From positions 1 through 44,843 of IMG/VR virus record IMGVR_UViG_3300025000_000176: a DNA stretch of 44,843 nt; one strand, given 5' to 3'. Each line of letters begins with the position of its first letter. Position 1 is the first letter of the stretch. Positions 1 to 44,843 of the stretch are shown piece by piece. Source of the stretch: a virus. The notes under the pieces are model-generated. The model was not told the DNA's origin. It did not search any database and saw only the letters and a program-made list of their open reading frames with translations. A program made the translations under genes and the position numbers.

Positions 1-37
1 GTTTTATTTTGTTACATTTTTGTTACATATATTATAG

Positions 38-748
38 ATGGCTTTATTTTCGAGAAAAGAATTTGCAGAATTATTAGGTATTTCTCCGGCACATGTTACT
101 ATGTACTTGAAAAGGAACAAGTTACAACAGGATGATGATAATAAAATTGACGATACTATTCCGATCAACGCCGATTTCAAAAAAAGATTACTTGCAAAAA
201 AAAATGGAGAAAAACCAGAAAAAAAAGAGAGGCAGCAAGTTATCACGAAGGTAAAATATGTGGTACTTGAAGATAAGAGGAAACAATCACAACAGCAGCA
301 ACAGCAATCACAGTCAGAACCAGAACCAGAGCAGCAGCCCGTTGAACAAATTAAAATAAAAAGAAAATCAGATAAGAATATCGGAATATATGATATTGAA
401 TTAGAAATAAAAAGAGCTGATTTAGAAAAAAAAGAACAGGAAATCGAACTCAATGACTGGAAGATTAAAAAGATATCTGGTGAAGTAATCCCAACTGATA
501 TGGTGCAGATAGTGTTTAATCAACACTGCAAAAGTATTACAACAGCGTTCCATCAGGGCGTCGATAATTTTATAATCGAGTTTGCAAAAAAGCATGAAAT
601 CGATAGAAATGAAATCGCGAAAATTAGACTAACGTTTATAGATATAATAAATCAAGCTATTTTAGATTCAATTAAAGAGAGCAAGAATGCTATAAGTAAT
701 ATAATTGAAGAATACTCGATGAAAAGAGGAGTAGGAGAAAAAGCATAA
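38..748 (+). CDS. putative terminase small subunit
   Basis: This 236-aa protein opens with a helix-turn-helix-like segment (about residues 5-30, RKEFAELLGISPAHVTMYLK), as expected for a DNA-recognition subunit. A low-complexity Gln/Glu/Pro linker (about residues 85-105) and a charged helical C-terminal half follow; the latter could mediate oligomerisation. The stop codon overlaps the start of the large terminase gene by one base (TAATG), so the two are translationally coupled. Small terminases bind the packaging site and load the large subunit. The assignment rests on the HTH and on position; sequence families of small terminases diverge strongly. The leader is only 37 bp in this window, so its promoter may lie across the contig end. 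Confidence 0.7.
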   Translation: MALFSRKEFAELLGISPAHVTMYLKRNKLQQDDDNKIDDTIPINADFKKRLLAKKNGEKPEKKERQQVITKVKYVVLEDKRKQSQQQQQQSQSEPEPEQQPVEQIKIKRKSDKNIGIYDIELEIKRADLEKKEQEIELNDWKIKKISGEVIPTDMVQIVFNQHCKSITTAFHQGVDNFIIEFAKKHEIDRNEIAKIRLTFIDIINQAILDSIKESKNAISNIIEEYSMKRGVGEKA

Positions 749-2724
749 TGGAGCAACAAATAATTAACATGCTTGATAGTAGTGTGTATCTATTATCGAA
801 AAAAGAACCTTCAGAATGGGCTGAAGAGAACCGTTTTATGACCAGTGAAGTGTCCCCATTCCCAGGTATATTTTCATTTAATCGTACACCATATTTAAGG
901 GAAATTCTCAATACTATTTCGCCTAACCACCCTGCACATATTGTCGCAATTATGAAGGGAGCTCAATTAGGCATGAGTACTGGTGTAATTGAAAATGCAA
1001 TTGGTTATATAATTTCTGAAAATCCGGGCAATATTCTATTCCTCACAGGTCATACTGATTTAGCTGAAGAAGCTATGTCGGGTAAAATTGATCAAATGAT
1101 AGATAGTTGTGGGCTTCGCAATCTAATACGCCCCAATGTCTTACGAAAAAAAAATCAAAGAACCGGGGACACGAATAAATCAAAAGAATTTCCTGGCGGT
1201 TCGTTAGTCTCTGGCGGGGCGTCAAATCATAAATTATTGAGGCAACGTTCGGTTAGATATGGATTTATTGACGATTTTGATGCCGCTAAAATAGGAACAA
1301 AAGAATCAGGCTCAACAAGAGAAATGATTGAACAAAGATTCGCAGCGTATCATAGTAAGAAAAAAATATATTATATTTCAACTCCAGAGCTGGAAGAACT
1401 TAGTAACATAGAACCAGTATATCTGCTTGGAGATCAAAGAAAATATTATGTACCATGTCCAGAATGTGGAGCTTATATTACGCTGGAATGGAGTATTGAT
1501 GTTGATAATAACGTTGCTGGTATAACATATAAAAGAGATTCGGCGGGAAACTTAATGGAAGGCTCCGTTGGATATGTGTGTCAGGAGTGTGGTTCTTTTT
1601 TCAAAGAAAGATTTAAACAAGAAATGCTGATCAATGGAGAATGGCGGCCAACAGCCATTCCCAGTGAAATTGGGTTCTACAGTTATCACCTTAACTCACT
1701 ATACGCTCCCGCCGGCATGTACGATTGGGAAAAATATGTAAGGCAATACGTTAAGGCTAATCCGCTTGATGCACCAGTTAAACAACGTGAATTACAGACA
1801 TTTACAAATCTTGTTTTAGGTAAAACATATAAGTATCAGGGAGATGTACCACAAGCTAATTCGTTGCAAAAAAATGTTAGAGAATATGAAATAAATGTTA
1901 TACCTGAAACGTTATCAATTAAGGATGGTAATGGCTCTATAATATTACTGACGTGTGCCTGCGACTTGAATGGGATTGTTGATGATGCGAGACTCGACTA
2001 TGAAATACTGGCATGGTCGGAAAGCGGTTCTAATTATTCAATTAAACATGGTTCCATTGGAACATTCGTTCCAATGGAAAAAGATAAACATAGTGAGCGG
2101 ATAAAATGGACCTATTCTAACAATGAGGTTCAGAATGTATGGGATGAATTTAAGAAAATTATTGAAGAAATATATGTTACAGATAATGGGAGAAAAATGA
2201 GGATTATGCTTACCGGAGTTGATACTGGTCATTACACGAATTTTGCATATAATTTTATTGAAAATTCACCATCATTTACCGTCGGATTGAAAGGGAAAGA
2301 TGAAGATAAATATAAGAAGCCTGGAGCAGATACTCCTTCATTTCGGCGGGCAAGAAATAGAAATGACTTATATCTAATTGAAGTTAACCAACTTAAAGAC
2401 GATTTAGCCGAATTTATGACTTTAAAATGGAAATCAAAAAACGAACAGCCAGCAAATTTTATGAATTTTCCCACTCCGTCAGGTGGGTTATATACTTTTA
2501 ATAATTATTTTTCACATTTTGAAAGCGAGCATAGAATTTTAGATAGCGATAGTATGTCATTTAGATGGGTGAAGATCAATTCATTAGTACAGAATCACAT
2601 GTGGGATTGTAGAATATATAACATGGCGTTGCGAGATATTATTACTCAACTTGTTTGTAATGAGCTAAAAATCAAGAACTACTCATGGAAAGATTTTTGC
2701 GATACTATATTAGGAAGAAGATAA
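748..2724 (+). CDS. terminase large subunit, GpA type
   Basis: This 658-aa packaging motor has an ATPase followed by a nuclease. A Walker A-like loop is visible (GAQLGMST, residues 71-78) and a Walker B-like acidic stretch (FIDDFD, 173-178). Two CxxC pairs (C237/C240 and C278/C281) form a zinc-finger-like insertion typical of the lambda gpA family. The C-terminal half contains the acidic CDLN and TGVDTGHYT stretches expected of the RNase H-like nuclease. Length matches lambda gpA (about 640 aa). It starts inside the stop of the small subunit gene, and its last 15 bases overlap tail-to-tail with a minus-strand gene. Confidence 0.93.
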   Translation: MEQQIINMLDSSVYLLSKKEPSEWAEENRFMTSEVSPFPGIFSFNRTPYLREILNTISPNHPAHIVAIMKGAQLGMSTGVIENAIGYIISENPGNILFLTGHTDLAEEAMSGKIDQMIDSCGLRNLIRPNVLRKKNQRTGDTNKSKEFPGGSLVSGGASNHKLLRQRSVRYGFIDDFDAAKIGTKESGSTREMIEQRFAAYHSKKKIYYISTPELEELSNIEPVYLLGDQRKYYVPCPECGAYITLEWSIDVDNNVAGITYKRDSAGNLMEGSVGYVCQECGSFFKERFKQEMLINGEWRPTAIPSEIGFYSYHLNSLYAPAGMYDWEKYVRQYVKANPLDAPVKQRELQTFTNLVLGKTYKYQGDVPQANSLQKNVREYEINVIPETLSIKDGNGSIILLTCACDLNGIVDDARLDYEILAWSESGSNYSIKHGSIGTFVPMEKDKHSERIKWTYSNNEVQNVWDEFKKIIEEIYVTDNGRKMRIMLTGVDTGHYTNFAYNFIENSPSFTVGLKGKDEDKYKKPGADTPSFRRARNRNDLYLIEVNQLKDDLAEFMTLKWKSKNEQPANFMNFPTPSGGLYTFNNYFSHFESEHRILDSDSMSFRWVKINSLVQNHMWDCRIYNMALRDIITQLVCNELKIKNYSWKDFCDTILGRR

Positions 2725-2922
2725 TTTTTTCTTTATATATTTCACTGCATAATATATTGATACAAAGTTAAATATAACAATAAATAAAATAGAGCAGATT
2801 GTTGGATTCATAACTAATATGACATGATAATTAATTAAAAACCATATTGTTATAATTGATGTCTTGAATGAGATATTTGCACATTTTATACGTTCTCTAT
2901 ATTTTTTTTCGTAATAATTCAT
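2710..2922 (-). CDS. small two-helix membrane protein, unknown function
   Basis: This 70-aa protein has two hydrophobic stretches (about residues 20-35 and 40-62) and a basic C-terminus (KYIKKKLSSS), so it is probably an inner-membrane protein. Its ATG overlaps the TGA stop of the 141-aa gene upstream on the same strand (ATGA), which argues for translational coupling. It runs against the late operon and its end overlaps the large-terminase gene by 15 bases. A superinfection-exclusion or holin-like role is possible but not shown. Confidence 0.55.
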   Translation of the reverse strand: MNYYEKKYRERIKCANISFKTSIITIWFLINYHVILVMNPTICSILFIVIFNFVSIYYAVKYIKKKLSSS

Positions 2923-3344
2923 TTTATATTTTCATCTAATTTTATTTTTACAATTTGTTGAACAATTGAGTAATGTCTGTCAATGCGATGACATTGGTCG
3001 TCTCCTCGTTTAATCCATAGATTTCTTTCATTAGGTGTTCCAAGTGCTATTCTTGCTGCAATTTGAGCCTTCTCATAAGAAAAATATTTATTGTTTTCAA
3101 TACCTTCAATAAATATTTCTGCTTTTTTGGGTAATGCCTGTGGGCAACCATCATAAAAATCAATTTCGGTTTCATAAATCGAAAATGATAATTCATTTAC
3201 TTCGCTTCCTGTTCTAAATGGTGCTTCATTTATAAATGAAATAGCATCAGAAATAATAGCGGCGCGAACATCTTTGTTTAAATACATAAACTCAATCGTC
3301 CCGATGCTTTCAAACTCTTTGTTTGTGATAAAATTTGTTTTCAT
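2919..3344 (-). CDS. hypothetical protein, first gene of a minus-strand insertion
   Basis: This 141-aa soluble protein has mixed alpha/beta character and no motif I recognise. Its ATG follows an A/T-rich leader about 40 bases downstream of a TATCTTTA -7 box, and its stop overlaps the start of the 70-aa membrane protein gene. The pair forms a short operon divergent from the 124-aa secreted protein gene. It sits between the terminase and gpW-like genes, where most lambda-type heads have nothing, so it is an accessory insertion. Function unknown. Confidence 0.65.
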   Translation of the reverse strand: MKTNFITNKEFESIGTIEFMYLNKDVRAAIISDAISFINEAPFRTGSEVNELSFSIYETEIDFYDGCPQALPKKAEIFIEGIENNKYFSYEKAQIAARIALGTPNERNLWIKRGDDQCHRIDRHYSIVQQIVKIKLDENIK

Positions 3345-3382
3345 AATATTTTTTATTAATTGTTTGTAATTGTTTAACGATG

Positions 3383-3414
3383 TAAAGATAATACGCTATC
3401 CCGTATTTTCCAAA
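3383..3414 (-). promoter_or_regulatory. Bacteroidetes-type promoter for the minus-strand pair
   Basis: Read leftward, TTTG (3414-3411) and TATCTTTA (3390-3383) are separated by 20 bases. The -7 element departs from TAnnTTTG by its last base. The spacer contains ATACG and CGTAT arms. The block from about 3381 to 3440 is nearly identical to 6126-6185. Confidence 0.6.
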
Positions 3415-3421
3415 TATTTTT

Positions 3422-3439
3422 ATATGTTGTACAACATAT
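3422..3439. promoter_or_regulatory. perfect 18-bp palindromic operator between divergent promoters
   Basis: ATATGTTGTACAACATAT is a perfect palindrome. Its centre lies 40.5 bases from the first base of the -7 box of both the leftward (3390) and the rightward (3471) promoter. Related sites occur at 6167, 15664, 31171, 41804 and, as a half-site, 44234. A position upstream of the -33 box on both sides fits an activator or a shared regulator. Confidence 0.65.
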
Positions 3440-3447
3440 ATGATTTA

Positions 3448-3478
3448 TTTGTAGAATTATAAATATAATATATATTTG
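3448..3478 (+). promoter_or_regulatory. Bacteroidetes-type promoter for the 124-aa secreted protein
   Basis: TTTG (3448-3451), a 19-base spacer and a consensus TATATTTG (3471-3478) lie 41 bases before the ATG at 3520. This is a full match to the -33/-7 pattern. Confidence 0.75.
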
Positions 3479-3519
3479 TCACCAATATTTATTAATTATT
3501 AACTAAAAAAACAAGCGGT

Positions 3520-3894
3520 ATGAAAATTATTCTCGGTTTGATTTGTTGTTTATTTATTCTCACAGCCGTACAGGAACCAATACAAGCGAGTATTAATGCC
3601 CCTCCTTATGAATGTATAGATAATTGGATTAATTGTAGTAATGTTGACGCTGTCGTTGACAATCAACTTATTGTAAGTAATAGTCAATCATGTCGAACGA
3701 CAATTTTAATCAGCAAAGAATTTTTCATTAGGCCCGTTATTGATAGTATGACAATCAGTCATATTAATAGTATATCGACAACCAGTCATCTATTATTTCT
3801 GATTAAAGAATATCCTATACTTGAATTGATTAATTATCAGAACAATCCATCAAAGAAATTAACATTTTTGCACAGGCTTTCATTCTCAAAATAA
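3520..3894 (+). CDS. secreted protein of unknown function (moron-like)
   Basis: This 124-aa protein starts with a Sec signal peptide (MKIILGLICCLFILTAV, likely cut near QEPIQA-S). The mature part has three cysteines (in YECIDNW, INCSNV and SQSC). No family was recognised. It has its own consensus promoter upstream and a hairpin terminator 20 bases downstream, so it is expressed independently of the late operon, like a moron or lysogenic-conversion gene. Export suggests a cell-surface or periplasmic role such as superinfection exclusion, but that is inference. Confidence 0.65.
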   Translation: MKIILGLICCLFILTAVQEPIQASINAPPYECIDNWINCSNVDAVVDNQLIVSNSQSCRTTILISKEFFIRPVIDSMTISHINSISTTSHLLFLIKEYPILELINYQNNPSKKLTFLHRLSFSK

Positions 3895-3913
3895 ATTGTT
3901 TATATTAAATTTT

Positions 3914-3942
3914 AAAAAACCCGGCTCAGGTCGGGTTTTTTT
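3914..3942 (+). terminator. intrinsic terminator after the 124-aa gene
   Basis: ACCCG (3919-3923) pairs with CGGGT (3932-3936) around an 8-base loop. The stem is extended by flanking A and T runs and ends in seven T. The A/T flanks could make it bidirectional. Confidence 0.8.
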
Positions 3943-4003
3943 ATTATGTTCAATAACACATATTATTTCCAAAGTTTTTTATATTTTTGTAAAAATATTT
4001 ATT

Positions 4004-4303
4004 ATGGTTATATATAACAATGCTGGGCTATATATTGAAGAATCAACAACCATCGAAGGTAAGATAGCTGCTATTGAGGCTATTATAACAGCCTTACAGG
4101 TCACGGCGGCAAGTGCTGCCGGATGCGACAACATTACGGAATATAGCCTTGACGATGGCCAATCAAAAATAAGAACAGTATATCGTGGTGTTAGTCAGAT
4201 AATTGCATCTATCAATAATTTTGAAAAACTAAAACAGATGTATATTAATAAATTGAACGGTAGAGTAGTTAGACTTGTAGATTCAAAATCATTTATTCAT
4301 TAA
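4004..4303 (+). CDS. gpW-like head-tail joining protein (by position)
   Basis: I place the start at 4004 (MVIYNNAGLYIEE), giving 99 aa. A longer reading frame opens at 3896 but would start inside the terminator hairpin region. The N-terminal half is helical (TIEGKIAAIEAIITAL) and is followed by a conserved-looking SLDDGQSKIRTVYR stretch and a C-terminal helix ending LNGRVVRLVDSK. It lies between large terminase and portal, the place of gpW in lambda, and its size fits. A TATTTTTG at 3982-3989 could serve as -7 box, but no -33 box is evident. Confidence 0.6.
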   Translation: MVIYNNAGLYIEESTTIEGKIAAIEAIITALQVTAASAAGCDNITEYSLDDGQSKIRTVYRGVSQIIASINNFEKLKQMYINKLNGRVVRLVDSKSFIH

Positions 4304-4307
4304 TAAT

Positions 4308-5885
4308 ATGCCAAGAGATTTCTTTTCCAGACATTTATATAATAAGTCTCAAATTGTTGGTAATAAGCCAGTTGATAGTGAGGAAAATAATATCGATAAT
4401 CAAGCTCAAGTTATTAGTAATCAGCCAGTAAGTCATGCTAATTATAAGCCTATATTTTCAATAAGTTATGACGGCGAAAAAAATTCTGGAGAACTTGGGC
4501 AGCTCATCAAGTATGAAATTGATTATGAAGGGCTTAGATATAGAAGCTGGAAATCATATTTGGATGATGATGTAACTCAGACAGTTATCAAGAGATTCGT
4601 AACGTGGATTATTGGCGGTGGATTGAAATTGCAGTCCGAACCTATTGACTTGATTCTCAAGTCAAATAAAATTGAATTGCCTTCAGATTTTGCTAAAAAA
4701 ATTGAAGCTAAATTTAAATTATTTTCAAAATCGAAAAAAACTGATTATAATGGTATTGATAATTTACATCGTATTGCTAAGACGGTTAAAATCAATGCAT
4801 TAGTGGGTGGTGATTGTTTAGTAATTCTCAGATATATTGATAATCAAGTAAATGTGCAAATAGTTGATGGAAATCATGTACAGAGTCCGTTCGGGAGAGT
4901 TGATGTAAAAAATGGAATTGAAACAAAAGATAATAAAGTTGTAGCCTATTGGATTAGAAATAGTTATGCGGATTATAAGCGGATTGAGGCTTATAATTCG
5001 ATAGGTCAGGAAGTTGCATTCTTAGTATACGGGTTACGTTACAGAATTGATAATAACAGAGGTATTCCATTGATTTCCACCGTATTAAATACGCTCGGAA
5101 ATCTTGACAGGTATAAAGTGGCTACGGTTGCATCCGCTGAAGAGCGTGCTAAGATAGTGTATCAAATTGTGCATCAAGAATATAGCTCTGGGGAATCTCC
5201 GCTTGCGAAAAATATAGTGAGAGCATTCAATGTTGATGCAGAACAGAACGTTCCATCTGATTCTGATGGTAATCTACTTGCTAACAATGTAGCTGCTACA
5301 ACGAATAAACAAACATTCAACATGCCTCAAGGTTCGGAAATGAAAGCCCTGGACTCCAAGCAGGAGTTGAGCTTTAAGGATTTCTATACCACTAATGTGG
5401 GGCTTATATGTGCAACTGTTGGCATCCCTCCGGAGGTAGCATTGTCGAAATACGATAGCAATTTTTCTGCGTCAAGGGCTGCACTGAAAGATTGGGAACA
5501 CACCATAAATGTTGAGCGTGAAGACTTTACATTTCAATTTTACCAAAAAATATACGATTTTTGGTTTGAAATTCAAGTATTGCAGAATAATATACAGGCT
5601 CCGGGCTATATTGAAGCCATGGCAACTCGTAACAATGAGGTTATTGATTCGTACAGAAATGCCCGATTCGTTGGTGCGAATGTTCCACACATTGACCCGC
5701 TTAAAGAGGTAAATGCTGAACGGGCTAAATTAGGCAAGTCCGGACAGTCTCTACCGCTCACGACTGCTGAAGCAGCGACAGAGGCATTGAATGGCGGTGA
5801 GTTTTCAACTAATATCGAGAAGTATTCTCAAGAATTGCAGAGCATGAAAGACAAAAAAATTGAAGAGCCTAAACAAATTGACTGA
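4308..5885 (+). CDS. portal protein, lambda gpB type
   Basis: This 525-aa protein fits the lambda portal family in length and features: an N-terminal DYEGLRYRSWKSYLDDD segment, a glycine-rich WIIGGGLKLQ near residue 100, then the long alpha/beta body with PPEVALSKYDSNFSAS near residue 375, a stretch typical of these portals. Twelve copies would form the vertex ring through which DNA passes. It starts 5 bases after the gpW-like gene. Its last 17 bases overlap a minus-strand gene. Confidence 0.9.
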   Translation: MPRDFFSRHLYNKSQIVGNKPVDSEENNIDNQAQVISNQPVSHANYKPIFSISYDGEKNSGELGQLIKYEIDYEGLRYRSWKSYLDDDVTQTVIKRFVTWIIGGGLKLQSEPIDLILKSNKIELPSDFAKKIEAKFKLFSKSKKTDYNGIDNLHRIAKTVKINALVGGDCLVILRYIDNQVNVQIVDGNHVQSPFGRVDVKNGIETKDNKVVAYWIRNSYADYKRIEAYNSIGQEVAFLVYGLRYRIDNNRGIPLISTVLNTLGNLDRYKVATVASAEERAKIVYQIVHQEYSSGESPLAKNIVRAFNVDAEQNVPSDSDGNLLANNVAATTNKQTFNMPQGSEMKALDSKQELSFKDFYTTNVGLICATVGIPPEVALSKYDSNFSASRAALKDWEHTINVEREDFTFQFYQKIYDFWFEIQVLQNNIQAPGYIEAMATRNNEVIDSYRNARFVGANVPHIDPLKEVNAERAKLGKSGQSLPLTTAEAATEALNGGEFSTNIEKYSQELQSMKDKKIEEPKQID

Positions 5886-6096
5886 GCCAGTTGATCTTAG
5901 CTTGTTCTATTTCTTCTATTGTCCAGTTTATTTCTGCACATACAGTTATTTCTTGCTCGTTTTCCTTATATTCTTTTTTTAATAATTTCAATTTATGTTG
6001 CATTTCTTGAATTTTGCAGTTCAATATATATTGATCGTTACCCATGTCGCGGATACAGCCTGCTTCTTCTAAAAAATATGTCCAATGCCTTTTCAT
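5869..6096 (-). CDS. hypothetical protein, second minus-strand insertion
   Basis: This 75-aa protein has a charged helical core (about residues 28-50, rich in Lys and Glu) that could form a short coiled coil. I recognise no family. The ATG at 6096 follows an A-rich leader. A promoter at 6128-6159 is nearly identical to the one of the 141-aa gene at 3344. Like that locus, it runs against the late operon and its end overlaps the 3' end of the preceding late gene, which supports its being a real accessory gene. Confidence 0.55.
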   Translation of the reverse strand: MKRHWTYFLEEAGCIRDMGNDQYILNCKIQEMQHKLKLLKKEYKENEQEITVCAEINWTIEEIEQAKINWLSQFV

Positions 6097-6127
6097 AATT
6101 TTTTGTTTTTTATTGTTTTTGACGAGG

Positions 6128-6159
6128 TAAAGATAATACGCTAATCCGTATTTACCAAA
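6128..6159 (-). promoter_or_regulatory. promoter of the 75-aa minus-strand gene
   Basis: Leftward TTTG (6159-6156), a 20-base spacer and TATCTTTA (6135-6128). The region 6126-6185 is a near copy of 3381-3440, with only a handful of differences in 60 bases. Confidence 0.6.
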
Positions 6160-6166
6160 TATTTTT

Positions 6167-6184
6167 ATATGTTGTAAAACATAT
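6167..6184. promoter_or_regulatory. operator-like palindrome, second copy
   Basis: ATATGTTGTAAAACATAT differs at one position from the perfect palindrome at 3422. Its centre lies 40.5 bases from the leftward -7 box and 41.5 bases from the rightward -7 box at 6217. Confidence 0.6.
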
Positions 6185-6216
6185 AAAAATTATAGGCATT
6201 ATAATATAATATGTTA

Positions 6217-6224
6217 TATATTTG
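6217..6224 (+). promoter_or_regulatory. -7 element of a rightward promoter lacking a -33 box
   Basis: TATATTTG matches the -7 consensus exactly and lies 20 bases before the ATG at 6244. No TTTG is found at the -33 position; the palindrome at 6167 sits upstream, so activator dependence is plausible. Confidence 0.5.
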
Positions 6225-6243
6225 TCTCAATATTTTTAAAAAA

Positions 6244-7206
6244 ATGGCCAAAGATATATTGATCTATAATAATATTGACAGTTATTCAGCTACAAGATTC
6301 ATTGAGCAAATAAATGAATCGGAGCAAAATGCTGAAGATATAGTAGTTAGAATCAATACAGATGGCGGCGATCCTCAGTATGGCTGGGGTATGATTGCAA
6401 AATTTCAAGAAATTAAGGGCAATAAATTAGTAAAAGTTGACGGCAAAGCCTTTTCAATGGGCTTATACTTCTTATGCTATTGCGATGATTCAGAAGCCCT
6501 TGATGTTAGTACATTCGTTCTTCACAGAGCAGCTTATCGCGAATGGTTTGAAAAGGATCCTAATTTATTTACTGAGCAAGCTAAGAAAGACTTGAAAACT
6601 ATAAATGACGCTTTAAAAAAGGCATTTATTGCAAAAGTTGACGTTGAGAAATTTGAAGAAATAAAAGGGATAAAAATTGATCAAATATTTTCAATTGATT
6701 CCCGCATCGATGTCATGCTCACAGCTAAAGAATCGAAACAAATAGGCCTTATTAATAGGATTATTCCTATTACTCCGAAAATAAAAGCAGAAGTTGAGGA
6801 TAATATGTCTTCTATTTCAGCTAATTACATTAAAAATAAAGAAGAAAAAAATAACTTAAATAATGATAAAATGAACTTGGAAGAATTGAAATTAAAGCAT
6901 CCTGAATTGTTTGCTCAAATTGTAAAAAATGCTACAGACACTGAACGTGAAAGGGTTGCATCATGGTTAGTATTTTTAGATATTGATGCTAAAGCAGTTA
7001 AAGAAGGCATCGAAAAAGGCGAGGCTTTAGGAGTAAAAACTATGGCTGAATTTACTCGTAAGTCAATGAGTGCTGAAGTTTTGAAAAAGATTGAAGGCGA
7101 AAATCCGGGTAGAATTGAGACACAAGAAACTGGCAAGCCAAAAACAGAAGCCGAAAAAAATCTTGAAGCATTTGAAAGTGAATTAAAAAAATTAAATCAA
7201 AAATAA
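6244..7206 (+). CDS. ClpP-like prohead protease with C-terminal scaffold
   Basis: This 320-aa protein combines a ClpP/S14-type serine protease (about residues 3-190) with a charged scaffold-like tail. The nucleophile is S71 in GKAFSMG and the histidine H94 in VLHRAA; the INTDGGDPQYG turn (38-47) is the usual GG loop. These enzymes mature the prohead and cut out the scaffold. I start at 6244 because the -7 box at 6217 lies inside the longer frame that opens at 6211. An in-frame ATG at 6871 (residue 210), behind an A-rich leader, could make the scaffold alone, as lambda does with C and Nu3. Confidence 0.88.
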   Translation: MAKDILIYNNIDSYSATRFIEQINESEQNAEDIVVRINTDGGDPQYGWGMIAKFQEIKGNKLVKVDGKAFSMGLYFLCYCDDSEALDVSTFVLHRAAYREWFEKDPNLFTEQAKKDLKTINDALKKAFIAKVDVEKFEEIKGIKIDQIFSIDSRIDVMLTAKESKQIGLINRIIPITPKIKAEVEDNMSSISANYIKNKEEKNNLNNDKMNLEELKLKHPELFAQIVKNATDTERERVASWLVFLDIDAKAVKEGIEKGEALGVKTMAEFTRKSMSAEVLKKIEGENPGRIETQETGKPKTEAEKNLEAFESELKKLNQK

Positions 7207-7207
7207 T

Positions 7208-7690
7208 ATGAGTACAGGAACTGTTGTTAATTCGACAAGTAACCAATTGCACGTTGATTATGACGTGTCTAAGGTTTTCGTATTCGGAAATCGTTATAAT
7301 AAAGGATTATACGACGAGCCTTCAAGTGGTGCAGAATATACGCTTTTGCAAGGAACTATATTAGGTCGCATTGCTGCGACTGGTAAGTTGAAGATATGTT
7401 CTGTAGCATCTACAGATGGCAGCCAATTCCCAATTGGAGTTGTGAAAGAATCAGTTACAATGGCATCTGGAGCAACCAGTGTATCAGTGTCTTATTGCAT
7501 TAAGGGCGATGTAGTTGAAGAAAAATTGCTATTCGCTGGTTCTGAGACACTTAATAGCATTGTAACAGTTGAAGATGGCTCAACTCCAGCTGGAGATACT
7601 ACATACACCAAGAGGTTGCGTGACTTAATACAATCAATTGGTATAGTGTTAGTTGCCTCAACAGAAATGACTTTATTTGATAATCAATAA
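7208..7690 (+). CDS. head decoration protein, gpD-like
   Basis: This 160-aa protein lies between the protease/scaffold and the capsid gene, the position of lambda gpD. It is rich in Ser, Thr and Gly with a central LLQGTILGRIAATGKL stretch and a following PIGVVKESVTM, as in phage D-like decoration proteins. It would trimerise on the expanded capsid and stabilise it against DNA pressure. It is separated from both neighbours by 1-11 bases, in one operon. Confidence 0.75.
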   Translation: MSTGTVVNSTSNQLHVDYDVSKVFVFGNRYNKGLYDEPSSGAEYTLLQGTILGRIAATGKLKICSVASTDGSQFPIGVVKESVTMASGATSVSVSYCIKGDVVEEKLLFAGSETLNSIVTVEDGSTPAGDTTYTKRLRDLIQSIGIVLVASTEMTLFDNQ

Positions 7691-7701
7691 AATTAAATAT
7701 A

Positions 7702-8775
7702 ATGGCAAATATTAGCACAATTGATGCAAGAGGAATTTTCACAAAAACGCTCATTGCGATATATAAAGAAAAATCAATGCCGACAGCATTTTTGAGGTCA
7801 TTCTTCCCATCAGTAGAATCAAACTCAAAAGAAATATCAATTGAAGTCCAGAGAGGATTTGAGATGATAGCTGTTGATGTAGAGAGAGGGACTGAAGGTA
7901 ATCGTAACTCATTCAGCAAAGCTACAGAGAAAATTATTATTCCTCCTTATTATCGTGAATATTTTGATGCAACTGAATTAGATTTTTACGATCGTCTGTT
8001 CACTGAAAGCGGTGTTGTTGACGAAATTACATTCAATGATTGGATTACAACTGTTGTCGAGAAATTGATGTTATTGCAATATAAGATTGAAAGATCTTAC
8101 GAATTGCAATGCTCTCAGGTGCTTACTACAGGTATTGTAACTCTTGTCAATGGAACTAATATTGATTTCAAAAGAAAGGCTGCCTCTCTTGTTGACAAGA
8201 CAGCTGGATACTATTGGGCTACTTCAACTATTGATCCGGATGAAGACTTGAAAAATGCATGCACATTCATTCGCACCAAGGGTAAATCTCAAGGAGGTGT
8301 ATATAATGCTATTTTCGGCGAATCAGCTTTCACAGCTTACATGAATAATGCAGTTATTAAGGCTCGTCAAGGTCTCTACAACATTGATTTAGGCATGATT
8401 CGTCAGCCTCAACGTGATGCAACTGGCGGAGTGCTACATGGTCAGATATCAGCTGGCCCGTATAAGTTAAATATGTGGTCATATCCAGAGTATTATGATG
8501 CTTCATCGACATCCTTAAATAATCCATATTTGAATTCAAAAAAGGTTATCGTAGTTCCTGAAGCTCCGAAATTCAAATTAGCATTCGCCGCAGTACCACA
8601 ATTGCTTGGAAATAAGGCTAATGTTGGTGCTGGATTGTCTGGAAAAAGAGGAGCCTATCTTGTTGGTGAATTCTTGGACGAAAGAAATTCAAGCCATATC
8701 GTTGACATTAAATCAGCTGGAATTGCTGTACCGGTGGCAGTTGATCAAATATATACAGTTCAGGTAGTTGCTTAG
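7702..8775 (+). CDS. major capsid protein, lambda gpE family
   Basis: This 357-aa protein follows the decoration protein and matches the usual 340-350 aa of lambda gpE-type capsids. It has the N-terminal F-x-K-T/FLRSFFP region, an internal ERGTEGNRN loop and a C-terminal beta-rich domain. A strong terminator follows, consistent with very high expression of this gene. No signs of truncation. Confidence 0.88.
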   Translation: MANISTIDARGIFTKTLIAIYKEKSMPTAFLRSFFPSVESNSKEISIEVQRGFEMIAVDVERGTEGNRNSFSKATEKIIIPPYYREYFDATELDFYDRLFTESGVVDEITFNDWITTVVEKLMLLQYKIERSYELQCSQVLTTGIVTLVNGTNIDFKRKAASLVDKTAGYYWATSTIDPDEDLKNACTFIRTKGKSQGGVYNAIFGESAFTAYMNNAVIKARQGLYNIDLGMIRQPQRDATGGVLHGQISAGPYKLNMWSYPEYYDASSTSLNNPYLNSKKVIVVPEAPKFKLAFAAVPQLLGNKANVGAGLSGKRGAYLVGEFLDERNSSHIVDIKSAGIAVPVAVDQIYTVQVVA

Positions 8776-8801
8776 TTTTTGTGTGAGTTTTATTAGTTTT
8801 T

Positions 8802-8829
8802 AGAGCAGGATTAAATCCTGCTCTTTTTT
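8802..8829 (+). terminator. strong intrinsic terminator after the capsid gene
   Basis: AGAGCAGGAT (8802-8811) and ATCCTGCTCT (8815-8824) form a perfect 10-bp stem with a 3-base loop, followed by a T run. It probably sets the ratio of head transcripts to downstream tail transcripts. Confidence 0.9.
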
Positions 8830-8852
8830 AAAAATTTTAAAAAAAGTAGAAA

Positions 8853-9071
8853 ATGGCTAAATTTTATAAAGTATTAGCTCTCAGCGTAGGAGCTTTAAAT
8901 AACAAAATATTGTCAAGCGGAGACGTTGTCGAAGAAGGAGCATTTCCAGCCGATAACATTGCTAAATTAGTTGAACAAGGATTTATTGTTGAGACTGAGC
9001 CAGTTAAGGAAAAGCAGACTAAAAAAACTAAGAAAGACAATGACATCAATTCTGGAAAGAGCAAGAATTGA
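8853..9071 (+). CDS. small hypothetical head-region protein
   Basis: This 72-aa protein has a compact N-terminal half (FYKVLALSVGAL, then a GDVVEEGAFP turn) and a Lys-rich C-terminal tail. Small proteins of this kind directly after the capsid gene often take part in DNA packaging or head completion (the FI position in lambda), but no motif proves it. Its 3' end overlaps the next gene by 32 bases in another frame. An A-rich leader precedes the ATG. Confidence 0.65.
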   Translation: MAKFYKVLALSVGALNNKILSSGDVVEEGAFPADNIAKLVEQGFIVETEPVKEKQTKKTKKDNDINSGKSKN

Positions 9072-9417
9072 TACTCAGTCTATTATAACGAATACGGCTG
9101 ATTTTAGCGTAGCTATTACGCTAAAAAATCCGTCTGGTACTATTACAGCAGTTGTTTCAGGGATTGCATCTAAGCACCATATATCAATTGATACTCAAGG
9201 TAATGTAGTTAATGCGAGGACGGCTAAAGTTACATTTTGCGAAAAACAATTAACAGACTTAGCTTATCCGGTTAGAACATCTGGTGAAGTCACATTAATA
9301 AAGCATATTATTGAATATCAGGATAGTACAAATGTCGCAAAAAAATATATTATTAGAGAAACATTTCCTGATGAGACATTAGGTATAATAGTTTGTATTT
9401 TAGGTGATTACGAATAA
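9040..9417 (+). CDS. putative head-tail connector protein
   Basis: I start this gene at 9040 (MTSILERARIDTQ), giving 125 aa; the longer option at 8971 would overlap the previous gene by 101 bases and adds only a basic Leu/Lys-rich stretch. The protein is beta-rich with no recognised motif. Its place between the capsid and a tail-completion-like gene matches head-closure or stopper proteins (gpFII position). This is a positional guess. Confidence 0.6.
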   Translation: MTSILERARIDTQSIITNTADFSVAITLKNPSGTITAVVSGIASKHHISIDTQGNVVNARTAKVTFCEKQLTDLAYPVRTSGEVTLIKHIIEYQDSTNVAKKYIIRETFPDETLGIIVCILGDYE

Positions 9418-9420
9418 AAA

Positions 9421-10035
9421 ATGGCAGCAAAATTAACATTGAAAATAACTGCTTCAAATTTCGAATTAATTCGAGATAGAATTTGTGAGATTCTTTCATT
9501 AGAACTTCACAATCAAGCCATTATGACTCCCGCTGAGCCGTTGATTGATGCTGCGATTTGGAAAGAAAGAAATATTGCTTTTGATTTGACGGAAATGCCA
9601 GCAGTAAATGTCTCATTCTCAAAAGGTAATAATGATCAGAAATTTTCAAAATATGATACATTTACATATTCGTATTTTATTGATATTTTTACAAAATCAA
9701 AAAGTTCTTCAATAAATAAAGGTGATGAATTGTCTTCAACAATTAACCAAAGAATTTTAGGGATTATTTCAAGAATTCTGAGTAATCCGCAATATAATAC
9801 ACTGGATTTCAGCAAGCCATCTATTGCGAATGTGAGTATATCTGAAATGTCAATGGCTGATTCCAAAAATAATGAAGATGCCGTAAGTGTTTCAATGTCA
9901 AGGCTTATATTAGATGTAACCACAACCGAATCTAATCAATTGCAGACCTCAACGCTTTTAGCTCAAAGTTATTCCAAAATCACAGTAAATCAAACAAATA
10001 AAGGTTATCAATATATATTATTACAAGGAGATTAA
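9421..10035 (+). CDS. putative tail completion/terminator protein
   Basis: This 204-aa protein begins with KLTLKITASNFELIRDRICEI, a helix-strand pattern like that of tail-terminator proteins, and includes FTYSYFIDIFTKS in the centre. Such proteins cap the tail tube and join it to the head. It follows the connector candidate by 3 bases and precedes another small morphogenesis gene. The family call is tentative. Confidence 0.55.
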   Translation: MAAKLTLKITASNFELIRDRICEILSLELHNQAIMTPAEPLIDAAIWKERNIAFDLTEMPAVNVSFSKGNNDQKFSKYDTFTYSYFIDIFTKSKSSSINKGDELSSTINQRILGIISRILSNPQYNTLDFSKPSIANVSISEMSMADSKNNEDAVSVSMSRLILDVTTTESNQLQTSTLLAQSYSKITVNQTNKGYQYILLQGD

Positions 10036-10038
10036 TAA

Positions 10039-10506
10039 ATGTCAAAATCAACAATAGTTACTAAGTTAATTAATGGCGGTGTCCACGTTAATAAGAATGG
10101 TAATGAGTTCATCCTCAGCCAGTATCTTGTGCCAGCAAGAGGTATTGACGTTGTTTACATCAACGATGGTAATGGTTCGAGAGTTGACGAATTCACTATT
10201 GACGAAACATTGAAGGTAGTTAGGAATGACGGAACTGAAGTAACTATAACCAATGCGGCATTGCTTTTCAGCGAGTTATCAACTTATTTTTTCACAAGCG
10301 TATCTGAGCCCGGTTCAGCTATTACTAATCAAGTTGTTATAGCTGCATTATTGTTGCAATCTAACTGGGTTAATGGCGAATTCGTTGATCCTGGAGGAAT
10401 TATAGCCGTATTGAGAGAAGGTGACTATCATCTTGATATTGACAATTTTGTAAAGTATGAATATCTTTCAGGAAAAGTTATTAGATTAAGTTTCAATAAT
10501 TTATAA
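10039..10506 (+). CDS. hypothetical protein at the head-tail junction
   Basis: This 155-aa protein is beta-rich with a central hydrophobic segment (AITNQVVIAALLLQSNW). I recognise no family. It is the last gene before the accessory block of secreted proteins and shares the tight spacing of its neighbours (3 bases on each side), so it probably belongs to the virion or its assembly. Confidence 0.6.
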   Translation: MSKSTIVTKLINGGVHVNKNGNEFILSQYLVPARGIDVVYINDGNGSRVDEFTIDETLKVVRNDGTEVTITNAALLFSELSTYFFTSVSEPGSAITNQVVIAALLLQSNWVNGEFVDPGGIIAVLREGDYHLDIDNFVKYEYLSGKVIRLSFNNL

Positions 10507-10509
10507 AAA

Positions 10510-11949
10510 ATGAAAAAAATAATATTATTATCATTGGTATTGTGCTCATTTACAGTATTTTGTCAAGATACTGTAAAAGTTATTGGATTTAAATCAATGA
10601 AAATTCTAAAACCTGACGCTGGTTATGGCCAGGATAGTGCATTATGTTATCTTGTTAAAAATGCGAACGTCAATGGTATAGCGGGTTTTATTGCGATAGT
10701 TGGTACTGATAGTATGTTCTTAACAATATCAGATGATAGCATCCGATTATATGGTAATAAGCCGGTATCTATCAACGGGCATCCAGTGCTAGATACGACT
10801 TCTCTGAGTAATAGAATAGACTTGAAAGCAGATTCGACAGATAATGCTACCCGTACATGGGTAAGTAATCAGGACTATCTTATTGGTAATGATACTACTA
10901 ACCTGTCAGATAGCTTACGTTCAGCCTGGATAACTAAATTGCAATTATCGGATAGTGCCGGAAACTTTATAACCCCTTATGATACAGTTGGTATGAGTGT
11001 CTGGATTTCTGCTTTTTTAGCAAGATTAGATTCAGGGAAGGTAAGCACATTAACAGATACAATATGGGAATCACTTACTATAATAGATGAATTAAAAGTA
11101 TTATCACATATCACAAGTCCTGATTTCTCATTCTGGGATGGTTCGATAATTAATGGCGTAATTAAGTCCCGTGCAGCAAGTTCAATAGAATACTGGTTGC
11201 AAGATACTGCGGGGACATTAGCCCTGTTGTATAATGCCAAAATCGGGGCAGACACAATACAAGCTAACTTGGTTCAATTTATTAATATGGTTGCAAATAC
11301 AATAAGTTCGGCAACAGCTTTAGACTTCACAACTGCTTCCGGCAACTCAATCATGTCAGTTGATAGCACACAAACTCAGTTTTATGAAAACGTTTTTTTT
11401 GAGAAAACAATATCCACGGATAATTCGTTAATTATAACAGATGCAAGTGGAGCTGATTCAACGGTATTCCGTGACGATGGAACTAATTTTAGAATAGATA
11501 ACGATAATCAGATAAAAATATCTATTATTCCTGAGACCTCAACGGCGGATAGTATAGTGGTTGTAGAAGATGGAATTTTAAAGAAGCAAAAGGGTGTAAG
11601 TATTACTGCTGATACGTTTCAGACATTTCATGTTGATAGCTTATATGTTAATGATTACTTGTATATGAACGGTTCTCAAGTTATTTATGGCACATATACG
11701 TTACTGGATGGTGGCTCAATAGTATTGCCAGCCGGAACATCGGGAATGATGAAATGTATGATTGGTAATAATCTTGCAGGTGTAGAATTCAGTTATGCTA
11801 CTGATGGTACATTTAGATATTCCGACAGTTGGGGGGCTGTATTCTTCACCGATTCCGGGACTGGATTGCGTGTTTACGATAGTGGAACAAGTGTAACAAT
11901 CAAATATGTCGGAAGTGCTGAAGAATTGAAAATACAAGGCAATCTGTGA
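10510..11949 (+). CDS. fibre-like protein with signal peptide
   Basis: This 479-aa protein starts with a clear Sec signal peptide (MKKIILLSLVLCSFTVFC, cut before Q-D). The mature part looks like a trimeric fibre: repeated short Asp/Ser/Thr motifs (DTTSLSNRIDLKADSTDN, STDNSLIITDASGADST) and beta-rich segments to the end. Fibre-like architecture suits host-receptor or surface binding, but the signal peptide implies export from the cell, unusual for a virion part. It ends in GTGA overlapping the next gene's GTG start. It opens a three-gene set that all begin with signal peptides. Confidence 0.65.
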   Translation: MKKIILLSLVLCSFTVFCQDTVKVIGFKSMKILKPDAGYGQDSALCYLVKNANVNGIAGFIAIVGTDSMFLTISDDSIRLYGNKPVSINGHPVLDTTSLSNRIDLKADSTDNATRTWVSNQDYLIGNDTTNLSDSLRSAWITKLQLSDSAGNFITPYDTVGMSVWISAFLARLDSGKVSTLTDTIWESLTIIDELKVLSHITSPDFSFWDGSIINGVIKSRAASSIEYWLQDTAGTLALLYNAKIGADTIQANLVQFINMVANTISSATALDFTTASGNSIMSVDSTQTQFYENVFFEKTISTDNSLIITDASGADSTVFRDDGTNFRIDNDNQIKISIIPETSTADSIVVVEDGILKKQKGVSITADTFQTFHVDSLYVNDYLYMNGSQVIYGTYTLLDGGSIVLPAGTSGMMKCMIGNNLAGVEFSYATDGTFRYSDSWGAVFFTDSGTGLRVYDSGTSVTIKYVGSAEELKIQGNL

Positions 11950-12989
11950 AATTAATATTAACCATATTACTATTATTTTCGCTTAATTGCTTTTCGCAAA
12001 TAGGCTTATATACAGCTCCATGCAATAAGTTAATAGGCTTTGATACTGATTTGTATTTACCTGATACAATATATGTTGCTCAAGGTAATTCAGTCAAGAT
12101 ATACAATGATAATGTCGCATACATTCCAGCGAGTAAGCATGGTAGGTGTACGTTTCAATGGGTTACAGTGATAGGTAACGTTATTGCAGACTATTTAAAT
12201 GTAAATACAACAGGGCTTGGTAATTATTTAACAAAGATATATGCAGTTAATTCTATTGGAACTTATTGTGATTCTGCTTCTACTATAATTAAAGTTGAGC
12301 CAAAAATTGCACTAGGAAATAAAACTATTCTACCTATTGGTAATAGCTTAACGGCTCTTGGATGGCAGTATTGCAGACCAGTAATAGATGATAGCTTAGA
12401 TGTCACATTAACAAGCATTGGCACAATAGGAGTTACTCCTAATGAGAATGAAGGACATAGTGGTTGGACAACAGCCACATTCTTGGGAGCTACTTCTCCA
12501 TTCTATATCGGCGGCGTTATCAATGTGCCTCAATATTTGATTAATAACTCACTTGCGACACCTGATGTTATACGTATATCGTTAGGGATAAATGAGGGAT
12601 ATTCATTAATAAATCCAAATTCCACAATTGCAAATTTAAAAACATTAGTAACTGAGTGCCTTGCAGTTACAGGGGCTAAAATTATTATAGTAATGCCGTC
12701 AACTGCCTCAAATACAATCTATGGTTGGATGGTTAACTATTCCAACACAAATAACTATGAGGCTTATGTGCTTAACATGAGACAACTACAACAGTTAATT
12801 CATACTAATTTTGCATATGGAGCATATAATGCAAGCGTAGACGTAGCATCGGACTACCTTTATATTGATAGAAATGCAAGTTATCCAAAGACGGCAGGAT
12901 ATCATAATAACGCATTGCACCCATCTGCAACAGGTTACAGGCAATTAATGAATGGGACTTTAAATACAATTAATCATATTTACCAATGA
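11946..12989 (+). CDS. SGNH/GDSL-type esterase with Ig/PKD-like N-domain and signal peptide
   Basis: This 347-aa protein starts at a GTG overlapping the previous stop (GTGA). A signal peptide (residues 1-18, ending CFSQ) is followed by a PKD/Ig-like domain (about 35-118) and an SGNH hydrolase domain. Block I is ILPIGNSLT with nucleophile S134 (GNS instead of GDS), block III is SLGINEG with N216, and block V has H325 in ALHPSATG. The usual Asp three residues before this His is N322. Relatives deacetylate or de-esterify polysaccharides. A capsule- or LPS-modifying role fits, but the two changed residues leave activity uncertain. Confidence 0.72.
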   Translation: MKLILTILLLFSLNCFSQIGLYTAPCNKLIGFDTDLYLPDTIYVAQGNSVKIYNDNVAYIPASKHGRCTFQWVTVIGNVIADYLNVNTTGLGNYLTKIYAVNSIGTYCDSASTIIKVEPKIALGNKTILPIGNSLTALGWQYCRPVIDDSLDVTLTSIGTIGVTPNENEGHSGWTTATFLGATSPFYIGGVINVPQYLINNSLATPDVIRISLGINEGYSLINPNSTIANLKTLVTECLAVTGAKIIIVMPSTASNTIYGWMVNYSNTNNYEAYVLNMRQLQQLIHTNFAYGAYNASVDVASDYLYIDRNASYPKTAGYHNNALHPSATGYRQLMNGTLNTINHIYQ

Positions 12990-14257
12990 AAAACTCAATA
13001 CTTTTTTTAGCCTTTTTTGCTTCATTTTCAGCGTTTTCGCAACAGAACCCATTCAATGGGGCATTATCTTTTGATGTGAGCAACAATGCCACATTTGCTG
13101 AAAAATTAATAGCAGATTCTGTTATTAGTCCGCTGTTAAGAACTAATATATTATACAAGGGCAGTAACCGCATTTTAGATTTTTACGGTACCGACAATTT
13201 ATTTTTTGGTATAAATGCAGGGAACAACACATTATCAGGCACATTGAATCATTATTTCGGAAATCAGGCAGGTAAATCAACTACTACCGGAGCTAATAAC
13301 ATTTATTTTGGTTATCAAAGTGGTTACAGCTCAACAACTTCACACGATAATCTGGCTATTGGCAATTACGCTTTATATTCGACAGGAAATAACGGCAATT
13401 TTAACACAGCTATAGGCTACGGATCCTGCTACACTAATTCGACAGCTGACAGCAATCTATGTGTTGGTTATTATTCGGGGAGATATACATCTGGCAACAG
13501 CAATACGCTGCTTGGTACACGTGCCGGTTATGGGGTAACAGGGAACGTTTACAGCCATAATACGGCTGTTGGCTATCAGGGATTATTTTCCTCAACAACA
13601 GGAAGCAGAAATACAGCGCTTGGATATTCAGCAGGATATAGTAATGCTGCTGGGAATAATAACGTATTTATAGGATATAAGGCAGGTTACAGCGAAACGG
13701 GCTCAGATAAGTTATACATTGACAATTCAACAACATCCTCCCCTTTAATTTATGGAGATTTCGTCTCTGATTCTTTAACCGTCAACGGCGACTTGGTTGT
13801 CTCCGGAGATGTGAATTATTCGCCACCTCATGGTAGTTATATTTTTGACAGTCAAACGCTTACTATTGCCATTGCGACAGCAGAAGTATTCGTCGATTTA
13901 ACAAATGGGACAAATAATTTATTCACTGTTGACGAAAGTGTAAATATCACATTTGCTGGAGATTCGGCAACAATTCAAACCGGATATGCCGGAGATTACG
14001 AGGCATCGTGGGGAATCATGTTTGAGGGTAGCAATGATAAAGATTACAGGGTAGTTCTTGTCAAAAATCATGTTACAAAAGTATATCCAGTACGTTCTCA
14101 GGCGGGAAAAGGGGCTGGCAGGTCAATGAATCTTGAAGGATTTACGTATTTAAAATCATTGGTGGCGGGAGACGATATTAAGTTAATAATAACGTCAGAT
14201 GATGCCTCTGATCCGGTTGTTATGTCAGGCTATTTATATTTAAGAAAAAGTCATTAA
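12986..14257 (+). CDS. YadA-like repeat fibre/adhesin with signal peptide
   Basis: This 423-aa protein begins with a signal peptide ending AFSQQ. Residues about 70-245 hold imperfect repeats with Asn-Thr-Ala-hydrophobic-Gly cores (NTAIGYGS, NTAVGYQG, NTALGYSAG, NVFIGYKAGY), the pattern of left-handed beta-roll heads in trimeric adhesins and some phage fibres. A SLTVNGDLVVSGDV segment and a globular beta-rich C-terminus follow. Its ATG overlaps the esterase stop (ATGA). Binding a surface glycan is the likely role, on the virion or, given the signal peptide, on the infected cell. Confidence 0.7.
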   Translation: MKNSILFLAFFASFSAFSQQNPFNGALSFDVSNNATFAEKLIADSVISPLLRTNILYKGSNRILDFYGTDNLFFGINAGNNTLSGTLNHYFGNQAGKSTTTGANNIYFGYQSGYSSTTSHDNLAIGNYALYSTGNNGNFNTAIGYGSCYTNSTADSNLCVGYYSGRYTSGNSNTLLGTRAGYGVTGNVYSHNTAVGYQGLFSSTTGSRNTALGYSAGYSNAAGNNNVFIGYKAGYSETGSDKLYIDNSTTSSPLIYGDFVSDSLTVNGDLVVSGDVNYSPPHGSYIFDSQTLTIAIATAEVFVDLTNGTNNLFTVDESVNITFAGDSATIQTGYAGDYEASWGIMFEGSNDKDYRVVLVKNHVTKVYPVRSQAGKGAGRSMNLEGFTYLKSLVAGDDIKLIITSDDASDPVVMSGYLYLRKSH

Positions 14258-14275
14258 TTTTTTTTTAAAAGAAAT

Positions 14276-14644
14276 ATGTTCAACATCAAAAATAAAATGC
14301 TTAATTCAGTGATAACAAGCCTGTTGTCGCTTATGATTGCATCTATAGCCGGGGGTATTGGATACCTGATACTTGTGGGCTATAATCAACCAGCTATTAA
14401 TCAATCAATTAAGGACAGGATATATATATTAGAGGCTTCAACTTCCGAAAGAATCTCTAATACTAACACCCGGATAGACAAGGTAATTGATAATGAAGGC
14501 GGTAAAGATTCAACAATAATTCGTGTGTTGCAGGAAATGCAATTGGAGCAAAAAAAACAAGCTCGAAGTATTAAATTGATTATTGAAAATACAAATGAAC
14601 TAAAGCCTTTTAAAAATTTTTTTGACTGCGAAAATTTAAATTAA
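14276..14644 (+). CDS. small membrane protein with coiled coil, holin candidate
   Basis: This 122-aa protein has one strong transmembrane segment (about residues 11-34, VITSLLSLMIASIAGGIGYL) followed by a polar helical tail with coiled-coil character. One-helix proteins of this kind next to an endolysin gene often act as holins or lysis helpers. The amidohydrolase gene intervenes before the CHAP endolysin at 15726. Function is inferred from topology and position only. Confidence 0.5.
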   Translation: MFNIKNKMLNSVITSLLSLMIASIAGGIGYLILVGYNQPAINQSIKDRIYILEASTSERISNTNTRIDKVIDNEGGKDSTIIRVLQEMQLEQKKQARSIKLIIENTNELKPFKNFFDCENLN

Positions 14645-14649
14645 AAAAT

Positions 14650-15672
14650 ATGTTCAATTGCCACATACATACCTTTACAGAAAATGACGTCCCAAGAAAT
14701 TTTTTGCCGTTAAAACTTGTCCCCATTTTAAGAACAAAAATTGGTTATTTCTTGTTATCCAGATTATTACGTAGGATTAATCCATTTTCAAACAAAGATA
14801 TTTTTGACCGTTTTTGTAAATTCATAGAAATTGGCAAAAATAAAACACAGGAAGATATATTAAAGGGCTGCTCTGTATCGTATCCTATTGATACTAAGTT
14901 CTGTATATTGTCAATGGATATGTCTCAGATGGGTTCCGGAAATGTGCCACGACCATATATTGAACAGTTGCAGGAACTCAAATGGTTAGCTAAGAATGAT
15001 GGTAATGTATTGCCATTTATTCACATTGACCCACGTAATCCGTCTTACAGGTTATATTTCGATTGGGCTGTTAATTCCGGCTTTAGGGGTTTGAAATTAT
15101 ACCCGCCGTTAGGAATTTTTCCTTTTGATGATAGGTTTTATAACATATATAGATATTGTGAAGAAAAGGGTATTCCAATTATAAGTCATTGCACTCAGGA
15201 CAGCACCGTTCATTTTCAGGGCTCAATAAAAAAATTACTACAATTAGCGTCTGATAGCATCGTTGAGGTTGACATGAAAAATAAAAAAACAATTTGTAAT
15301 TGCTTTATGCATCCAAATAATTACAAGGTTGTTTTGAAAGATTTTCCTAATTTAAAAATTTGTTTAGCACATTTTGGAAGCGGAAATGAATGGGATAATG
15401 TTATACACAAAATGATGCCGGATTACCCGTCATTATTTGTGGATATATCATATGTATTATATGCACAAGAGAGATGGGCTTACTTAAAGGTATTATTAAG
15501 TACCGATGATGCATTCCGCAATAGATGTCTCTTTGGTTCAGATTATTACATGGATTCCGTTGAAGGGGACGAGAAACAATTCTCGATTCAATTACGAGGT
15601 TACTTGGGTGAGGATTTATGGAAGCAAATAGCTGAAATTAACCCCCGAAGATTTTTAAAAAATGTGTTATAA
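14650..15672 (+). CDS. amidohydrolase-2-type metal-dependent hydrolase
   Basis: This 340-aa protein fits the amidohydrolase TIM-barrel family. Metal-ligand motifs are in the expected order: HIH (H5, H7), GLKLYPP (K149), ISHCT (H180), LAHFG (H241) and FGSDYY (D298), with INPRRFL near the end, as in amidohydrolase-2 proteins. No signal peptide. Substrates in this family range from decarboxylated aromatics to lactones and cannot be read here. It is an unusual gene for a phage and lies between the holin candidate and the endolysin. An operator-like TGTTATAAAACATG overlaps its stop codon. Confidence 0.75.
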   Translation: MFNCHIHTFTENDVPRNFLPLKLVPILRTKIGYFLLSRLLRRINPFSNKDIFDRFCKFIEIGKNKTQEDILKGCSVSYPIDTKFCILSMDMSQMGSGNVPRPYIEQLQELKWLAKNDGNVLPFIHIDPRNPSYRLYFDWAVNSGFRGLKLYPPLGIFPFDDRFYNIYRYCEEKGIPIISHCTQDSTVHFQGSIKKLLQLASDSIVEVDMKNKKTICNCFMHPNNYKVVLKDFPNLKICLAHFGSGNEWDNVIHKMMPDYPSLFVDISYVLYAQERWAYLKVLLSTDDAFRNRCLFGSDYYMDSVEGDEKQFSIQLRGYLGEDLWKQIAEINPRRFLKNVL

Positions 15673-15677
15673 AACAT
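15664..15677. promoter_or_regulatory. operator-like palindrome upstream of the endolysin
   Basis: GTGTTATAAAACAT resembles ATGTTnTAAAACAT. It lies 34.5 bases (centre) from the -7 box at 15705 and overlaps the end of the amidohydrolase gene. Confidence 0.4.
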
Positions 15678-15682
15678 GTAAT

Positions 15683-15712
15683 ATTGGATTTAAAAAAATA
15701 TTATTATATTTG
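15683..15712 (+). promoter_or_regulatory. endolysin promoter
   Basis: ATTG (15683-15686), an 18-base spacer and consensus TATATTTG (15705-15712) lie just before the ATG at 15726. This gives the endolysin its own start of transcription. Confidence 0.55.
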
Positions 15713-15725
15713 TAAAAAAAAAGTA

Positions 15726-16181
15726 ATGATAGACGGTCAAAAAATAATAGATGTAGCTCAAAAAGAATTAGGTTATTGCGAAAATCCGCCTAATTCGAAT
15801 GAGACTAAATATGGCAAATGGTACGGCTTAGATAGCGTGCCTTGGTGTGCTATATTTGTTTCATGGTGCTATCATTCAGCGGGTTATATTTTACCTAAAA
15901 TTGATTCAATCAAAGGTTATTGTAGTTGTCAAAATGCCTTTATTTTTTTTAAGAAAAACAATCAAATTACAAAAAATCCAGTCGCCGGAGATATTGTTTT
16001 ATTTGACTGGGATTTAAATGGGAAATTTGAACATACAGGCTTGTTTGTCAGGAAGATAGATAATGATACATTCGAAAGTATTGAGGGCAATACTTCTTTC
16101 GGAAATGATAGTAATGGCGGTATTGTAATGCTCAGAAGAAGAAAATTTTTTCAATCAGTTTTTGTTCATTTAGAAAATTAA
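15726..16181 (+). CDS. CHAP-domain endolysin
   Basis: This 151-aa protein has the CHAP/NlpC-like pattern: C41 in VPWCAIFVSW, H103 in FEHTGLFV and a polar third residue in IEGNTS (E120, N122). Such enzymes cut peptidoglycan stem peptides or the Ala-glycan amide. I start at 15726 (MIDGQKIID) because a consensus -7 box at 15705-15712 lies inside the longer frame from 15684. It lacks a signal peptide, so release to the periplasm would need a holin, for which the 122-aa protein is a candidate. Confidence 0.85.
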   Translation: MIDGQKIIDVAQKELGYCENPPNSNETKYGKWYGLDSVPWCAIFVSWCYHSAGYILPKIDSIKGYCSCQNAFIFFKKNNQITKNPVAGDIVLFDWDLNGKFEHTGLFVRKIDNDTFESIEGNTSFGNDSNGGIVMLRRRKFFQSVFVHLEN

Positions 16182-16191
16182 AATAAAGTAT

Positions 16192-17730
16192 ATGACAGTA
16201 GTTAGTTCAGCAATTGGCAGCGAGCGAATCTCGAAGGTAGTAGGATATATCATTAACAAGGGTGATTTCAGTACCACATCACCTAATCTACCTCAACGTA
16301 TAGCAGTTCTTGGAGAGGCTAATACAGCTAATCAAGCTGCATTAGATGTAACTCCCAAAGAAATATTATCAGCAAAACAGGCTGGTACATTATACGGATT
16401 TGGTTCTCCTCTGTATAATATAATGCGGATTCTCCGCCCACTCAATGGTGGCGGAATAGGTGGAATTCCTGTTATCTGTTATCCACAGGCTGTAGCTGTA
16501 GATGCTGTTGCAGCCGCAAGAGATATTACGCCAACTGGCACAGCAACTGGAAATGGTCTGCATACAGTTACGATTAATGGCCGTGGCTCAGTGGATGGTC
16601 AACATTACGACTACGCTGTGGTCGTCGGAGATACACCAGCATTGATAGTTGCGAAAATAACGGATGCTATTAACAATGTAATCGGAGCTCCTGTAATTGC
16701 AGTTGATGCAACTACTAAGGTAACAGCTACCTGCAAGTGGAAAGGCTTAACATCCGAGCAATTAACTATTACAATTGATACGAATGACAATGCCTGTGGC
16801 ATCACATACGCTGTCACATCTGCTGCCACAGGCTTGAAGACACCTTCAATAGCTGCCGCCTTAGAATTATTTGGCGACAATTGGAATACATTAGTTATTA
16901 ACAGTTACGGCGAACCAGTACTTGACGACCTCGAAGAATTTAACGGGATTCCTGACCCAGACGTGCCAACTGGCAGGTATCAGGGGCTAATTATGAAGCC
17001 TTTTATTTCGTTGTTCGGCGAAACCTCTGATACTTATACTGATTATGTTGATGCAACTGGTCTGGCCTATGGTAGAGAAGAAGAGGTAACTAATGCAATC
17101 TGTCCTGCTCCGGGTTCTGCTGGATGGAATATGGAAGCCGCCGCTAATGTAGCTGTATTATTTGCAAGGAAAATGCAAGATACGCCGCATTTAGATATTA
17201 ATTCGCAAGCATATCCAGACATGCCTACACCAGCGGATGGTGATATAGGTGATTTTGCGGATTACAACACAAGAGATTATCTTGTAAAGCATGGTAGCTC
17301 AACAGTTACGCTGAATGCCGGTAAATTCACAGTTGAGGATTTCGTGACAACATATTGTCCGGATGGTGAAATTCCGCCACAGTTCAGATATTGCAGAAAT
17401 TTGATGCTTGATTTTAATGTAAGATTTGGTTATTATTTATTGGAACAAATCAATGTAGTAGACCATACTATAGCTGCTGATGCTGATACAGTTACAGCAA
17501 CAAAGATAATCAAACCAAAACAATGGAAATTAATTATAAATAAATACGCTGAAGATCTTGCTAAGAGGGCACTTATAGCTGACGCTCCATTCATGCAAAG
17601 CTCTATCACTGTGGGTATTAACCCGACTAATCCTGATAGATTAGATACTACATTCTCATATAAGAGAACTGGCGTTGCAAGAATAAGTTCAACGACTGCA
17701 ACTGCTGGGTTTAATTTTGGAACAATTTAA
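16192..17730 (+). CDS. contractile tail sheath protein
   Basis: This 512-aa protein matches the phage tail-sheath family: an N-terminal region ending in PQRIAVLGEAN, a large variable insertion, and a C-terminal sheath domain with FNVRFGYYLLEQ, ADAPFMQSSI and TGVARISSTTAT. The sheath contracts to drive the tube through the envelope, so the virion is a myovirus. It begins the Mu/P2-like tail module and is followed by the tube gene. Confidence 0.9.
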   Translation: MTVVSSAIGSERISKVVGYIINKGDFSTTSPNLPQRIAVLGEANTANQAALDVTPKEILSAKQAGTLYGFGSPLYNIMRILRPLNGGGIGGIPVICYPQAVAVDAVAAARDITPTGTATGNGLHTVTINGRGSVDGQHYDYAVVVGDTPALIVAKITDAINNVIGAPVIAVDATTKVTATCKWKGLTSEQLTITIDTNDNACGITYAVTSAATGLKTPSIAAALELFGDNWNTLVINSYGEPVLDDLEEFNGIPDPDVPTGRYQGLIMKPFISLFGETSDTYTDYVDATGLAYGREEEVTNAICPAPGSAGWNMEAAANVAVLFARKMQDTPHLDINSQAYPDMPTPADGDIGDFADYNTRDYLVKHGSSTVTLNAGKFTVEDFVTTYCPDGEIPPQFRYCRNLMLDFNVRFGYYLLEQINVVDHTIAADADTVTATKIIKPKQWKLIINKYAEDLAKRALIADAPFMQSSITVGINPTNPDRLDTTFSYKRTGVARISSTTATAGFNFGTI

Positions 17731-17741
17731 ATTATAGATAT

Positions 17742-18146
17742 ATGGCAACAGGTGGAGATATTATAGAAATTACTTATAACCACGCCACGTTAGGCAATGG
17801 CACAATATATGGTAAGGCTAAGGAAGACAGTACCTTCGACTTAGGTGGATTTCGCTCAGAGGATGATGCTGCTGGCGTTGATGGCGGCGGTAATATGATT
17901 GATAAAATTACTCAATCACGTTGGAAGTTCAGTGTTTCAGTGAGTTGGGACATGAATTCTGCAAACGAATTAGAAAAAATTTCTGAACTCGCTAAAAGTG
18001 CTGTCCAAGCAGATTGGACCATTTCGTCAATAAATGGCACTAACTGGGGTGGAAAAGGTAAGCCGGTTGGCGACTACGAAGGAAATGGCGGCGCGTCTAC
18101 ATTTACTCTTACATTAAGTGGTGGCGGCACTTTGAAGAAGATTTAA
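17742..18146 (+). CDS. tail tube protein
   Basis: This 134-aa protein follows the sheath gene by 11 bases, the usual arrangement. It is beta-rich with the KFSVSVSWDMNSANELEKISEL segment typical of tube proteins and a glycine-rich C-terminus. It polymerises into the inner tube around the tape measure. Confidence 0.82.
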   Translation: MATGGDIIEITYNHATLGNGTIYGKAKEDSTFDLGGFRSEDDAAGVDGGGNMIDKITQSRWKFSVSVSWDMNSANELEKISELAKSAVQADWTISSINGTNWGGKGKPVGDYEGNGGASTFTLTLSGGGTLKKI

Positions 18147-18167
18147 AAATTACATAAAAATAATAAA

Positions 18168-18563
18168 ATGGAAAAAGTAATTTCAATTGAAGTAGCAGAA
18201 AAAGAAGTTAATGATTGGGTTGGATTCAAAAAAATCTCTTCGTCAAAAGTTGAGGAAAATAAGGATTCGTTGAAAAGTATTGCAACTTCAATATCTGAAG
18301 GTGTGTTGACATTAGACGCTGATACTTACGAATTTACACATCAGTTAAAATTTCCGGTTGGCGAAGTGAAAGAATTGAAATATAAGGCGCGTATTTCGAT
18401 GAAACAGATACACACTAAGACACGTAATATTAAGCCTGGAGATACTAATGGCTTGATAAGTGCATATATTGCAGCATTGACTAATCAGAATACAGGACTT
18501 ATCGAGGAACTTGATACAGAAGACAACAGAATTGCTCAATCTATTGCTGTTTTTTTCTTATAA
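18168..18563 (+). CDS. tail assembly chaperone, short form
   Basis: This 131-aa protein sits between tube and tape measure, the place of tail assembly chaperones (lambda G, Mu gp41 / P2 E). It is a soluble alpha/beta protein ending AQSIAVFFL. Its last codons overlap a slippery heptamer T-TTT-TTC (18551-18557), from which a -1 shift leads into a 56-codon extension. The short form should be the abundant product. Confidence 0.82.
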   Translation: MEKVISIEVAEKEVNDWVGFKKISSSKVEENKDSLKSIATSISEGVLTLDADTYEFTHQLKFPVGEVKELKYKARISMKQIHTKTRNIKPGDTNGLISAYIAALTNQNTGLIEELDTEDNRIAQSIAVFFL

Positions 18564-18724
18564 ACCCGGAATCTCTTGATAATATCATCAAGAGTATTGC
18601 TAGAGAATATAAGTGGAGTCCGGGAACTATAAGTAATCTCTATTTAGATAGTATTGATTATTTTGGAATTACTTACTGGTATGATGATGTTTGTCAAATG
18701 GTTACAGAATTAAAAAAGAAAAAA
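18168..18724 (+). CDS. tail assembly chaperone, -1 frameshift fusion
   Basis: Reading with a -1 shift at 18551-18557 gives a 186-aa fusion. The added 56 codons run from CTT at 18557 to AAA ending 18724 and encode a compact domain (KWSPGTISNLYLDSIDYFG, then ITYWYDDV) resembling GpE-type extensions. The extension has no start codon of its own and stops with a TGA (18725-18727) that overlaps the tape-measure ATG at 18724. Start and stop geometry, the heptamer and a downstream stem support programmed frameshifting, as known for lambda G/GT and P2 E/E'. Confidence 0.85.
18551..18624 (+). other. -1 programmed frameshift signal
   Basis: The slippery heptamer TTTTTTC (18551-18557) is followed after a 7-base spacer by CCCGGA (18565-18570), which pairs perfectly with TCCGGG (18619-18624). 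Enclosed is a second perfect stem, CTCTTGAT (18573-18580) with ATCAAGAG (18587-18594). Heptamer, spacer length and stimulatory stem match the classic -1 layout. Confidence 0.82.
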
Positions 18725-20703
18725 TGAGCAATTTCGTAATACCAACCATTTTCACAGCTGTTGACAAGCTAACAGGCCCTATCAACAAGATGTCTAAGGG
18801 TTTAAAAGATTTCGAGACAAGTTCAGCTCGATTAGAGCGTTCATTTAGAAGAATTTCCGAAAAGTCAAAACAGATAGCTATTTCCTCAGCTATCTTTGGA
18901 GCGGCTTTAATTACTCCTCTGGTTATGGCTGGAAAATCCGCCATAAATTTTGAGGCTAAAATGTCAAATATAGCTACATTAGTTGATACTAATGTAGAAA
19001 ATATGTCTCAGATGGGTGATCAACTTGTGAACTTATCAACTAAAATGCCTGTTGCTCTGGACGATCTAACTGTTTCGCTTTATGATATTCGTTCTGCTGG
19101 TATTAGTGCCTCTGACGCAATGTCAACACTAACTGAATCTGGCCGTCTATCCGTCTCCGGACTATCTACAGCATCTGAAGCGACTAATATTATGACATCC
19201 GCCATCAATGCTTTTAAGAATGAAGGACTATCAGCAGCTCAAATATCAGATATTTTATTCAAAACAGTCAAATATGGAAAGACAACCGTATCTCAAATGT
19301 CACAGGCATTTGGTGCGAATGCTGGAATCGTCAATGCCGCTGGCGTAAAATTATCTGAATTTTCTGCCGCAACAGCGGCCTTAACAACAGTAGGAACACC
19401 AGCCGCACAGGCTCAAGATCAAATAAAATCCTCATTAATAGCACTTGAAAAGCCGACTGCACAAATGTTGGTGATATTCAAAAAGTTAGGAGTATCAACA
19501 GGCAAGGATTTAATCCAAAAGGCTGGCGGGTATGTCGAGGCATTGATGGCAATTGAAGAGGCTGGAAAGAAAAATAATGTAAACATGGCTGAGGCATGGA
19601 GTAGAACTGAGGCTCTCGCCGCCGTAACATCTCTATTAGGCTCTACTAATGAGTCTTATGTCGCCTCACTAAAAGATATGGCCACAGGAACGAATGCTAT
19701 CAATGAAGCATTCGAAAAGCAAATGAAGACAGGTAAGTCGCAAGCTCAATTGGCAGAAAATAATATGAAAGCTTTATCAATAACATTAGGAACAACTCTT
19801 ATTCCTGTGTTTAATGAATTATTAGCCAAGATAATGCCTGTTGTCCAATCATTTATGAAATGGTCAAAGGAGAATTCCGGGACAGTTACAACTATCCTTA
19901 TGGTCGTGGCTGCATTAGGTTCTTTGTCTTTAATTGTTTCAGCAGTATCAACAGTCGTCTCAGTAGTAACTGGAGTTACGGCTGCCTATGGTTTCATAAC
20001 AAAGTCCGTAACTGCTCTCACTTGGGCGTGGCAAGCTGCTCAAATTGCTTTAAATTTCGTCATGACAATGAATCCGATTGGAATTATAATTATGGCTATT
20101 GCTGCACTTGTTGGAGCAATATATTGGGTTGTTAATTCTACTGAAGGATGGGGGGAGCAGTGGGATGAAGTCGTTGGTTATATGACTAATAAGATTGAAA
20201 TGTTCAAGAATACAGCTATCTGGATTTGGCAGAATATTGAAGATGGATTTCTTACAATGGTTGATGCTATTGTGTTAGCTTGGAAGTGGGCTATGAACTC
20301 ACTTGGGTTCTTATCTGATCAACAATATGCCGAAGACAAAGCAAGAATTGAAGCTGAAAAGAATGCGAGGATTGCAGCTATAACAGACACTGAGAAAGCA
20401 TTGCAAAAAAATGTGATGAGGGACATACAAGGAATGCAATGGAAGATCAAGATTAAAGAAGACGCCCGCAGCGTTTCAGAGATTGGTTCGGATTTAATGG
20501 GTGTGCCATCGAATAATACTCCTCTTGTAAATCCCGAATTAGCTAAACAAGAGGGCATTACGAACACAATAAATAATAATACAAATGGTTCATTAGATAT
20601 CAATATTAAGGATCCTGGCAATGCTGCGAATATTAACTCAAGTTCAATACCGAAGGGGGTTAGATTAAGCACTACAGCTGGATGGACAGGAGGGACTTGG
20701 TAA
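18724..20703 (+). CDS. tail tape measure protein
   Basis: I start this 659-aa protein at 18724 because its ATG overlaps the stop of the frameshift extension (ATGA). It has a helical N-terminus, the tape-measure core of the TP901 type (MSNIATLVDTNVENMSQMG, then SLYDIRSAGISASDA), and a hydrophobic region at about residues 380-480 with several membrane-like segments. The C-terminus is polar and Asn-rich. It sets tail length; the usual 0.15 nm per residue would predict about 100 nm. Confidence 0.9.
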   Translation: MSNFVIPTIFTAVDKLTGPINKMSKGLKDFETSSARLERSFRRISEKSKQIAISSAIFGAALITPLVMAGKSAINFEAKMSNIATLVDTNVENMSQMGDQLVNLSTKMPVALDDLTVSLYDIRSAGISASDAMSTLTESGRLSVSGLSTASEATNIMTSAINAFKNEGLSAAQISDILFKTVKYGKTTVSQMSQAFGANAGIVNAAGVKLSEFSAATAALTTVGTPAAQAQDQIKSSLIALEKPTAQMLVIFKKLGVSTGKDLIQKAGGYVEALMAIEEAGKKNNVNMAEAWSRTEALAAVTSLLGSTNESYVASLKDMATGTNAINEAFEKQMKTGKSQAQLAENNMKALSITLGTTLIPVFNELLAKIMPVVQSFMKWSKENSGTVTTILMVVAALGSLSLIVSAVSTVVSVVTGVTAAYGFITKSVTALTWAWQAAQIALNFVMTMNPIGIIIMAIAALVGAIYWVVNSTEGWGEQWDEVVGYMTNKIEMFKNTAIWIWQNIEDGFLTMVDAIVLAWKWAMNSLGFLSDQQYAEDKARIEAEKNARIAAITDTEKALQKNVMRDIQGMQWKIKIKEDARSVSEIGSDLMGVPSNNTPLVNPELAKQEGITNTINNNTNGSLDINIKDPGNAANINSSSIPKGVRLSTTAGWTGGTW

Positions 20704-20704
20704 T

Positions 20705-21133
20705 ATGGATATTACATTGAAAGAAACAGGTTCCGGAGGCGATTTTGTTTTAAAATCGAACGATATAGCCATGACTGACAGCTTGTTCAATGCTATCTAT
20801 ATTTCGATATTTGGAACATCTGATGATAATATATGGTGGGGCAATTCATTATTATTTCCCGATAGTAATGAATTACAAATCAAATCATTATGCGAACAAG
20901 CATTATTAAATAATGCTCTTAATAGTCAGGGTAGAAAAAAAATCGAAGAGGCTATAAAAAAAGATTTAAAAGACTTGAAAGATGTCGCAGATATTACGCT
21001 AAATGTCAGCATTTTATCTGATGATAAAATATCAATAAAAATGGTTTTGACAAAACCAAATAATTTACAGGAAAAATATTCTTATATTTGGAATAATATT
21101 CAAAATGAATTAATTGAAGAGGTAACAATATAA
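20705..21133 (+). CDS. baseplate protein, Mu gp46-like
   Basis: This 142-aa protein resembles the Mu gp46 family: an N-terminal GGDFVLKSNDIAMTDSLFNAIYISIFG segment in two halves, the GTSDDNIWWGN turn and a helical middle. It is the counterpart of the gp25-like wedge protein. It precedes the gp47-like gene by one base, as in Mu. Confidence 0.8.
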   Translation: MDITLKETGSGGDFVLKSNDIAMTDSLFNAIYISIFGTSDDNIWWGNSLLFPDSNELQIKSLCEQALLNNALNSQGRKKIEEAIKKDLKDLKDVADITLNVSILSDDKISIKMVLTKPNNLQEKYSYIWNNIQNELIEEVTI

Positions 21134-22312
21134 ATGGCAATGATACCAACAATAACAGAATTATATACATCAATAATTTCAGACATAGAATCAAAATTGG
21201 GAATTACAGTTCCTTCTATTTCAAAGAATTTTATTAAAATATTCGCAGCCGTGCAGGCCGCAAAATTGAAATTATATTACTTGTATTCGGCTAATATTAA
21301 GAAGAATGTATTTATTGATACCGCTGAACCAGAAGCACTTGGAGGCACTCTTGAGCGATTTGGAAGAGTAAAATTAAATAGAAATCCATTTCCTGCAACA
21401 CCGGGAGAGTATATAGTTGAGGTTACGGGAAGTATTGGAGCTGTAATTCCTGCCAGTACTACATTTAAGAGTGATGATGATTCTACGAGTCCCGGTTATT
21501 TATTTGTGTTAGACGATGAATATGAGTTAATTGCAACAACTGACACGATAACATTGAGGGCTTTAACGACTGGATTAGAATCTCAACTTGAAGTTGGAGA
21601 CACATTGACGGCCACAGCTCCAATTATCAATGTAGATAGTATTGCGACAGTTGATAGTATTACAGTAGCTCCATTGGCGGCTGAATCATTAGAAGATTAT
21701 CGTGAAAAAGCAATTCTGGCCTATAGATTGGAACCACAAGGAGGTGCTGCTGCTGACTATCGTCTTTGGGGCTTTGATGCTCAAGGCGTTGCTAATATTT
21801 ATCCATTTGCAAGAACTGGCTATTCTAATGAAGTAATTGTATTCGTTGAGGCTACTATTGCGGATTCGACTGATGGCAAAGGCACACCCACAGCGGGGAT
21901 ACTTGCAGAGGTAGCGGAAGTTATTGAGACTAATCCGGACACGACATTACTTGCAACTGAAAGGGGCAGAAGGCCGTTAGGCGTATTTAATGTTGAAATT
22001 GCGGCAATAACTGTAAAAGAAATTGATATTAAAATAACCGGATATGTTGGATTAACAAGTGATATAGAAGCATTGTTGACCAGTGCATTAGAGACAGCAT
22101 TAGCATCAGTCCGCCCATTTGTTTCAGCGATTGATACATTAGATCAGAAAAATGATATATTCAGCACATTTAATATCATATATATTATACAGCAAGCTAT
22201 TCCGGGCAGTATATTTTCTTCCGTAGAATTGAAAGTAAATTCAGTTGTTGTTAATAGTTATTTATTCGATAATGGCAATATACCTCACTTAAATTCAGTT
22301 ACTTATGCTTAG
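21134..22312 (+). CDS. baseplate J-like wedge protein, Mu gp47-like
   Basis: This 392-aa protein matches the baseplate J family: the LERFGRVKLNRNP stretch, VTGSIGAVIPASTTF, SLEDYREKAILAYR and GGAAADYRLWGFD are characteristic. It forms wedges that connect hub and fibres. It overlaps the following gp48-like gene by 8 bases. Confidence 0.9.
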   Translation: MAMIPTITELYTSIISDIESKLGITVPSISKNFIKIFAAVQAAKLKLYYLYSANIKKNVFIDTAEPEALGGTLERFGRVKLNRNPFPATPGEYIVEVTGSIGAVIPASTTFKSDDDSTSPGYLFVLDDEYELIATTDTITLRALTTGLESQLEVGDTLTATAPIINVDSIATVDSITVAPLAAESLEDYREKAILAYRLEPQGGAAADYRLWGFDAQGVANIYPFARTGYSNEVIVFVEATIADSTDGKGTPTAGILAEVAEVIETNPDTTLLATERGRRPLGVFNVEIAAITVKEIDIKITGYVGLTSDIEALLTSALETALASVRPFVSAIDTLDQKNDIFSTFNIIYIIQQAIPGSIFSSVELKVNSVVVNSYLFDNGNIPHLNSVTYA

Positions 22313-23402
22313 TGATATACTGCTAAATTTAACTAAACAATTTTCCCCATCCGGAAGGGCTTTTAGAATTCTGAAAAATAGTATTAAAGAAAAATTTTTT
22401 GAAGCTTTAAATGTTAGCGAAGCGACTGCTATACAAGCATCTAAAGATATACTTAATTCTATATTGCCAGATAATGCCAACTTCACCACTGAGGATGCAG
22501 CCAATTGGGAGAGGAGGCTTGGTATTATTACAAATGATAGTACATCATTGGATGCCAGGAAGTTGGCTATCAAAAGAAAAATCAATCATCCAGGATACCT
22601 GAAAGCAAGACAGCACCCACTATATTTGCAGAAAAGTTTGCAAGATGCTGGGTTTGACTTGTATGTGTTTGAAAATAAGTTCTTTGAAGGCGGTGTCTGG
22701 ATAACTAAACAACCATCTGAAGTATTTGCCGGTGCTGAATATCTAATAGCTTATCATACACCACAAGTTAGGCATGGAAACATAAGACATGGCTTATATG
22801 GATTCCCGAAAGTAGCGAATCATGTTGAAAAACAGAGAGATGATGCATTCGACATTGGAAGTAATTACAGATCTACATTTTTTATTTGTGGTTCAACGTT
22901 AGGCCAAATGGCTGTAATTGAGGCTACCAGAGAACTAGAATTTAGACAATTAGTATTAAGATTGAAGCCGGCCCAGACAATAGCATATTATTACATATTA
23001 TTTGCTGAAAATCTGGTTGTTAATAGCACTTTTGATACAGATTTAACTGGATGGAGTCAGGAGGCTATTGTTAGATGGACTTGGGATGCTGCTGGAAGAG
23101 CTAAATATAATGATGCTAATGAAATTATTATTTATCAAAATGTATTAACAATAGGCAAGTCTTACAGGATTATTTTTAATTTAACTGTTGAGAATCCTGA
23201 TGTAAGTGGTGGTGTGCAAGCGTCTTGTGATGTGCTTGACGGTAATTTTCAATCACCGGATGATAATAACTCAGCTGTATATAATAGTACTCAACTTGTT
23301 GATATTATATTAGTTGCAAGTGCTGAGACATTTGGTATCAGGGGCTATTCTAATTCTACTGATATATATTATATAGACAACGTTATTGTTTACGAACTTT
23401 AA
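22305..23402 (+). CDS. Mu gp48-like tail protein fused to a carbohydrate-binding-like domain
   Basis: This 365-aa protein has an N-terminal domain like Mu gp48/DUF2313 (residues 1-200: QFSPSGRAFRILKNS, then LDARKLAIKRKINHPG). A C-terminal 130-residue region (236-365) starts NLVVNSTFDTDLTGWSQ and ends YYIDNVIVYEL, the pattern of CBM4/9-like jelly-roll domains. Typical gp48 proteins are near 200 aa, so the second domain is an addition. It may help the baseplate grip a surface glycan. Confidence 0.8.
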   Translation: MLSDILLNLTKQFSPSGRAFRILKNSIKEKFFEALNVSEATAIQASKDILNSILPDNANFTTEDAANWERRLGIITNDSTSLDARKLAIKRKINHPGYLKARQHPLYLQKSLQDAGFDLYVFENKFFEGGVWITKQPSEVFAGAEYLIAYHTPQVRHGNIRHGLYGFPKVANHVEKQRDDAFDIGSNYRSTFFICGSTLGQMAVIEATRELEFRQLVLRLKPAQTIAYYYILFAENLVVNSTFDTDLTGWSQEAIVRWTWDAAGRAKYNDANEIIIYQNVLTIGKSYRIIFNLTVENPDVSGGVQASCDVLDGNFQSPDDNNSAVYNSTQLVDIILVASAETFGIRGYSNSTDIYYIDNVIVYEL

Positions 23403-23413
23403 AAATATTAAAA

Positions 23414-24049
23414 ATGGCTATAAAATTAGAAAATAAAACGAATGTAGTAGCACCCAGTAGTACTTATCCATATGGTGCAATTAAGGATGATACGGGAGCA
23501 TTCGATGGCACGCCCGTTGATGTCCAGGTTTACGGAGATTTTCATCAATTTTTTGCTAAATTATTAGACGCTTCCGGCGTCATTGCGAATGATTTACCGG
23601 ATAATTTTGACAACAGTTTTCAATATTTCGAGGCATTATATGCCGTGATCAATGGCACTTGGGCAACTAATGTCAACTTGCCTGACAGTGTTATTAAGAT
23701 ACTTGCTGTTGAGGTGGCAGCAGCTAATTCGCTGTCAGTGTCTTACAAAGAAATAGGTAATAATTTTCATCTGATATTAACTGGAGCTATCACATTGATT
23801 AGCAGCGGTTTTTCCGCATCAGATAACTTAGTGATAGACCTGTCAGGATTAATGACTAAGAATTTTGTTGACAATGCAAAATTTTCATTAGTTGTTAAAA
23901 AAACATATCTTGGAGCTGAAAAGGTCTCAATACCAATATGTTTCACGCATAATAAGACGTTAAACATCATGCCGGATGGCGACTTGCTGTGGGATGCTGA
24001 TAATTCTTATATTTTTGTTCTTAATATAGTACTTCCGTTAGAATCTTGA
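23414..24049 (+). CDS. putative tail fibre or receptor-binding protein
   Basis: This 211-aa protein follows the gp48-like gene, the normal place for fibre genes. The N-terminus (TYPYGAIKDDTGAFDGTPV, DFHQFFAKLLDASG) resembles baseplate-attachment segments of short phage fibres; the C-terminal half is beta-rich. No catalytic motif seen. Role inferred from position. Confidence 0.6.
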   Translation: MAIKLENKTNVVAPSSTYPYGAIKDDTGAFDGTPVDVQVYGDFHQFFAKLLDASGVIANDLPDNFDNSFQYFEALYAVINGTWATNVNLPDSVIKILAVEVAAANSLSVSYKEIGNNFHLILTGAITLISSGFSASDNLVIDLSGLMTKNFVDNAKFSLVVKKTYLGAEKVSIPICFTHNKTLNIMPDGDLLWDADNSYIFVLNIVLPLES

Positions 24050-24050
24050 T

Positions 24051-24728
24051 ATGCAACTCAATATCAATAGCGATGCCTTAGTGAAATTTACGAATAAATT
24101 GGAGCGGATCAGAAAAAAATCACTCCCTTATGCTATTCGCAATACGCTCAATTCCATCGCTTTTGATGTTAAGACTAACACGATGCTTGAGCAATCTGAA
24201 AAAGATTTTACTAATAGAAATAAAACATTTTTTAAGTCGAAATCCAAGGTACAGAAGGCAATAGGTCTTGATATTGATAAAATGGAATCAGTTGTTGGAT
24301 TTTATACAGATAAAAAAAATCAGGCAGTAGAAGACCTCGAGCAACAAGAACATGGCGGGAAAATAGGCGGCAGGTCATTTATTCCGCTCCCAACAGCAAG
24401 AGTATCAAATAGTAACAAAAAAAATGTCAAAAAACAATACCGGCTTGAAAATATAAATATTTTGCATAAAATTCGTGACAGAAAACACTTCTATTCAGTT
24501 ATTTACAAGGTTGGACACGGCAAATTTATTTTATATAGAAATGTGTTATATGTCGTGGCTGAAATAAGTGGTCATAAAATAAAATTAACACCACTATATT
24601 CCTATAAAAGAGGACGTTCTGTAAATATTAATAAAAAAACAAAATTCTTTGAAAAATCAAGTCTAAAATCTATGTTGAAAAGCGAAGGAATTTATAAAAA
24701 AGAAATAGAAAAACAAATAAAAAGATGA
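24051..24728 (+). CDS. putative virion morphogenesis protein (gp10/gpG-like)
   Basis: This 225-aa basic protein has an N-terminal helix pattern (FTNKLERIRKKSLPYAIRNT) and a central GGRSFIPLPTAR motif like those in minor tail or HK97 gp10-like proteins. In most phages such genes sit near the head-tail junction, whereas here it lies between fibre and N-like genes. Its stop overlaps the next start (ATGA). Confidence 0.5.
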   Translation: MQLNINSDALVKFTNKLERIRKKSLPYAIRNTLNSIAFDVKTNTMLEQSEKDFTNRNKTFFKSKSKVQKAIGLDIDKMESVVGFYTDKKNQAVEDLEQQEHGGKIGGRSFIPLPTARVSNSNKKNVKKQYRLENINILHKIRDRKHFYSVIYKVGHGKFILYRNVLYVVAEISGHKIKLTPLYSYKRGRSVNINKKTKFFEKSSLKSMLKSEGIYKKEIEKQIKR

Positions 24729-25966
24729 GTTGGATAGATAAGATTACTAATGGATTGCAAATAAAAACAGGTGACGGTAAAATCTATAAGCCGGACTGGA
24801 TTGATCCAAAGCGAGGCAAAAATTTTAACATCAGTGAATTTGAATTCCCTAATTTACAGGGCACGTTAGTTGATAGAAAAGAACCAAAGGGAATGAGATA
24901 TGAACTTACAATCTATTTTCAAGGCGAAAATCATCTTGAAATTACTGATAACTTCATGTTAAGTGCTGATAATAAAGGCTTCTGGACTGTCACTCATCCT
25001 ATATACGGGGAGCTATTCGTCCAGCCTATCTCTATTGCGGTTGACGAATCAAAATTCAATGTATCTGAAATAAGAATAGAGGTAATTGAGACACTGGATG
25101 GTGCTCCTGAATCATTTGTGTATATGGCTGAGGATAAGGTTGTTGAAGATATATTATTTATGAATGAAGAAATGGCCGAAAACTTTGATGAAGAAATACC
25201 GGTATCAGATATAGCTAATATAGCTAATGCGGTGCAAGCCGCATACGATAAGGCTGTCAGCATTGTTAATGATGCAAAAGATGCGGCGAAATTATATGAT
25301 TCGTTGAAGAATGCTTTGAACACTATAAATAATATCGCATCGGATGTGAATTCAGCAATCTCAGCGACATTATCACTCATAACCGCCCCTGCTCTATTTG
25401 TTCAATCAGTACAAGCAAGAATTGATGCTGTTGTTAGTAATGCTACATCGTTGAAAAACAATATAGTAGGCTCGCATCAGACAGTTGCTAACATGCCTAA
25501 GTCGCTTAAAGCCATGTTCCAGACGATGTTAGCCGCCAATGTATCCGCAATGTGCCTGTCAAGTGTCACTAACCTGACTGATACAACATATTCAAATAGG
25601 ATAAAAATATCCGATATTATTGATAAAATTGTCTTGAATTATAATCAATACCTTGCTGACATTGATTCTATGCAGGTTGGAGACGGAAATAGTCCTGACG
25701 ATTTTATTCCAAATTTTGATGCTTTAAAGCAACTTGATGAAATTGTTTATTTCACGTGTTGTAACTTGCTTACATTGACATTCAACTCAAAGCAAGAGCG
25801 ATTCTATACGCTTAATGAAGACAGCAATTTTATCCTTTTAGCTTCAAAACTTTATGGATTAAAACAGGACGATAGCACTATTGATGAATTGATTTCAAAT
25901 AACAATCTTGGGCAAGATTCGCTATTGCTGGTAAAAAAAGATACTGTTATAACTTATTTTGTATAA
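24725..25966 (+). CDS. Mu gpN-like DNA circularization/baseplate protein
   Basis: This 413-aa protein begins like the Mu N family, with FEFPNLQGTLVDRKEPKG, FQGENH and WTVTHPIYGELFVQP. A helical middle and a C-terminal LysM/gpX-like segment (about residues 365-413, ERFYTLNEDSNFILLASKLY) follow. It is a baseplate hub component. Its place after the gp48-like gene differs from Mu, where N precedes gp46. Confidence 0.8.
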   Translation: MSWIDKITNGLQIKTGDGKIYKPDWIDPKRGKNFNISEFEFPNLQGTLVDRKEPKGMRYELTIYFQGENHLEITDNFMLSADNKGFWTVTHPIYGELFVQPISIAVDESKFNVSEIRIEVIETLDGAPESFVYMAEDKVVEDILFMNEEMAENFDEEIPVSDIANIANAVQAAYDKAVSIVNDAKDAAKLYDSLKNALNTINNIASDVNSAISATLSLITAPALFVQSVQARIDAVVSNATSLKNNIVGSHQTVANMPKSLKAMFQTMLAANVSAMCLSSVTNLTDTTYSNRIKISDIIDKIVLNYNQYLADIDSMQVGDGNSPDDFIPNFDALKQLDEIVYFTCCNLLTLTFNSKQERFYTLNEDSNFILLASKLYGLKQDDSTIDELISNNNLGQDSLLLVKKDTVITYFV

Positions 25967-25969
25967 TAT

Positions 25970-26995
25970 ATGAACATCAAAATAAACGGTCGTAATTTTG
26001 ATAAATTCAATAAAATTTCTATTGAATTAAAATATGATGCGATCGGTTCGACTTTCGATATGCTTGTATATTTTAATCCTGAGAATGAGAAGACAAAAGA
26101 ACTATTTAAACCGTTCAGTTATAATAATATAATTATTGAACATGATAAAAAATTATTGCTAACTGGTGTAATAATAAGCCATAGCAATAAGAAAAATAAT
26201 CGAAAAGAATTATTACACATTAGCGGTTATTCATTACCTGGCATACTTGAAGACTGCGAAATACCTACAAGCCTTTATCCTCTTCAATCTGATGGAAAAA
26301 CATTAAAAGAAATTACTGAAAGATTGATTGCTAAATTTGGATTAGAATTAATTGTGGATAAAGATGTTGAAAGTATTGTTAATAAAAAGTATAGCCAAAG
26401 TACTGCGGACCAAAAACAAAGTATTAAATCATATATCAACGAGTTAGCATCTCAGCGTAATGTGACATTAAGCCATGATGTACAAGGAAGGTTAGTTTTT
26501 ACAAAAGCTAAAACTAAAATGACACCAATTGCATTATTCACTGAGAATAAACCAGTTATAAGCATTGAGAGCGATTATAATGGTCAGGGCATGCATTCGC
26601 ATATCACAGTCGTTAAGCAAGCTGAAATCGAAGGTAATAATGCGACCGAATATACTATCGAAAATCCTTATGTAAAAATATACAAGCCAACAGTAATTGA
26701 ACAGAGCTCAGGTAGTACGAATGATGTGGCGGATGCTGCTAAGAATTTATTGAGTTCTGAATTAAAAAATATTAAGATAAACATATCTTTAAATACCTGG
26801 ACTATCAGCGGAAAAATTATACAGCCAAATAATATAATTGAAGTAACCTCACCAGAAAATTTTATATATAAAAAGACAAAATTTTTCATAGAATCAGTTA
26901 CTTTGTCTGGCGATGAAACTTCAACCACATCAAGCCTTACATGTGTTTTACCAGAGGTTTATAATCAAGAAACACCAATAAATATATTTGAATGA
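25970..26995 (+). CDS. baseplate hub protein, Mu gpP/P2 gpD-like
   Basis: This 341-aa protein fits the Mu P (gp44) / P2 D hub family, with the DGKTLKEITERLIAKFGLEL segment, an INELASQRNVTLSHD stretch and LFTENKPVISIESDYNGQ in the middle. It forms the central hub under the tube. It overlaps the gp45-like gene (ATGA). Confidence 0.82.
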   Translation: MNIKINGRNFDKFNKISIELKYDAIGSTFDMLVYFNPENEKTKELFKPFSYNNIIIEHDKKLLLTGVIISHSNKKNNRKELLHISGYSLPGILEDCEIPTSLYPLQSDGKTLKEITERLIAKFGLELIVDKDVESIVNKKYSQSTADQKQSIKSYINELASQRNVTLSHDVQGRLVFTKAKTKMTPIALFTENKPVISIESDYNGQGMHSHITVVKQAEIEGNNATEYTIENPYVKIYKPTVIEQSSGSTNDVADAAKNLLSSELKNIKINISLNTWTISGKIIQPNNIIEVTSPENFIYKKTKFFIESVTLSGDETSTTSSLTCVLPEVYNQETPINIFE

Positions 26996-27498
26996 AACTT
27001 GTAAAATATTTAGAGTCAAAAATAGAGTCTGGAAAAAGAATTTTAAAAACATTGGGTCTTGGCAAGAATGATGTCCAAACATCACAACAAGCCTTGCCAT
27101 ACGGCATTGATTCTCAACCAATTGCAAATATTAAAGTTATAAGAACATCAACTGGGGATTACAATGTCAGCGTCATATTAGGTTGTATTAACGTCAATCA
27201 ACAGGCAGCTATTGGCGAGTTGCGGCTATTTTCAACTGATGAAAATGGAGAAGAACAATGCTTCGCACATTTTAAAAATGACGGCAAAATTTTAATTAAT
27301 GGAGACGATGATAATATGGTAAGATACAGCAAGTTAGAAGAGGCTTTTAATGAATTAAAAGGTGATTTCAATGCGTTTGCGAATGCTTATATCCCCGGTG
27401 GGCCAACTGTTGTAGGTTCTCCAGCTGAAGTACTACCATCAACCGCCGATATTTCGGGAGCTAAAATCGCTGATATATATACGAATAGCGTAGATTAA
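26992..27498 (+). CDS. baseplate spike protein, Mu gp45-like
   Basis: This 168-aa protein is beta-rich with an OB-fold-like core (AIGELRLFSTDENGEEQ) and a FKNDGKILINGDDDNMVRYS segment as found in Mu gp45 / P2 V spikes. It would be the membrane-piercing tip. It is the last late gene; convergent genes start after 33 bases without an obvious terminator hairpin. Confidence 0.75.
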   Translation: MKLVKYLESKIESGKRILKTLGLGKNDVQTSQQALPYGIDSQPIANIKVIRTSTGDYNVSVILGCINVNQQAAIGELRLFSTDENGEEQCFAHFKNDGKILINGDDDNMVRYSKLEEAFNELKGDFNAFANAYIPGGPTVVGSPAEVLPSTADISGAKIADIYTNSVD

Positions 27499-27531
27499 TT
27501 TTTTTCTGGCAATTTGCTGTACATATAATAG

Positions 27532-28125
27532 TTATGCCCACTGCATAGCCATTGCCTTTGCGATACCTGAAAAAGTTTTGCTCCTTAATTTTGCCCTATC
27601 TTTAGTTTTTGGTAATCGGTGTAATCTTTGCTCCCTTCCTTCAACTATATCAGTAGGCTTTAATTTTGGTAAGTTTTGCAGCCATAAGCAAGTGGCTTTA
27701 GTTTCACCGTGTCCAAACATCCATGGTTGTAATATTTGGTCAGGCTTTCTAAATCTACTACTCATTACACCTATTGGGTTTTCAATCGCTATTTTAGGAA
27801 TTCCACAATTATATAACTTCATAAAAACCTTAATTGCTTCGATTCTGGCTTTTCGTCTTTCTTCGCCAACTAACGTTCCGCTTTTGCGTGGGGGTTGGTC
27901 TTTATACCATTTATTCGCACTTATGGTTAAGTATGTGCAATCCGGAAAAAAAATTCCCATATCCCACTTTTTTAGTTTTATTGCTTCAAATACATCCATT
28001 TGTAAATGCCATTCAGGTTTTCCACCGCTACACTCTTGCAAGTCACAACTATACGCCTCGTGTCCTAATTTTCGTAATTCAATACAAACTGTTTGGCTCT
28101 CCTCGCATCCTACTAATATTATCAT
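27532..28125 (-). CDS. small cytosine DNA methyltransferase-like protein
   Basis: This 197-aa protein has parts of a C5-cytosine methyltransferase: GCEESQTVCIELRKLGHEAY as an N-terminal fold, then FFPDCTYL (residues 59-66, with PDC where PC is usual) and IENPIGVM (114-121, ENP for ENV). The canonical FxGxG SAM loop is not evident and the length is about 60% of a full enzyme. It may be a divergent modification enzyme or a derivative. An attC-like hairpin lies just before its start, so it looks like a cassette gene. Confidence 0.6.
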   Translation of the reverse strand: MIILVGCEESQTVCIELRKLGHEAYSCDLQECSGGKPEWHLQMDVFEAIKLKKWDMGIFFPDCTYLTISANKWYKDQPPRKSGTLVGEERRKARIEAIKVFMKLYNCGIPKIAIENPIGVMSSRFRKPDQILQPWMFGHGETKATCLWLQNLPKLKPTDIVEGREQRLHRLPKTKDRAKLRSKTFSGIAKAMAMQWA

Positions 28126-28154
28126 AATTAATTAATTTTAAAATAAAGTACTGA

Positions 28155-28192
28155 GCCTAACACCGTAAGGCTAATGATACCAGGGTGTAGGC
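28155..28192 (-). other. attC-like inverted repeat
   Basis: Read leftward, GCCTACACC (28192-28184) and GGTGTTAGGC (28164-28155) pair with one extrahelical T and a loop of 19 bases. GTTAGGC is an exact match to the integron R' core GTTRRRY. Extrahelical bases are typical of attC. No integrase gene is in the window. Confidence 0.4.
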
Positions 28193-28263
28193 ACAACAAG
28201 CCCAGTTGCTAACATCGGCTCATAAGCCATTGCCTTTATTAGTTTTGTATTTTCTATTGTCAT
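28171..28263 (-). CDS. possible 30-aa peptide
   Basis: An ATG at 28263 behind an A-rich leader (ACAAAAA) opens a 30-codon frame (MTIENTKLIKAMAYEP...) ending inside the attC-like repeat. It follows the VRR-NUC gene by 20 bases. It could be a real small protein or the 5' remnant of a lost gene. The rest of 28126-28283 holds only the hairpin. Confidence 0.25.
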   Translation of the reverse strand: MTIENTKLIKAMAYEPMLATGLVVPTPWYH

Positions 28264-28283
28264 TTTTTGTTAAAATTCGTAAA

Positions 28284-28688
28284 TTAAAAAGTGATTGTTT
28301 TTTTACTTGTCTCAAGCAATTTAGCTATATCACAGATAGTTAGACAACCATCAATAACATTTCTAAATTGAACCAAGGATATAAATGAGTCAAGGCTTGT
28401 TAGCATGTAATATTCTCCGCCATTTTTAATTAGTTCAAGCCCTATATTGTACTGTTCTTCAATATGTTGCTTGTTGTGTACAGAGCCTTTCAACTTTAAT
28501 TCAATTCCAATTAACTTCCAATTTCTAAACAGAAATAAATCAGGTATTCCACGCTTTAATCCTCTGGATTTCTGCGATATACCATCTTTCATTGAAAGAC
28601 TACGATTACCGGTTGCCCAGAGTATTCCGGGCAACTGATTTTGTGAAAAATAGACGACACATTGTGATTGAAGTTGAGATTCGTTCAT
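28284..28688 (-). CDS. VRR-NUC domain nuclease
   Basis: This 134-aa protein is a single-domain VRR-NUC nuclease. An acidic residue near the N-terminus (E3), RGIPDLFLF (D50) and WKLIGIELK (E63, K65) form the PD-(D/E)xK core, with a later Gln (Q79). Phage members act on branched or flapped DNA in replication and recombination. It follows the 65-aa gene in the leftward operon. Confidence 0.85.
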   Translation of the reverse strand: MNESQLQSQCVVYFSQNQLPGILWATGNRSLSMKDGISQKSRGLKRGIPDLFLFRNWKLIGIELKLKGSVHNKQHIEEQYNIGLELIKNGGEYYMLTSLDSFISLVQFRNVIDGCLTICDIAKLLETSKKTITF

Positions 28689-28716
28689 ATTAATCCATTT
28701 ATTCGTAATTGGGGGA

Positions 28717-28914
28717 TCATATTCTTGCAGCTTTTTTTATCATCTTAATGTCCTGATAATTAATAAAGTGAATGCAATTTTTTTCAACTCCTTCAAGTAA
28801 ATTGTTGGTTTGATTTTTGTCAAAACGAAAACAAGCCTGACATATTTCTTCAGAATTTCCTTTGCATTTTTTTATTATCATTAATGCTTTTTCTTTTATT
28901 TCGTTGCGTGTCAT
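28717..28914 (-). CDS. small hypothetical protein with CxxC
   Basis: I start this gene at 28914 (MTRNEIKEKALMIIKK), 4 bases after the stop of the helicase-methyltransferase gene; the longer option at 28956 overlaps that gene. The 65-aa product has a CQACFRF motif and a third cysteine (KNC). It could bind zinc but has too few ligands for a full ribbon. Function unknown. Confidence 0.55.
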   Translation of the reverse strand: MTRNEIKEKALMIIKKCKGNSEEICQACFRFDKNQTNNLLEGVEKNCIHFINYQDIKMIKKAARI

Positions 28915-28918
28915 TGTT

Positions 28919-31117
28919 TTACTCAAAAATAATAGTAGATTGTAATTTTGACTCAAAAGCTTTTTTTACATTTTTAACAGCTGTATCAAAATAGCTGTCT
29001 TTCAATTCAATACCTATTCCTTTACGATTATTTTTCACCGCTTTATAAATTTCGCTGCCAATTCCGAGAAATGGAGTAAAAATAATTTCTCCTTCATTTG
29101 ACCATAAATGGATAAGTCTATGAATTACTTCAAGTTGCAGAGGTGCAATGTGTTTTTCATCTCCAAGTGCTGTACCTTCCTTACCATTGAGAACGTCAGT
29201 TCTCTTAATATCCATCCACACCGGGCTTGCCCATTTTTGCCAAATATCTAAAGGAAAATTACTTTTACTTAAATTAGTAATAGGCTCCCACAATTCTTCG
29301 CTTGAGCCGTCCCATTTTTTAAAAATAGTTATATATTCCGCCATTCCGATTCCCGTCTTAGAACTATCTGAAGTGACTTGTTTATACAGAAGTCTTTGTG
29401 TTTTAGTCCTTTGCATTTCGAGAACCGGATCACACCAGATAGTTATTTTTGAATGAAGTTTAAATTCTTCATTCAAAACAGCCTTCGTATGCTCCCCCGT
29501 AAAATCAAACATTCCAGTATAACCGCTGAAATTTTTATAAACACCTAAATCCTTAGTGTGGCAACACATTAGCCTCCCAGGCTTTAAAATTCTAAATAAA
29601 TCTTTCAATAAAAAAGCATATTGTTTAAAAAATTCTTCATGATTTTCGTTGTTACCCATGTCGTGGACATAGTTGGAATAAGTGAATAGCGAAGAAAATG
29701 GAGGTGAAAAAATTATTAGGTCAACTGAATTATCAGGAATTGTTTTTATCTCAATACAGCTATCTCCTTTAATTAATAATACATCATTATTTTTAAACTC
29801 TCGCCTCTCGTATGTGTCTAATAATCCATATTTTACATTGTTTATATTTTTATTCATTTCTTGCTGCATTTCAAGAAATTGACGTTCTTTTTTTTCAATT
29901 GATTTTACAACATTTTCCATGGTATCTGTTTTTATTAAATGTATATTAACTTCATTTTTTTGTCCAAATCGATAACTCCTTCTAATCTGTTGATAATAAG
30001 CCTCAAAACTAAAATCTAAACTGGGAAATATTTGAGTTGAGCAATTTTGAAAATTCATTCCAAATTGAGCAATTTTAGCTTTAGTTATTAAAATTTTAAA
30101 TTCATTATTTGCAAATCCAAGTAATGTTTTTTCCTTGTATTCTGTTGAATCACTGCCCTTTACTTCTTTGCAATTTTCTAATTTTTTTTGCAACCAGTCG
30201 CCTTCTTCATTCTGCTTAACCCAGATTAATATCTGCCCTTTTATTTTTTCACATATTTCAACCACTTTTTGAAGTCTTTTTTCTTTAGTTTCTCGCAAAA
30301 CTTTATTAAAATTAGTTGCGTTAACCGCTGATTCATTGAATATTAGCCCGCTCCCAACTTTAACATCCGTAATAATTTCATGTTCAATTTGTTGTAATTT
30401 CGGTAAAATAAAATTAGTCCCGTCAAAACCAATATCAGCAGGGTTAGTAATCATCGTAGCCCAGCTACTTATCCAACCATAGAAATCTGTTTTTGCGTGA
30501 TTTTTTAAACGATAGTTGTTCATTCCTTGATCCCTTACAAACCACTTAGAACGCATGTCCTGTGCATCAAGTACATCAAGAAATTCGCTGTGGTTACCTA
30601 TTTCGTTCAGGTCATTCGGTGATGGAGTAGCTGTACATGCTAATTTATATGGAGTTTTCTTAAATGTGTTGATAATCAGGTTTTTATAATGCCCTGTAAA
30701 ATTTTTCAAAATTGAAGATTCGTCTAAAATGACGCCAGAAAATAACTCAACGTTGATATTATCAAGTTGTTCATAATTAATGATTTGGATAGGAAAATTA
30801 CTTCCGTCATACTTAATAACCTCAATTTTAAATTTTTCACCTTCGTTAATTGTTTGGCCAGATACGGCCAACGGACATAATATCAGCACTGGTTTTTTTG
30901 TTTTTTTTGCAACTTGAAATGCCCATTCCAACTGCATTATAGTCTTTCCAAGTCCGCAATCTGCAAAAATTGCATATTTGCCAGATTTTAAGGATTTTTT
31001 TACTATATGTTTTTGAAAATCAAATAAATGTTTATTTAATTTATTTATAAGTACGTCGAATCCCGAATTTAGATGTTTTATTTTTTTTGTTTCTAAAAAT
31101 TCAAAATATTTGTCCAT
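28919..31117 (-). CDS. SF2/SNF2-type helicase fused to an N4/N6 DNA methyltransferase
   Basis: This 732-aa protein joins two enzymes. Residues 30-410 are an SF2 translocase: FADCGLGKT (Walker A, K58), LDESS (131-135, motif II), ACTATPSP (motif III) and QQIRRSYRFGQ (376-386, motif VI). Residues 440-732 are a permuted amino-methyltransferase: IFSPPF (469-474, catalytic SPPF) precedes TPFLGIGS (681-688, SAM loop) and GIGIEL. Both halves have intact motifs. Fusion suggests methylation coupled to DNA translocation, for self-protection or modification of phage DNA. It has its own promoter at 31140. Confidence 0.85.
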   Translation of the reverse strand: MDKYFEFLETKKIKHLNSGFDVLINKLNKHLFDFQKHIVKKSLKSGKYAIFADCGLGKTIMQLEWAFQVAKKTKKPVLILCPLAVSGQTINEGEKFKIEVIKYDGSNFPIQIINYEQLDNINVELFSGVILDESSILKNFTGHYKNLIINTFKKTPYKLACTATPSPNDLNEIGNHSEFLDVLDAQDMRSKWFVRDQGMNNYRLKNHAKTDFYGWISSWATMITNPADIGFDGTNFILPKLQQIEHEIITDVKVGSGLIFNESAVNATNFNKVLRETKEKRLQKVVEICEKIKGQILIWVKQNEEGDWLQKKLENCKEVKGSDSTEYKEKTLLGFANNEFKILITKAKIAQFGMNFQNCSTQIFPSLDFSFEAYYQQIRRSYRFGQKNEVNIHLIKTDTMENVVKSIEKKERQFLEMQQEMNKNINNVKYGLLDTYERREFKNNDVLLIKGDSCIEIKTIPDNSVDLIIFSPPFSSLFTYSNYVHDMGNNENHEEFFKQYAFLLKDLFRILKPGRLMCCHTKDLGVYKNFSGYTGMFDFTGEHTKAVLNEEFKLHSKITIWCDPVLEMQRTKTQRLLYKQVTSDSSKTGIGMAEYITIFKKWDGSSEELWEPITNLSKSNFPLDIWQKWASPVWMDIKRTDVLNGKEGTALGDEKHIAPLQLEVIHRLIHLWSNEGEIIFTPFLGIGSEIYKAVKNNRKGIGIELKDSYFDTAVKNVKKAFESKLQSTIIFE

Positions 31118-31139
31118 TTTTTTGTAATTTTAAATTATA

Positions 31140-31170
31140 CAAATATATACTTTATTGCGTATTTTACAAA
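31140..31170 (-). promoter_or_regulatory. promoter of the helicase-methyltransferase
   Basis: Leftward TTTG (31170-31167), a 19-base spacer and TATATTTG (31147-31140), a full consensus 23 bases before the ATG at 31117. The spacer carries TTGCGTATT, also present in the promoter at 41763. Confidence 0.8.
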
Positions 31171-31184
31171 ATGTTTTAAAACAT
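31171..31184. promoter_or_regulatory. operator-like perfect palindrome
   Basis: ATGTTTTAAAACAT is a perfect 14-bp palindrome directly upstream of the -33 box. Its centre is 30.5 bases from the -7 box, ten bases closer than in the 3422, 6167 and 41804 sites. It lies just after the stop of the 532-aa helicase gene. Confidence 0.65.
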
Positions 31185-31185
31185 G

Positions 31186-32784
31186 TTATAATGCACATAC
31201 ATAATTAATAGCCTTCTCGATGGTACCCTTTTGCCATTTTTTTTCTTGACCAAATGAATTAATTAATTGTGTACCACCCCTGAAATACAATTGCCTCCAT
31301 AACCAGGCTTGTTTATGTTTTTTTATTTTGAAATAATCAAATAATTCATCATTTGACATTTCGCTTATTTTTTTCACCGCTACAGCCAAATAATTATCAT
31401 TATTATAAACAATTGATGATAATTCTATTTCTTTTATTTTCTTTTCGGGATACAAGAACCCGCAGAACGGACAAGTCTTATAACTCGCCAATATCAACCT
31501 CTTACAACCAATTTTATTTGATTTAATTTCTTGCCCTTTTGAATTTATTCCGCATTCCTTCATTGGTGGCACGCCCTCGCCATATTTCCCTGTCTCATGC
31601 CATAGGTTCCACATTCTCGGAGCAGAGTAATGACCTAATCTGCTGGCATTATTTCCAAAATCGAGAATGTTGAAATGAGTTTTATTAATGCTTGGCCTAC
31701 TGCCTCGGCCAAGCATCTGTAACCATAATGTAAGAGACAATGTGGCTCTATTGATTACAAGCGTCTCAATCTCAGGACAATCGAATCCGGTTGTAAGAAT
31801 TCCAGCATTGATAAGAACATGAAATTGTTTATTCTTAAAATCACGTATCAATTTTCCTCGTTCTCCGCTCCATCTATAATAACTATCTATGTATAACTTA
31901 TATAATCGCATTTTTTCACCATATACAACCCATTTAGATTCATTGTCCTCTTTGCTTGGCTCTTTCGGCTTTGACATTTTCGTCGTAAGGAATTTTGCGA
32001 CAATGCCATTTTTATTAAATTCTTCGCATGTGTGGATAACATGCTCTATATTAACGCAGAATACAAGCGTTTGAGTGTTAGGCGTTATTTTAATCCAATT
32101 ATCAACCACTCCTGCATATAATTTTGGCGAATTAAACCTTGTAAACATATCATTCTCAGAATAATCGCCCTTCATCGGGTCATATTTGATATTATTGAGG
32201 TCAATTCCAGTAACTCCATAATAATCATCATTGACGAGATAGTCTTGTTCTATTAGTTCCGGAATAGTTATTGAGCTGATAATTTTATCATAATCTAACG
32301 CTAATTGTCTCATTTTGCCGCTCCGCTTGGGAGTGGCTGTGAAACCTATAACATATTTATTTTCAAGTAATTTGCTTTCAAAAATAAAGTTAAAATCTTG
32401 CTTATGTGCTTCATCAATTATAACCAAGTCAATATATTTTTCTATCCAATTTTTCCAGAGTGGCAAAGATAATCTGTTCTGTAACGTCTTGCACATGGCA
32501 ATATATACTTGACTTTTGAAGTTGATAAACTTGCTACCAGCCTGTATATTATATGGTTGTATCCCAAATTGAGACAATGCTCCGCCAGTTTGCATTAAAA
32601 GTTCTACACGATCAGTTAGTATTAATATTTTCTTATGTTTTAAAGCACTTTTTTGTGCCATATAAGAAAATACAATAGTCTTGCCTGAACCTGTAGGAGC
32701 TTGATATATACAGTGTTTACCTCCTTCTGAGAAGTATTGTAGAATATCATTAAAGCCTTGAAGTTGGTAATCTCTTAGTTGCAT
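31186..32784 (-). CDS. DEAH-box SF2 helicase, type III Res/UvrB-like
   Basis: This 532-aa protein has the full motif set: QAPTGSGKT (28-36), IIDEAH (122-127), FTATPKRSG (148-156) and QMLGRGSRPS (356-365). A CPFCGFLYP motif near residue 440 could pair with earlier cysteines in a zinc knuckle. Proteins of this layout work as DNA translocases in phage replication or repair. It starts 3 bases after the 91-aa gene. No nuclease or methylase domain is fused here. Confidence 0.85.
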   Translation of the reverse strand: MQLRDYQLQGFNDILQYFSEGGKHCIYQAPTGSGKTIVFSYMAQKSALKHKKILILTDRVELLMQTGGALSQFGIQPYNIQAGSKFINFKSQVYIAMCKTLQNRLSLPLWKNWIEKYIDLVIIDEAHKQDFNFIFESKLLENKYVIGFTATPKRSGKMRQLALDYDKIISSITIPELIEQDYLVNDDYYGVTGIDLNNIKYDPMKGDYSENDMFTRFNSPKLYAGVVDNWIKITPNTQTLVFCVNIEHVIHTCEEFNKNGIVAKFLTTKMSKPKEPSKEDNESKWVVYGEKMRLYKLYIDSYYRWSGERGKLIRDFKNKQFHVLINAGILTTGFDCPEIETLVINRATLSLTLWLQMLGRGSRPSINKTHFNILDFGNNASRLGHYSAPRMWNLWHETGKYGEGVPPMKECGINSKGQEIKSNKIGCKRLILASYKTCPFCGFLYPEKKIKEIELSSIVYNNDNYLAVAVKKISEMSNDELFDYFKIKKHKQAWLWRQLYFRGGTQLINSFGQEKKWQKGTIEKAINYVCAL

Positions 32785-32787
32785 ATA

Positions 32788-33063
32788 TTACTGGGGTTGG
32801 CAGACAAAAAAGAAAATTTTGTCACTTCTGGTATATTTTTTCCAAATTAATTTGGCATCAAAAGGTACACCCATCGCCAATAATAACAATGAACTTGGCA
32901 CTATTTCTCCTTTCTTGAAAACATAAAAATCGTAAATGTTGTATATTTTACCTTCACAATTAATGTGCTTCACTGTATTTTCATCCATGTCTGCAAGTAT
33001 TTCAGAGGCGACAGGTATCAGAATTACATTGCTTTTTGGAATTATTTTAATGTTAATTGTCAT
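32788..33063 (-). CDS. hypothetical protein
   Basis: This 91-aa protein is beta-rich, ending in IWKKYTRSDKIFFFVCQPQ. I recognise no family. It is tightly coupled to the 532-aa helicase (3-base gap) and preceded by a hairpin at 33089-33107. An A-rich leader fits the start at 33063. Confidence 0.55.
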   Translation of the reverse strand: MTINIKIIPKSNVILIPVASEILADMDENTVKHINCEGKIYNIYDFYVFKKGEIVPSSLLLLAMGVPFDAKLIWKKYTRSDKIFFFVCQPQ

Positions 33064-33088
33064 AATTTTTGTTTAATTTTTGAATAAC

Positions 33089-33107
33089 GTCATCGCTTTG
33101 CGACGAC
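33089..33107. other. imperfect hairpin between small genes
   Basis: GTCATCGC and GCGACGAC pair with one mismatch around a TTT loop. It lies right after the stop of the 106-aa gene. No T run follows on the transcribed strand, so it is not a typical terminator; a cassette-junction relic or RNA-processing role is possible. Confidence 0.4.
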
Positions 33108-33110
33108 TCT

Positions 33111-33431
33111 CTAACAGTCGCTAAATCCGATTACTTCGTAACCAGTATTTAGCTTGGTGTTGTGGTAATTTACCAACGCACTCACACGCTCCCAAAAAAC
33201 TCGCTCTACTCTTTCAGCATCAAAACGAGTGCTATCTTTTAGCATTTGGAACATATTTGAAATTGCGTAATCTAATTCGCCTTTTTCATCACTCCTAATA
33301 TCAATCGTTTTGTCTTTATTGTAACCATACATTATTAGCCATTTCACGTCCTCCACACTAAAACTACCGCTAACATCGGCTAAAACTTCATTGCCGTCTT
33401 TGTCTGTAATTTGATACTTTTCTGCTCCCAT
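33111..33431 (-). CDS. hypothetical protein
   Basis: This 106-aa protein begins MGAEKYQITDKDGNEVLADV and has a helical, acidic middle (DYAISNMFQMLKDSTRFDAE). No family recognised. Its codon use is GC-richer than the operon genes to the right, in line with an accessory origin. It follows the 114-aa gene by 16 bases. Confidence 0.55.
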   Translation of the reverse strand: MGAEKYQITDKDGNEVLADVSGSFSVEDVKWLIMYGYNKDKTIDIRSDEKGELDYAISNMFQMLKDSTRFDAERVERVFWERVSALVNYHNTKLNTGYEVIGFSDC

Positions 33432-33447
33432 AATCTTTAGTATATTT

Positions 33448-33792
33448 TTATAAGTTTCTGCGTTTTAATCGGCAACGCAGTTTAGCCGCAGCCGTTGTGG
33501 TTAAACTGCCACAATGAGGGCAAATACCACTTTCGTCAGGTTCGTAATCTTCATGGCAAGTATCACATTCAAACATATTTGACTGTGGCAACTCAACCAC
33601 AACAGCAGGTATAGCAAACCATTTTGCCATTGTTAAATTATCTGTCCAAAAAACACCAATCCCATCATCATTTCCACCATATGTTTTGTTTATATTTTTA
33701 CCAATACCTCCAGGTGCTTTTAAATTTTTAAAATGATAATTCTCATTCAAATATTCACGTATAGTTGTTGCTATAAATTTTCTTAATTCCAT
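33448..33792 (-). CDS. zinc-ribbon protein
   Basis: This 114-aa protein has a C-terminal four-cysteine zinc ribbon (CDTCHEDYEPDESGICPHCG) after an alpha/beta N-terminal region with GGIGKNINKTYGG and VFWTDNLTMAKWFA, which could be an ART-like fold. It ends in a basic tail (KLRCRLKRRNL). A nucleic-acid or protein-binding role is likely; the specific function is unknown. Confidence 0.55.
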   Translation of the reverse strand: MELRKFIATTIREYLNENYHFKNLKAPGGIGKNINKTYGGNDDGIGVFWTDNLTMAKWFAIPAVVVELPQSNMFECDTCHEDYEPDESGICPHCGSLTTTAAAKLRCRLKRRNL

Positions 33793-33830
33793 ATTATTAA
33801 ATAGTTTTATTTTATATATAAATATTCAGA

Positions 33831-33903
33831 ACTTCTAATCGAGTTCAGTGGAGTAATTTTATTATTTTTTTGCCCACGCACTTCGGTTTTTTCAAAACCG
33901 TTT
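33831..33903. repeat. decayed copy of a 73-bp sequence also at 35166
   Basis: This stretch is about 85% identical to 35166-35238, which encodes the C-terminal end of the 70-aa gene. Here small indels break the frame, so it is a non-coding relic just after the PAPS-reductase-like gene. Confidence 0.7.
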
Positions 33904-33906
33904 GGA

Positions 33907-34821
33907 TTAAAAAACTTCGCAACTCTCAACGCATCCATTGCTTATATCTAAATCAAATAATTCAGCTTGTTTATATTCAGGCTTGTATTCACTTTCATCA
34001 ATGGCAGGGTCAAAAGGTTGTTTTGCCATTTCCACAATGTCATAAATACTTTTGTTTTGTCTAAAGCAATTAATAGGCGGTTTCATAAGTGGGTTATGTT
34101 GTTTTGTTATCGGTATAAATCCACTATATTTCTTTTCCATTTCAACCCACCAAATAGTTGTTTCAGGCGTTTCATTAACAATAGTCATTAGTTTCCTAAA
34201 TGATTTTTTGAAGCATAAATCACAATTGCCTTCGTATGTTTTTAATTCTAAATCAAATGGTTGTTCACTCCAAAATTTGTTAATGTCATTTTTTCTGGTA
34301 GGTATATGTGAAACTAACGGGTAAATAAATCTTTGCTTAACATGGTCAGGTGCAACCCTATCAATTTCATCTATCCTAATTCCAATAGCAGTGTACCAAT
34401 GCTTCCAACCAATTGAGCGGGCATAAGCCTGTATTGTGTATTTTTTCAATTCACGGGTGCAATGTGGGCTTTTTACGCTTGGCATTCCATGTTTTGCAAT
34501 CATCGCTTCAAATGGTTCACCGTTTCGACTTGCTATTTTGTAGTCAACAACTTTGGCTCTAACACCTTTTCTGTTTTCAGGATTTGTAATAGCTTCAACC
34601 CAAACGCAATTGAACCCAAAGTATTTATCGCATTTCTCCACAAAATCAAGAGTTTCTTCTCGTTCCTTTCCTGTGTTAGCGTAAACAACTAATATTTCAT
34701 ACTTATCACTAAGGTTATCAATACACCACTTAGTCATATAAGCCGATGTTCTTCCACCAGAGAAAGAAATCAAAAGCCCCCCTATTTTTTCTTTTTTTAC
34801 ATTCATACTTTTAATTATCAT
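33907..34821 (-). CDS. PP-loop PAPS reductase/DndC-like protein
   Basis: This 304-aa protein has a PP-loop (FSGGRTSA, residues 20-27) of the adenine-nucleotide alpha-hydrolase superfamily, with the following VVYANTGKERE strand-loop. Cysteines in HCTRELKK (C121) and CDLC (C200, C203) could bind metal or Fe-S, as in DndC-type proteins. Relatives activate sulfate or, in Dnd systems, help put sulfur into DNA. No Dnd partners are seen here. An in-frame ATG at 34806 is an alternative start. It is flanked by an attC-like site and a decayed repeat, so it looks transferred. Confidence 0.72.
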   Translation of the reverse strand: MIIKSMNVKKEKIGGLLISFSGGRTSAYMTKWCIDNLSDKYEILVVYANTGKEREETLDFVEKCDKYFGFNCVWVEAITNPENRKGVRAKVVDYKIASRNGEPFEAMIAKHGMPSVKSPHCTRELKKYTIQAYARSIGWKHWYTAIGIRIDEIDRVAPDHVKQRFIYPLVSHIPTRKNDINKFWSEQPFDLELKTYEGNCDLCFKKSFRKLMTIVNETPETTIWWVEMEKKYSGFIPITKQHNPLMKPPINCFRQNKSIYDIVEMAKQPFDPAIDESEYKPEYKQAELFDLDISNGCVESCEVF

Positions 34822-34828
34822 TTGTGGT

Positions 34829-34863
34829 TTGCAACGCTACTTTTCATATACCCATCGTTAGGC
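34829..34863 (-). other. attC-like site after the 68-aa gene
   Basis: Leftward, GCCTAAC (34863-34857, exact RYYYAAC core) contains the stop codon of the 68-aa gene and is followed 21 bases later by GTTGCAA (34835-34829). Outer AACG/CGTT pair; the inner stem is weak. Less convincing than the site at 35097. Confidence 0.3.
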
Positions 34864-35064
34864 TTCATTTAGCCTACGCACTTGTTCAGCATATTTAAAC
34901 CTTAAGTGCGTGTCAGAATAAAATAAATGACCACACCATGTGCATTTAAAACTATGACCTCCATAATCAACTGGATCAAAATACGCTTTTTTCTTTTCGC
35001 ATTTTGGGCATTTTTGGTATAATAATGGACCAGCTCCCCATCCACTTCCTTTTGTCCTACTCAT
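34858..35064 (-). CDS. small zinc-ribbon protein
   Basis: This 68-aa protein has a four-cysteine ribbon (CPKCEKKKAYFD..., then CTWCGHLF) and little else. Such minimal ribbons bind nucleic acids or partner proteins. Its stop codon lies within a GCCTAAC core, so gene and attC-like site are joined as in a cassette. It starts after the stronger attC-like hairpin at 35097-35149. Confidence 0.6.
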   Translation of the reverse strand: MSRTKGSGWGAGPLLYQKCPKCEKKKAYFDPVDYGGHSFKCTWCGHLFYSDTHLRFKYAEQVRRLNEA

Positions 35065-35096
35065 ATTTTTAGATTTTTAAATTAATAATAAACGAA

Positions 35097-35149
35097 GCCT
35101 AACACAGTATAAACCGCATTAAAACGACGGTTTATACTCAACGTTATGT
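35097..35149 (-). other. strong attC-like recombination site
   Basis: Leftward, ACATAAC (35149-35143), an 11-bp perfect stem AGTATAAACCG/CGGTTTATACT (35138-35128 and 35116-35106) and GTTAGGC (35103-35097, exact R' core). TAAC and GTTA also pair, leaving unequal unpaired spacers, as in attC folds. It follows the 70-aa gene in the correct orientation for a cassette end. Confidence 0.5.
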
Positions 35150-35165
35150 ACAAGCGCAAAGCCGT

Positions 35166-35238
35166 ACTTCTAATCAAGTTCAGTGGGAGTAATTTTATTA
35201 TTTTTTTGCCCACCCGCTTCGGCTTTATCAAGCCGTTT
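35166..35238. repeat. intact copy of the 73-bp repeat
   Basis: It encodes the C-terminal end of the 70-aa gene (DKAEAGGQKNNKITPTELD) plus its stop and is the source-like, in-frame partner of the decayed copy at 33831-33903, 1.3 kb away. Confidence 0.7.
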
Positions 35239-35382
35239 AGAAATCACCTTATTCATAGCCTTTAACAAATCGTTTACAAAAGACTGATGAATCTTAGGTA
35301 TTGAATTTCTTCTTACAGTTTGGCGTGAGCCTGCCAGAAATCGGCTAAGCTTACCCCAGTTTATCATATCTTCGGCTTTCAT
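35170..35382 (-). CDS. small basic helical protein
   Basis: This 70-aa protein is rich in Lys and Arg and mainly helical (WGKLSRFLAGSRQTVRRNSI). It may bind DNA but has no clear motif. Its ATG overlaps the stop of the 78-aa gene (ATGA). An attC-like site follows 20 bases after its end. Confidence 0.55.
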   Translation of the reverse strand: MKAEDMINWGKLSRFLAGSRQTVRRNSIPKIHQSFVNDLLKAMNKVISKRLDKAEAGGQKNNKITPTELD

Positions 35383-35615
35383 TTTACTTCTTCTTTTTTT
35401 AGTTCTTTAGCCGTGTTGTTAGATAAGCAATTGATAAAATGTTCTTGGTCTGTCAAATCATCATTTGTTTTTGATGGCATTTCATACAAATAAACTGTAT
35501 CTTTTATTTGTAATTTTTTTAATGTATCAATACCCCATTGCATATCTTTTTTTGCTTCTTTGCGTGTACTGAAAAAATGATTTTCATTTGATGTTGATAC
35601 TACTAATGTTTTCAT
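35379..35615 (-). CDS. hypothetical protein
   Basis: I start this gene at 35615 (MKTLVVSTSNENHFF); the longer frame from 35648 overlaps the previous stop. The 78-aa protein has a beta strand then helices (STRKEAKKDMQWGIDTLKKL), a layout of small host-interaction proteins, with no recognised family. It is the middle gene of a three-gene operon. Confidence 0.55.
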   Translation of the reverse strand: MKTLVVSTSNENHFFSTRKEAKKDMQWGIDTLKKLQIKDTVYLYEMPSKTNDDLTDQEHFINCLSNNTAKELKKEEVK

Positions 35616-35634
35616 AATTTTATATTTTATTTGT

Positions 35635-35877
35635 TTAACATTTAACACCTAATTTACATCCATAAAAATTTATGCTTGCAAAATGTTTTTCACGACCAGC
35701 TTTTAATAAAAACCACATCGGAACTTCATTTTCTTTAACTAAAGATTTGGGTATCCACATATCAAAACCCATTTGGTCACCACTTCTTACACCTTCACCA
35801 CTCATTCTTATGCAAATTGCTTTTTCAGTTTCTTTTGCGATTATTTCGCTGCTGATGTTAATTGATTGTGTATTCAT
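35635..35877 (-). CDS. hypothetical protein
   Basis: I start this gene at 35877 (MNTQSINISSEIIAKE), because the -7 box at 35902-35909 places the transcript start inside the longer frame. The 80-aa beta-rich product (FDMWIPKSLVKENEVPMWF) has no recognised family. It opens an operon with its own promoter and two operator-like inverted repeats. Confidence 0.55.
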   Translation of the reverse strand: MNTQSINISSEIIAKETEKAICIRMSGEGVRSGDQMGFDMWIPKSLVKENEVPMWFLLKAGREKHFASINFYGCKLGVKC

Positions 35878-35901
35878 TGTCTTATGTTTTATTTGATGAA
35901 G

Positions 35902-35965
35902 TAAAGATAACACACTTGTGTGATATATGCAAGTATTTTATCAATTATTTTCACACAAATGTGTT
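35902..35965 (-). promoter_or_regulatory. promoter with two mirrored 14-bp operators
   Basis: Leftward CTTG (35933-35930), a 20-base spacer and TATCTTTA (35909-35902). AACACACTTGTGTG (35909-35922) overlaps the spacer, and its near copy in inverted orientation (CACACAAATGTGTT, 35952-35965) lies upstream of the -33 box. Both have ACACAnnTGTGT arms, unlike the palindrome at the other promoters. A dedicated repressor is likely. Confidence 0.6.
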
Positions 35966-36028
35966 ATTTATATTAATTCTAAACAAAACTAATTTGCTTT
36001 TGAGCTTGTTTTGCCATAATTAAATATT

Positions 36029-36271
36029 TTAAAAACCACCTAAAAAAATCACGCTTTTAACCCTTTTGTTTTTAAGTAAATTATACAAATGTACCCACTC
36101 AGGATCGGCATCATCAATTCCATCTGAATTATCAGGATAAGGAACGTGTATCATTAAATCGCCTTCATCAGGTGATTGACTTGGAAGAGCAAACGAATAA
36201 CCGTAGTCATGCTCTTCTCTTCCCGTCCAAACTATTTCTACATTTGCTCCAGGTAATGTTTCTCCATTTAT
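36029..36271 (-). pseudogene. 80-codon frame lacking a start, after the 72-aa gene
   Basis: A frame of 80 codons (beginning INGETLPGANVEIVWTG, ending VKSVIFLGGF) has protein-like composition but no ATG, GTG or TTG at its 5' end. It is in the -1 frame of the 72-aa gene and overlaps its stop (GTA AAA TAA reads GTA AAA ATA after a -1 slip). It is either the 3' part of a broken gene or is reached by frameshifting. Between this frame and the promoter at 35902 I see nothing further. Confidence 0.45.
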
Positions 36272-36486
36272 TTTACAAATATTTTTAAATCATTGATAAC
36301 ATGTTCGACAGTTTCGTTGAAGTTGTCGTCCCTTTTATATATATGTAATTCTTTAGTGATGCCGTGACGCATCACATCTAAGAAATACAAATTAAATTTG
36401 ATGCAATTATCATCACTCTGATAATTAAGCACAGTTCCTGCCTGATTGAGGAACTGTGCTAAAATCAATAATAATTTCTCTTCCAT
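36268..36486 (-). CDS. hypothetical protein
   Basis: This 72-aa protein has a hydrophobic helical N-terminus (MEEKLLLILAQFLNQAG) and a charged C-terminal half. I recognise no family. Its ATG shares one base with the stop of the SSB-like gene (TAATG). A conserved-looking open frame continues in the -1 frame beyond its stop. Confidence 0.55.
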   Translation of the reverse strand: MEEKLLLILAQFLNQAGTVLNYQSDDNCIKFNLYFLDVMRHGITKELHIYKRDDNFNETVEHVINDLKIFVK

Positions 36487-36845
36487 TAGAATGGCAGATC
36501 TTGAGCTTCAGTAATCACTGTACCCGGAGCCACATTATTAGGCTTAGGCTCCCTTGCTCCGCCGAATTCAGTGTTAAGATGCCCCAGGAATGGCTTGGCA
36601 GACAATTCTTCTTTCGTGTATTTATCTTTCGGAAATGACTGCTTAACAGCATGTGTCTGCTTATATTCCTCATTAACACTGTCGAATGCAATTATATCCA
36701 TGTATATATTGCCATTTTTACCTTTAAATAAGTCGTTGACTTTTAAAGGAATAAAAATTCCTTCGACCATTTCTGTTTTTCCCTTTTTTTCCATAAGAAC
36801 GTGTTTTAATTGACTCAGGTCAATTTTACCTGTAATAATACTCAT
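36486..36845 (-). CDS. putative single-stranded DNA-binding protein
   Basis: This 119-aa protein has a beta-rich N-terminal part (IFIPLKVNDLFKGKNGNIYM), a disordered linker and a C-terminal tip TEAQDLPF that resembles the DDIPF tip of bacterial SSB, which recruits partner proteins. It lies in the replication-recombination operon next to MazG and the YqaJ exonuclease. The call rests on tip and context. Confidence 0.6.
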   Translation of the reverse strand: MSIITGKIDLSQLKHVLMEKKGKTEMVEGIFIPLKVNDLFKGKNGNIYMDIIAFDSVNEEYKQTHAVKQSFPKDKYTKEELSAKPFLGHLNTEFGGAREPKPNNVAPGTVITEAQDLPF

Positions 36846-36849
36846 AAGT

Positions 36850-37032
36850 TTAATTTTTATTGTTAATACTATTTACCTCAAAATCAAGTACATCTATATT
36901 ATCTTCAATATATTCTAATATTTTTTTATTTTTTATCTTATCTTTCATAAATAAAAGATAGGTTGCTGGCACATTTACCATTTTTTCTCCTTTATATTTG
37001 CCAAAAGGCATTAAATCATTGTCTGTCAGCAT
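36850..37032 (-). CDS. DUF3820-like small protein
   Basis: I start this gene at 37032 (MLTDNDLMPFGKYKGEKM), which overlaps MazG by 17 bases; a start at 37110 would overlap by 95. The 60-aa product has the DNDLMPFGKYKG and VPATYLLFM pattern of DUF3820-type proteins, which are often joined to phage replication or exonuclease genes. Exact role unknown. Confidence 0.65.
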   Translation of the reverse strand: MLTDNDLMPFGKYKGEKMVNVPATYLLFMKDKIKNKKILEYIEDNIDVLDFEVNSINNKN

Positions 37033-37462
37033 TTCCGTCGATTTTATTCTTATTCCAATTTCTTTTTTTAACATTATCCCATGTATCTTGTAAAACTGAT
37101 TGAATATCAATATTTTGAGATGTGCAATAATCGCAAAGATATATGATTATGTCAGCGACAGCATCCTTCTTATTCTCAAAATGAGGTTCGTTCATCCTGA
37201 TTTTTTGTTCATTCTTCAAATGTGCATGACTTAATTCACCTAATTCCTCCATTGCTCCTAAAAGAGGCATCCAGCTTGGTTTATCTCCAAAATTAGATTT
37301 TGCCCATTCAACTTGTTCTTTTTGAATTTTTTTAAGAACAGAGAAATTAATTTCACAAAAGGTAATCATTTCTCTAATCATCTGAGTTGAAGTAATACTA
37401 TCTCTATTATACTGAGCTAATAGGTGATTCATCTCATTTAAAATTAATAATTTATTATTCAT
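37016..37462 (-). CDS. MazG-like nucleotide pyrophosphohydrolase
   Basis: This 148-aa protein has the MazG helical core: GAMEELGELSHAHLK (EELGE metal ligands) and KKDAVADIIIYLCDYC (the second acidic helix). These enzymes hydrolyse NTPs, and phage ones are proposed to lower ppGpp or clean the nucleotide pool. It lies 2 bases after the exonuclease gene. Confidence 0.85.
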   Translation of the reverse strand: MNNKLLILNEMNHLLAQYNRDSITSTQMIREMITFCEINFSVLKKIQKEQVEWAKSNFGDKPSWMPLLGAMEELGELSHAHLKNEQKIRMNEPHFENKKDAVADIIIYLCDYCTSQNIDIQSVLQDTWDNVKKRNWNKNKIDGNADRQ

Positions 37463-37464
37463 AC

Positions 37465-38226
37465 TTAATCAAATTTAAAGTTCTGACATGCAATTTTTAG
37501 AGAATCCGTATAACTATGTGTATTCCAAAGTTTTATAGCTTCGTCAGCAATTTGGCATCTTTGCATGATTGCTTTTTGATGAATTTTGGAAGCATTGACA
37601 ATCTGATACTTATATTTCTCAATTGTCATTGGATAAGCAACCACATACAGACACTTATCAGTGCCTGCAGCCATCATTTCTGCTTGCATCTGCCAAAAAT
37701 CACAATGAGTTTGATCAACTTGTTCTTCATACATCCGTTCATAATGTCCGTCCCAGCTCACTGTACATTTTACCTCTAAGCACATCTCTTCATTTTTAAA
37801 AACACATAAACCATCGACGGATGCACCTGCATTTTTATAAAATAATTCAAATGATTTTGCCTCGTAATTACTTATTATATTGTCTTTTAGTAATTTATTT
37901 ATTAAAATAATCTCATTCATCCGGCCATACTGCATTTGTTTTGAATCAATTTGCATCGAATAACAGCCTGTAGTTCTCTCTCCGCCAACACCATAGATAT
38001 ACTTCTCTGCTGTTGCACCAAAATCAACGATCTTGTCATTAGTTGTCCAAGGCATTTTGGAAGAAGCTCTGCCACAACCCATTAATAATTTCATATTGCT
38101 GCCAGTGAACTTGCCTCTTCTTATTGTGTACCATTCTTCCGTTCTCTGAAGAGAGCTTATTTGCTCACTATCAAGCAATTGCCCGACAATTTTAAATTCC
38201 GAACCAAATTCTTGTAATTCTTTCAT
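37465..38226 (-). CDS. YqaJ-type recombination exonuclease
   Basis: This 253-aa protein fits the YqaJ/lambda exonuclease family: RTEEWYTIRRGKFTGS (residues 28-43), ASVDGLCVF (D138), CLEVKC (E151, K153) and FWQMQAEM (178-185). It would resect double-strand ends to make 3' tails for strand annealing. It follows the annealase candidate by one base. Confidence 0.87.
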   Translation of the reverse strand: MKELQEFGSEFKIVGQLLDSEQISSLQRTEEWYTIRRGKFTGSNMKLLMGCGRASSKMPWTTNDKIVDFGATAEKYIYGVGGERTTGCYSMQIDSKQMQYGRMNEIILINKLLKDNIISNYEAKSFELFYKNAGASVDGLCVFKNEEMCLEVKCTVSWDGHYERMYEEQVDQTHCDFWQMQAEMMAAGTDKCLYVVAYPMTIEKYKYQIVNASKIHQKAIMQRCQIADEAIKLWNTHSYTDSLKIACQNFKFD

Positions 38227-38227
38227 A

Positions 38228-38728
38228 TTATTCTGATTTTATGTAACTTACATCGAATCCAAAATCATTTGAGCAACTTCTGCCGACATTGCGGCCAAAT
38301 ACATTTCCAATAGTTTCTAACGCATTGCCAATTGCTTCTGATCTAACACCCGGCAAGCAGTACTCTAATGCATTCTTTTTCTTACCTTTAGGAAATTCCC
38401 ATGCTACAGAACCGCTATCACATTGCACCTCCTTAGATGCTGAACCTGTGAATGTTATGTAATCTGCTCCGGGGTAATCTGGTAAAGCATTGATCTTCAC
38501 AGTACATACGATTTCGTTCAATACGTTCATGTATTTTTCGTCAACCACTTCATTTTGTCGGAATATCATTTCAGCAAGTGCCTGTTTTGCTTCAATTGGC
38601 ACATAATCAACACTCTTGCCATTTCCTATATCTCTTTTTTTTATAAATTGTGCCGGAGGTGATTTTTGAAGAGCTATTTTATAGCTTTCAAAATCCTTGT
38701 ACCTGTAATGTTCTTTTTTTTCTTCCAT
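38228..38728 (-). CDS. putative single-strand annealing protein
   Basis: This 166-aa protein lies directly before the YqaJ exonuclease gene, the usual partner position. Its C-terminal PGVRSEAIGNALETIGNVFG resembles the helix of Rad52/Erf-like annealases, where alternating hydrophobic and charged residues line the DNA groove. The N-terminus has VPIEAKQALAEMIFRQN. The family is a guess from helix and context. Confidence 0.5.
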   Translation of the reverse strand: MEEKKEHYRYKDFESYKIALQKSPPAQFIKKRDIGNGKSVDYVPIEAKQALAEMIFRQNEVVDEKYMNVLNEIVCTVKINALPDYPGADYITFTGSASKEVQCDSGSVAWEFPKGKKKNALEYCLPGVRSEAIGNALETIGNVFGRNVGRSCSNDFGFDVSYIKSE

Positions 38729-38787
38729 AATCTATTGATTTTTAAATAATAAATGTCCATCTTCTATTAGAATTTCGCCATCCCTGA
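38724..38787. repeat. 64-bp perfect direct repeat, left copy
   Basis: It is identical over 64 bases to 39259-39322. This copy holds the 3' end of the 173-aa gene (in another frame), the leader and the ATG of the 166-aa gene. Confidence 0.95.
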
Positions 38788-39263
38788 TTTTCATTTTGAG
38801 GAAAAGAGCCAATATTCAATAATTTTAAAATAGCTTTTTCCAAAGCAGAATCTTTCTTGATATATTTAGCAGATTTGAAGAACAATGTTGATACTCCTTT
38901 TCGACTTTCCTGCCCTGCAAGTATTTTACTTTGTAGGTCTTGTAGTATGGTTTGTGATTTTATGAGGGTCATTAAACCTTTTATTTCAAATTCAGAAAAA
39001 TTCGTATAATCCGATAAGAGCTCATTTTCTGATAAAAAAGAATAGTATTTTGTAAATAGTTCTGAAAAGCCTTCAGATTCAAACTTTTGATTAAACTTGT
39101 ACGATGGTTGAAGAATTTTTCTGGTTCCTCTTTTATATTCTATAAAACCTTCTGTTATTAAATATTTAATATAGGGCCTATCAGCTATTTTTGCCTTAGT
39201 ATCTCTATTACAATAAAGCTGGTTTAAAGCTTTGATTTCACGCCATGTTAGTTGTTTATCCAT
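38742..39263 (-). CDS. hypothetical protein carried between 64-bp direct repeats
   Basis: This 173-aa helical protein starts MDKQLTWREIKALNQLYCN, with a winged-helix-like N-terminal region (about residues 5-60), and has no recognised family. Its last 14 residues (WRNSNRRWTFII) are read from the direct repeat in a frame other than that used by the SMC-like gene. The gene plus one repeat copy make up a 535-bp unit that could be excised cleanly, so it looks inserted. Confidence 0.6.
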   Translation of the reverse strand: MDKQLTWREIKALNQLYCNRDTKAKIADRPYIKYLITEGFIEYKRGTRKILQPSYKFNQKFESEGFSELFTKYYSFLSENELLSDYTNFSEFEIKGLMTLIKSQTILQDLQSKILAGQESRKGVSTLFFKSAKYIKKDSALEKAILKLLNIGSFPQNENQGWRNSNRRWTFII

Positions 39264-39322
39264 AATCTATTGATTTTTAAATAATAAATGTCCATCTTCT
39301 ATTAGAATTTCGCCATCCCTGA
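39259..39322. repeat. 64-bp perfect direct repeat, right copy
   Basis: This copy carries the last 17 codons of the SMC-like gene, its TAG, the leader and the ATG of the 173-aa gene. Being in frame with the SMC-like gene, it is likely the original copy. Confidence 0.95.
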
Positions 39323-40982
39323 GTTCTTTTTGATCAAAATCGCCAGTGATGTTGACAATAATTGTCAAGTCAAGTTCATTGCTCATTTTTTCAAGCAATT
39401 TCTTAGTCTTATTATCGATCGGTACATTATCTATCCATAAGTATCTCAACGCTTTAGGTTTTGTGTCAAGTAGATAATTCTGCAACAATAAACAGATAAG
39501 CGGCTTCTGAGTTCCGGAATATGAACTAATCTTCCTGTCTTGCAGGTCCAGATTATTGAAGTACTTAGGATCGTATAAGCCATTATAAGTTAGATAGATG
39601 TTAGTGTTTGAACTTTCATCTTCTTCAACACATATCTTTAAGCCTTGAACTCCTGTATCAATGCTCCCAAGCATTCTTATATAGTCATTTCTTAATCTAA
39701 CAACCTCAGCGTCTGCATCATGCCATTTTAAGAAAGCATCAACCATTTCGCACTTCTTATTATTTTCTTTTGCGAGAAAAATATTATTCAGAACTAATTG
39801 AAGTTCATTCTCTTGAGCAAAGGTATCATCTGCGGGTGTATTAAGTAAGTTCACATATTCTTTTCTTTTTTCAGATAAAGAAATTAATAAATTTTTAATT
39901 ATATCTTCTTCAAAATCAGCAGCTTCAGAAATTATTTGTTGTTTTTCATTAAATTGAATAGTTTTTTTAAATTTTGGTTCAATGACTTCTATATCAATAA
40001 GTTCGTTATTAAATCTCTTAATTAATAATTCATAATCATTAATATATCCTAATTTATTCAATTCGCTAATATTTAATCGAATAGCTTCAATTTTTTCCTT
40101 AACTTTATCTAATTCAGCATTCTTCCTATCAACATTCTTTTGCTCCTCAGTGTTAATTGCAAGCAATTTATTATTTTCCTTAACAATATCATTAACAATT
40201 GCATCCGCCTTATTCTTAATAAGTTCGAGTTTTGTTTTGCGAGTTTCAATTATATTGTCAATTTGATATTGTAATTTATTTTTTTGCGACTCGAGTTCTT
40301 GAATATTCTGAAATGCTGGAATAGTGTCCGGGTCTTCAAGTGGATAAATTCCTAACGGCTCTAATTGATTCAAAAATCCACCAACTTTCTTTCTTTCGAA
40401 ATCAAGTTGAGTTCTTAAATTGATGGCTTTTTCGATATTGTAAAGGATTGAATCGACATATTTTTCCGAACCTTTATCGAATATGACTCCTGCCATAGCC
40501 AATTCTTTTTTATACAACTCAAGGAGTAATTTTTTTTGAACGATTTTGTCTTCTGAGGTCAATTCATTCATCCGCCACGTCAAAGCTGTTTGAAGATTAT
40601 TAAGATAACTGGCTGGAGTAGCTTTTACGCCATCAATAACAGGATTCTTTATAATTTTTCCCTGTTCATCTTTAGTATATATTATATACTCTAAGTTAGA
40701 ACTTTTTCCAGTTTTACAACCAATGAATATTTTTTGCTCACCATCAAGCAATTGCGTTTCTTGATTTATTTTACCATATAATTCATTGTCCTCTAATGCT
40801 TTTGAGCCGGCTGTTCCAATTTGTAATGATTTTTGAAGTGTAGTCTTGCCAGAACCTACAGCCCCTTTAACAACAACTAATTTATTGTCAGGATCAAATG
40901 CAAGTTCACAACATTTTAAGATGCCTAATTCTTCAATAATTTTGAGTCCAATAATTTTGACGCTTGTTTGTGATTTTTTCAT
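39267..40982 (-). CDS. SMC/SbcC-like ATPase
   Basis: This 571-aa protein has an N-terminal P-loop (VKGAVGSGKTT, 38-48), long coiled-coil halves (about 190-300 and 320-420) and a C-terminal Walker B-like YLWIDNVPI (514-522). This is the shape of RecF/SbcC/Rad50-type ATPases, shortened. It may process DNA ends together with the exonuclease downstream. No nuclease subunit such as SbcD is seen nearby. It starts 5 bases after the regulator gene. Confidence 0.82.
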   Translation of the reverse strand: MKKSQTSVKIIGLKIIEELGILKCCELAFDPDNKLVVVKGAVGSGKTTLQKSLQIGTAGSKALEDNELYGKINQETQLLDGEQKIFIGCKTGKSSNLEYIIYTKDEQGKIIKNPVIDGVKATPASYLNNLQTALTWRMNELTSEDKIVQKKLLLELYKKELAMAGVIFDKGSEKYVDSILYNIEKAINLRTQLDFERKKVGGFLNQLEPLGIYPLEDPDTIPAFQNIQELESQKNKLQYQIDNIIETRKTKLELIKNKADAIVNDIVKENNKLLAINTEEQKNVDRKNAELDKVKEKIEAIRLNISELNKLGYINDYELLIKRFNNELIDIEVIEPKFKKTIQFNEKQQIISEAADFEEDIIKNLLISLSEKRKEYVNLLNTPADDTFAQENELQLVLNNIFLAKENNKKCEMVDAFLKWHDADAEVVRLRNDYIRMLGSIDTGVQGLKICVEEDESSNTNIYLTYNGLYDPKYFNNLDLQDRKISSYSGTQKPLICLLLQNYLLDTKPKALRYLWIDNVPIDNKTKKLLEKMSNELDLTIIVNITGDFDQKELRDGEILIEDGHLLFKNQ

Positions 40983-40986
40983 GTGT

Positions 40987-41319
40987 TTATATTATTTTTA
41001 ATATATAATCCTCGCCTTTCTTAATTATAACATACTGATATGTCGTGGCTGTAGATCCAAAACATAGTGCAGCGTTCTCGCCTTTTATATACTTAGTGTC
41101 GCCATCATATACTACCTCAACTTCAATTAATTCGCCGGATAATTTCTCGCATAGCTTTAATTTTAAGGGCTTAATTATATCTTCAAGTGTTGAGAGCCTT
41201 ATATCGATTTTTTTGTTTAAAAAGTCGTATAAAGTTGCTTTTCGGATCTTGTGCTTTTCACAAAATTCAGATTGTTTGCCAAATAATTCTAAAATTTTAT
41301 TTTTAATTAAAGTTCTCAT
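40987..41319 (-). CDS. XRE/Cro-type transcriptional regulator
   Basis: This 110-aa protein has an N-terminal HTH (FGKQSEFCEKHKIRKATL, then LSTLEDIIKPLKLKL) like lambda Cro-type and XRE regulators, followed by a beta-rich 50-residue domain. It is the only clear regulator in the window and a candidate for binding the ATGTTnTAAAACAT sites. It is in the operon whose promoter (41763) carries one of these sites, so autoregulation is possible. Confidence 0.75.
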   Translation of the reverse strand: MRTLIKNKILELFGKQSEFCEKHKIRKATLYDFLNKKIDIRLSTLEDIIKPLKLKLCEKLSGELIEVEVVYDGDTKYIKGENAALCFGSTATTYQYVIIKKGEDYILKII

Positions 41320-41322
41320 ATT

Positions 41323-41739
41323 TTATTTAACTAATTGATTATTATCACAATACAGCACCTTACACTGAGGTAATTCTGGCAAGCTAACTAATTGATTATT
41401 ACGACAATCCAGCACCTCGCACTTAGGTAATTCAGGCAAGCTAACTAATTGATTATTACTACAATCCAGCTCCTCGCACTGAGGTAATTCAGGCAAGCTA
41501 ACTAATTGATTATTACTACAATTAAGTATTTGACATCTATCCCATAACTTTTGCGGAATATCTTCAATTTTTAAAAAAATATTGTCACTCAACCAATCGA
41601 AATTTCTAAAAACTACGTTCATGAAATCAACAGTGGTTGTGGCTTCTAATGCGGCCCTATATCTTGTCGCACAGGCACCTGCATTCTTAGATTTTTCTAA
41701 AATTTCTTTTCTAAATTGTTCAAAAATAAACTGTCCCAT
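41323..41739 (-). CDS. leucine-rich-repeat protein
   Basis: This 138-aa protein has a helical N-terminal half (about residues 1-65, with FMNVVFRNFDWLSDN) and three and a half 19-residue leucine-rich repeats of the form LPELPQCEELDCSNNQLVS. The DNA repeats are 57 bp long and nearly identical. LRRs form a curved protein-binding surface; the partner is unknown. The protein stops early, directly after the repeats, with no C-terminal cap, so copy number probably varies by slippage. Confidence 0.72.
   Translation of the reverse strand: MGQFIFEQFRKEILEKSKNAGACATRYRAALEATTTVDFMNVVFRNFDWLSDNIFLKIEDIPQKLWDRCQILNCSNNQLVSLPELPQCEELDCSNNQLVSLPELPKCEVLDCRNNQLVSLPELPQCKVLYCDNNQLVK
41327..41535. repeat. 57-bp tandem repeats in the LRR gene
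   Basis: Units begin at about 41327, 41384, 41441 and 41498, 57 bases apart, each starting with the (C/T)TAACTAATTGATTATTA block. Units are nearly identical at DNA level, a sign of recent expansion. Confidence 0.9.
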
Positions 41740-41762
41740 AATTTTTAATCGTTAATGATGTA

Positions 41763-41793
41763 CAAATATATACCTTATTGCGTATTCTGCAAA
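41763..41793 (-). promoter_or_regulatory. promoter of the LRR-regulator-recombination operon
   Basis: Leftward TTTG (41793-41790), a 19-base spacer with TTGCGTATT, and TATATTTG (41770-41763), a full consensus 24 bases before the ATG at 41739. Confidence 0.8.
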
Positions 41794-41803
41794 ATTATCC
41801 CAC

Positions 41804-41817
41804 ATGTTCTAAAACAT
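41804..41817. promoter_or_regulatory. operator-like palindrome
   Basis: ATGTTCTAAAACAT, one base from the perfect 31171 palindrome. Its centre is 40.5 bases from the -7 box at 41763-41770 and it overlaps the last codons of the primase-helicase gene. Confidence 0.6.
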
Positions 41818-44184
41818 ATCAAGTTCTTGTTGTTGAGGAGGCTTTATGACATTGTTTGTTTTATTAATCATAATTTGTTTTAAATTCCCCTTCCCATTGC
41901 TTTCGAACTTCCAGCCATATATGTTACACATCTTGCGTAATCTACTGTAGAACTCCTGGAATGTGATATTCTCACCTGCCTCATTCAAATAATCGTTATA
42001 TAGCATTCTCCCTGATGCCCATTCGGTAATTTGTTGATTATCATAAAAATATTCAGCAAAATCAGTTGATGTATTTTTGCATAATTGCTTATAATAATTG
42101 GCTTTCATATCAATTTCCTTATAAAATAATCCGTATTTTAAATAATATTGAATGCAACCAAAAATAAAAGAATATAAGGCATTGAAATCGTCTTGGTTCC
42201 AATCTAAAAAGAAATCTTTGTCGCCAAATTCGTCCGCTGGTGTATAATTTTCTGAGTAATGGTCTGAGAATTCGATAGTTAGCAACCTTCTTTTAAAAGA
42301 ATTAGCAAAACCTTTTGGTGAATTATTACTGTTAACCAGCAATTTAGGAGCGTTTTCAAAATCCAAAATAATTTTATCTTTTTGCTTTTTCTCAACTTCA
42401 AAATGTCCGGTAATTTTATTAAATAGTTCCTTGATATCTCCAACATAGTCATTAATCATAACTATCTGAGTATCTTCGCTTACGCTTTGAAAGTTAAATT
42501 TATCTCTCTTATCATATACCATGCCGTCAATTGGAGTAACTGAGCGTACATAATATAAGCATTGAAACGCTAATTCTTTACCTGTACCGCCCATTGGCAT
42601 CCCGTCAAGTTCACCCTGCCCTCTATCGCAACTATATATTAATTTAGTAAGCCTTTTTTTCTTAAATGTATGACAGAGATATCCGATAGCAGAGCATATC
42701 ATTTTATATTTGTCGATATCATTGCCTATAGCCCTCAGTATGAACTTATTAAAATCATGTTCTTTGTAATCCACAATTTTTTCAATATTTTTTTTGCAAA
42801 TTTGTCTCCTCCATATATGCTTGCCGCCCAGATCTATATAACTCTTTTTCACCTGCTTTTCGGCTGTGATTTCATAATAATAATTATTGAAGAAAATATA
42901 ACTTGCATCAACCGTGTCTTTAATTTGCTCAATTTCAATTAGTGGCAAAGCATTTAAATATGTAGATTCGAAATATCTGTTTTTCATTTGCAATTCATCA
43001 AATACAGGCTCCGGAGCATGTTTTTCAACATAATCGAGAACGTATTGCTTAATCTCAAGAACCGAAACAATGTCAACTATCATATTACTTATCTTGATGA
43101 AATGCCACCTTTCATTTTCCGAATTTCTCTTGTAAATTCCAAATCCATTTGTAGCAATAAATTTTAAAAATTGTTTCGAATCAATTCTAACCTTGCCTTT
43201 ATCATTAATTTCCCAAAATGCGGTTACTGGCTTGCTGGCATTGATTTTAGTATCAATGCTTGTTTTGCCAGCATGCATTTCTTTTTCCGTAAATTGCTCG
43301 GTGCCGAAATCAGCCTTTGAATAACAGCTTTTGGCGATGCTGTTTAAATCCTTTTCAGGAACTCCGGGGAATTTATTAGCTATATAACTTTTCGCCTTAA
43401 ATTCATTTATACCATATCTGCACATGGCGTATAAGAATTTAGAGAGATAATTATTCCGATTTCCTTCAAAATATCCTTCATTTTTATCGATCCAGACCTG
43501 CAATAATTGAATGATTTTTTCTTGATCGACAAGGCTTTTTTCAACGACTTTTTCTTCTAAAATTTCACACCATAATTCGCTATCGTCATTCCAATATATA
43601 TCCGGGTCATAACTCTCATAACATACTCTATTAATATCTTTCCCCGAGGTATCTATATGGACTAATAAATAATCACCTTGCCGTGTATCTATTTTATCTA
43701 TTATATCGCCCCTTTTCTTCTCGTTTTTCCGTGTTGAAGTGTATTTATGAAGTATTTTATTAAAATGCTTCTCAAGTGCTAAGAATTGGCCCTTGTGATA
43801 ATTTTTATCCGGGGCTATTTTGATCAATATTTTCAATCCATTGCCCGATGGCGAAATAAAACATGCCATAGTAAATAAATCCGAGCATATTTCTTTTTTT
43901 ATTTTTGGAATATCCTTTAAATCAATGTTATCAACATCTAATATAATTAATCCACTGTGCTCAAGCAGAAATTCGGCTTCCCTTCTTCCAAAACGACCAG
44001 AAAAACAGATGGAAGGCAGCCTCTTTTTAAATTCGTTTTTTTCATTGTAATCATTGCTTGTTCTAATTTTCTCTACTATCGCCTTTGAATTTCCATCCTT
44101 AATCCTCTTTAAAACTTCTAAAACATCAACAAATAATGGATTATCGACGTCGAATATATTTTTAAATATGGTAATTTTTTGCAT
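41809..44184 (-). CDS. primase-helicase (VirE-N/prim-pol plus D5-like helicase)
   Basis: I start this 791-aa protein at 44184 (MQKITIFKNIFDVDN) because the promoter at 44202-44233 lies inside the longer frame. The N-terminal part has ILDVDNID (D83, D85) and SPSGNGLKILIKI (111-123), as in VirE-N/BT4734-like prim-pol proteins common in Bacteroidetes elements. The C-terminal part is an SF3/D5-like helicase with MGGTGKE (531-537, Walker A) and QIVMINDYVG (Walker B). It should initiate and unwind phage DNA and faces the repeat array at 44297-44685. Confidence 0.85.
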   Translation of the reverse strand: MQKITIFKNIFDVDNPLFVDVLEVLKRIKDGNSKAIVEKIRTSNDYNEKNEFKKRLPSICFSGRFGRREAEFLLEHSGLIILDVDNIDLKDIPKIKKEICSDLFTMACFISPSGNGLKILIKIAPDKNYHKGQFLALEKHFNKILHKYTSTRKNEKKRGDIIDKIDTRQGDYLLVHIDTSGKDINRVCYESYDPDIYWNDDSELWCEILEEKVVEKSLVDQEKIIQLLQVWIDKNEGYFEGNRNNYLSKFLYAMCRYGINEFKAKSYIANKFPGVPEKDLNSIAKSCYSKADFGTEQFTEKEMHAGKTSIDTKINASKPVTAFWEINDKGKVRIDSKQFLKFIATNGFGIYKRNSENERWHFIKISNMIVDIVSVLEIKQYVLDYVEKHAPEPVFDELQMKNRYFESTYLNALPLIEIEQIKDTVDASYIFFNNYYYEITAEKQVKKSYIDLGGKHIWRRQICKKNIEKIVDYKEHDFNKFILRAIGNDIDKYKMICSAIGYLCHTFKKKRLTKLIYSCDRGQGELDGMPMGGTGKELAFQCLYYVRSVTPIDGMVYDKRDKFNFQSVSEDTQIVMINDYVGDIKELFNKITGHFEVEKKQKDKIILDFENAPKLLVNSNNSPKGFANSFKRRLLTIEFSDHYSENYTPADEFGDKDFFLDWNQDDFNALYSFIFGCIQYYLKYGLFYKEIDMKANYYKQLCKNTSTDFAEYFYDNQQITEWASGRMLYNDYLNEAGENITFQEFYSRLRKMCNIYGWKFESNGKGNLKQIMINKTNNVIKPPQQQELDMF

Positions 44185-44201
44185 AATTTTTAAACAGTTT
44201 G

Positions 44202-44233
44202 CAAACATATACTTATTTGCGTATATATGCAAA
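44202..44233 (-). promoter_or_regulatory. primase-helicase promoter
   Basis: Leftward TTTG (44233-44230), a 20-base spacer with TTTGCG and TATGTTTG (44209-44202), 18 bases before the ATG. CTGCTATAAAACAT (44234-44247) next to the -33 box keeps one half of the operator motif, its centre 31.5 bases from the -7 box. Confidence 0.7.
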
Positions 44234-44296
44234 CTGCTATAAAACATATTTGCATATTTTGCAACAAACGTTTTTATTTATAATAATTCTAAATAT

Positions 44297-44685
44297 GGAA
44301 CCTCTGGAACCTGTTTTTTGCTGTTTTTAACTGTAAATGTGCCGTAACATATTGTAAATGAGCCGTTGGAACCTGTTTAGAACCTATATTTTTTTATTAT
44401 TTACTTGATTATTAAATACTTAACTCTTGATAATGGAACCTCTGGAACCCGTTTGGAACCTATTTACTTTATTATATATATATATATTTTTTTTATATAT
44501 ATAAATATAACTATTAGGTTCCATAGGTTCCATTTCGTTTTTAATTAATTGATAATTAAGTAGTTATATATGGAACCTATGCATTTTTACAGGTTCCATT
44601 TTTTTTTTAGAGGTTCCCGTTATTTATTTAAACAGCATCTAAATTATTGTATATTAATAAATTATGTGTTAAATATGCAGGTTCC
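44297..44685. repeat. GGAACCT/AGGTTCC repeat array, candidate origin
   Basis: Eleven exact heptamers lie in 389 bases: GGAACCT at 44297, 44306, 44368, 44435, 44455 and 44572, and AGGTTCC at 44516, 44525, 44591, 44611 and 44679, plus two one-base variants (44379, 44444). Forward copies mostly precede, and inverted copies follow, an AT tract at 44464-44514. No gene is seen from 44248 to the end. Iteron origins look like this. Confidence 0.75.
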
Positions 44686-44843
44686 ATATTATACTTAAAT
44701 TTGTATGTTATTGATTATTAGCACATTATAATTTATTAATTACTAATATATTATAAAACGCTTAAAGTGTTTGTTTAATATTAACTCATTGTGTATTAAG
44801 TTACTGTAACAGCTATTTTTAGAGTCCGCACTTCATGCGAAAG
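44686..44843. other. AT-rich gene-free end of the window
   Basis: I see no open frame of note here. A near palindrome AAACGCTTAAAGTGTTT (44757-44773) and a short hairpin CGCACTTCATGCG near 44827-44839 are present. The small terminase gene starts 37 bases into the window, so the contig ends may join. Confidence 0.4.

Follow-up and report, generated by a model that had tools for sequence, protein, structure and literature searches.

The window, by which we mean the whole stretch of DNA analysed here, is a viral sequence record 44,843 bp long, with genes for a terminase, a portal, a head protease, a tail sheath and a tape measure. It is a phage of Bacteroidota, and the named phages that best match its primase and its SMC-like gene have mostly Bacteroidota hosts. 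On the minus strand, it carries a row of recombination genes in the order HTH, SMC-like, a gene encoding 173 aa, Rad52-like annealase and YqaJ exonuclease. No JetA, JetB or JetC gene lies alongside the 173-aa ORF, whose neighbours are the phage genes for the SMC-like protein, the annealase and the exonuclease. The genes and the two copies of a direct repeat are as follows.

40987..41319, minus strand: small HTH gene that opens the recombination operon; a homologous HTH gene lies 5' of the SMC-like gene in most relatives
39267..40982, minus strand: SMC-like gene (Rad50/SbcC-like P-loop, GAVGSGKTT), 571 aa, with relatives at 21 loci in viral contigs
39259..39322, minus strand: right repeat copy, an exact match to the left copy, with the conserved in-frame SMC C-terminus
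38742..39263, minus strand: 173-aa ORF, the N-terminal half of JetD (residues 1-161) followed by 12 residues that the phage SMC tail encodes in a different frame
38724..38787, minus strand: left repeat copy, the end of the 173-aa ORF and then the annealase leader and start
38228..38728, minus strand: Rad52-like annealase gene, 166 aa (phrog_15333, 1.1e-43; Rad52_Rad22, weak, 0.018)
37465..38226, minus strand: YqaJ-type exonuclease gene, 253 aa (PF09588, 1.4e-6; phrog_149, 2e-20)

Elsewhere, the phage encodes a leucine-rich-repeat protein (41323-41739) with 57-bp tandem units about 90% alike (units at 41328-41522), a 732-aa fusion of a helicase to a DNA methyltransferase (28919-31117) and a phosphoadenosine-phosphosulfate-reductase-like protein (33907-34821).

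The maximal exact length of the repeat is 64 bp (38724-38787 and 39259-39322), with 535 bp from start to start and 471 bp between the copies. The 44.8-kb window contains no second direct repeat that is both equally long and exact, and no other exact copy of the sequence was found in viral contigs. The right copy reads as the C-terminus of the SMC-like protein (RDGEILIEDGHLLFKNQ, ending at the stop TAG), then ATT and the ATGGA of the 173-aa gene. This C-terminus is the native one, and it is conserved, in frame, in relatives. The left copy first encodes, in a different frame, the end of the 173-aa protein and then provides the leader and the ATGGA of the annealase gene. The earlier note had described this arrangement of identical copies around the 173-aa gene, with a native right copy and a left copy used in a different frame, and it holds on rechecking. 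Two looser repeats lie elsewhere: one of 89 bp, 83% alike, ahead of two late genes (3373-3461 and 6118-6206), which has a palindrome, ATGTTGTACAACAT, in its first copy and could be a promoter or operator, and one of 46 bp, 91% alike, in the early gene region (33850-33895 and 35186-35231), which could be a shared leader.

Only a scan of bacterial genomes revealed the source of the 173-aa gene. Scans of the protein with Pfam, PHROGs, NCBIfam and PADLOC gave nothing significant (a winged-helix match to PF14947 is weak, E 0.07), and tblastn against phages and plasmids gave no match. The bacterial scan returned three relatives, each matched over residues 1-162 only, and all are JetD. Amino-acid identity over residues 1-161 is 84% to the JetD of a Bacteroidetes MAG (HGW-21, locus L025), where DNA identity is 83%, and 53-56% to those of L026 and L027. 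The match begins at the jetD start codon and ends 16 residues before E177, the Toprim glutamate and first catalytic residue. The N-terminal half with its homologous domain is complete; the C-terminal Toprim domain with its catalytic E and DxD is absent, including all three residues conserved in cellular JetD (E177, D220 and D222). All other cellular matches are long, JetD-sized frames, except in L026, a Proteiniphilum MAG in which a frameshift breaks jetD into two ORFs (L026:6001-6967). The tree places the phage row beside L025 (support 86/87), and its branch is short. These alignments identify the 173-aa gene as the captured 5' half of a bacterial jetD, the nuclease gene of the plasmid-defence system Wadjet, an origin that the earlier reading, which stopped at a 173-aa gene in a repeat, had missed. 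Two profile scans of viral contigs, in which the pattern step was narrow, found no further stand-alone JetD N-terminal half, and the phage fragment is known from a single contig. A fold search with a weak JetD structure model gave no significant match; Spo11 came top and JetD 7til was in the list.

The operon of L025 encodes JetA (435 aa), JetB (227 aa), JetC (1115 aa) and JetD (321 aa), the row of kleisin, KITE, SMC and Toprim nuclease expected of Wadjet. JetB matches MksE (3.9e-16), JetC matches the JetC profile (2e-4), and JetA, the kleisin, was called from position and size only. Taken alone, the L025 JetD matches curated models below threshold only. The aligned full-length JetD relatives match JetD_C (best 6e-5) and the PADLOC models JetD1 (1.6e-6) and JetD3 (1.2e-4), and the profile of the JetD alignment has a weak match (E 0.26) to the MksG structure of the PDB, in its Toprim part and with the acidic motifs aligned. 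Because of these matches, from JetB to MksG, we classify the L025-type system as a divergent Wadjet (JetABCD/MksBEFG). L025 serves here as a stand-in for the true donor of the captured piece. Along 38742-39263, the phage gene differs unevenly from the L025 jetD, with 8-16 differences per 60 bp at nucleotides 0-300, 4-5 at 300-420 and 11 at 420-480, which possibly reflects a mosaic donor.

The alignment with jetD also locates the two joins of the insert.

39259..39265, minus strand: 5' join, TTATGGA, common to the phage leader and start and to the L025 jetD start
38788..39258, minus strand: captured DNA, the 471 bp between the repeat copies, which aligns to jetD throughout in L025, L026 and L027
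38780..38787, minus strand: 3' join, TCAGGGAT, common to the L025 jetD and the phage SMC tail

L026 and L027 read TCAAGGAT at the site of the 3' join. At random breakpoints between the phage and jetD sequences, shared runs of at least 7 bp have a frequency of 0.0012 and those of at least 8 bp a frequency of 0.0004. The 3' join sits 64 bp upstream of the 5' join in phage coordinates, and therefore one capture with two switches yields the insert and the repeat together. This is the simplest account of both, and it runs as follows. Through two switches, each on an identity of 7-8 bp between phage and jetD, the phage took up a host jetD from its start codon up to a point shortly ahead of the Toprim nuclease domain. 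With the second join 64 bp upstream of the first, the SMC tail, the leader and the start codon were duplicated, and the fragment and the annealase gene would each obtain a usable start. We regard the capture of a truncated host jetD and the origin of the repeat as firm, and the role of the protein as an inference. The fragment lies on the coding strand, in the orientation of the operon, with the phage leader 5' of the jetD ATG. After the insertion, fragment and annealase both have a leader and the stop-to-start distances are 3 and 13 bp, so that translation reinitiation would stay possible.

These joins bear on the proposal of the earlier note that a cassette had been inserted through the repeat. 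That the 173-aa gene was inserted between the SMC-like and annealase genes is borne out by the relatives; that it is a mobile cassette using the repeat is not. Two such joins produce insert and repeat alike, which makes the latter more readily understood as a scar, a by-product of the insertion, than as evidence of a mobile cassette. Loss of the gene by recombination between the copies is possible.

The perfect identity of the copies had been taken as a sign of a recent event or of gene conversion, and the data agree with a recent event: the copies differ at 0 of 64 positions, with a 95% upper bound of 4.6% on their divergence. The synonymous divergence between the 173-aa gene and the L025 jetD is 0.8-0.9, with a dN/dS of 0.10. 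Given the undiverged copies, most of this divergence predates the capture, which is recent. For this reason, selection on the fragment after capture is not measurable, and the low dN/dS may all predate it.

The slot between the SMC-like and annealase genes is variable among relatives. At the 21 viral loci, the SMC-like protein is 41-54% identical to that of the window; the 395 genomes of the class gave just one match to it, short and weak. Relatives without the 173-aa gene, which the earlier note had suggested looking for, exist among distant ones only: in three loci (L003, L011 and L024; SMC-like protein about 48-54% identical) the annealase gene directly follows the SMC-like gene, with a gap of 14-16 bp. 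The slot is filled by other genes of 86-144 aa in five loci (L001, L006, L007, L008 and L013) and by a helicase in L021, and it consists of stretches of 106-148 bp in L010, L012 and L014. At the annealase start of L008, 13 bp, AAATAAAGATGGA, exactly repeat the leader and start of the 89-aa slot gene (L008:5533-5825; 7 of 2000 shuffles). This resembles, on a smaller scale, the duplicated leader of the window and hints at the same way of entry. A duplicated leader as a general feature of the slot was rejected, as just L008 has such a copy, and no support was found for the other slot genes being defence fragments too. Two slot genes (L001:3587-3847 and L007:5708-5983) form a related pair (33% identity, E 2e-12) that has no relationship to the rest. 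Parabacteroides phage PF672P1 was dropped as an empty site because the gene 3' of its SMC-like gene is not a detectable annealase.

What could half a JetD do for a phage? JetD combines an N-terminal CAP domain with a C-terminal Toprim domain that cuts and dimerises; it contacts JetABC, including the N-terminus of JetB, and in the closed state its CAP domains form a pair (PMC10586767). MksG is connected with the rest of MksBEFG by the kleisin MksF (PMC10123090). Wadjet cuts circles below about 50-100 kb (PMC10586767), a range into which the phage genome (at least 44.8 kb, the length of a record that may be partial) would fall if circular in the cell. We consider it somewhat probable that the 173-aa protein, a captured half-JetD without the nuclease, is a defective-subunit inhibitor of Wadjet. 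It would fold as the N-terminal, CAP-type domain of JetD and might then either occupy the JetD docking site on JetABC or bind the N-terminal domain of the host JetD and hold the closed form; either way, circular phage DNA would be spared from cutting. In favour are the 84% identity to a JetD encoded beside JetA, JetB and JetC in L025, the JetB and JetD family matches, the start at the jetD ATG under a phage leader, the absence of the Toprim residues, the short identities at the joins, the variably filled slots, the JetD length of the cellular matches other than the frameshifted one, the dN/dS of 0.10, the short phage branch and the parallel of AcrIB3/AcrIB4. Against it, the fragment is found in one phage only, JetD dimerises through the Toprim domain that is missing here, and the structure models are weak.

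A review of February 2026 lists evasion of Wadjet only by DNA topology and DNA size, with no protein inhibitor (PMC12904381), and a paper of November 2025 merely speculated on anti-Wadjet mechanisms (PMC12647877). The fragment is a small, concrete and testable candidate for a phage protein counter-measure to Wadjet. That it is the first phage-encoded Wadjet inhibitor, poisoning the complex and caught soon after its birth, seems to us an evenly balanced proposition; the donor type, the joins and the scar of the capture all appear readable in the sequence. The locus also illustrates how such an inhibitor may arise: a single short-identity capture loses the effector domain and at the same time duplicates the leader, which preserves the start of the downstream gene. 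Should the N-terminal half prove inhibitory by itself, this would also reveal which part of JetD is important for docking or activation.

The most credible alternative, though an unlikely one, is that illegitimate recombination placed host DNA in a tolerant slot, and that the ORF, maybe translated, serves no function and is going to disappear, perhaps when the repeat copies recombine. The single occurrence and the recency of the event (the 4.6% bound between copies) speak for it, the low dN/dS can be a legacy of the donor, and a short shared sequence at the start codon could alone explain the in-frame start. It leaves less well explained that the fragment, coding-strand DNA preceded by a phage leader, has its limits exactly at a start codon and at a domain border, that the contig carries it as the only form, and that the slot houses coding genes in relatives.

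We find it quite improbable that the protein has another role in the phage, for instance as a DNA-binding winged-helix protein of the SMC-like/annealase/exonuclease module. The position inside a recombination operon, the DNA binding of CAP-type domains (PMC10586767) and the weak PF14947 match would suit such a role, but most relatives lack the fragment, their slots being empty or holding unrelated sequence, and a settled phage function would not go with so high and so recent an identity to a single cellular JetD. Still less credible is a chimera of phage and host jetD DNA from assembly or library, conceivable for a single metagenome-derived contig: two separate joins flank the 471-bp insert, the 7-8 bp shared at each are too short for assembly overlaps, and the operon is still readable. 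A cassette entering or leaving through the repeat by site-specific or homologous recombination can practically be set aside, for all that the repeat is exact, its excision product would in principle be clean and an annealase gene adjoins, since the repeat stems from the SMC tail and leader of the phage itself and not from the insert, the insert codes for the JetD half alone, with no recombination site or recombinase of its own, no other copy was found in viral contigs, and the other filled slots lack such repeats, save for the 13 bp of L008.

The candidate Wadjet inhibitor can be compared with several known systems. To JetD/MksG it is homologous from the start codon to residue 161; it differs by the loss of Toprim and the catalytic E/D, by its 12 foreign C-terminal residues and by the absence of adjacent JetA, JetB and JetC. 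With phages that acquire foreign DNA and carry Rad52-like recombinases, which are linked to relaxed recombination (PMC3945230), the locus has in common that the phage encodes a Rad52-like annealase and a YqaJ exonuclease beside the insert. Here, however, a cellular defence gene is the donor and the shared stretches measure 7-8 bp, and for these reasons a part for the annealase in the capture is conjecture. T7 gp5.9, which inhibits MukBEF as a DNA mimic acting on MukE (PMC7617805), likewise comes from a phage and acts against a member of the MukBEF/Wadjet group of complexes, as we propose for the 173-aa protein, but its target has no JetD, whereas the 173-aa protein is a piece of the nuclease subunit itself. 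In the anti-CRISPRs AcrIB3 and AcrIB4, which are homologues of Cas5 and of the C-terminal domain of Cas8b and work as defective subunits, AcrIB3 replaces Cas5 of type I-B CRISPR with a defective homologue (PMC13131331). The 173-aa protein, too, is a phage-encoded partial homologue of a defence subunit, and the proposed likeness is that such an incomplete homologue spoils the complex; its target would be an SMC-based plasmid-defence complex instead of CRISPR. The identity to the cellular gene is 84% for the 173-aa protein against 38% for AcrIB3/AcrIB4, and therefore the capture of jetD is much the younger.
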